Shown here one piece after another: positions 1 to 34,027 of a stretch of 34,027 bases of DNA; positions within the stretch are counted from its first letter, which is position 1, and every line of letters begins with the position of its first letter. The notes under the pieces were generated by a model. It was not told the origin of the DNA. It searched no databases and was given only the letters and a program-made list of their open reading frames with translations. Both the position numbers and the translations under genes were made by a program. Source of the DNA: Bacteroidota bacterium (GTDB lineage: Bacteria; Bacteroidota; Ignavibacteria; UBA10030; UBA8401). The DNA lies in the NCBI GenBank assembly GCA_021796215.1, contig JAJYOK010000028.1, positions 1 through 34,027 of the forward strand, given 5' to 3'.

Positions 1-59
1 CCCATCGCATCAATCGCGATCCGCAGTCCGCCAACAGATGAAGCACGGCGGATTTGCAA
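1..59 (-). CDS. plsX: Phosphate acyltransferase PlsX, N-terminal fragment cut by the window edge
   Basis: PlsX makes acyl-phosphate from acyl-ACP for phospholipid synthesis. Only the first codons are present. The minus-strand frame ends in LRIAIDAMG, which matches the PlsX N-terminal signature (RIAIDAMGGD). It follows rpmF and yceD, the classical yceD-rpmF-plsX order. The start is uncertain: TTG at 59-57 is the nearest candidate and TTG at 83-81 the next; an in-frame stop lies just upstream of the latter. No clear ribosome binding site precedes either, so translation may be coupled to rpmF. The call rests on this short motif plus gene order. Confidence 0.72.
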   Translation of the reverse strand, partial: MQIRRASSVGGLRIAIDAM

Positions 60-140
60 TGTGTCGTGTGATACGTTCGTCAAAGTTCAGTTCAACAGTG
101 TTGAGTAAGCTGATTCTGCCGAAGCAGAAGCGTTCTTCGC

Positions 141-323
141 TTACGCTTCTTTCGGAATAAACATCGAGCGGCCGTTGTAGTAGCCACAATTGGGGCAGGC
201 ACGATGCAGTAATTTCGGCTCATGGCAGTTCGGGCATTCTGCCAATGATGGCGCGGTTGCCTTGTAATGTGTGCGCCGTTTTCTGCCGCGCGTTTTTGAA
301 TGTCGTCGTTTAGGATTTGGCAT
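141..323 (-). CDS. rpmF: 50S ribosomal protein L32
   Basis: Small zinc-ribbon protein of the large ribosomal subunit, 60 residues, the normal length. It begins with the conserved basic stretch [17 protein letters not shown] and carries two CPNC pairs (C30/C33 and C43/C46) that would hold zinc, so this is the zinc-binding form and not a Cys-free paralogue. AAGGAAA lies at a good distance before the ATG. It sits 30 nt after yceD and before plsX, the usual arrangement that links ribosome and membrane synthesis. Confidence 0.97.
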
Positions 324-353
324 TGCAGTGTTTCCTTATCATCTATAAATAAA

Positions 354-863
354 TTAATGAGCAGCTTTTTTCAGTTTTTCCAGTGCGCCCCACCGAGAAT
401 CCATTTCTTTCGGCGGACAGGTACAAATTCCATTCGGCATCGCATTTAAGTTTCTTCCGCATCGCGGACATAAACCGGCACAATTTTCTTTGCACAACAA
501 CTTGAGCGGAACAGCGAGCAGCGTATACTCTTTCACATCCTTTGAAATATCAATAATATTTGTATCAGGTGAAAGGATATGAAAATCGTCCGACTCTTCA
601 CCGCTGCTGCCAGCTTCCCACACATACGCCGCTTCAAAGACCGAACGTATGTCGGAACGAAACTCATTTGCACAGCGATCACACTGAAAAACCGCTTGAG
701 CGCGAACTTTAGCCCGAAGAAGAATCTGGCGCGTCGTTTTTTCGAGAACCGCATGAGCGACAACGTTACCCGTAAAATCTTCGCTCAATCCGAGTTCTTC
801 CGCACTCCGGGACAACTCGTACTCGTGTACTCCTTCCGACAGATTTGAGATATTGATTTTCAT
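354..863 (-). CDS. yceD: YceD/DUF177 family protein (23S rRNA accumulation protein)
   Basis: 169 residues, typical for the family. A CDRC pair sits at 61-64, and a C-terminal block has C124, C128, C132 and C135 in the pattern CKENCAGLCPRCGRNLN, the hallmark of DUF177 proteins in this phylum, followed by CTC at 147-149. The E. coli homologue is needed for normal 23S rRNA levels, and the gene is nearly always upstream of rpmF, as here. GGAGGAG lies directly before the ATG. A strong sigma70-like promoter at 974-1002 probably drives it together with rpmF and plsX. The biochemical role is not known; the Cys block suggests metal binding. Confidence 0.9.
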   Translation of the reverse strand: MKINISNLSEGVHEYELSRSAEELGLSEDFTGNVVAHAVLEKTTRQILLRAKVRAQAVFQCDRCANEFRSDIRSVFEAAYVWEAGSSGEESDDFHILSPDTNIIDISKDVKEYTLLAVPLKLLCKENCAGLCPRCGRNLNAMPNGICTCPPKEMDSRWGALEKLKKAAH

Positions 864-973
864 ATCTCCTCCGGCACTTTGTTTCTGTTTTCAAATGTCG
901 CATGGCGCTCGTGGCGCCAGCGAATGCCTGATTTTGAACGGAAATCGGGCTATTCCTAAATAAAAACCTTGCC

Positions 974-1002
974 AATATAGCCATAAATGAAAAAAGTGTC
1001 AA
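974..1002 (-). promoter_or_regulatory. Sigma70-like promoter for yceD-rpmF-plsX
   Basis: Read on the minus strand: TTGACA (1002-997), 17 nt spacer, TATATT (979-974). This is a full -35 consensus and a 5/6 match at -10. It points to yceD, whose start is about 110 nt downstream. The leader holds a small hairpin (TGGCGC tcgtg GCGCCA, 903-919). Nothing else is evident in the 864-1017 gap. Confidence 0.72.
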
Positions 1003-1017
1003 GAAAACGATATGATT

Positions 1018-1857
1018 TCATTCATCAGCAAATTTTCTAATATCCGGAATATCCGGCAGCATTCCCAAGTAAAACGCATAACGGAAAAATTCGTTCACAC
1101 TTGCAGTCGCATCATCATCAAGGATGTAGCTGAAGTTTGAGAGATAATTTTTCGTTATTTCCGCATCAATTTTTTTTGCACTCGAAATATGTGCGGCGGC
1201 GGCATCAATAGTTTCCGCCGTACTTTCAGCCGTGGAATGCAGCAGCGACGAAATGTTTTCCGAATGTTCTGTTTTCCTTCCTGCGCATACAAAATGCACA
1301 AATGGAAGTTCGGTCAAATCGTTCCACTCATCCACAAGATCAAGTTCACTTCCTCCGCGCTCCAGAAGTAAAGCATCGTCACCGGAAACCAACACCGCGT
1401 CTGCTTTGAGGAGACGATTTTCAATTGATCCGCCTGACGGCTGGAATACAACTTCAAGCTCGTACTTTTCGGCTAAAATAATTTTCGTCAATACAACATC
1501 TGCACTTGTTACGACACCGAAAGCAACTGTATGAATTGTGCGTATGCCCGGCTTTGTCAGCAAAACAATTGCTCTGCTTGCGCCTTTTGATGAAACTGCC
1601 GGAAAGTGCAGCAAAAAATCAGAGCTGTTCTTCGCAAAATCTACTGCTGTGATGAACGCTGCGCCGCATTCATTGTTCAAAAGCTGTGAAGTGTTTTCTG
1701 CCGCAGTATCAAAGAAAAGTCCCGCTGATGCGGGACCTTCTTCATTTGAACTTTTACGCAGCTGCAAAAGGCGTTCAACAACCGGTGCCGCCATTGCATC
1801 CTGTACGGCGGCAATCCGTTCGTGCGGAGAAAAATTTCCAAACGATGATTGCGGCAC
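1018..1857 (-). CDS. MqnA/MqnD-family protein, probably a divergent chorismate dehydratase-like paralogue
   Basis: 279 residues. The central and C-terminal parts follow the chorismate dehydratase (MqnA, futalosine menaquinone pathway) pattern: a DAVLVSGDDALLL block near 153-165, then LDLVDEWNDLTELPFVHFV at 172-190, matching the family's DLGEEW..LTGLPFVFAVW. The usual N-terminal YLNTKP-type signature is missing, and the usual TSR/SRTS ligand loop reads VVTSADVV (115-122). It may therefore bind a different ligand or be inactive. The start is GTG at 1857 with no clear ribosome site, 4 nt after rplS, so coupling is likely. Residues 41-47 (GPASAGL) are encoded by a perfect GC-rich palindrome. Family membership is fairly sure; enzymatic function is not. 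Confidence 0.62.
   Translation of the reverse strand: MPQSSFGNFSPHERIAAVQDAMAAPVVERLLQLRKSSNEEGPASAGLFFDTAAENTSQLLNNECGAAFITAVDFAKNSSDFLLHFPAVSSKGASRAIVLLTKPGIRTIHTVAFGVVTSADVVLTKIILAEKYELEVVFQPSGGSIENRLLKADAVLVSGDDALLLERGGSELDLVDEWNDLTELPFVHFVCAGRKTEHSENISSLLHSTAESTAETIDAAAAHISSAKKIDAEITKNYLSNFSYILDDDATASVNEFFRYAFYLGMLPDIPDIRKFADE
1719..1736. repeat. In-frame GC-rich palindrome inside the MqnA-like gene
   Basis: GTCCCGC-TGAT-GCGGGAC: a perfect 7-bp stem with a 4-nt loop, inside codons 41-47. It has the same CCCGC...GCGGG core as palindromes in atpZ and the sigma factor gene. Confidence 0.6.
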
Positions 1858-1861
1858 GCAC

Positions 1862-2206
1862 TTAAACGCTGGTCGTCTTCTGGCGGATTTGTTTTGATGC
1901 TAATCCGCGCAAGTAATATAATTTCGAACGCCGCACGTTGCCGTGCTTCACCAGTTCAATTTTCGCGATACGCGGAGAATGCGTCGGGAATATTCTTTCC
2001 ACTCCGACTCCATCCGAAATTTTTCTCACGGTAAACGTCGAACCCATGCCGTCGCCGCGCGTTCCAATCACAACACCTTGGAACTGCTGAATACGTTCTT
2101 TGTCTCCTTCAACAACGCGCACATGAACGTTCACTGTGTCGCCTGTTGAAAACGCCGGAAGGTCTGTTTTCAATTGTGTTGCTTCAACCAATTTAATTTT
2201 ATCCAT
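1862..2206 (-). CDS. rplS: 50S ribosomal protein L19
   Basis: L19 lies at the interface of the ribosomal subunits. The sequence from [19 protein letters not shown] onward, with the motif [20 protein letters not shown] and the C-terminal [19 protein letters not shown], is a standard L19. The frame is open further upstream, but ATG at 2206 is chosen because a good GGAG lies 8 nt before it and the protein then has the usual length (114 residues). It lies 37 nt after trmD, the standard rpsP-rimM-trmD-rplS order. Confidence 0.96.
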
Positions 2207-2243
2207 TACTGCACTCCGTAAAAAATGAACGGCAGGAAATATT

Positions 2244-2951
2244 TCACTGCCCGATGGTATGTTTTTCAATTAAATCTTTTCGTCGTTCTATTGTACGCTG
2301 CCGGCGTTGTTCGTCGCGCCATTCAGCAATATCCTTATGATTGCCGGAAAGGAGCACTTCAGGAACTTTCATCCCACGAAATTCCGGCGGCCGCGTGTAA
2401 TACGGTGCATCAAGCAGCCCGTCCTGAAAAGAATCGCTCAGCGCGGATTCGCCGTCGCCGATCACGCCGGGAATCAGCCGCGCAACCGCATCCGTTATGA
2501 CCAAAGCGGCGAGCTCACCGCCGGTTAACACATAATCACCGATAGAAAGCTCGCGGGTAATAAGGCCGCCGTGCGCGGACCGGACGCGTTCATCAATTCC
2601 CTTGTAATGTCCGCTGAGAATAATGAGATTCGATTTCAAAGAAAGCTCGTTGGCGATTTTCTGATTGAACGGCTCGCCGTCTGCGGTTACATAAATAATT
2701 TCATCATACTCTCGCTCCGCCTGCAGCGATTCAATGCACTCAAAAATCGGCTCAGGCTTCAATATCATTCCTGCGCCGCCGCCGTACGGCGACTCATCAA
2801 GTGTATGGTGTTTATCGTGCGTAAACGCGCGCAAATCGTGGACGACAATCTGCACCAATTTCTTTTCCTGAGCGCGGAACAAAATGCTTTCGTTCAGCGG
2901 ACTGGCAAGAAGCTTCGGAACTGCAGAAAGTATATCTACACGAAGACTCAC
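2244..2951 (-). CDS. trmD: tRNA (guanine37-N1)-methyltransferase TrmD
   Basis: Methylates G37 of tRNAs reading CNN-type codons, using SAM, which prevents +1 frameshifts. 235 residues, close to the usual length. The SPOUT trefoil-knot landmarks are present: [12 protein letters not shown] (112-123), [11 protein letters not shown] (136-146) and [14 protein letters not shown] (175-188), whose first Asp (D177) is the expected catalytic base. The family usually has CGRYEG where this protein has SGHYKG, a mild deviation. Its ATG overlaps the stop of rimM by 4 nt (ATGA), so the two are translationally coupled. Confidence 0.96.
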
Positions 2952-3487
2952 GTTGTTTCACCATTAAACATTCCTTCCGGCGGGTCGAACACAATCACGC
3001 GCTGCGCCGGATCAATTTTCCGTACAATTGCTTTTACTGCCGGAACGACAACTTTACCTTGTTTCGTGCGCACAACATACAAATCGTGCGCCGGATTCTT
3101 TTCTATAGATGCGATAACGCCGAGAATATTTCCTGCGGTGTCAACCGCCTGCATGCCGATCACGTCGTCAACAAAAAAACTTCCCGCAGGAAGTTGTGTG
3201 CGATACCGTTCTTCAATAAAGACAAACTGACCGACAAGTTTTTCTGCCGCTGTTCTGTCCTGCACATTCCGGAACTTCACATATATATCGCCGCTGCGTT
3301 CTACCACAGCTTCAATATTGTGCTCACTCGCCGAATGTTCGTCTTCGCCTACGTAAACAGCCCCCGGCGATTTCCATTCCTCGACAGAACGCGCGTAACT
3401 GTGAAGCTTTACCTCCCCCGCTACGCCGAAAACTTTCAGAATCTTTGCCGCCGCGCAGAGTTTTGTTTCACGAGATAATGATTTCAT
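2948..3487 (-). CDS. rimM: Ribosome maturation factor RimM
   Basis: Assembly factor for the head of the 30S subunit, acting around protein S19. The N-terminal RimM domain shows KILKVFGVAGEVKLHSY, and the C-terminal PRC-barrel shows LPAGSFFVDDVIGMQAVD and PAHDLYVVRTKQGKVVVPAV. About 179 residues from the ATG at 3487, a normal size. A TTG six codons upstream is an alternative start. The only ribosome-site-like sequence is AGAG. It lies between khpA and trmD in the conserved cluster and overlaps trmD by 4 nt. Confidence 0.93.
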   Translation of the reverse strand: MKSLSRETKLCAAAKILKVFGVAGEVKLHSYARSVEEWKSPGAVYVGEDEHSASEHNIEAVVERSGDIYVKFRNVQDRTAAEKLVGQFVFIEERYRTQLPAGSFFVDDVIGMQAVDTAGNILGVIASIEKNPAHDLYVVRTKQGKVVVPAVKAIVRKIDPAQRVIVFDPPEGMFNGETT

Positions 3488-3503
3488 TTTTGCTCTGCAC
3501 AAC

Positions 3504-3525
3504 AATCCCGTTGTCGGGCGGGATT
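3504..3525. repeat. Palindrome between khpA and rimM
   Basis: AATCCCG (3504-3510), 8-nt loop, CGGGATT (3519-3525). The perfect 7-bp arms lie in the short gap between khpA and rimM. There is no T run, so it is not a standard terminator; it could tune rimM translation or be another member of the CCCG palindromes in this window. Confidence 0.5.
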
Positions 3526-3755
3526 CAATCCATTACTTCTAAAATCGCGCGCTTCCCGTTTTTCGCTGCGACGGCGCTCAACAGCACTCGCATTGCCTGC
3601 GCTGTGCGCCCTTTCTTGCCGATAATTTTTCCGACATCAGCTTCGCCGACTTTCAACTTGAAAACGGTTCTTCCTTCTTTTTCCTCTTCTGTAAGAGAAA
3701 CAGCATCAGGATTATCCACAAGCTGTTTTGCGATGTATTCGAGGAACTCGCGCAT
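3525..3755 (-). CDS. khpA: KH-domain RNA-binding protein KhpA (YlqC family)
   Basis: 76 residues, the usual length. It consists of one KH domain with the RNA-binding loop IIGKKGRTAQAMR (GKKG at 46-49). KhpA proteins bind RNA, often with KhpB, and affect cell size and small RNA regulation in Gram-positive bacteria; the role in this phylum is less studied. AAGGAGG at ideal spacing precedes the ATG. The gene sits between rpsP and rimM as in many bacteria. Confidence 0.94.
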   Translation of the reverse strand: MREFLEYIAKQLVDNPDAVSLTEEEKEGRTVFKLKVGEADVGKIIGKKGRTAQAMRVLLSAVAAKNGKRAILEVMD

Positions 3756-3881
3756 GTATGCCTCCTTGAGTGCTTATCGAACATTACTGCCCGCCACAGG
3801 CAGACTCACCAACAACAAATTCTTGCTCTTAACTGAAACTTCGTTGCTTTTCTTTTAGAACAAAAACTCAGTACGTTTTGC

Positions 3882-4343
3882 TTACGCTTGAGCCGGCGTT
3901 TCCGTCGGAGCCGCAGTGGCGGCAGGCTCGCTTTGCGGAGCGGGTGTTTCTGCCGGTTGAGCTTTCTTTTTCTTCACGGCTTTGCGGCGTACTTTTCGCT
4001 CATGTTCTTTTTGAAGCTTCAGCGGCTGCGCCATTTGCCATTTTTCAAACGCAGCGGCTATTGTTGCTTCGTCAGCTTTTTTCCGCTTTAAATGCCACTT
4101 GAGCCACAAACCTTTCCGGCTCAACAAATTGCGAACGGTATCAGACGGCTGTGCGCCGCGTTCGAGCCAATAATAAACCCGCTCTTCTTTCAATTCTATA
4201 AACATTGGATTGGTGCGGGGATTATAACTTCCAACCGCTTCCAGAAACCGCCCGTCGCGTTTTGCGCGGGAATCCGCCGCTACAATCTTGTAAAGCGGCT
4301 GTTTCTTCTTTCCCATTCTTCTAAGCCGTAATTTGACTGCCAA
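3882..4343 (-). CDS. rpsP: 30S ribosomal protein S16 with a long low-complexity tail
   Basis: The core from [20 protein letters not shown] through SYNPRTNPM and [17 protein letters not shown] is standard S16. The start is set at TTG 4343: it is preceded by AAGGAG at good spacing and gives the canonical xAVKLRLRR N-terminus, while the upstream in-frame extension (MHINCC...) fits neither. The protein has 153 residues against about 80-90 in E. coli. The extra C-terminal part is basic, then a disordered stretch rich in Ala, Pro, Glu and Thr, an extension common in Bacteroidota. Confidence 0.95.
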
Positions 4344-4395
4344 CGATAGTTCTCCTTTTTCCTTAAATATGATTAGACAACAATTAATATGCAAC

Positions 4396-5718
4396 TCATT
4401 GAAACCGCTGTGCCAGCATTTTGTTGAAATTCTTGCCTTTACTGAAGTTTTTCATCATTTTTTGCATTTCGAAGAATTGCTTGAGAAGCTTATTCACTTC
4501 CTGAACCGAAGTCCCGCTTCCTGTCGCAATCCGTTTGCGGCGCGAACCATTAATAATATTTGGGCGCTGGCGTTCTTCCATCGTCATTGATTGAATAATC
4601 GCCTCGACATATTTCAAATCTTTTTCATCCACGTCGCTAATGTTGCCCAGGCGGCGCGCCCCGGGAATCATTGAAATCATCTGGCTCAGTGAACCCATTT
4701 TTTTAATTTCCTGAAGCTGGTCATAAAAATCTTCAAGTGTGAATTGCGCTTTTCTGATTTTCTGTTCGAGCTTTTGCGCTTTTTCTTTATCAAATGTTTC
4801 CTGAGCTTTTTCGACAAGCGTAACAATGTCGCCCATGCCGAGAATGCGCGATGCCATGCGGTCCGGATAAAACATTTCCAGCGCATCCATCTTTTCGCCA
4901 GTACCGACAAACTTGATCGGCTTTTGTACGACGGAACGAATTGAAAGTGCGGCGCCTCCGCGCGCATCGCCGTCCAACTTCGTCAACACAACGCCGTCAA
5001 AATTCAACCGCTCATGAAATGCTTTCGCTGTGTTGACCGCATCCTGTCCCGTCATCGCATCAACGACGAAAAGAATTTCGTGCGGTTGAACATTGGCTTT
5101 AATCTTTTCGATCTCGTGCATCATCTCTTCATCAACGTGCAGACGGCCGGCGGTATCAATGATGACTGTATCCCGGGCATTTTTTCGCGCGTGACCGATA
5201 CTATTCTCTGCTATCGTCAATGCAGAATCGGTGCGGCTGGTGAACACCGGCACCTCGATCTGCTTGCCGAGCATTTCCAACTGATCAATGGCGGCCGGGC
5301 GATACACGTCTGCCGCAGCAAGCAGCGGACTGCGGCCTTTGCTCTTCAATAAATTTGCAAGCTTTGCAGAAAATGTTGTCTTGCCTGAACCTTGAAGTCC
5401 GGCGATCAAAATAACAGACGGGGGCGTCGCAGAGAATGTGATGTCGCTTTTTTCACTCCCCATCAATGCCACCAACTCATCATGAATTATCTTGATGATA
5501 AGTTGTCCGGGCGAAAGACTCGTGATCACTTCCTGCCCAAGCGATTTCTGCTGCACTGTATCAATAAAGTCTTTCACGACTTTATAATTGACGTCGGCAT
5601 CGAGCAGAACGCGGCGCACTTCGCGGAGAGATTCGGCAATATTCGCTTCCGAAATTCGTCCCTGACCGCGCAAGCGTTTCAGAGCAACATCTAATTTTTG
5701 TGTTAACGTTTCAAACAT
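4396..5718 (-). CDS. ffh: Signal recognition particle GTPase Ffh
   Basis: Binds signal sequences at the ribosome together with 4.5S RNA and delivers inner membrane proteins to FtsY. 440 residues, normal length. N domain 1-90; G domain with GLQGSGKTT (107-115), DVYRPAA (137-143), DTAGR (188-192) and [10 protein letters not shown] (246-255); M domain from about 300 with the RNA-binding [11 protein letters not shown] and the [12 protein letters not shown] helix. The Met-rich tail ends in MLAQRFQ. No clear ribosome site precedes the ATG. It lies 76 nt after atpG and 52 nt before rpsP in the same run. Confidence 0.98.
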
Positions 5719-5794
5719 TGCAATAACTGTAATATGGGAAATGAACGATGGAAGATGGACAAGACAGATTGGTCAACCGTTTTTCCATTATCCT

Positions 5795-6700
5795 TTATCC
5801 ATTCTGCAGTGCTTCCGCGCCGCTGACAATTTCAAGCAGCTCCTTGGTGATTGAAGCCTGACGAGCTTTGTTGTACGACAATGTCAGAGCGCTAATAATT
5901 TCTTTTGCATTAGTCGAAGCGTTTTCCATCGCCAGCATACGCGCACCCTGCTCCGCCGCATTCGATTCGAGCAGCACGCGCCACATCTGAAAATTCAAAT
6001 GTCTTGGAACCAGCGCAGAAATAATTTCATCGCTCGATGGCTCATAAATATAATCGAAACCTGTAGACGGTCTTACAACCGGCATTGATGCGCTCGCACT
6101 CTCGCCCTGCGGGCGGGCAACAGGCAGAAACTGCTCAATCGCAACGCGCTGCTGTACTGCGTTCTTGAATTCATTGTACACCACCTCAACACGATCAAAT
6201 TCATTTTTGCTGTGGCCCTCGATAATTTCCCTTGCGATTGCTTTTGCATCTGCAAACGCCAGTGAATTGAAAATACCGACATGTTTCAGCGCAATTTCAT
6301 ACTTACGCTTGTTGAAATATTCATATCCTTTTTTCCCGACGCATATCAGCTTCACTTTTCCCGCAGCACTAAGCTGTTTGTAATTGTTGTTGATATGATG
6401 GTTCGCCGCGCGTATAACGTTAGCGTTGAATGCGCCGCACATTCCGCGGTCTGCGGTAACGACAACGATCGCCACCGATTGCACCCCGCGTTCGGCGATA
6501 AGCGGATAGCGGGAAACATCCACTTTGGTCGAAAGGTGATGGAGCATTTCTGCCATTTTACGGGCATACGGCCGCGCCTGCACAATGGCTTCCTGCGCAC
6601 GGCGCAGTTTTGCCGCCGCAACCATCTTCATCGCTTTTGTAATTTTCTGTGTGCTTTTTACGCCGGAAATACGCCGGCGGATGTCGCGTAATGTTGCCAT
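5795..6700 (-). CDS. atpG: ATP synthase F1 gamma subunit
   Basis: Central rotating shaft of F1. It starts with MATLRDIRRRISGVKSTQKI and ends with the coiled-coil segment NASTNAKEIISALTLSYNKARQASITKELLEIVSGAEAL, both diagnostic. 301 residues, slightly long. The extra length lies in a loop around 190-207 (VARPQGESASASMPVV), part of which is encoded by a small GC-rich palindrome at 6103-6115. The gene starts 6 nt after atpA without a visible ribosome site, so coupling is likely. No atpD (beta) or atpC (epsilon) follows; ffh comes next, so those genes must be elsewhere. Confidence 0.98.
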   Translation of the reverse strand: MATLRDIRRRISGVKSTQKITKAMKMVAAAKLRRAQEAIVQARPYARKMAEMLHHLSTKVDVSRYPLIAERGVQSVAIVVVTADRGMCGAFNANVIRAANHHINNNYKQLSAAGKVKLICVGKKGYEYFNKRKYEIALKHVGIFNSLAFADAKAIAREIIEGHSKNEFDRVEVVYNEFKNAVQQRVAIEQFLPVARPQGESASASMPVVRPSTGFDYIYEPSSDEIISALVPRHLNFQMWRVLLESNAAEQGARMLAMENASTNAKEIISALTLSYNKARQASITKELLEIVSGAEALQNG

Positions 6701-6706
6701 GAATGA

Positions 6707-8254
6707 TTACGACACTTTGAATGTTTCAATAAATTCTTTAGCGGTAAGCTGGAGCCGGCTGACCAACTCATCGGACAATTCTTTTTTCTCTCCAAGCTCA
6801 TCAAGAAGATCACGGTGGCGCGTTTCCATCATTTCAAGAAACTCGGCTTCAAACCGCTGAATATGATTCACCGGCAACTCGTCAAGATAACCGTTCGTGC
6901 CGAGATACATCATAACAATCTGTTTCTCGATAGGCATCGGCACATATTGTCCCTGCTTCAGCAATTCAACAAGACGCGCGCCGCGCCGAAGCTGCTGCTG
7001 CGTTGCCTTGTCAAGATCGGATCCGAACTTTGCAAACGCTTCAAGTTCGCGGTACTGCGCAAGATCAATACGAAGACGTCCGGCAACTTTTTTCATTCCT
7101 TTCACTTGTGCATTGCCGCCGACACGCGACACTGAAATGCCGACGTTGATTGCTGGGCGCACACCGGAGTTGAATAAATTCGGCTCAAGATAAATCTGTC
7201 CGTCAGTAATTGAAATAACGTTCGTCGGGATGTACGCAGAAACGTCGCCCGCTTGTGTTTCGATAATCGGAAGTGCCGTCAAGCTTCCGCCGCCCAGAGC
7301 ATCGCTTAATTTTGATGCACGCTCCAGCAAGCGCGAATGCAGATAGAAAACATCTCCCGGATACGCTTCACGTCCAGGCGGACGGCGAAGGAGCAATGAT
7401 ACTTGACGATAGGCAACGGCATGTTTCGATAAATCATCGTACACCACAAGGGCATCGCGCCCGCTATCGCGGAAAAATTCTCCAAGTGTTACTCCGGCAT
7501 ACGGCGCAATGAACTGCAGCGGCGCCGGATCGCTTGCCGTTGCAGAAATCACCGTCGTGTATGCCATCGCACCTTCTTCTTCTAACTTTGCAACAACCTG
7601 CGCAACCGTTGAACCTTTTTGTCCGATAGCAACATAGATGCAGTGCACCGGCTTCACACCTGCGTTTTTTGCTTTCTCGGTGTGTGTGTATTTTTGATTG
7701 ATGATCGTGTCAAGCGCGACGGCTGTTTTGCCGGTCTGGCGGTCGCCGATAATCAATTCACGCTGTCCTCGTCCGATTGGAATCATTCCGTCCACCGCTT
7801 TCAAGCCTGTTTGCAGCGGCTGCTTCACGGGCTGACGCTGAATAACACCGAGCGCTTTCCGTTCAAGCGGAAGAAATTTATCGGTTTTAATGGGGCCGCG
7901 TCCATCAATAGGCTGTCCCAGCGGATTGATAACACGCCCAAGCATCGCTTCGCCGACCGGCATGGACGACACACGCTTTGTCCGTTTTACCGTATCGCCT
8001 TCTTTGATTTCCGTATCGTCGCCGAAGAGAATGCATCCGACATTGTCTTCTTCAAGATTCAGGACCATACCGAACACATTGTGCGGAAATTCAATCAGTT
8101 CGCTCGCCATCACTTTGGAAAGTCCGTACACGCGGGCAATACCGTCGCCGACCTGCAACACTGTGCCGACATCGTAAAGGTCTATTTCTTTTTCAAATCC
8201 GGAAAGTTGCTTGCGCAAAATCGCCGTTATTTCATCCGGTCGTACTTCAGCCAT
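6707..8254 (-). CDS. atpA: ATP synthase F1 alpha subunit
   Basis: Non-catalytic nucleotide-binding subunit of F1. 515 residues. The Walker A motif GDRQTGKTA lies at 170-178, preceded by [18 protein letters not shown]; the conserved [15 protein letters not shown] segment with the arginine that reaches the catalytic site is present, followed by [26 protein letters not shown] stands before the ATG. It lies in the order atpB-E-F-H-A-G. Confidence 0.99.
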
Positions 8255-8325
8255 CGTATCTTCCTTTTTGTAAATCCGCCCTGTATTATCTTTGGGCGGA
8301 GTTGGTTATTGCATTTGAAAAATTT

Positions 8326-8880
8326 TTAGTTCGTCGAGACGGTGCCGTCCTTCAATCGGCTGCGAAGCAAATCCAATTGATGACGCAGGCTGCCATCCAC
8401 CATCGTGTCGCCGACACGAGCAACGAAGCCGCCTTTTAATGAAACATCAATACTGAATGTCATGCGCACTTTTTTCTTCGTAAACGTCTCGAGATGATTC
8501 ATCAATTCTTTTTCCTGTTTCGACGAAAATTCCACCGCGCTTTGAACTTCCACGTTCACAATGCCAAGCTGTTCATCCCGAAGAAGAAAAAACTGCTCCA
8601 GAATTTCATCGAGCACATAGTCTCTCCCTTTACTGATGACCAGTGCAAGATATTGCTGCACCGTTGCGCCGATCTTTTTACTGAAGATCTCTGCAACCAC
8701 TTCGCTCTTTTTCTGCTTCGAAACGATCGGGCTTTTCAATAACCGTGATAATTCATGCGAATCATTGATCGTTTGTTGAACAAGCGCAAGATCGCGGATC
8801 ACCGTTTCCGCTTTCTTCTCTTCGTTCAGCAGATCAAGGAGCGCCTCAGCGTACCGTTTTGCAACACGAGAAGTGCTCAT
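8326..8880 (-). CDS. atpH: ATP synthase F1 delta subunit
   Basis: Peripheral stalk protein linking F1 alpha to subunit b. 184 residues. It starts with the family pattern RVAKRYAEALLDLL and ends with VSLKGGFVARVGDTMVDGSLRHQLDLLRSRL, the conserved C-terminal signature. Its ATG shares one base with the stop of atpF (TGATG), so translation is coupled. Confidence 0.96.
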   Translation of the reverse strand: MSTSRVAKRYAEALLDLLNEEKKAETVIRDLALVQQTINDSHELSRLLKSPIVSKQKKSEVVAEIFSKKIGATVQQYLALVISKGRDYVLDEILEQFFLLRDEQLGIVNVEVQSAVEFSSKQEKELMNHLETFTKKKVRMTFSIDVSLKGGFVARVGDTMVDGSLRHQLDLLRSRLKDGTVSTN

Positions 8881-9365
8881 CAGTTTTTCGGAAGTTGTTG
8901 AAGAACCTTGTCTACAATTTTTTTCTGCTTGGGATCGTCGAGCGATTCGTCAAGAATCTTCTCTGCCGCGATCACGGCAAGATCGGCAACTTCATTCCGC
9001 AATTGCAGAAGTGCCGCTTCTTTTTCCCGTTGAATCGCTTCCTGCGCCTGCGAAAGAACATTCTTTGCATTGTCGTTCGCCTTCGCAAGAATTTCATTCT
9101 TCAGCTGCTCAGCCAATTCGCGTCCCTCGCGGATAAGCCGCGCAGTCTCTTCATTCGCCTTGGCGAGCGCAGCTTTATTTTCTGCAAGAACACGCTCTGC
9201 CTCTTTCTTTGCTTCTTCCGCATGGCGCAAAGCATCATAAATGTTCTTCTCGCGCGCCTGCAACGCATTGATCATTGGCTTCCAGGCAAATTTTCCAAGC
9301 ACCAGTACAACGATCACGAACGTGATAATCGTCCAAATGATGAGTCCGGGATTGATTTCTAACAT
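8880..9365 (-). CDS. atpF: ATP synthase Fo subunit b
   Basis: Peripheral stalk subunit. 161 residues: one N-terminal membrane helix (about residues 8-26, IIWTIITFVIVVLVLGKFAW) followed by a long charged coiled coil rich in Ala, Glu, Lys and Arg, as expected. There is a single b gene, with no b' duplicate, in line with a non-photosynthetic relative. It overlaps atpH by one base and lies 14 nt after atpE. Confidence 0.95.
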   Translation of the reverse strand: MLEINPGLIIWTIITFVIVVLVLGKFAWKPMINALQAREKNIYDALRHAEEAKKEAERVLAENKAALAKANEETARLIREGRELAEQLKNEILAKANDNAKNVLSQAQEAIQREKEAALLQLRNEVADLAVIAAEKILDESLDDPKQKKIVDKVLQQLPKN

Positions 9366-9379
9366 ACTATTGCCTGCAA

Positions 9380-9637
9380 TTATTTAGTTGCAAGAATAAT
9401 GCAAATCGCAAGCGCAAAAAAACTCACGCCTTCAATCAACGCGGCGGCGATTAACATTGAGGTCCGAATCTGCCCCAATGCTTCGGGTTGACGGCCGCTG
9501 GCATCCATCGCTGATGCGGCAAGTTTTCCAATTCCAATTCCTGCGCCAATAACCGACAATCCCGCTCCGAATCCGGCGGCGAGATAGCCCCATTGTGATG
9601 CCGTCGTTTTGGCAATTTCAAGCATGTTCTCTTGCAT
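9380..9637 (-). CDS. atpE: ATP synthase Fo subunit c (proton type)
   Basis: Rotor ring subunit, 85 residues, two membrane helices joined by a polar loop with SGRQPEAL (48-55). The ion-binding acid is E69 in ALIEGVSFF. The Na+ ligand pattern (a Gln on helix 1 and Ser/Thr after the Glu) is absent: the Glu is followed by Gly. Proton coupling is therefore expected. The ATG at 9637 has GGAG at 7 nt, so it is preferred over the Met four codons further in. Confidence 0.97.
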   Translation of the reverse strand: MQENMLEIAKTTASQWGYLAAGFGAGLSVIGAGIGIGKLAASAMDASGRQPEALGQIRTSMLIAAALIEGVSFFALAICIILATK

Positions 9638-9689
9638 GGTGTTCTCCAGAAAGTAAAGTTAATGGTTGATAAAAGTTATGTTGCTGCTG

Positions 9690-10595
9690 TTAATGAGAAT
9701 GTTCACGGCTCTCGTGTTCCTCTGATTGCATCCCAAGTCCCATGAAAATTGCCGTGAGAATTGTGAAGACATATGCCTGTAAAAACGCGACGAACAATTC
9801 AAGCATATTTAAACCGACAACAAACGCCACTGATGCTGGCGCGACAATATACGATTTGAAAATGAAAATAAGCCCGAGCAGTGAAAGAATAACGATATGC
9901 CCCCCGCTCATATTGGCAAATAGACGAATGCAAAGTGCGAATGCTTTCGTGAATAAGCCGAGCACTTCTAGCGGAATCATGATGGGCCACATAATCCAAT
10001 GCACGCCGCCCGTGAGATGGGCGAGGTAGTGCTTCATTCCCTGTTCGCGGATTGCAGAAATTTGAATCATAATGAATGCGATGACCGCCAACCCTGCTGT
10101 AACATTGACATTGCCTGTCGCCGACGCGCCATAGGGAAACAAACCAAATAAATTCATCAAGAGAATAAAAAAGAACGTGGTCAGGATATACGAAATATAT
10201 TTCATTCCGGCCGGACCCATATTCGGCAACACGATCTCATCGCGCACAAACTCGACAAAAATTTCGATAAGATTTCCAAATCCTTTAGGAACCGCGGCTT
10301 TCGAATTTCTACGCGCAACAATAATAAGGCTGACAACTAACACGAGAGCGGAAAGCCAGAGAAACACCACATATTTTGTGATGGACATATCAATACCGAA
10401 GAACTGAAGATGCGGCAGCGGTATTGCACCGAACGGAGTATCCAACTCATGCGAATCATGCACATGCTCAAGCAGGTGTGCGAACAACCCGCCTTCAGCT
10501 CCGTGTGCTGCACCAGCCGCAACTTGTGCTGAATCAACAGCAATGTGCGCGCTGTCTACCGATGACTCAATCTGCTGTAAGAAAAACAATGCCAC
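9690..10595 (-). CDS. atpB: ATP synthase Fo subunit a
   Basis: Stator channel of Fo. 301 residues, several membrane helices, with the essential arginine R224 in KAFALCIRLFANMSGGHIV. The N-terminal 50 residues are rich in Ala, His and Glu, longer than in E. coli, as often in this phylum. The start is GTG (10595) with AGGA about 9 nt before it, 3 nt after the preceding membrane gene. Confidence 0.97.
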   Translation of the reverse strand: MALFFLQQIESSVDSAHIAVDSAQVAAGAAHGAEGGLFAHLLEHVHDSHELDTPFGAIPLPHLQFFGIDMSITKYVVFLWLSALVLVVSLIIVARRNSKAAVPKGFGNLIEIFVEFVRDEIVLPNMGPAGMKYISYILTTFFFILLMNLFGLFPYGASATGNVNVTAGLAVIAFIMIQISAIREQGMKHYLAHLTGGVHWIMWPIMIPLEVLGLFTKAFALCIRLFANMSGGHIVILSLLGLIFIFKSYIVAPASVAFVVGLNMLELFVAFLQAYVFTILTAIFMGLGMQSEEHESREHSH

Positions 10596-10598
10596 GTT

Positions 10599-11039
10599 TT
10601 ATTCCTGGTTCCGCGAAGTTAATTTTCGTTGAATGAAAAAAATCTCAAGCACTAAAAAAATCGTATAAAATCCCAGCAGCGATACCACGAGCGCAGAGGC
10701 TGGGAAATGGAACACTTCGATCAAAATTAACAGTGCTCCTAACATCACAAACAGCCGTGCACCCATTCCCCCGAGAACAAGTTTCAAAAAAGTGGTGTAC
10801 GATTTGTTTATGGAATATTCTATCGCCGCATAGCCGGCAAGAACATTTGCCAAACTCAGCAGCGCACCCGCTGCCGATGCACGTATAACATCGGCGCTTG
10901 CGTAGCGATAAAGCGGATACGATGAAAGGACCGCTATACCAACAAACACTGCCAGCACCACACGAGGAAATGAACGATCACGCCTCGTTGAACGAGACGG
11001 AAAAGAAGTATTAAACTTCTCGTTCCCGTTTTGCATCAT
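10599..11039 (-). CDS. Small membrane protein in the atp operon, AtpI-like
   Basis: 146 residues with about four predicted membrane helices (roughly 26-45, 53-72, 82-107, 112-135) and a basic N-terminus. Position just before atpB and after atpZ is that of AtpI (ATP synthase protein I), which helps assemble the c ring. Sequence similarity to AtpI is weak by eye, so the name rests on topology and place. It overlaps atpZ by 29 nt, and AGAGGAA precedes the doubled ATG. Confidence 0.6.
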   Translation of the reverse strand: MMQNGNEKFNTSFPSRSTRRDRSFPRVVLAVFVGIAVLSSYPLYRYASADVIRASAAGALLSLANVLAGYAAIEYSINKSYTTFLKLVLGGMGARLFVMLGALLILIEVFHFPASALVVSLLGFYTIFLVLEIFFIQRKLTSRNQE

Positions 11040-11319
11040 GCTGCTGTTCCTCTTTCCTCGTCACTTCTGATACCGTTTGAATAAACTTGTACAATCCAGC
11101 CGCGCTTCCGATCAACAAACCTGCAATCATCAGCCATGGTGCGGTGTGAAGCGTTCCGTCGAGCCAGCGCCCGATGAAAAACATCACCAGAACAGTGAGC
11201 GCCATTTGGATGCCGATGGTAAAAAACGGCGCAAGGCTTCGCATGAGTGAGGCGCGATCCTCTCCGTCGAACGATGTTTTTTTTTCTCCCCCGCTTTTGG
11301 CGGGGTCATTGGCCGACAT
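11011..11319 (-). CDS. atpZ: AtpZ/AtpI family protein
   Basis: About 102 residues with two membrane helices separated by the typical GRWLDGTLHTAPWLMIAGLLIG segment shortened here to its keys: G-x-W-L-D and P-W. A charged tail rich in Arg, Glu and Lys follows. AtpZ together with AtpI forms a Mg2+/Ca2+ carrier and assembly helper for ATP synthase in Bacillus. ATG at 11319 is preferred over the TTG five codons earlier because GGAAGG lies 8 nt upstream. Codons near the N-terminus (DPAKSGGEK) contain a CCCCGC...GCGGGG palindrome. Confidence 0.78.
   Translation of the reverse strand: MSANDPAKSGGEKKTSFDGEDRASLMRSLAPFFTIGIQMALTVLVMFFIGRWLDGTLHTAPWLMIAGLLIGSAAGLYKFIQTVSEVTRKEEQQHDAKREREV
11289..11305. 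repeat. In-frame GC-rich palindrome inside atpZ
   Basis: CCCCGC-TTTTG-GCGGGG: a perfect 6-bp stem in the region encoding the disordered N-terminus of AtpZ. On the coding strand it is followed by A residues, so it is not a terminator. Confidence 0.55.
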
Positions 11320-11342
11320 GAGAGCGCCTTCCAAAATACGTG

Positions 11343-11711
11343 CTAATATTTCTGTAAATCGTGTCCGCCGGTTTTCGAATCTGACATTGAAATTTTCCCG
11401 TCGAACACCGCACCTTCGTCAATCACTAGCCGTGCCGCGCGCACATCGCCGCGAACAACTGCTTTTCCTTCAAACACTAATTTATCAACTGCAATAATAT
11501 TTCCGCGGACTTTCCCTGCCACTGTCACATTCCGGCCGTTAACTGTTCCTTCAACTTCGCCGGTCAAGCCGAGCGCGAAATTCTCTGCCGCATGAACTTC
11601 GCCAACCATTTTGCCGTCTATCCGGATACTTCCCTGCGTCCGAATTTTCCCTTCGACACTTGTCCCCGCCCCGATGAGATTCAATTCTTTGATAGCATTT
11701 TTTTCAGCCAT
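11343..11711 (-). CDS. Bactofilin family protein
   Basis: 122 residues, a single bactofilin domain (DUF583/PF04519): a right-handed beta-helix made of short repeats rich in Gly and Val, as in the stretches IRTQGSIRIDGKMVGEV, VEGTVNGRNVTVAGKVRGNI and AVVRGDVRAARLVIDEGAVF. Bactofilins polymerize without nucleotide into filaments that position envelope enzymes. It lies 9 nt after the M23 peptidase gene; bactofilin-M23 pairs are widespread and act together in cell shape (for example in Helicobacter). Here the pair heads the operon with ATP synthase. Confidence 0.92.
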   Translation of the reverse strand: MAEKNAIKELNLIGAGTSVEGKIRTQGSIRIDGKMVGEVHAAENFALGLTGEVEGTVNGRNVTVAGKVRGNIIAVDKLVFEGKAVVRGDVRAARLVIDEGAVFDGKISMSDSKTGGHDLQKY

Positions 11712-11720
11712 AACTTTTCC

Positions 11721-12653
11721 TTACAATGATTCGGTCGCTAACAAATAATCTTCCGGGTTTTGCGGCTGCCCGTCTTTCCACAATTCAAAATGAAGGTGCG
11801 GACCGTAACTCGTTTGTCCCGAATTGCCGAGAAGCGCAATCGGTTCGCCGCGCTTCACAAACTCGTTCGCTGATTTCAGCAGCGATTGATTATGTTTATA
11901 AATCGTAAAAAATCCTAAACCGTGAGAAATAATGATCATGTTTCCATCGCTGTACGTCCATCCGGCAAATACGACATAACCATCTGCTGCCGCCGAAATA
12001 ACTGTTCCACGTTTTCCGGCATAGTCAATACCGAAATGATTCTTTGCTTCATTAAATCCGCGCGTTATGTATCCGAGCACAGGCGGCGAAATCGGAAACG
12101 CGGCATGAAACGAAGCGCTCATATCTTGCCGCGGCATTGCGGACTGCTGAAAACCCGCCTGCGGCATCATACCTTCCTGATTTTGCGCTTCACCGACCTG
12201 ACGAGATTCAGCGAACGGTTGATCTGCTTCACCTTGCTGATTAGCCGGTGACGAAGTATTCTTATCAGATACAGGTTCTTTCTGCCCTTGAGAATCGGGG
12301 GCATCTGCGTCAGCAACATTTTGACCGAGCGCGGCGCGAAGTTTTAAGTTGTAATCTTTTACAACCGCAAAATCTTCGGTAAGCTTTGTCAATTGCTCGT
12401 GTAATGTCACAAGCTCTTTACCGTACCGCCGTTCCATTTCTGCATTGGAAATCGGAACCAGCGCTCCGAGCGGCGTGTAGCCAAGCACTACAACAACAAT
12501 CGCCGCAATTATTATTACTATGCCAAAGATCGTACTGCCAAGCAGCATCGGAGTAGCATGAAATGTGCGCTTTTCGCCGCTCTCTCCTTCAGGAACAATG
12601 ACAATTTGAAAGTGCTTGTCCTTCGTCTTATTATGACTCTGAGTGGCAGGCAT
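11721..12653 (-). CDS. Membrane-anchored M23 (LytM) peptidase
   Basis: 310 residues. A cytoplasmic N-terminus and one membrane helix (about 36-60), then a coiled coil (70-110), a Gln/Ser/Asp-rich linker (112-180) and a C-terminal M23 domain. Zinc ligands fit: H206 and D210 in HFGID, and the HLH motif at 286-288 (GPHLHFELW). It should therefore be an active endopeptidase that cuts peptidoglycan cross-links in the periplasm. It is the first gene of the long minus-strand run and is followed at 9 nt by a bactofilin, its likely partner. AGGAT lies before the ATG. Confidence 0.92.
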   Translation of the reverse strand: MPATQSHNKTKDKHFQIVIVPEGESGEKRTFHATPMLLGSTIFGIVIIIAAIVVVVLGYTPLGALVPISNAEMERRYGKELVTLHEQLTKLTEDFAVVKDYNLKLRAALGQNVADADAPDSQGQKEPVSDKNTSSPANQQGEADQPFAESRQVGEAQNQEGMMPQAGFQQSAMPRQDMSASFHAAFPISPPVLGYITRGFNEAKNHFGIDYAGKRGTVISAAADGYVVFAGWTYSDGNMIIISHGLGFFTIYKHNQSLLKSANEFVKRGEPIALLGNSGQTSYGPHLHFELWKDGQPQNPEDYLLATESL

Positions 12654-12677
12654 TTATCCTACAATCCTCTCAAAAAA

Positions 12678-12721
12678 TTCCCCTTTCCCGAAGGGATACC
12701 TTCGGCATTTGAGAAGGGGAA
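12678..12721 (-). terminator. Terminator-shaped hairpin in the leader of the M23-atp run (possible attenuator)
   Basis: On the minus strand: TTCCCCTT ... AAGGGGAA (8-bp outer arms) enclosing CCGAAGG/CCTTCGG (7-bp inner arms), followed directly by six T. It lies between the promoter at 12739-12767 and the M23 start at 12653, so transcription into the operon would have to pass it. Its core resembles the repeat at 16045-16097, so it may have arrived as a mobile palindrome. Confidence 0.6.
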
Positions 12722-12738
12722 ACCAAAATTGGACTATA

Positions 12739-12767
12739 AATATACTGAAGAACGCCAAGAAAGTCAA
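12739..12767 (-). promoter_or_regulatory. Sigma70-like promoter for the M23-bactofilin-atp-ffh-ribosomal protein run
   Basis: Minus strand: TTGACT (12767-12762), 17 nt, TATATT (12744-12739). Transcription would start near 12732, giving a leader of about 80 nt that contains the hairpin at 12678-12721. Confidence 0.68.
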
Positions 12768-12776
12768 CGTAATTTC

Positions 12777-12794
12777 ATGTCATAATTCTGACAT
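12777..12794. promoter_or_regulatory. 18-bp palindrome upstream of the -35 box, candidate operator
   Basis: ATGTCA-TAATTC-TGACAT, perfect arms, about 10 nt upstream of the -35 element of the promoter at 12739-12767. A further ATGTCA half-site follows at 12802-12807. The position suits an activator or repressor dimer. The protein is unknown. Confidence 0.4.
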
Positions 12795-12925
12795 AAATCT
12801 CATGTCAAGGCGCAAAATTGTGAGAAGAAAAAGGCAGAGACGAAATTTATTCTAAAGAAGTTTTTTCCGCATAGCGAATCCACTCTCGCATTAATATTCC
12901 AAAAAACAGCTTCACGGATTTCCGG

Positions 12926-12954
12926 TTGCTACTTTTATCGCCGCTGGATATATT
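12926..12954 (+). promoter_or_regulatory. Sigma70-like promoter for ilvD
   Basis: TTGCTA (12926-12931), 17 nt, TATATT (12949-12954), the same layout as the other promoters in the window. It would give ilvD a leader of about 195 nt. The leader holds two hairpins: one around 12998-13013 (CCGAAG...CTTCG) and one at 13077-13098 (GAGCGCA, 8-nt loop, TGCGCTC). Neither is followed by a T run. I see no leader peptide rich in Leu, Ile or Val. Together with the minus-strand elements this accounts for the 502-nt gap 12654-13155. Confidence 0.5.
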
Positions 12955-13155
12955 ACACTACGCAAGTAACAGTAACTCGGCCAAGAGCTGATCAGTTCCG
13001 AAGAAGTCCTTCGTGGCCTCCGGCTGAATTCCACAGAAATTTATTTTTCATTTCATCAGAATTTCAGACATTTTCTGAGCGCATTTTCCTTTGCGCTCTA
13101 CTCCGCTTCAGGCAGATCGGCCTAAGGCTGAACATCTTATTTAGAGAGACAACTT

Positions 13156-14829
13156 ATGAGAGACAACAAACGAAGTAAAACCATTACACAAGGAGTGCAG
13201 CGTTCGCCAAACCGAGCGATGCTGCGCGCAGTCGGATTTAGCGACGACGATTTTGTCAAACCGATCATCGGCGTGGCGAACGGCTACAGTACCATCACGC
13301 CGTGTAACATCGGATTGGAAGTGCTCGCGCAACGGGCAATTGCCGCTCTTCGAAAAGCAGGCACAATGCCGCAAGTGTTCGGCACAATCACCGTGAGCGA
13401 CGGCATAGCAATGGGAACTGAAGGAATGAAGTTTTCACTCGTCTCCCGTGAAGTCATCGCCGATTCCATTGAAACTGTCTGCAATGCACAATGCATGGAT
13501 GGCGTGCTCGCCATCGGCGGCTGCGACAAAAATATGCCGGGCGCAATGATCGCCATTGCGCGCTTAAATATTCCTGCAATTTTTGTGTACGGCGGAACAA
13601 TCAAGCCGGGACATTTGCACGGACAAGATCTGACAATTGTCAGTTCGTTTGAAGCGGTTGGACAATACAGCGCGAAAAAAATTTCCGAAGCAGAATTGAT
13701 GGACGTGGAGCGCCATGCATGTCCGGGTGCGGGAGCGTGCGGCGGAATGTACACCGCCAACACAATGTCGTCTGCCTTCGAAGCCCTTGGCATGAGTTTA
13801 ATGTACTCTTCAACAATGGCAGCAGAAGACAATGAAAAGGCTGACAGCACGACACAATCCGCCGAAGCGCTTGTCAACGCAGTGAAAAAGCAAATTCTTC
13901 CGGGCGAAATTCTTACGCGCAAAGCATTCGAAAATGCAATTTCTGTTGTTATGGCAATCGGCGGCTCAACCAACGCGGTGCTTCATCTTCTCGCAATCGC
14001 ACACGCGGCACACGTACCGTTGACGATAGACGATTTCGAAACAATTCGCCGGCGCGTACCGGTGTTGTGCGATTTGAAACCGTCCGGAAAACATGTGACA
14101 ACGGAATTCCACGAAGCCGGCGGCGTTCCGCAAATCATGAAAATGCTTCTAACGCACGAATTGATTTACGGCGACGCATTGACAATCACCGGAAAAACTG
14201 TCGCCGAAGTGCTCGCCGATATTCCCAAAGAACCGAGAAATGATCAGGATGTTATTCAACCGTGGTCGAAACCGGTATATGCGGAAGGACATCTTGCAAT
14301 TCTCCGAGGCAATCTTGCTACAGAAGGTGCCGTCGCAAAAATCACCGGTATCAAGAGAAAATCAATTACAGGACAGGCGCGTGTCTTCGAGTCGGAAGAA
14401 AATTGTCTCGATGCGATTCTTGCCGGAAAAATTAAACCGGGTGATGTGATTGTGATTCGTTACGAAGGACCGAAAGGCGGACCGGGAATGCGCGAGATGC
14501 TTGCGCCAACGTCGGCAATCATCGGCGCGGGACTCGGCGATTCAGTCGGGTTGATCACTGACGGACGATTTTCCGGCGGCACGTATGGAATGGTTGTCGG
14601 ACATGTTGCGCCTGAAGCATTTGTCGGCGGAACAATTGCGCTTGTGCATGAAGGAGATTCCATCACCATTGATGCAGAAAAGCGGCTCTTGCAATTAAAT
14701 ATTTCCGAGGAAGAAATTGCAAAGCGGCGCGCAGCATGGAAACCGCCGCAGCCAAAATATACGCGGGGCGTGCTGGCAAAATATGCAAAGCTTGTTTCAA
14801 GCAGCAGTGTGGGGGCGGTGACGGACTGA
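13156..14829 (+). CDS. ilvD: Dihydroxy-acid dehydratase
   Basis: Iron-sulfur enzyme that turns 2,3-dihydroxy-isovalerate and -methylvalerate into the 2-oxo acids, the third common step of Val/Ile/Leu synthesis. 557 residues. The cluster cysteines are present: C50 (TPCN), C123 (GGCDKNMPG) and C195 ([15 protein letters not shown]). The C-terminal signature [16 protein letters not shown] is intact. GAGAG lies before the ATG. No other ilv genes adjoin it in the window, so it is a single-gene unit with its own promoter and a long leader. Confidence 0.97.
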
Positions 14830-14832
14830 GAT

Positions 14833-14901
14833 AGGTTTTGGATGTTTGGTGTTAGGCAATTAGCAAATTCCCCAATTCCTAATACCTAATTCCTAAAACC
14901 T
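14833..14901. repeat. AT-rich imperfect palindrome between convergent ilvD and osmC
   Basis: Outer arms AGGTTTT (14833-14839) and AAAACCT (14895-14901); inner arms GGTGTTAGG and CCTAATACC with one mismatch. It fills the gap between the two converging genes. It may act as a two-way transcription stop or be a dispersed intergenic repeat. The words TAGGAATTAGG and TAGGTATTAGG recur within it. Confidence 0.55.
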
Positions 14902-14906
14902 GTTTC

Positions 14907-15374
14907 TCACACCAATTCGATTGTCGGCAGAATTTCCACTTCCGTTGCCATCGAGTTGGCAATGAGACAGTTGTCATGAGCCTGATGGACAACTTCTTTG
15001 ACTTGTTCTTCTGTCCACCCCGCTCCGTCGCGAGGAGAGCTTTTTCCCACAACGATGTGCGGCTTTACAAAAATTTTTGTGAAGCGGTATTTTCCCTCTA
15101 CAAATTCGAGCACACCTTCTGCCGAACTGCGGTATGAAACGAGCGGAATATTTTTTCTTTCACCGAACGAAAGAAACGTCGTCATCGCGCACATCTCCGC
15201 CGAAGCGACATAAAAATCTTCCGGCGTCCACACGCCGGGAATTCCTTTAAACTCCGGCGGGCCAGAAATATCGAGGGACGGCTTTGAATCGGATGAAAGT
15301 GTTCCTTGACGATTCTGCGTCCACTCAAGACTCGTGTGATAGGTAAATGTTTTATATCTTTTAACAGCTTCCAT
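14907..15374 (-). CDS. OsmC/Ohr family protein (thiol peroxidase-like)
   Basis: 155 residues. The two conserved cysteines of the family are present: C62 in SAEMCAMTTF and C136 in AHDNCLIANSM, along with the GPPEFKG and WTPEDFYVAS segments typical of the OsmC fold. Such proteins reduce organic hydroperoxides with thiol donors. It is the last gene of a redox operon: its ATG shares a base with the stop of the DUF6132 gene (TAATG), and thioredoxin lies just upstream. Peroxidase activity is known for the family but not shown here. Confidence 0.88.
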   Translation of the reverse strand: MEAVKRYKTFTYHTSLEWTQNRQGTLSSDSKPSLDISGPPEFKGIPGVWTPEDFYVASAEMCAMTTFLSFGERKNIPLVSYRSSAEGVLEFVEGKYRFTKIFVKPHIVVGKSSPRDGAGWTEEQVKEVVHQAHDNCLIANSMATEVEILPTIELV

Positions 15375-15652
15375 TATCGCTTGTCTCCGGTTTCATTGTT
15401 CGCTGTATCAGAATTTTTCTCAGCCTGAAGCGGATCAGTTTTCGGCTGATCAGGTTTTTTGTCGCCAAGCGTCAGAATAAAACCTATTGCCATTCCATAC
15501 AACGTGCTGATATACGGATTTCCCGAAATCGGACACGTGCCGTTGTAGCAGCCGACAAAATAATAGTATGCATAGCCGCCGAGCGCACCAAGCGCAAGAA
15601 ACATGATCCGTTTTCGAATTCGCGGTTGAACAAACGGGCAGGAGAAGTTCAT
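15374..15652 (-). CDS. DUF6132-like small membrane protein
   Basis: 92 residues. Two membrane helices (about 16-33 and 48-62) flank a short segment with the pattern YYYFVGCYNGTCPISGNPYIS, in which C35 and C40 face the same side. This pattern recalls DUF6132 family proteins, which often neighbour thioredoxin, rhodanese or DUF302 genes in Bacteroidota. The tail is charged and disordered. It overlaps trxA by 4 nt and osmC by 1 nt, so all three are coupled. The function is unknown; a link to sulfur or thiol handling is inferred from neighbours and the conserved cysteines. Confidence 0.75.
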   Translation of the reverse strand: MNFSCPFVQPRIRKRIMFLALGALGGYAYYYFVGCYNGTCPISGNPYISTLYGMAIGFILTLGDKKPDQPKTDPLQAEKNSDTANNETGDKR

Positions 15653-16020
15653 TTTACTTCATCAACCGTTGAGAGCAATTCTTCTTCCACTGCCTGCTTC
15701 AACGATTGTTTCGGCAGCGCGCCAACCGCCATTTTCGGCTGGCCGGTTTTCGGAACGAAGAGCAGCGACGGAATGCTTTGAATGCCGAACGCGGCGGCAA
15801 GTTCCTGCTCTTCTTCCGTGTTCACTTTATAGAAGTTGACTTTGCCGGCGTATTCTTTTGAAAGCTCTTCGATCACCGGGCCGACCATGCGGCACGGACC
15901 GCACCATTCTGCCCAAAAATCTATCACGCAGGGAAGCTCACCCTGAAATTTCCATTCTTTGTTTTTTTCGTAATCGAAAACTTTTGTGAGAAAAGTTTCT
16001 TTTGTTAAATGTTCAGCCAT
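15649..16020 (-). CDS. trxA: Thioredoxin
   Basis: 123 residues, cytoplasmic (no signal peptide). The active site is WAEWCGPCRM (C40, C43), and the cis-proline loop is IQSIPSLLF. The N-terminus is about 15 residues longer than E. coli Trx. AAGGAG lies before the ATG. It stands between DUF302 and DUF6132 genes and so is probably the electron donor of this operon, for instance to the OsmC protein encoded two genes on. No thioredoxin reductase gene is in view. Confidence 0.95.
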   Translation of the reverse strand: MAEHLTKETFLTKVFDYEKNKEWKFQGELPCVIDFWAEWCGPCRMVGPVIEELSKEYAGKVNFYKVNTEEEQELAAAFGIQSIPSLLFVPKTGQPKMAVGALPKQSLKQAVEEELLSTVDEVK

Positions 16021-16044
16021 TGGTTCTCCTTGTATTGTGTTTGA

Positions 16045-16097
16045 GATGGACTCCGCCTTCGAATTCCAAAGGAATCCCTTTGGGAGTGGAGTTCATC
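16045..16097. repeat. Nested palindrome between DUF302 and trxA
   Basis: Outer arms GATGGACTCC (16045-16054) and GGAGTTCATC (16088-16097), one mismatch; inner arms CCAAAGG (16066-16072) and CCTTTGG (16077-16083). The nested layout and the CC(A/G)AAGG...CCTT(T/C)GG core match the hairpin at 12678-12721. No T run follows here. Confidence 0.55.
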
Positions 16098-16104
16098 TTC
16101 TTAG

Positions 16105-16488
16105 TTATACAGCAGCGAGCACTCGCTGCAGTTTCTGTCGAATTTCTTCAGCAATCGGTTTCATCGAATCATTATCTAATACAGCCGTCATCACCAGCGG
16201 GTCGAAAACTCCAACCGTCGTGCGCCCTTCTTTTTCGTACACAATAACATTGCACGGAAGCAGCAAGCCGATCTGTTCTTCAGCCTGAAGAGCTTTGTGC
16301 GCGAACGGCGGATTGCACGCACCGAGAATAACGTACTTCTCGAAATCAACATTCAGCTTCTTTTTCAATGTCTCTCTGACATCAATGGTTGTCAGCACAC
16401 CGAAGCCTTCCTTCTTCAGTTCTTCGGTCACTTTTTCAATCGCCTGTTCGTACTTCAGCGAAACATTTTTGTACAATCCGTACTGCAT
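16105..16488 (-). CDS. DUF302 domain protein
   Basis: About 127 residues from the ATG at 16488, which begins MQYGLYKNVSLKYEQAIEKV, the usual DUF302 start. The upstream in-frame stretch lacks family character and overlaps the end of the DUF2892 gene. DUF302 features are present: GFGVLTTIDVRETLKKKL, YVILGACNPPFAHKAL and IGLLLPCNVIVYE, with two conserved cysteines. The biochemical role is unknown; the family often goes with sulfur oxidation or redox genes. It lies 23 nt after the DUF2892 gene and 84 nt before trxA. Confidence 0.9.
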   Translation of the reverse strand: MQYGLYKNVSLKYEQAIEKVTEELKKEGFGVLTTIDVRETLKKKLNVDFEKYVILGACNPPFAHKALQAEEQIGLLLPCNVIVYEKEGRTTVGVFDPLVMTAVLDNDSMKPIAEEIRQKLQRVLAAV

Positions 16489-16511
16489 ATCAATTTTTCC
16501 GCGTTCTGTTA

Positions 16512-16724
16512 TTATTTCGTTTCTGTTTTCTTCAACGTCGAAATTTTCAGAGCATAATAGATCGGGCAAAAGCTGACGAAGCTTGTCGCGAGAAAGACGA
16601 CGGCAAGAATTCCGAGCACAAGCGCGACCGTTCCTGAAATCTGATCGGTGAAATAGAGCGCGGCAATCGCAAGCGCAAGCAGCACCCGAACGACACGGTC
16701 AACTGAGTTAATATTCTTTTTCAT
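16512..16724 (-). CDS. DUF2892 (YgaP-like) inner membrane protein
   Basis: 70 residues, starting MKKNINSVDRVVRVLLA, with two membrane helices (about 10-25 and 30-52) and the conserved tail SFCPIYYALKIST. This is the membrane part of YgaP-type proteins, which in E. coli is fused to a rhodanese; here it stands alone. It shares the operon with DUF302, thioredoxin and OsmC. A role in handling persulfide or cyanide-type sulfur is inferred only. Confidence 0.9.
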   Translation of the reverse strand: MKKNINSVDRVVRVLLALAIAALYFTDQISGTVALVLGILAVVFLATSFVSFCPIYYALKISTLKKTETK

Positions 16725-16816
16725 AACATACTCCTATAGTTTGTTTATTGTTCTATTAATGAGATGCGGCAACGGAAGAAAAGGGTTCAGCAAAAACTGC
16801 GGCGGATAAAAACAGA

Positions 16817-17113
16817 CTATTTTACACGCCTGCCGGTTTCCAGAGAAATGGCGGAGTATAATTTCCGGCGGGACAAAGCCGGAATTGTCGGAATGGGAAG
16901 CGTGCGGTACAGATAAACGGTTTTCTTTAATGAATCGAGAAGCGCCGTGCAATTCGGGCAGCCTTCAATGTGCCGCTTAATCTCGCGGCACTGCGGCGAA
17001 TCAAGATCGGCATCGAGATTTTCGCAAATATGACTGAACACATCCGCACAATGGAGCGGATGATGCCGGTGCACTGTTTTCGTTTTCTCGGAGAGTCCTT
17101 TGGACTTGACCAT
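16817..17113 (-). CDS. Soluble zinc-binding anti-sigma factor, RsrA-like
   Basis: 98 residues, no membrane helix. The zinc anti-sigma (ZAS) motif H48-x3-C52-x2-C55 (HIEGCPNC) is present, with further C22 and C42. The spacing C22-C42-H48-C52-C55 equals, from memory, that of the Streptomyces redox anti-sigma factor RsrA (C11-C31-H37-C41-C44). Its ATG shares a base with the sigma factor's stop codon (TAATG), so the pair is made together. It most likely holds the sigma factor inactive until its cysteines are oxidized. The downstream genes (DUF2892, DUF302, thioredoxin, DUF6132, OsmC) fit a thiol-stress target set. The anti-sigma role is nearly sure; redox sensing is inferred. Confidence 0.82.
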   Translation of the reverse strand: MVKSKGLSEKTKTVHRHHPLHCADVFSHICENLDADLDSPQCREIKRHIEGCPNCTALLDSLKKTVYLYRTLPIPTIPALSRRKLYSAISLETGRRVK

Positions 17114-17727
17114 TATTCGACCATCAAATCGTTAAGTTCCTTGCGGAGAAATAACCGTGCCCGCCGCAAACGGGATTTTACTGCCGGAACAGAAAGTTTC
17201 AGAATTTTTGCCGCTTCTTCTGCCGTCTGGTTTTCAACGTCGCGTAAAATGAAAACAACGCGATACTCCATTGGAAGCTTGAGAATTGCTTTATCCAATC
17301 TGCTGCGCAATTCAGAATTCATCAGCGACGAGATCGGTGAATCGGTCCATGCCGGAATTGAATGCGGCTCGTGATTGTCCGATATCGGCGGCTCGTCGAA
17401 CGAAACCATTTCGGCATCGAGCTTCCGCTTGCGCCGTTTCATCAGACAATTGTTCGTGACAATTGAATAGAGCCACGTTGAAAATTTCGATTCGCCGTTG
17501 AACTGATCAATCTTGCGATACACATTGACGAATGTGTCCTGCAGCGTCTCCTCCGCTTTGTCTTTATCGCGGCACACTTTGTACGAAAAACCGTATACCA
17601 ATTGCTCGTAGCGCTGTACCAATTGTGTGAACGCCCGCGCGTCGCCGCTGCGGGCTTTTTTTATAAGATCGCTGTCACTCGTCTGAGAAATTTTCCCGCC
17701 TATGGCGGGATTTTCAACTGCCTTCAT
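17113..17727 (-). CDS. ECF-type RNA polymerase sigma factor
   Basis: 204 residues. Region 2 spans about 18-100 (DARAFTQLVQRYEQLVYGFSYKV ... TFVNVYRKIDQFNGESKFSTWL, in part), and region 4 spans 140-200 with LPMEYRVVFILRDVENQTAEEAAKI and VPAVKSRLRRARLFLRKEL. Regions 1.1 and 3 are missing, as in ECF sigma factors. It directly precedes and overlaps its presumed anti-sigma gene. The N-terminal tail (NPAIGGKIS) is encoded partly by a TCCCGCC-TAT-GGCGGGA palindrome, which suggests a recent in-frame insertion. Targets probably include the adjoining redox genes. Confidence 0.93.
   Translation of the reverse strand: MKAVENPAIGGKISQTSDSDLIKKARSGDARAFTQLVQRYEQLVYGFSYKVCRDKDKAEETLQDTFVNVYRKIDQFNGESKFSTWLYSIVTNNCLMKRRKRKLDAEMVSFDEPPISDNHEPHSIPAWTDSPISSLMNSELRSRLDKAILKLPMEYRVVFILRDVENQTAEEAAKILKLSVPAVKSRLRRARLFLRKELNDLMVE
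17694..17710. repeat. In-frame GC-rich palindrome at the 5' end of the sigma factor gene
   Basis: TCCCGCC-TAT-GGCGGGA: perfect 7-bp arms with a 3-nt loop, covering codons of the NPAIGG tail. It lies just inside the start codon, so it could also hinder ribosome access. Confidence 0.6.
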
Positions 17728-17829
17728 ACAATAGGATGCGTTCGGAAATGAAACGATTCAACAGTGTTCGTTGCATCTAAAATAGTAATTTTTCGGGATT
17801 TCTAAAAACGGATATGTTTACGAAGTTTC

Positions 17830-19233
17830 TTACGACTTCATTTTCTGAAGATTCTGCAAGCCGTCGTACGCGGCATATTTGTACGCTTCTGAAAGCGACG
17901 GAAAGTTAAAAACCGATTGGATGAAATAATCAATGGTGCAATGTTCCGAAAGCACAAAGAGACCGAGGTGAATGAGTTCCGCCGCGCCTTCTCCGATGAT
18001 GTGAACGCCGAGCAGCGTTTGATCTGAGGGAGAAAAAATGAGCTTGATCATTCCTTCTAATTCTCCAATGATCTGTCCGCGCGCGTTCGTTTTGAACATT
18101 GCCCGTCCGATACAATACGGAATGTTCTTTTCTTTGAGCGATTCTTCCGTTGCACCGGCAAAAGAAATTTCCGGAATTGTGTACACGGCAAGTGGAATGA
18201 ACGGCGACACTTGTTTTTTGTACTCGAATTGAAACGCGTGACACACGGCAACGCGCGCCTGTTCCATTGATGTTGAAGCGAGCGCCGGAAAACCGATAAC
18301 ATCACCGACGGCATAAATGTGTGCTGCGCTTGTTTGAAAATGCTGGTTCACGGGAATGTGCCCGCGTTCTGTTGTGTCGATCTTCACCTTCTCCAAACCG
18401 AGATGATGCGTGTTACCATGACGCCCGGCGGCTATCAGCACTTTTTCCGCTTCGACTTTCTTTCCGCTTTTCAGCACAACGACGGCGCCATGTTCATTCT
18501 TTTCAATCTTCGAATATTCCTCATTCACGAGGATTGTCATGCCGAGATCCTGCAAATATCCGTGAAGTTGATTGGCAATCTCATGGTCGAGGAATGAAAG
18601 AATTGTTCCTTTCGAATCAATCAGAGTCACTTTGATGCCGAGCGCTGAAAAAATCGTCGCATATTCACACCCAATTACACCGGCACCGATTACTGCAAGA
18701 TGACTTGGCAGGCGATCCATATCCAAAAGAGAATCGCTGTCGTATACCATTGTATCGTCAATCGGAAAACTGTTCGGGCGGTTAGGAACCGAACCTGTCG
18801 CGATAAGAAAAACTTCTGCCGTATACTGCTCGCTCGTGCCGTTGCGCTCGACCTGCACGGTATGATCATCGAGGAACGATGCCGTCCCGAAGATCAGTTC
18901 AATGTTGTGGCGCTCGATATTCCGATAGATCAAATCCCATTCATTGTTAACGACGTGGGTTTTGCGGTACATGAAATCTTCGATAGAAATATTTTTCTTA
19001 ATGCTGTAATCAATGCCATACAATCCGCGCTGGCGGAGATTGGAAAAATAGAGCGCCGTTTCGCGCAGCGTTTTGCTCGGCACAGTTCCGGTATTGACGC
19101 CGGCACCGCCGACACGCGGAGCTTTTTCGATGATGGCGGTTTTCTTTCCGAAATACGCTGCCTGCGCCGAACCTTTTTCTCCGGCAGGCCCGGAACCGAT
19201 GACGATTAAATCAAAATCGTACGTTGTGCTCAT
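17830..19233 (-). CDS. sthA: Soluble pyridine nucleotide transhydrogenase-like flavoprotein
   Basis: 467 residues, a two-dinucleotide-binding-domain flavoprotein: FAD site GSGPAGEKGS (13-22), NAD(P) site VIGAGVIGCEYATIF, and C-terminal dimer domain. In lipoamide dehydrogenase the redox pair lies in GGTCLNVGC; here the segment reads GGAGVNTGTVPSKT (42-55), so both cysteines are gone. This Cys-free NTGTxPSKTLRE pattern marks SthA, which exchanges electrons between NADPH and NAD+. It lies about 100 nt upstream of the ECF sigma gene on the same strand, so it may supply or balance NADPH for the thiol system. Acceptors other than NAD(P) cannot be excluded. Confidence 0.86.
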   Translation of the reverse strand: MSTTYDFDLIVIGSGPAGEKGSAQAAYFGKKTAIIEKAPRVGGAGVNTGTVPSKTLRETALYFSNLRQRGLYGIDYSIKKNISIEDFMYRKTHVVNNEWDLIYRNIERHNIELIFGTASFLDDHTVQVERNGTSEQYTAEVFLIATGSVPNRPNSFPIDDTMVYDSDSLLDMDRLPSHLAVIGAGVIGCEYATIFSALGIKVTLIDSKGTILSFLDHEIANQLHGYLQDLGMTILVNEEYSKIEKNEHGAVVVLKSGKKVEAEKVLIAAGRHGNTHHLGLEKVKIDTTERGHIPVNQHFQTSAAHIYAVGDVIGFPALASTSMEQARVAVCHAFQFEYKKQVSPFIPLAVYTIPEISFAGATEESLKEKNIPYCIGRAMFKTNARGQIIGELEGMIKLIFSPSDQTLLGVHIIGEGAAELIHLGLFVLSEHCTIDYFIQSVFNFPSLSEAYKYAAYDGLQNLQKMKS

Positions 19234-19354
19234 GAAGTGGCTTTTATTGTGAGAAGTGCTGGAAGACGTTCCGTAAATTTACATGGCGGTACGGGATGCG
19301 TCTTTGATGCAAAGGAAAAGTACACTTTTTTGTGAAAGAGGCAACTGCCGCGTT

Positions 19355-19382
19355 TTGCATTTCCACAAAAATCTTGTAGATT
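19355..19382 (+). promoter_or_regulatory. Possible promoter for dcd
   Basis: TTGCAT (19355-19360), 16 nt, TAGATT (19377-19382), about 50 nt upstream of the dcd start. Matches to the consensus are moderate. The rest of the 196-nt gap between sthA and dcd shows nothing clear. Confidence 0.35.
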
Positions 19383-19429
19383 AGCTGAGTCCTAAAAAAC
19401 TTGCCACTGAGTCACGGAGAACACAAAGA

Positions 19430-19969
19430 ATGATTCTTTCCGACAAAAAAATTCTTGAGGAAATGAAACACGGCGCTATTCTTATCAAGCCGTTCAATAG
19501 AAAATTTCTCGGTTCGAACAGCTACGACGTCCATCTCGGAAAAACGCTCGCGATGTACGACAATGAAATTCTCGATGCGAAAGTACATAACGAAATTCAT
19601 TATTTTAAAATTCCGGACGACGGAATCATACTCGTGCCGAGCAAATTATATTTAGGCGTAACGGAAGAATACACCGAAACGCACCGGCATGTGCCGTTCC
19701 TTGAAGGAAAAAGTTCAATCGGCAGATTGGGAATTGATATTCACGCCACTGCCGGCAAAGGCGACGTAGGATTCTGCAATACGTGGACACTGGAAATTTC
19801 CGTGCGCCAGCCGGTGCGTATTTATGCCGGTATGCCGATCGGGCAATTGATTTATTTTGCCATTGACGGCGATGTGGAAGTGCTGTATAACAAGAAGAAA
19901 AATGCGAAGTACAACCGGCATACGGTGAAGCCGGTAGAATCAATGATGTGGAAGAATTTTAAAAAGTAA
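19430..19969 (+). CDS. dcd: dCTP deaminase (possibly bifunctional dCTP deaminase/dUTPase)
   Basis: Converts dCTP to dUTP on the way to dTMP. 179 residues with the dUTPase-like trimer fold: SNSYDVHLG (29-37), EGKSSIGRLGIDIHATAG (92-109) and TLEISV (120-125), where E122 should be the catalytic glutamate; then PVRIYAGMPIGQLIYF. The SSIGRLGIDIHATAG segment resembles archaeal bifunctional DCD-DUT enzymes as much as E. coli Dcd, so direct formation of dUMP is possible. GGAG lies 11 nt before the ATG. It is a lone gene between sthA and the S9 peptidase. Confidence 0.92.
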   Translation: MILSDKKILEEMKHGAILIKPFNRKFLGSNSYDVHLGKTLAMYDNEILDAKVHNEIHYFKIPDDGIILVPSKLYLGVTEEYTETHRHVPFLEGKSSIGRLGIDIHATAGKGDVGFCNTWTLEISVRQPVRIYAGMPIGQLIYFAIDGDVEVLYNKKKNAKYNRHTVKPVESMMWKNFKK

Positions 19970-20086
19970 TTCTAAAATCTTTCCCGTTTTTCGATTTCAG
20001 CGTTTTACAGTTTCTCCGCATTGCCTCTCTCGTCTTTTTCCCTTACTTTCTGTGAGCACATCAACACTACTTTTAGGAGCCGCCAT

Positions 20087-22174
20087 ATGAAACGCATTTT
20101 CTTGTTCCTGTTTGCTGCAGTACTGTTCACTGCAAACTATTCACTGTCTCAGCCCAAGCCCCAAGGGGGCAGGCACGCGTTCACCTTCGACGATCTTCTC
20201 GGCTTCGGCAGAGTTGCCGATCCGCAAATTTCTCCCGACGGCAAATGGATCGCCTATACCGTCACCAATTTCAGCAAAGAGACCAACGGCGGTAAGAGTG
20301 ATATTTGGCTCGTCTCGATCAATGGCGGCACTGCGCGCCAGCTTACCCACAGCCCGAAGTCGGACAATTCTCCACGCTGGCTGCCGGATGGAAAAACGAT
20401 TGCTTTCATTTCAAGCCGAAACGGCACGCCGCAAATTTTCATAATGCCGATAGATTCCCAAGGGAACAAGAGCGGCGATGCAAAAGAAATTACAAACATC
20501 TCAACCGGCGCCGGCGGGCTTGTGGTGTCGCCCGACGGAAAATATTTTGCGTTCTCGTCCGATGTTTTTGCGGACTGCCCGAACGATTCCTGCAACAAAA
20601 CACGCAACAATGAACTTGAAAACGGAAAAGTGAAAGCAAAAATTTTTACTCACCTTCCCTACCGTGTGTGGAACCATTATCTCGACGGCAAACGAAGTCA
20701 TGCATTCATCGTCCCGGCAACCGGCGGCGATGCGATTGATGTTACACCAGGGCATTACGACACTCCTCCGATTGATCTCGGCGGCACGGTTGATTACGGA
20801 TTTTCTCCGGACGGCAGCGAATTTGCGTTCGTCCGCAACACCGACCCGATGGTTGCCATATCAACAAACAACGATATTGATCTTCTTCCGTTGCATGATG
20901 GAAAACCTGCCGGCGAACCAAAGTGTATCACGGCGATGAACAAAGCGAACGACAACCAGCCGATCTATTCGCCTGATGGAAAATACATTGCTTACCGCGC
21001 AACAAAACGCCCGGGATTCGAATCGGATAAATCTTCGCTCACGCTCTATGAGCGCAGTACCGGAAAAATAATTCCTCTCACAGAAAAGTTTGACCGCTCC
21101 GTCGCCGAAGTTATTTGGTCGCCTGACAGCAAAACGCTGTACTTCAACGCTGACGATGAAGGGTATCGTTCAATCTACAAAGCCGCACTCACAGCGGATG
21201 GTGCGACGATCAAACAAATCACGCGAAACATGAATTGCGGCTCGCTTTGCATCACGCCGGACGGCAAGACTCTTGTGTTCGGAAAACAATCCATGACAGA
21301 TCCGACCGAGCTCTGGCGCATGGAAACAGATGGAAACAATCTGAAACAATTGACAACAACCAACGATGCACGCATCGCGCGGATCGAATGGAACCCGCTT
21401 GAGCCGTTTTGGTTCAACGGAGCCGGCGGGACAAAAGTGAAAGGCTTCCTTCTCAAGCCGCCGTTTTTCGATGCGAAGAAAAAATACCCGATGGTGCTCC
21501 TCATTCACGGCGGGCCGCAGGGGCAATGGGAAGACGAAATGCATTACCGCTGGAACGCGCAAATGTTCGCTTCGCCAGGGTATGTTGTGGTGATGATCAA
21601 TCCGCGCGGCAGCACGGGCTATGGACAAAAATTCACCGACGAAATTTCCGGCGATTGGGGCGGCAAAGTGTTCACCGATTTGATGAACGGCGTCCATTAT
21701 GCGCTGAAAACATTTTCTTTCATTGACAAAAACCATGTTGCCGCAGCCGGTGCTTCGTACGGCGGATATATGATCAATTGGATCGAAGGCCACAACGACG
21801 ACGGATTGTTCAAAACGCTTGTGTGCCACGACGGAATGTACAATGCAGTCAGCGCATACGGCTCAACAGAAGAATTGTGGTTCAATGAATGGGAATTCAA
21901 AGGAACGCCGTGGACAAATCCGAAGCTCTACGAAAAATTCTCGCCGAGCAGTTACGTAAAGCATTTTAAAACGCCGATGCTGATCATTCACAGCCAACAT
22001 GATTACCGTCTCGATGTCAGTGAAGGATTCCAGATGTTTACGGCATTACAGCGCATGGGCGTGCCGTCGAAAATGCTCTATTTCCCGGATGAATTCCATT
22101 TTGTCGTCAAGCCGCTCGATTCCGAATTGTGGCACAAAACTGTGCTGGATTGGCTGAAGGAATATTTGAAGTAA
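20087..22174 (+). CDS. Secreted S9 family peptidase (prolyl oligopeptidase / DPP type)
   Basis: 695 residues from ATG 20087, chosen because AGGAG lies 8 nt upstream and the protein then starts with a clean signal peptide (MKRIFLFLFAAVLFTANYSLS). The N-terminal half is a beta-propeller of PD40/TolB-like repeats (SPDGKWIAY, LPDGKTIAFIS, SPDGKYFAF, SPDGKYIAYRA), and the C-terminal half an alpha/beta hydrolase. The triad fits: Ser at about 557 in GASYGGYM, Asp at about 639 in HSQHDYRLD, His at about 671 in DEFHFV. It probably degrades peptides in the periplasm. The first residues of the mature protein (PKPQGG) lie on a small GC palindrome. Confidence 0.93.
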   Translation: MKRIFLFLFAAVLFTANYSLSQPKPQGGRHAFTFDDLLGFGRVADPQISPDGKWIAYTVTNFSKETNGGKSDIWLVSINGGTARQLTHSPKSDNSPRWLPDGKTIAFISSRNGTPQIFIMPIDSQGNKSGDAKEITNISTGAGGLVVSPDGKYFAFSSDVFADCPNDSCNKTRNNELENGKVKAKIFTHLPYRVWNHYLDGKRSHAFIVPATGGDAIDVTPGHYDTPPIDLGGTVDYGFSPDGSEFAFVRNTDPMVAISTNNDIDLLPLHDGKPAGEPKCITAMNKANDNQPIYSPDGKYIAYRATKRPGFESDKSSLTLYERSTGKIIPLTEKFDRSVAEVIWSPDSKTLYFNADDEGYRSIYKAALTADGATIKQITRNMNCGSLCITPDGKTLVFGKQSMTDPTELWRMETDGNNLKQLTTTNDARIARIEWNPLEPFWFNGAGGTKVKGFLLKPPFFDAKKKYPMVLLIHGGPQGQWEDEMHYRWNAQMFASPGYVVVMINPRGSTGYGQKFTDEISGDWGGKVFTDLMNGVHYALKTFSFIDKNHVAAAGASYGGYMINWIEGHNDDGLFKTLVCHDGMYNAVSAYGSTEELWFNEWEFKGTPWTNPKLYEKFSPSSYVKHFKTPMLIIHSQHDYRLDVSEGFQMFTALQRMGVPSKMLYFPDEFHFVVKPLDSELWHKTVLDWLKEYLK

Positions 22175-22188
22175 GGCGAAATTCCATC

Positions 22189-22219
22189 TTTCCGGTCGAA
22201 TTGTAAATTCGACCGGAAA
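22189..22219. terminator. Strong hairpin after the S9 peptidase gene
   Basis: TTTCCGGTCGAATT, loop GTA, AATTCGACCGGAAA: a perfect 14-bp stem 14 nt after the stop codon. No T run follows, so it may be a transcript-end stabilizer rather than a classical terminator. Confidence 0.6.
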
Positions 22220-22252
22220 CGGAACTTCATTAAGAGAAAAAAACGAAAAGGA

Positions 22253-22279
22253 GTCATTCCCGCGAAAGCGGAAATCCAT
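22253..22279. repeat. Copy of a dispersed GTCATTCCCGC palindromic repeat
   Basis: GTCATTCCCGCGAAAGCGG followed by AAATCCAT. The same words form the larger element at 23166-23246 on the other side of pyrF. This type of repeat (GTCATTCCCGCGAAAGCGGGAATCC) is known from many bacterial genomes as an intergenic element. Confidence 0.7.
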
Positions 22280-22287
22280 TTAGCTTT

Positions 22288-22308
22288 CCGCAGATGTAAA
22301 GTCTGCGG
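22288..22308 (+). promoter_or_regulatory. Hairpin immediately before pyrF
   Basis: CCGCAGA, 7-nt loop, TCTGCGG, followed 6 nt later by five T and then the pyrF ATG. It occupies the place where a ribosome binding site is expected, and none is visible. It may stop read-through from upstream or limit pyrF expression. Confidence 0.4.
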
Positions 22309-22322
22309 CGACCATTTTTGCT

Positions 22323-23144
22323 ATGACTTTCATTGATCGTCTCAGGAAAATACAGCACAGCGGCAATTCTCTTCTGTGCATCGGATTCGATACAGACCTG
22401 AAAAAGATTCCGCAGCATCTTTTGAAAAAGAAAAATCCGCTCGTGGAGTTTAACAGAGCGGTTATCGAAGCAACGCGCGATCTTGTCTGTGCGTACAAAC
22501 TCAATCTTGCTTTTTATGAAGCCGAAGGCGAACGCGGCTGGCGCGCATTGCGGGAAACGCTCGCGTTGATTCCAAAATCCGTCATCACGATTGGCGATGC
22601 AAAGCGCGGCGATATCGGCAATTCGTCAGAACGATATGCACACAGCCTTCTGCACGATTTGAAATTCGACGCTGTCACCGTCAGTCCGTACATGGGAAAA
22701 GATTCTGCGGCGCCATTCCTTGAATCGAAAGCACACGGCGTTTTCTTGCTCGCACTTACATCAAATCCGGGCGCAAAAGATTTCCAGTATCAAAAAGTAG
22801 GAAAGAAATTCCTGTACGAAAAAGTAATTGAAACCGCGTCGCGGTGGAGCGACGGAAATATCGGTTTTGTTGTCGGCGCAACACAAGCGCAGCAATTGCG
22901 TTCCGTTCGAAAAATTATTCCGCATGCTCCGCTGCTTATTCCCGGCATTGGTGCCCAGGGAGGAAATTTGGAAGATGTTGTCCGGTATGGATGCGACACG
23001 AACGGAGATCTTGCTGTTATCAACGCGAGCCGCAGCATTCTTTACGCATCCAACGGAAAAGATTTCGCAGCGAAAGCACGTGAAGAAGCGATGCGGTTAA
23101 ACGATGCGATCAATTCTTTCCGGATGGAATTTTTCCGGCACTAA
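22323..23144 (+). CDS. pyrF: Orotidine 5'-phosphate decarboxylase, type 2
   Basis: Last step of UMP synthesis: OMP to UMP and CO2. 273 residues, the length of the type 2 (long) family. The catalytic lysine K94 lies in GDAKRGDIGN (91-100), with the charged Asp partners. FNRAVIEATRDLVCAYKLNLAFYE-like N-terminal and PGIGAQGG C-terminal phosphate-binding segments are present. No ribosome site is visible before the ATG; a hairpin lies there instead. It is flanked by two copies of the GTCATTCCCG repeat, and no other pyr gene adjoins. Confidence 0.95.
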   Translation: MTFIDRLRKIQHSGNSLLCIGFDTDLKKIPQHLLKKKNPLVEFNRAVIEATRDLVCAYKLNLAFYEAEGERGWRALRETLALIPKSVITIGDAKRGDIGNSSERYAHSLLHDLKFDAVTVSPYMGKDSAAPFLESKAHGVFLLALTSNPGAKDFQYQKVGKKFLYEKVIETASRWSDGNIGFVVGATQAQQLRSVRKIIPHAPLLIPGIGAQGGNLEDVVRYGCDTNGDLAVINASRSILYASNGKDFAAKAREEAMRLNDAINSFRMEFFRH

Positions 23145-23165
23145 CAGAGAAACAGCAAGTACAAC

Positions 23166-23246
23166 GTCATTCCCGAATGTTTTTATCGGGAATCCATGCA
23201 GACACTGGTAATCAAAACCATAGATTCCCGCTTTCGCGGGAATGAC
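23166..23246. mobile_element. 81-bp MITE/REP-like palindromic element after pyrF
   Basis: Perfect 10-bp terminal inverted repeats GTCATTCCCG (23166-23175) and CGGGAATGAC (23237-23246). Internal parts are also inverted: CGGGAATCCATG against CATAGATTCCCG. It has no coding capacity. It is related to the shorter copy at 22253-22279. No transposase is nearby, so any mobility would depend on a protein encoded elsewhere. Confidence 0.65.
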
Positions 23247-23308
23247 TACGTTTGGATTTTTTGTCTTGAAAAAGCCGCTTTGCACAATTTCAATGCCAAA
23301 ATAATTTC

Positions 23309-24898
23309 ATGAACTCATCGCCTCACATTGAAAACCTCGCTGCTTTTCGGCGGGAAGATATTCTCCGACATCTCTGGTCGAAACAATATTTCGACACCGA
23401 ACACTTGTCAACAACGGACGGCGGCGCACTGCGCATTCTTAATCCAGGCACATTGCACCGCGGGAGCGGGCCTGATTTCCGCGATGCGGTCATTGTTCTC
23501 GACGGCATAACATATCGCGGCGATATTGAATTTCATCGAACTCTTGAGGATTGGAATTCTCACCGGCATTCCGGCAACCGCAATTATAATTCCGTCATTC
23601 TTCATGTCGTTCTGCTCCGCCAAAAGGACGGCGAACAAGGCGGATCAAACACAGCGCCGACATTATCGGCGAGCGGGCGCACAATTCCTGTGCTGATTCT
23701 TGAGCCGTTTCTTACTTCGCCGCTGGAAACGATTCTTGAGCACACGACGCGCGACGAAGCAGCATCGCGCAGCGCAACAATTCACTGTGCCTATAACGAA
23801 ACTCATGTTTCTTCTGCGGCGGCAGAACAATGGCTGCGCAGATTGTTCATGGAGCGCATGAAAGAAAAAACAAGCCGTTTGCGCACGCGGCTTGTTGAAA
23901 TTATTGAAGAGCGCCAGCGCACGATCGCTGAACCGAAAGAAGGATACGCCGCCGTTCCGTTGGAAGGAAATCCAAATGAAATTCCTGTCCCGGATTTTTG
24001 TTTTGAAAAAGGAATGCTGAACAAGATTCTGGTCTGGGAACAACTGTTGTATGAAGAACTGATGGACGGCCTCGGGTATTCACAGAATCGGACTCCGTTC
24101 AAAAAACTTTCGAAAATTGTGCCGCTATGGAAATTGAAATGGATTGCGTTTGCCGCAGAACCGCTGTCGCTGCTCGAACTTCAAGCGATTCTTTTCAATG
24201 TGGCAGGTTTACTGCCGCTGCCTTCGGAGACCAACAATCAACCCGCGAAAATCTTTGTTCATCAGCTTCATACCGCATGGCAAACAATTCATTTTTCTCC
24301 GGAGGAAATATTGAATCCGACGGAATGGATTTTTTCGCCGACACGCCCGTCGAATTTTCCGGCCATTCGCATTGCCGCCGCAAGCGCGTTAATTCATGAA
24401 CTGCTCTATGGGCAATTGTTTAAAAAAATTATTCTGACTTTCAGCGTTGAATCTTTTTCTGCCGGCGATGCCGGCGCGGCGCTTGATTCACTTCTCACGA
24501 TACAAGAAGATGCATTCTGGAGCATTCATTATTCATTTAATGAAACGACACCGCTTGCGCATTCGCTTCTTGGAAAATCGCGGCGAATGGATCTGGCGAT
24601 TAACAGCATCGTTCCGCTGTGTTTGTTGTATGCCGAAACGTTCAGCAAGCGCGACATTGAAGCCAACGCACTCTCGTTCGCGCTCACAATCAGTGCGCTC
24701 GAAGACAATTCCATTCTTAGGAAAATGAAAAAGCAATTACCGATTGAACTGCCTGACCGCCGAACAGGCTCGTTGGCAGACGGGCTCGACATTTCCCGCG
24801 CTTATCAACAGCAGGGAGCAATTCAACTGTACAAAAAATATTGCCGGTTACAGCGATGCGGCGAATGCACAATCGGCGCTGCTGTATTTGCAAACTAA
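23309..24898 (+). CDS. DUF2851 family protein
   Basis: 529 residues, a family found chiefly in Bacteroidota and Chlorobi. The N-terminal part has the diagnostic pattern LNPGTLHRGSGPDFRDAV, then YRGDIEFHRTLEDWNSHRH and NSVILHVV (about residues 44-105), which resembles a nuclease-like acid/His arrangement. The C-terminus ends with YCRLQRCGECTIG, a small Cys cluster typical of the family. Function is unknown. No ribosome site is visible before the ATG. It is followed 17 nt on by a small unknown gene and then a methyltransferase gene. Confidence 0.9.
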   Translation: MNSSPHIENLAAFRREDILRHLWSKQYFDTEHLSTTDGGALRILNPGTLHRGSGPDFRDAVIVLDGITYRGDIEFHRTLEDWNSHRHSGNRNYNSVILHVVLLRQKDGEQGGSNTAPTLSASGRTIPVLILEPFLTSPLETILEHTTRDEAASRSATIHCAYNETHVSSAAAEQWLRRLFMERMKEKTSRLRTRLVEIIEERQRTIAEPKEGYAAVPLEGNPNEIPVPDFCFEKGMLNKILVWEQLLYEELMDGLGYSQNRTPFKKLSKIVPLWKLKWIAFAAEPLSLLELQAILFNVAGLLPLPSETNNQPAKIFVHQLHTAWQTIHFSPEEILNPTEWIFSPTRPSNFPAIRIAAASALIHELLYGQLFKKIILTFSVESFSAGDAGAALDSLLTIQEDAFWSIHYSFNETTPLAHSLLGKSRRMDLAINSIVPLCLLYAETFSKRDIEANALSFALTISALEDNSILRKMKKQLPIELPDRRTGSLADGLDISRAYQQQGAIQLYKKYCRLQRCGECTIGAAVFAN

Positions 24899-24915
24899 AG
24901 ATTCATCGAGGCGAG

Positions 24916-25251
24916 ATGCCGAATTGGAAAACAGAAATTAAGCGAGAAATGGAACGCGCGCGCGATGCGGAACGCAGAGGCAATGCCGGGCGCGTTCGCA
25001 CGTGCGCACGGCGTATTGCCGGCATTGCGCTCAGACAAGTGCAACAGCAATTTCCTCAGCTTCAACTCAGCAGCGATTATCTCAGCGCGTTGTACGCAGT
25101 GAAAAAATCCGATTCCGTTCCTCCCCATATTGCAGAAGCAGCGTCGCGGCTTCAGGCGCGCCTCTCAGAAGATTTCACGTCGCCAAGCAGTGACCCGCTT
25201 GCTGATGCGATGATCATTGTAGAATTTGTTGAACAGCGGCTGAGCGCGTGA
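24916..25251 (+). CDS. Small helical protein of unknown function
   Basis: 111 residues from ATG 24916 (GAGGCG just upstream). The earlier in-frame Met codons would overlap DUF2851 and give an unlikely Cys/Arg-rich start. The sequence is mostly helical and polar: a basic N-terminus (KTEIKREMERARDAERRGN), a middle with CARRIAGIAL, and an acidic C-terminus ending DAMIIVEFVEQRLSA. I do not recognize a family. Its stop overlaps the ATG of the methyltransferase (TGATG), so the two are probably coupled. Confidence 0.65.
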   Translation: MPNWKTEIKREMERARDAERRGNAGRVRTCARRIAGIALRQVQQQFPQLQLSSDYLSALYAVKKSDSVPPHIAEAASRLQARLSEDFTSPSSDPLADAMIIVEFVEQRLSA

Positions 25252-26057
25252 TGAATACTCGTCCGTGTCCGAATTGCAGCTCAGACTCATCTCGCATCTA
25301 TTTGAGTGAACGGGAATTTCGTATTGTCCGGTGTTCGGAATGCGGACTGACATTTCTTCAGAATCCGCCGGAAAACAATGCGATGTACGAAGAATACTAC
25401 AACGACATTCCGTATTCCGGCAACGATTATCGTTCGAATTCTTCGGCCCCATTTCTTGCCGAGTTATTTGCCATCAATGAACGGCGCCTTCTGCAATTGC
25501 AAACCATCAAACGCGGCGGGACGCTGCTTGATATCGGCTGCGGGCTAGGATTTTTTTTGAAAAGCGCTGCTGGACAAAACTACGACGTTTATGGCATTGA
25601 TATTTCCAGCAAAGCTTTGTCCTTCGCCCAAAAAGAATTCAGTGTAAGGTGCGGGAAAAAAAGCACCGATGAGCTTCTTGCCGAACACCGGACGTTCGAC
25701 ATTGTGACGCTTTGGCATGTGCTGGAACACTTTCTTGATCCGGCCGCTGAATTAAAAAAAATCCGCTCGTTGTTGAACGAGGACGGTGTTTGCATCATCG
25801 AGGTTCCTAATCTTCATAGTATAGAATTCATGCTTTCGCGAAACAAATGGAAGGGCGGGAATCATCCGTTATATCATCGAACATTTTTTACTGCGAAAAC
25901 ACTTGAAGAAACCGCGCGGCGCAGCGGCTTCAAAACTGGGCGGCGCTTACAGCTCAGTTACCGTATTCCAAACAAATCAGTTTTTCATTTTGCTGCAAAG
26001 AAATTATTTAATATTGTTGCCATGGATGGATTTTTAGATTACGCGGCGTTCAAATAA
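25251..26057 (+). CDS. SAM-dependent methyltransferase with N-terminal zinc ribbon
   Basis: 268 residues from ATG 25251 (a GTG one codon earlier is possible). A zinc ribbon with CPNC (C6, C9) and CSEC (C28, C31) is followed by a class I methyltransferase domain: SAM motif LLDIGCGLGFFL at about 91-102, then the post motif WHVLEHFLDP. Relatives often act on sugars or lipids in surface polysaccharide clusters, but no such cluster is here, so the substrate is open. It is coupled to the upstream unknown gene and lies 11 nt before the DUF885 gene. Confidence 0.9.
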   Translation: MNTRPCPNCSSDSSRIYLSEREFRIVRCSECGLTFLQNPPENNAMYEEYYNDIPYSGNDYRSNSSAPFLAELFAINERRLLQLQTIKRGGTLLDIGCGLGFFLKSAAGQNYDVYGIDISSKALSFAQKEFSVRCGKKSTDELLAEHRTFDIVTLWHVLEHFLDPAAELKKIRSLLNEDGVCIIEVPNLHSIEFMLSRNKWKGGNHPLYHRTFFTAKTLEETARRSGFKTGRRLQLSYRIPNKSVFHFAAKKLFNIVAMDGFLDYAAFK

Positions 26058-26068
26058 AGGATATCTTC

Positions 26069-27319
26069 ATGAATACAATTGCTGAATCCTACGTGAAGCT
26101 GGTTTTGAAAGTCGGTCTCCACGATTCTGATTATGTTGACGCATATTACGGACCCGAAGAATGGAAGCCGAAGACGGACAAATCTGCATTCCCACTCGAA
26201 CAACTTCATCAGGACGTTGACGGCATTTTACAGAAAATTGACAGAATCCCTGACAGCGCTCCAACGGCGCCCGGCCAACTGCGGCGCGTTGCGCTTCGCA
26301 CACAATGTATTGCCATTCGCGCAAGGATTGAAATGCTGCAAGGGAAAAATTTTTCCTTCGACGACGAATCAAAGGCGCTGTACGATGCCGTTGCACCAAT
26401 GCACACACGCGAATATTTTGAAGCAATGCTTGATAATCTCGGCGCTTTGCTTCCCGGCTCCGGAGAAGCGGCGCGAAACGCCATGACGCCTACGGCGCTC
26501 ATTTCAAAGCGGCTCGAACTTTTCAAACGCGATTTCATTATTCCGAAAGAAAAATTAGATGCAGTATTCTCTAAGGCGATCAAAGAAGGACGAAGACGAA
26601 CGCTCGGGCACATCGAACTCCCGCAAAATGAAAACTTCGTCGTCGAGTATGTCACCAACAAAGCGTGGAGCGGTTACAATTGGTACAAAGGAAACAGCTT
26701 CAGTACTATTCAGATGAATACTGATTTCCCGATTTACATTGACCGCGCTATTGACCTTGCCTGCCACGAAGGATATCCGGGACATCATGTGTATAATTCT
26801 CTGATGGAAAAACATTTGGTACGCGGGCGCGGCTGGATAGAATTTTCGGTCTATCCGTTGTTCAGCCCGCAATCGCTGATCGCCGAAGGAAGCGCAAACT
26901 TCGGCATTGAAGTTGCGTTCCCGGGAAACGAGCGCGAACAATTCGAACGAGAAGTGCTTTTCCCGATTGCCGGCTTTGATCCCTCAAAAGCTGAGCAATA
27001 TTATAAAATTCACGCGCTGACGACACGACTTAGTTACGCCGGTAACGAAGCGGCACGGCGCTATTTGAATGGAACGATGAAAAAAGAAGATGCTGTTCAG
27101 TGGTTGACCACGTATGCGCTTTTCACGCCGGAACGCGCCGAACAGCGCGTCCGCTTCTTCGACAAATATCGAAGCTATGTCATCAATTACAATCTCGGAC
27201 AGGATATGGTGAAAGCGTACGTGGAGCGGCGTGGCGGGACATCTGAAAATTCTGAACTGCGATGGAAAATATTTAAGGAGCTTCTCTCGAATCCGATAAC
27301 GCCGTCGGCACTGAATTGA
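26069..27319 (+). CDS. DUF885 family protein (putative metallopeptidase)
   Basis: 416 residues. The motif CHEGYPGHHVYN (HEGYPGHH at 233-240) and the following LIAEGSANFGIE block fit the DUF885 family, thought to be zinc peptidases: the His residues of HEGYPGHH and the Glu of AEGSAN would bind metal. Most DUF885 proteins are exported lipoproteins of about 550-600 residues; this one is shorter and has no signal peptide, so it should stay in the cytoplasm. AAAGGAT precedes the ATG. Peptidase activity is a family-level inference. Confidence 0.83.
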   Translation: MNTIAESYVKLVLKVGLHDSDYVDAYYGPEEWKPKTDKSAFPLEQLHQDVDGILQKIDRIPDSAPTAPGQLRRVALRTQCIAIRARIEMLQGKNFSFDDESKALYDAVAPMHTREYFEAMLDNLGALLPGSGEAARNAMTPTALISKRLELFKRDFIIPKEKLDAVFSKAIKEGRRRTLGHIELPQNENFVVEYVTNKAWSGYNWYKGNSFSTIQMNTDFPIYIDRAIDLACHEGYPGHHVYNSLMEKHLVRGRGWIEFSVYPLFSPQSLIAEGSANFGIEVAFPGNEREQFEREVLFPIAGFDPSKAEQYYKIHALTTRLSYAGNEAARRYLNGTMKKEDAVQWLTTYALFTPERAEQRVRFFDKYRSYVINYNLGQDMVKAYVERRGGTSENSELRWKIFKELLSNPITPSALN

Positions 27320-27356
27320 AAATTTGTGTTTTGCATGACACAGTTTCAAGGGGAAC

Positions 27357-27424
27357 GGAATAATGGATTAATGGAATCTCTCAATCTCCAAAATCAATCC
27401 ATCATTCCAATAATCCGGCATTCC
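27357..27424. repeat. AT-rich palindrome between convergent genes
   Basis: Arms GGATTAATGGAAT (27365-27377) and ATTCCAATAATCC (27404-27416), one mismatch, extended outward by GGAAT (27357) and ATTCC (27420). It sits between the converging DUF885 and 27433-27705 genes and is similar in build to 14833-14901. Confidence 0.55.
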
Positions 27425-27432
27425 ATTTCTCC

Positions 27433-27705
27433 TCATTCCGGTTTCGGCTGCCTGTAGCTTGCTAAAATTCCATCCTGAATTTGTGAGCGCGCCTGAATTT
27501 CATTCAACTGTTTCATCATTTTAAGAATCGCGCGGCTGCGTTCTTCCATCAATTCCCGGAAAAGCAATTGCAGCTCCGGCGTGTTGCACTGCGTCAGCAC
27601 GCGTTCATAAAATCGGACGAGCGAAGTTTCTTCACGCATCGCCTCCGACAACATCGCACAGGTGTTACGGCAATTTTTTGCGCAGATAATATCTTGTGGA
27701 ATCAT
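27433..27705 (-). CDS. Small helical protein at the end of the kor operon
   Basis: 90 residues. The N-terminus has three cysteines (C8, C12, C16), then two long helices: EAMREETSLVRFYERVL (21-37) and LLFRELMEERSRAILKMM (47-64) around CNTPEL. The pattern of two Glu-rich helices with a Tyr resembles half-ferritin proteins such as encapsulated ferritin, but the iron-binding His is missing (EERSR instead of EExxH). I make no firm family call. It starts 11 nt after korC with AAAGGTGATG as ribosome site, so it belongs to that operon. Confidence 0.7.
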   Translation of the reverse strand: MIPQDIICAKNCRNTCAMLSEAMREETSLVRFYERVLTQCNTPELQLLFRELMEERSRAILKMMKQLNEIQARSQIQDGILASYRQPKPE

Positions 27706-27716
27706 GGCATCACCTT

Positions 27717-28286
27717 TTATTGTGTCGCGTTTAACGCGGCGAATTCACCCGCCAGCTCTTTTCCCCGCTGCAATGCTTGTTCATTCAACGACAGTAAATG
27801 ATGGTGGCGCTCCGGCAGAACTTTCTTCAACGCTTGTATCACATTTTCCGGAGAAACGATCGGCCTTCGTTCCAGAAACGCGCCGAGCACGATCATGTTG
27901 GCTACCTGTTTCTTTTGCAGACGCTGTGCTTCTTCAAATGCGGGCACAGAGAGAATCTCAATATCCGTGCGCGTGCATGGCGAAAGAATCGCGGAGCGCT
28001 CGCACAATAACAATCCGCCCGGTTTTACCGCCTTCCCGAATTTGTCGAGCGACGGCTGATTCAGCACGATTGCCGAATCAAATTGCGTGATGATGGGGGA
28101 ACTGATGCGCGTCGGCGACACGATGACAATACAATTTGCCGTGCCGCCGCGCATTTCCGGTCCGTACGACGGCATCCAGCTTATTTCTTTTTCTTCCATC
28201 ATCGCCGCGTACGCAATGATCTGTCCCATCGAGAGAACGCCTTGTCCGCCGAATCCGGCGATGATAATTTCATGTGCAGTGTTCAT
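27717..28286 (-). CDS. korC: 2-oxoacid:ferredoxin oxidoreductase, gamma subunit
   Basis: 189 residues. It starts with EIIIAGFGGQGVLSMGQIIAYAAM and contains WMPSYGPEMRGGTANCIV, the signatures of the gamma (KorC/VorC/PorG) subunit, which carries the coenzyme A-related domain. A stand-alone gamma gene points to the multi-subunit type and not to the fused KorA of many Bacteroidota. It lies 6 nt after a 98-residue unknown gene. The beta subunit gene is over 2 kb upstream on the same strand, with other genes in between. Whether the substrate is 2-oxoglutarate or a branched-chain 2-oxoacid cannot be told here. Confidence 0.92.
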   Translation of the reverse strand: MNTAHEIIIAGFGGQGVLSMGQIIAYAAMMEEKEISWMPSYGPEMRGGTANCIVIVSPTRISSPIITQFDSAIVLNQPSLDKFGKAVKPGGLLLCERSAILSPCTRTDIEILSVPAFEEAQRLQKKQVANMIVLGAFLERRPIVSPENVIQALKKVLPERHHHLLSLNEQALQRGKELAGEFAALNATQ

Positions 28287-28292
28287 AAGTAG

Positions 28293-28589
28293 TTACTCGT
28301 TATTGGTGATTCGTAATTGATATTTTGCATCGCCTTGAATTTTCAGAATCTCAACAACATCTCCTTTACTCAATCCTGTTTTGGAAATGAAAAAATGTTC
28401 ATGCGGTTCTTCAGGTCCCTGGCAGCAGCAGGGATATGGTTCTATTTTTGCCGCGCGGTAACATCTCCCATCTTTCAATTGAAATTCCTTCCCTATGCCG
28501 GGGAAAAATCCGAGCATGTTTTTCAAAACGAAAATGTAGTCGTTGTCTGCTTCTTCGCGGGAAATTTTTCTAAGGTAGGTAGATTTCAT
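28293..28589 (-). CDS. Small Cys-rich protein between kor genes
   Basis: 98 residues, no membrane helix. It has an unusual run of three cysteines, C54-C55-C56, in PYPCCCQGPEEPHEHFF, with C43, H63 and H65 near it, so it could bind a metal. The C-terminal half (SKTGLSKGDVVEILKIQGDAKYQ, in part) looks like a small beta-barrel. I do not recognize the family. It has AAGGAATG before its ATG, begins 10 nt after the S41 gene and ends 6 nt before korC, so it is part of the operon. A role in maturing or repairing the oxidoreductase is conceivable but unproved. Confidence 0.72.
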   Translation of the reverse strand: MKSTYLRKISREEADNDYIFVLKNMLGFFPGIGKEFQLKDGRCYRAAKIEPYPCCCQGPEEPHEHFFISKTGLSKGDVVEILKIQGDAKYQLRITNNE

Positions 28590-28599
28590 ATTTCATTCC

Positions 28600-29619
28600 T
28601 TATTTCAAAAGTGCAATAGCGCGTTCTAATTGTAAGTCGTGTCCATTCTTCAAATCTTCAGCGGACTGCATTACCACGATATCCGGCGGAACACCGTTCC
28701 ATTCGATGGGTTGATTATCGTAACGACGAAAATCAGCATTCGAGATTCGTATTTGCCTCCCACTTGGCAGTGAATAAATTCCTTGATTGCCACCTCCACC
28801 ACCTGTTGTATCACCTACAAGGGTTACATTGGGAAGTTGTGACATCATGGTAGCAAATAATTCAGTCGCGCTAAAGCTGACGCCGTTAATCAGTACCACG
28901 ACCGGTTTAGTATATTGATATGGGCCTCTGGGCTGAACTAAAAAATTCGGGAGTGGTTTGCCTTTGTAATATTCTAAAGGAAATGTAAGAGACGCTGATA
29001 AAAACCTGCTAACGACATAATTTACTGGATCACCATGACCGCCGCTGTTTTGACGCACATCAATGATAAGTCCCTTTGCACCAGCGACATAATCCAATAT
29101 TTTGTCGAAGTCAAAGACCCAATCACCTGTTGCAAAAGCCGAGATGCGAACATAGCCTATGTTCTCTGGTAGAATTTCATAATCCATGTTCCCGTCACCG
29201 GCAAGCTTTAGCTCCTTAGTAAAATATTTTCGAACAACATGAGGATCGAAGGCGGAAACATCTCGCTTCAACCTTGGCGGCAGATATATCGTAACAGCAT
29301 ATCCGCCTTTTGTTATTATTTCTAAATGGCCATCCTTCAATTCAGTGAACATCTTAAAAAGAACATTGAACATCTCATCACCATTTGCTTTTTCAGCAAG
29401 ATGCCCGTAAACAGAATGAATGCTGTCCCAGTTGATATGTTTGAACTGAAAAAATGGATACACGGAGTTCGCAATGTCCCAAGCTTGTTCAAAGTCCGCA
29501 ACATTAATATTGTTCGATTCACCATCTAAATAATTTTGGTCAGATGGTGCCACGATGAGATCTCTGCATCCAACAAAGAATATCAAAAGTGAAGTACCTG
29601 CGAGTGCCGCGCGGCGCAA
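28600..29619 (-). CDS. S41 family peptidase, predicted lipoprotein
   Basis: 339 residues when started at TTG 29619, which gives a short lipoprotein signal (RRAALAGTSLLIFFVGC, lipid Cys at 18) with GAGG 11 nt before. An ATG at 29643 is the alternative. The S41 (C-terminal processing/tricorn core) domain shows ELKDGHLEI, GYVRISAF, GLIIDVRQNSGGHGD and the nucleophile region VLINGVSFSATELFATM, then GDTTGGGGG. There is no PDZ domain. It should be anchored in the envelope. It follows the barrel gene and lies between the kor beta and gamma genes, an odd place for it. The stretch is AT-richer than korB. Confidence 0.85.
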   Translation of the reverse strand: MRRAALAGTSLLIFFVGCRDLIVAPSDQNYLDGESNNINVADFEQAWDIANSVYPFFQFKHINWDSIHSVYGHLAEKANGDEMFNVLFKMFTELKDGHLEIITKGGYAVTIYLPPRLKRDVSAFDPHVVRKYFTKELKLAGDGNMDYEILPENIGYVRISAFATGDWVFDFDKILDYVAGAKGLIIDVRQNSGGHGDPVNYVVSRFLSASLTFPLEYYKGKPLPNFLVQPRGPYQYTKPVVVLINGVSFSATELFATMMSQLPNVTLVGDTTGGGGGNQGIYSLPSGRQIRISNADFRRYDNQPIEWNGVPPDIVVMQSAEDLKNGHDLQLERAIALLK

Positions 29620-29632
29620 TATTTTCACTTCC

Positions 29633-30433
29633 TCAAAGATCATAAGCGGCTGATAGTATAAAATTATCATTTCCTGAGATGAAGAAATCCCATGCACTGA
29701 TTCGTGTCAGCTCAAAACGATAATCGGCAGCTATTAATACTGACTGATACAATTTATAGTCGCATCCTATTTCTCCGCTGGCATCGAAGCCGGCGAACAC
29801 TGTCAATAATTTAAATGGGGACTCGGTTTTTTCTCCCTCTTCTGCTGCTACAACACTTGGCGTTCTTCCTCCCAATGAAAGCAAACTGGTCTGTGCCTTG
29901 GCATGTAACTGAAGGCTTTCATTCAGCGAACACAATGCTTCTAACTTAACCCCGCCTGAAAACAACAGAGCGAAAGAATAAGCATTGGCAATAGACTCGC
30001 CGCCATTAGCAATGTTTTCACTGCGAAAGTGGAAAAATAATTCAGATGTTGGGCCGAAAAGCACATCAACGTCTTTCGATAAAACATTCGTTTTGCCGAT
30101 GGGATACATAAACGCAACACCGAGCCTGAGCTGCGTTATTTCTGTAGATATATTGTGGTTCCTGAGTGCGGCTGTATATTCATATTCCAGCCACAAGCGA
30201 TGACCATACGTTTCATTTTGCCGCGACCAGCTTGCAGCAAAATATGAGACCTCACCGGAATATACTTCAGAAGAAATATATTCATCTTTGAGTGATAGGA
30301 ATCCGACGCCGCCGTGAATTGCAAGCCCGTCGCCAAATGAGTATGCAATGCTCGTCGAGTCTTGAGCCAGTGCTCGTGTATTCACCATCGTTAGCAGGAT
30401 CGTCATGAAGACGTTATAAATGTTCCTTCTCAT
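29633..30433 (-). CDS. Predicted outer membrane beta-barrel protein of unknown function
   Basis: 266 residues from ATG 30433, which overlaps the korB stop (TAATG) and has AAAGG upstream. It then starts with a signal peptide (MRRNIYNVFMTILLTM...ALAQ). The mature part consists of alternating polar/hydrophobic strands with many aromatic residues (for example HRLWLEYEYTAALRN, LRLGVAFMYPIG) and ends with a strand FILSAAYDL, as expected for a barrel. No family is recognized. It is probably made together with the S41 lipoprotein that follows 13 nt on. Its location just after korB suggests insertion into that operon. Confidence 0.72.
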   Translation of the reverse strand: MRRNIYNVFMTILLTMVNTRALAQDSTSIAYSFGDGLAIHGGVGFLSLKDEYISSEVYSGEVSYFAASWSRQNETYGHRLWLEYEYTAALRNHNISTEITQLRLGVAFMYPIGKTNVLSKDVDVLFGPTSELFFHFRSENIANGGESIANAYSFALLFSGGVKLEALCSLNESLQLHAKAQTSLLSLGGRTPSVVAAEEGEKTESPFKLLTVFAGFDASGEIGCDYKLYQSVLIAADYRFELTRISAWDFFISGNDNFILSAAYDL

Positions 30434-31200
30434 TATTCCTTTGGAACTTTCAAATCGCCGAGCGGATAATTCGGGAACATATTTTTTTCCATCCAGTCGT
30501 TCGCTTCGAGCGGCGTCAACTTCCAGCCGGACGGACAATTGGAAACGATCTCGATAAACGATGTTCCTTTTTTTCTTTTTTGATATTCAAATCCAAGCTG
30601 CATCGCTTTTTTCGTCTTCCGCACCGCGGCAGCGGTGTGCACTGCTTGCCGCGTCACATAATACGCGCCGGGAAGATGCGCTACAAGATCAGTGATCTTC
30701 AGCGGGTAACCCATTTGCGACGCTTCACGTCCGAACGGAGTGGTGGACGTGACTTGACCGATAATTGTTGTCGGCGCCATTTGCCCGCCGGTCATTCCGT
30801 AGATGCCGTTGTTGATGAAGACGATGAGAATATTTTCTCCGCGGTTGATCGCGTGAATTGTTTCGCCGGTGCCGATCGCCGCAAGGTCGCCGTCGCCTTG
30901 ATACGAAAAAACAAATTTCTCGGGAAGCACACGCCTGATGCCGGTGGCAACGGCGCATGCGCGTCCGTGTGCAGCTTCCTGCATATCAATGTTCATGTAA
31001 TTGTAGGCGAAGACAGAACATCCGACCGGCGCAACGCCGATCACTTGTTCCTGAATTCCCATTTCCTGCACCACTTCCATCAGCAGCCAGTGTGCAACAC
31101 CATGTCCGCATCCCGGACAATAATGCATCGGCGTGTCGGTCAGCGTAGCAGGCTTTTGATAGACAAGCTCCATTCCGTCTATTGCTGAAACTGTACTCAT
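30433..31200 (-). CDS. korB: 2-oxoacid:ferredoxin oxidoreductase, beta subunit
   Basis: 255 residues. The thiamine diphosphate-binding subunit: CPGCGH (28-33), QGDGDLAAIGTGE (101-113) and INNGIYGMTGGQ (129-140), the TPP/Mg signature. It catalyses CoA-dependent oxidative decarboxylation of a 2-oxoacid with ferredoxin as acceptor, or the reverse carboxylation in the reductive TCA cycle. AAGGAG lies 5 nt before the ATG, and a hairpin lies only 13 nt upstream of the start. The alpha subunit gene that normally precedes beta is missing in the window; a small ORF and lipoprotein gene are found there instead. Confidence 0.95.
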   Translation of the reverse strand: MSTVSAIDGMELVYQKPATLTDTPMHYCPGCGHGVAHWLLMEVVQEMGIQEQVIGVAPVGCSVFAYNYMNIDMQEAAHGRACAVATGIRRVLPEKFVFSYQGDGDLAAIGTGETIHAINRGENILIVFINNGIYGMTGGQMAPTTIIGQVTSTTPFGREASQMGYPLKITDLVAHLPGAYYVTRQAVHTAAAVRKTKKAMQLGFEYQKRKKGTSFIEIVSNCPSGWKLTPLEANDWMEKNMFPNYPLGDLKVPKE

Positions 31201-31213
31201 TGCTTCTCCTTGT

Positions 31214-31250
31214 AAAAGGTGAGCATCACCCTGAAAGCGATGCTCACCTT
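31214..31250 (-). terminator. Perfect 12-bp hairpin with T run just upstream of korB
   Basis: AAGGTGAGCATC (31216-31227), 11-nt loop, GATGCTCACCTT (31239-31250). On the minus strand it ends in TTTT. It would terminate transcripts of the 54-codon ORF at 31266-31430, yet it lies 13 nt before the korB start, so it may act as an attenuator of korB. Confidence 0.72.
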
Positions 31251-31265
31251 ATTATTTATGGGTCC

Positions 31266-31430
31266 TTACTTCGTTAACGTCATTTTCTTGATCTGATTTA
31301 CATCGGGGGCACGAAGATGGTAAAAATAAACTCCACTTGAAAGATTCTGTGCATTGAATTGCACCGAGTGCAGTCCAGTTTCAAGAATGAGAAGAAGTAC
31401 CATCGCTGTTACCCTGAATATTTTCTTCAT
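31266..31430 (-). CDS. 54-residue ORF: signal peptide fused directly to a T9SS C-terminal sorting domain
   Basis: Starts MKKIFRVTAMVLLLIL, a signal peptide, and continues at once with TGLHSVQFNAQNLSSGVYFY and then HL...KKMTLTK, the typical end of Por secretion system (type IX) sorting domains. No cargo domain lies between. It has GGAG 6 nt before the ATG, its own -10/-35 (31476-31504) and a hairpin after its stop. The simplest reading is a deletion that removed the passenger of a secreted protein; a functional short peptide or leader ORF for korB is the alternative. The sorting-domain match is clear by eye. Confidence 0.75.
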   Translation of the reverse strand: MKKIFRVTAMVLLLILETGLHSVQFNAQNLSSGVYFYHLRAPDVNQIKKMTLTK

Positions 31431-31475
31431 AAAGGACTCCATTCATTTTCATTGATGGATTAATCGCGTTCTGTG

Positions 31476-31504
31476 ATTATATTCCATGTGTCGGAAAATA
31501 AGAA
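31476..31504 (-). promoter_or_regulatory. Promoter for the 54-residue ORF (and perhaps korB)
   Basis: Minus strand: TTCTTA (31504-31499), 17 nt, TATAAT (31481-31476). The -10 box is perfect, the -35 weak. The start codon is about 40 nt beyond the expected transcript start. Confidence 0.55.
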
Positions 31505-31506
31505 CC

Positions 31507-31531
31507 GCCCCACTCTGATTTTATTCGGGGC
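31507..31531. terminator. Possible weak terminator after the PD40 lipoprotein gene
   Basis: GCCCC, 15-nt AT-rich loop, GGGGC. On the minus strand it is followed by a T-rich stretch (GTTCTTATTTT). It overlaps the edge of the next promoter. The rest of 31532-31695 shows nothing I can name. Confidence 0.35.
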
Positions 31532-31695
31532 AGTGACGGCCTAACAAGCTATGCTTTATTTGCTTTTTCACTGGATAACAATAGGTACACATCGCTGTTC
31601 AGGTTTCTATAAAGAATCTTGCTCGGTATCGCTCCCTTTAACCTCCTTTCTTTTAGCACAGACAAAAATATTTCAAGCTTACTTCAGTTGTATCC

Positions 31696-32757
31696 TTATT
31701 GCGGATTCCAAGAAGGACCGTGCGCTTCATCATCAAGCTTCCAAACAATTGCGTTTGTTACATCTATTAAAAATAAAGGCGTTGAAAACGAAACCCACTG
31801 ACCGCTATGATAAATTTCTTCTGAAAAAGCGATATACTTACTATCGGGTGAGAATTCCATTGGTACTGAACTGAAATGAATTGGCGGAGAACTGAAAAGA
31901 ATTCGTATGAGTCTTTTCTTCACCCCGCTTTGAAGAACAGAGAGATATTCGTCATTGGCACCCAGCTCGTTAAAAACAATCATTGAATAATCTTTTGAAA
32001 ATCGCTGACCCGCTAGCTGGTATCCTGTATCTGCAATAATCACTATGCTTGTCTGTTTAGTTTCAGCATTAATTGTTACTATTGCGCTTGAAGAGTTTGC
32101 AACAGTATTTGTATTTACCAGTAATTCTCGTGTAAACGGATTAAAATCTCTTATCGTAATGAACTGCTCTGACCCAGGGGGTGGCAATGTAAGAACTAAT
32201 CCATTCGTTGTGTTATCAATATTAGTTTTAAATACGTTTGTGCCATTGAAGTACAAGAAATTGTAACTATCTTCGTAAAAATAGATGGTTGCTCTAAAAT
32301 CAAGGATTTTCTTTCTTTGACTTCCATCTGGATTAATGAGGTAAGTTGCACCTGAGTCATAAACATCATAAGAACTTTGAGCAAAGTAGCATATTTTACC
32401 ATCAGGAGTCCATTGCGGAGTCAGTCCTGTGTTCACTGAATCATTGGTTAACATCGTATTGGTTGTTGTTTTTGTATCGTAAACGACTATTTCGACAACA
32501 CTGGAAGGGAGACGACGTGAATAGACGATGTATCTTCCATCGGGCGACCATTGCGGATATTCATCGTCTCCATGATAGTTTGAAATGTTCTGCGGGTCAG
32601 TACCTGAAATATTATTTGTGAAGATTTCCCACTGCCCGTTGTATGATTTCTCGTAGCATATGCTATAATCACCTGACGGAACTGGATTTACACTGCCATC
32701 TTTGCAACCTACAAGCAGCATAGTTCCCACCACTAACAGATAAAAAATTTCCCTCAA
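31696..32757 (-). CDS. PD40 (TolB-like beta-propeller) lipoprotein
   Basis: 353 residues from TTG 32757, chosen because AAGGAG lies 9 nt before it and the protein then starts with a short lipoprotein signal (REIFYLLVVGTMLLVGC, lipid Cys at 18). A GTG at 32790 overlapping the radical SAM stop is the alternative. The body is a propeller with WD40-like PD40 repeats: YPQWSPDGRYIVYS, TPQWTPDGKICYF, FSPDSKYIAFSE, ending PSWNPQ. Such domains bind proteins or peptides in the periplasm. Function is unknown. The region is clearly AT-rich (22 of 60 G+C in 32041-32100), unlike korB. Confidence 0.82.
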   Translation of the reverse strand: MREIFYLLVVGTMLLVGCKDGSVNPVPSGDYSICYEKSYNGQWEIFTNNISGTDPQNISNYHGDDEYPQWSPDGRYIVYSRRLPSSVVEIVVYDTKTTTNTMLTNDSVNTGLTPQWTPDGKICYFAQSSYDVYDSGATYLINPDGSQRKKILDFRATIYFYEDSYNFLYFNGTNVFKTNIDNTTNGLVLTLPPPGSEQFITIRDFNPFTRELLVNTNTVANSSSAIVTINAETKQTSIVIIADTGYQLAGQRFSKDYSMIVFNELGANDEYLSVLQSGVKKRLIRILFSSPPIHFSSVPMEFSPDSKYIAFSEEIYHSGQWVSFSTPLFLIDVTNAIVWKLDDEAHGPSWNPQ

Positions 32758-32786
32758 ATCTTTCAGCTCCTTTGAAATAAAAGTTC

Positions 32787-34016
32787 TCACTTTTCCCCTA
32801 TCTTTTTATATCCGCTCTTCGGCACGGTGCGCGTGAAGCAGCCGAAGTGTTTCGGTTCTTCGAGACGGCACGACCAGACAAGCTGTCCGTCGAGGACGGT
32901 GATGTCGGGACAGCCGTCGCACATATTTTGTCCGCCGTCTTCCATCACGTCAATCGGTTGAATGATCATGATAGATTGAAAATAAACGCGGTCAAAAATT
33001 TTGAGCGGATTCTTCAACACGTATCGCGCATATTTCCCGAACGCTTTTCTTGCTCCTTTATCCAATATGGCGCCTGCCATAAGCCCGGACCGTGCCGACT
33101 TGAGCACCGACGGACTTTCGTATGCAAGATATTTTCCGTGCATGAAATGATGGAACGTCTGCACAAATTCGATAAACTTGCTTCCCATATAACCGAAAAT
33201 TTTTCCCTTCGAACCGGCGCGCGTGGAAAGAAGCCACTTGAATGAATCTGGTTTCTCCGTGCCGTTCAGGTAGCCGCACGGAGAGAATTCGGGAAAACGT
33301 TTTCTGATTTCCTGCACCACATCTGTGGAGAGAATGTCAATCTTGCGCTGCTCCACGCTCGAATACACAAGCTGGTTCATATCAATTTTCGTTCCGCCCG
33401 CGTACCAGTCCATCGGGATTTGCGGAACCGCCTGGCGAAATGCGATGAAGACCATAACATGAACAATGTCGATGTGTTGTGCCGCCCACGCCGCCATTTC
33501 CGGAACATACTGCATCGTATCTTCATACACTGTCGAATTGAAAGAGCATGAAATGCCGCCTTCTTCCGCGAGCATTTCTGCATAACGAAGGCGCAAGTCG
33601 TTCAGCTCAATTTCATTTTTGTTTTTCCAGCCGGGCCGGTTCTGTTTGCTATCAATGTGAAACGTGAATCCGTACACGCCGGCATTCTTCAGCTCGTGCA
33701 ACAGTTCTCTTGTAAGCGACAGTCCGTTCGTGTTGATGATCGGTTTTATTTTTCGGGCGGCAATGTCTCTCACGATCTCCACAATCTGCGGATGCATGAG
33801 CGGATCGCCGCCGGCAATTGAAATTCCATCCGCATTTCTGAGTCTGACGAACGTGTCTATTTCATTCCGCACAACATCGAGAGGCTTGTGGGACTCAGTG
33901 AGATTTTCCCGGTAGCAGCCGTCGCACGAAAGATTGCATTGCGATGTCGGCTCAAGCCACGATATTGCATTGTCGGGTAAATTCCAAGGAAGACGATATA
34001 ACTCTCTGTGATTCAC
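32787..34016 (-). CDS. Radical SAM enzyme of unknown substrate
   Basis: 409 residues from GTG 34016; the frame stays open to the window edge, so the true start might lie outside. The radical SAM cluster motif is C27-x3-C31-x2-C34 (CNLSCDGCY), followed by GISIAGGDPLMHPQIVEI (the GGDP SAM-binding element) and IINTNG. A C-terminal region has further cysteines (MCDGCPD near 366 and WSCRLEEPKHFGC), which could hold an auxiliary cluster or bind substrate. The class is sure; the reaction is not. The end is 30 nt from the TTG start of the PD40 lipoprotein, so both may be one unit. Confidence 0.88.
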   Translation of the reverse strand: MNHRELYRLPWNLPDNAISWLEPTSQCNLSCDGCYRENLTESHKPLDVVRNEIDTFVRLRNADGISIAGGDPLMHPQIVEIVRDIAARKIKPIINTNGLSLTRELLHELKNAGVYGFTFHIDSKQNRPGWKNKNEIELNDLRLRYAEMLAEEGGISCSFNSTVYEDTMQYVPEMAAWAAQHIDIVHVMVFIAFRQAVPQIPMDWYAGGTKIDMNQLVYSSVEQRKIDILSTDVVQEIRKRFPEFSPCGYLNGTEKPDSFKWLLSTRAGSKGKIFGYMGSKFIEFVQTFHHFMHGKYLAYESPSVLKSARSGLMAGAILDKGARKAFGKYARYVLKNPLKIFDRVYFQSIMIIQPIDVMEDGGQNMCDGCPDITVLDGQLVWSCRLEEPKHFGCFTRTVPKSGYKKIGEK

Positions 34017-34027
34017 AACCCCAACGG

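Follow-up and report, generated by a model that had tools for sequence, protein, structure and literature searches.

We analysed a stretch of 34,027 nucleotides from a draft Bacteroidota genome (the window), towards the end of which a mini-ORF and a lipoprotein gene lie side by side on the minus strand (Table 1). A preliminary description had presented the ORF as a signal peptide joined directly to a type IX (T9SS) sorting domain. The 54-codon ORF is real: its reading frame is intact and cleanly kept, it begins at the ATG at 31430, which has a GGAG site, and its product ends in KKMTLTK. A frame of 58 aa from an ATG at 31442 encloses it, the latter ATG falling inside the ribosome-site-bearing sequence. 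Of the signal peptide, the n- and h-regions are present, but the usual cleavage region seems to be missing; by inspection of the residues we see neither an A-X-A-like site nor another convincing cleavage site.

Table 1. Features of the mini-ORF region (positions in the window)
Feature	Position	Strand	Remarks
Segment absent from both same-genus sisters	31201..32790		GC about 38%, below flanks
Terminator-like hairpin, strong, then TTTT	31216..31250	minus	past the mini-ORF stop codon
Mini-ORF, 54 aa + stop	31266..31430	minus	signal-peptide n/h-region fused to C-terminal half of T9SS sorting domain
GGAG ribosome-binding site	31437..31440	minus	context TGGAG(T/G)CCTTTATGAA common to mini-ORF and G155 protease gene start
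TATAAT-like -10 element	31476..31481	minus	aligned place: TATAAT in G310, TATAGC in G155
Shared intergenic segment	31495..31603	minus	common to G155, G310 and G332; hairpin and terminator-like hairpin with T-run
PD40/TolB-like beta-propeller lipoprotein gene	31696..32790	minus	lipobox LVGC; probable partner of the lost protease in an ancestral module

The PD40 gene and the mini-ORF form the content of an extra segment of ~1.6 kb between a radical SAM gene (32787-34016) and a TPP-enzyme gene (30433-31200), the latter encoding the beta-subunit of a 2-oxoacid:ferredoxin oxidoreductase. In both sister genomes (G001 and G002) the radical SAM gene directly precedes the TPP-enzyme gene, with about 160 bp or less between the two and neither the PD40 gene nor the mini-ORF in this place. 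DNA similarity to the sisters ends near 32804 and returns near 31187, the flanks being collinear with both genomes on both sides, and the GC content is about 0.35-0.42 in the insert versus roughly 0.45-0.55 in the flanking genes. The full-length version of the mini-ORF that the preliminary description had proposed to seek in sister genomes was not there: the corresponding locus was found, but the whole segment is missing from both.

The PD40 gene and its papain-like neighbours

PD40 orthologues are patchily distributed, occurring in 11 of 391 genomes of the class: no clear orthologue was found in the family, strong ones are present in 10 other class genomes, and the best (54% identity) belongs to G155, in whose own family no other close relative was found. 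At six of the nine sites with readable flanks, a long secreted Peptidase_C1 (papain-like) protein adjoins PD40, encoded downstream of it in five genomes (G155, G310, G243, G332 and G325) and upstream of it in G340. The three sites without such a neighbour are G298:C8, G389 and G391; two further ones (G298:C38 and G279), which stop at contig ends, lie outside the nine. The PD40-adjacent C1 proteins show relatedness among themselves, several carry right-handed beta-helix or TPR segments, and wherever the end is readable (G155, G310, G325 and G340, but not G243 and G332, where it is not reached) they are about 830-940 aa long and bear a T9SS tail. A search for a homologue of this protease in the window's genome (G000) found none. 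Since the lipoprotein gene is found beside the papain-like protein repeatedly, in different families of the class (L088, L089, L090, L091, L094 and L095), it suggests that the two form a functional pair. In G155 the protease frame is broken by a single in-frame stop codon (L088, 12765-12767), and this copy may be a pseudogene or contain a sequencing error.

Upstream of the mini-ORF, the DNA can be aligned with that preceding the G155 protease gene at a score of 39.5 (maximum 24.5 in shuffles and 25 in 500 real slices), and the alignment ends in the common start context TGGAG(T/G)CCTTTATGAA; similarity to G310 and G332 is weaker. The distance from the PD40 stop codon is likewise comparable, with 265 nt to the mini-ORF vs about 273 nt to the protease gene of G155. 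The mini-ORF has the position beside PD40 and the homologous upstream region expected of a C1-protease gene remnant and shares the start context of G155, but it differs from the PD40-linked proteases in size, the locus holding 54 codons and no protease where the relatives encode those much longer proteins.

The expression signals reported earlier as an intact promoter, GGAG site and terminator hold up only to some extent. The TATAAT, the GGAG and the hairpin are present, but the -35 region is poor (TTCTTA, 3/6), and in a promoter/terminator scan of the region such sites were no commoner than in shuffles; this general scan listed neither the TATAAT nor the hairpin downstream of the ORF. The hairpin itself is very stable (-24.7 kcal/mol, z -5.6), none of 200 shuffles being equally so.

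The sorting-domain half

The tail of the mini-ORF had been called a typical type IX sorting domain, and its similarity to such domains (CTDs) is real, but it comprises the C-terminal half only. Against the profiles it matched positions 38-69 of 72 in TIGR04183 (17.6 bits) and 41-73 of 75 in PF18962 (Por_Secre_tail; 18.1 bits), so that the proposed profile check recovered this half at scores below both curated cut-offs (23 and 27 bits, respectively). CTD ends of the same genus match the tail at E ~1e-8 to 2.5e-10, with up to 63% identity over 38 residues. SSGVYFYHL in the motif D region and KKMTLTK in the motif E region, including the conserved lysine, align with the paralogues, whereas profile match and alignment agree that the N-terminal half, with YPNPFNP and the early strands, is missing. 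Compared with a T9SS type A sorting domain, the mini-ORF therefore has the regions of motifs D and E but not the YPNPFNP half, and it has no passenger. The CTD fold is a seven-stranded beta-sandwich; an AlphaFold2 model of the 54 aa, of low confidence (pLDDT 69.7, pTM 0.44), has three strands in the CTD part.

The window's genome possesses T9SS machinery (SprA, 1099.5 bits; PorU, 1004 bits) and ~100 CTD matches above cut-off; among these, a single open frame is shorter than the mini-ORF (43 aa, C11), and it is truncated by the start of its contig. No other short T9SS-tail frame in G000, G001 or G002 joins a signal peptide directly to half a CTD: L051, L052 and L053 are cut by contig starts, L045 is frame-shifted from an upstream gene, and the remaining ones have either retained a larger part of the CTD or a disrupted appearance.

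Origin of the mini-ORF

The mini-ORF is very probably the scar of an in-frame internal deletion in the gene of a large secreted papain-like (C1) T9SS protease, i.e., an ordinary gene remnant rather than a purpose-built mini-protein. Of the two origins considered in the preliminary description, an internal deletion within a secreted protein thereby gains support, as both the gene neighbourhood and the DNA upstream correspond to a module that in other families contains a long papain-like T9SS protein at this place. The reading is based on what was observed, namely the extra segment relative to the sisters, the module in relatives, the upstream homology, the halved domain and the absence of the protease from the genome. 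An ancestor would have gained a two-gene module of PD40 lipoprotein and large secreted C1 protease with a T9SS tail, inserted between the radical SAM gene and the beta-subunit gene; presumably this was a gain in the lineage of the window, not a loss in both sisters. A deletion of probably about 2.4-2.7 kb (~2.5 kb), a size estimated from the lengths of the relatives, would then have hit the protease gene in frame, beginning within the hydrophobic core of the signal peptide (roughly after codon 16-17) and extending midway into the sorting domain, and would have left the upstream region, the start codon, the n/h-region of the signal peptide, the last ~37 CTD residues and the stop codon. The breakpoints cannot be proven, because an undeleted allele was found neither in the species nor in the genus, both sisters being without the whole segment. 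The product of the mini-ORF, if made, is probably functionless.

A variant of the scar, compatible with this explanation, is that a more extensive deletion, or a recombination, fused the start of the protease gene with the CTD end of some other T9SS-substrate gene, which we consider unlikely, though not markedly so. The tail may indeed derive from another gene, since the CTD half that was kept resembles CTDs of its own family (24 of 37 residues identical to those of G002 and G003) more than it does the CTDs of the C1-protease homologues (15-17 of 37). CTDs vary widely, however, and may adapt to the host machinery, and the CTDs of two species were incompatible in one test (PMC11285876), which we count against a chimera; moreover, one gene is enough for the layout observed. 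A search by DNA for a source paralogue, covering the window's own genome and 40 relatives, gave only the locus itself in the former and short matches elsewhere, and the signal-peptide residues alone are too few for their origin to be assigned. An origin of the CTD half from another gene would leave the verdict of a deletion scar unchanged. That two distant loci were joined in assembly, a worry raised in the preliminary description, might be thought of in a draft genome of 44 contigs with about 100 similar CTDs, but the collinear flanks make such a join unlikely and the junction DNA has no second match in the genome, so that we hold an artefact to be highly improbable. A chance ORF with a spurious T9SS-like end, to which the sub-cut-off profile scores could point, is refuted by the matches to CTD ends of the genus and by upstream DNA homologous to that of a T9SS gene, and its probability is negligible.

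The other origin suggested earlier, a functional mini-protein that could occupy the secretion machine, found no support. The last 22 residues of one CTD (HBP35) can direct export in Porphyromonas gingivalis (PMC3120885; PMC10202324), and as the mini-ORF retains motifs D and E, which suffice there, an export-competent peptide is conceivable; its D/E region is equivalent to the minimal HBP35 CTD, but the HBP35 constructs, which were tested, combined a complete signal peptide with GFP as cargo (PMC3120885), whereas the mini-ORF is natural, cargo-less and known from sequence alone. A functional cargo-less export-signal peptide that would engage the T9SS, e.g., as a decoy or regulator, might also be favoured by the remaining Shine-Dalgarno site, -10-like element and terminator-like hairpin and by SprA and PorU in the genome. 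However, if the upstream DNA came from the protease gene, the ribosome-binding site, the -10-like element and the upstream hairpins are inherited and provide no evidence of function. Furthermore, among 98 genomes of the order the whole 58-aa frame has no orthologue, matching CTD ends only (a search of the contigs with this frame gave 12 matches, all to the CTD part or nearly so and mostly in long proteins), the three genomes of the genus showed no comparable mini-ORF that is intact, half of the CTD and a good cleavage site are lacking, and in RgpB the integrity of the CTD fold is important (A719R, PMC11285876). Such a peptide would thus be very improbable, and so would the specific case of a natural cargo-less export signal, in which a stub still expressed after the loss of the protease would engage the translocon through its D/E motifs as a decoy or regulator; nothing in the present analysis supports it. 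If the stub were shown to be made, it would serve as a naturally occurring test case for the minimal T9SS signal.

As a deletion scar, the mini-ORF illustrates that a mini-gene may look clean, complete with start signals and a terminator, and yet be such a remnant, and that the lost gene can be identified by comparing its neighbouring gene across families, a comparison that also brought out the recurring pair of PD40 lipoprotein and papain-like T9SS protease.

Intergenic segments and insertions at the locus

The shared intergenic segment also lies between the PD40 and protease genes of loci L088 (minus strand), L089 (plus) and L091 (minus), i.e., across families, with a mean column identity of about 70% over the four sequences. 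A GC-rich hairpin comes first in it, followed by the terminator-like hairpin with its T-run; in the first hairpin, four of the 12 pairs have both partners changed in one or another sequence, and pairing is lost at some positions. An Rfam search of the upstream region and of this segment gave no match, and the segment may represent the PD40 terminator or an undescribed leader RNA.

In the radical SAM-TPP intergenic regions of the sisters (L010, 1225-1394; L011, 1117-1218), small inverted repeats differ between the two genomes. The beta-subunit gene is preceded by the radical SAM gene in this genus and by the alpha subunit in several relatives from other genera (e.g., L012, L013 and L021). A second segment (28600-30432), with an S41 peptidase gene and an unassigned ORF, interrupts the ferredoxin-oxidoreductase genes in the window as it does in G001, but G002 has no such interruption; the cluster seems prone to insertions.
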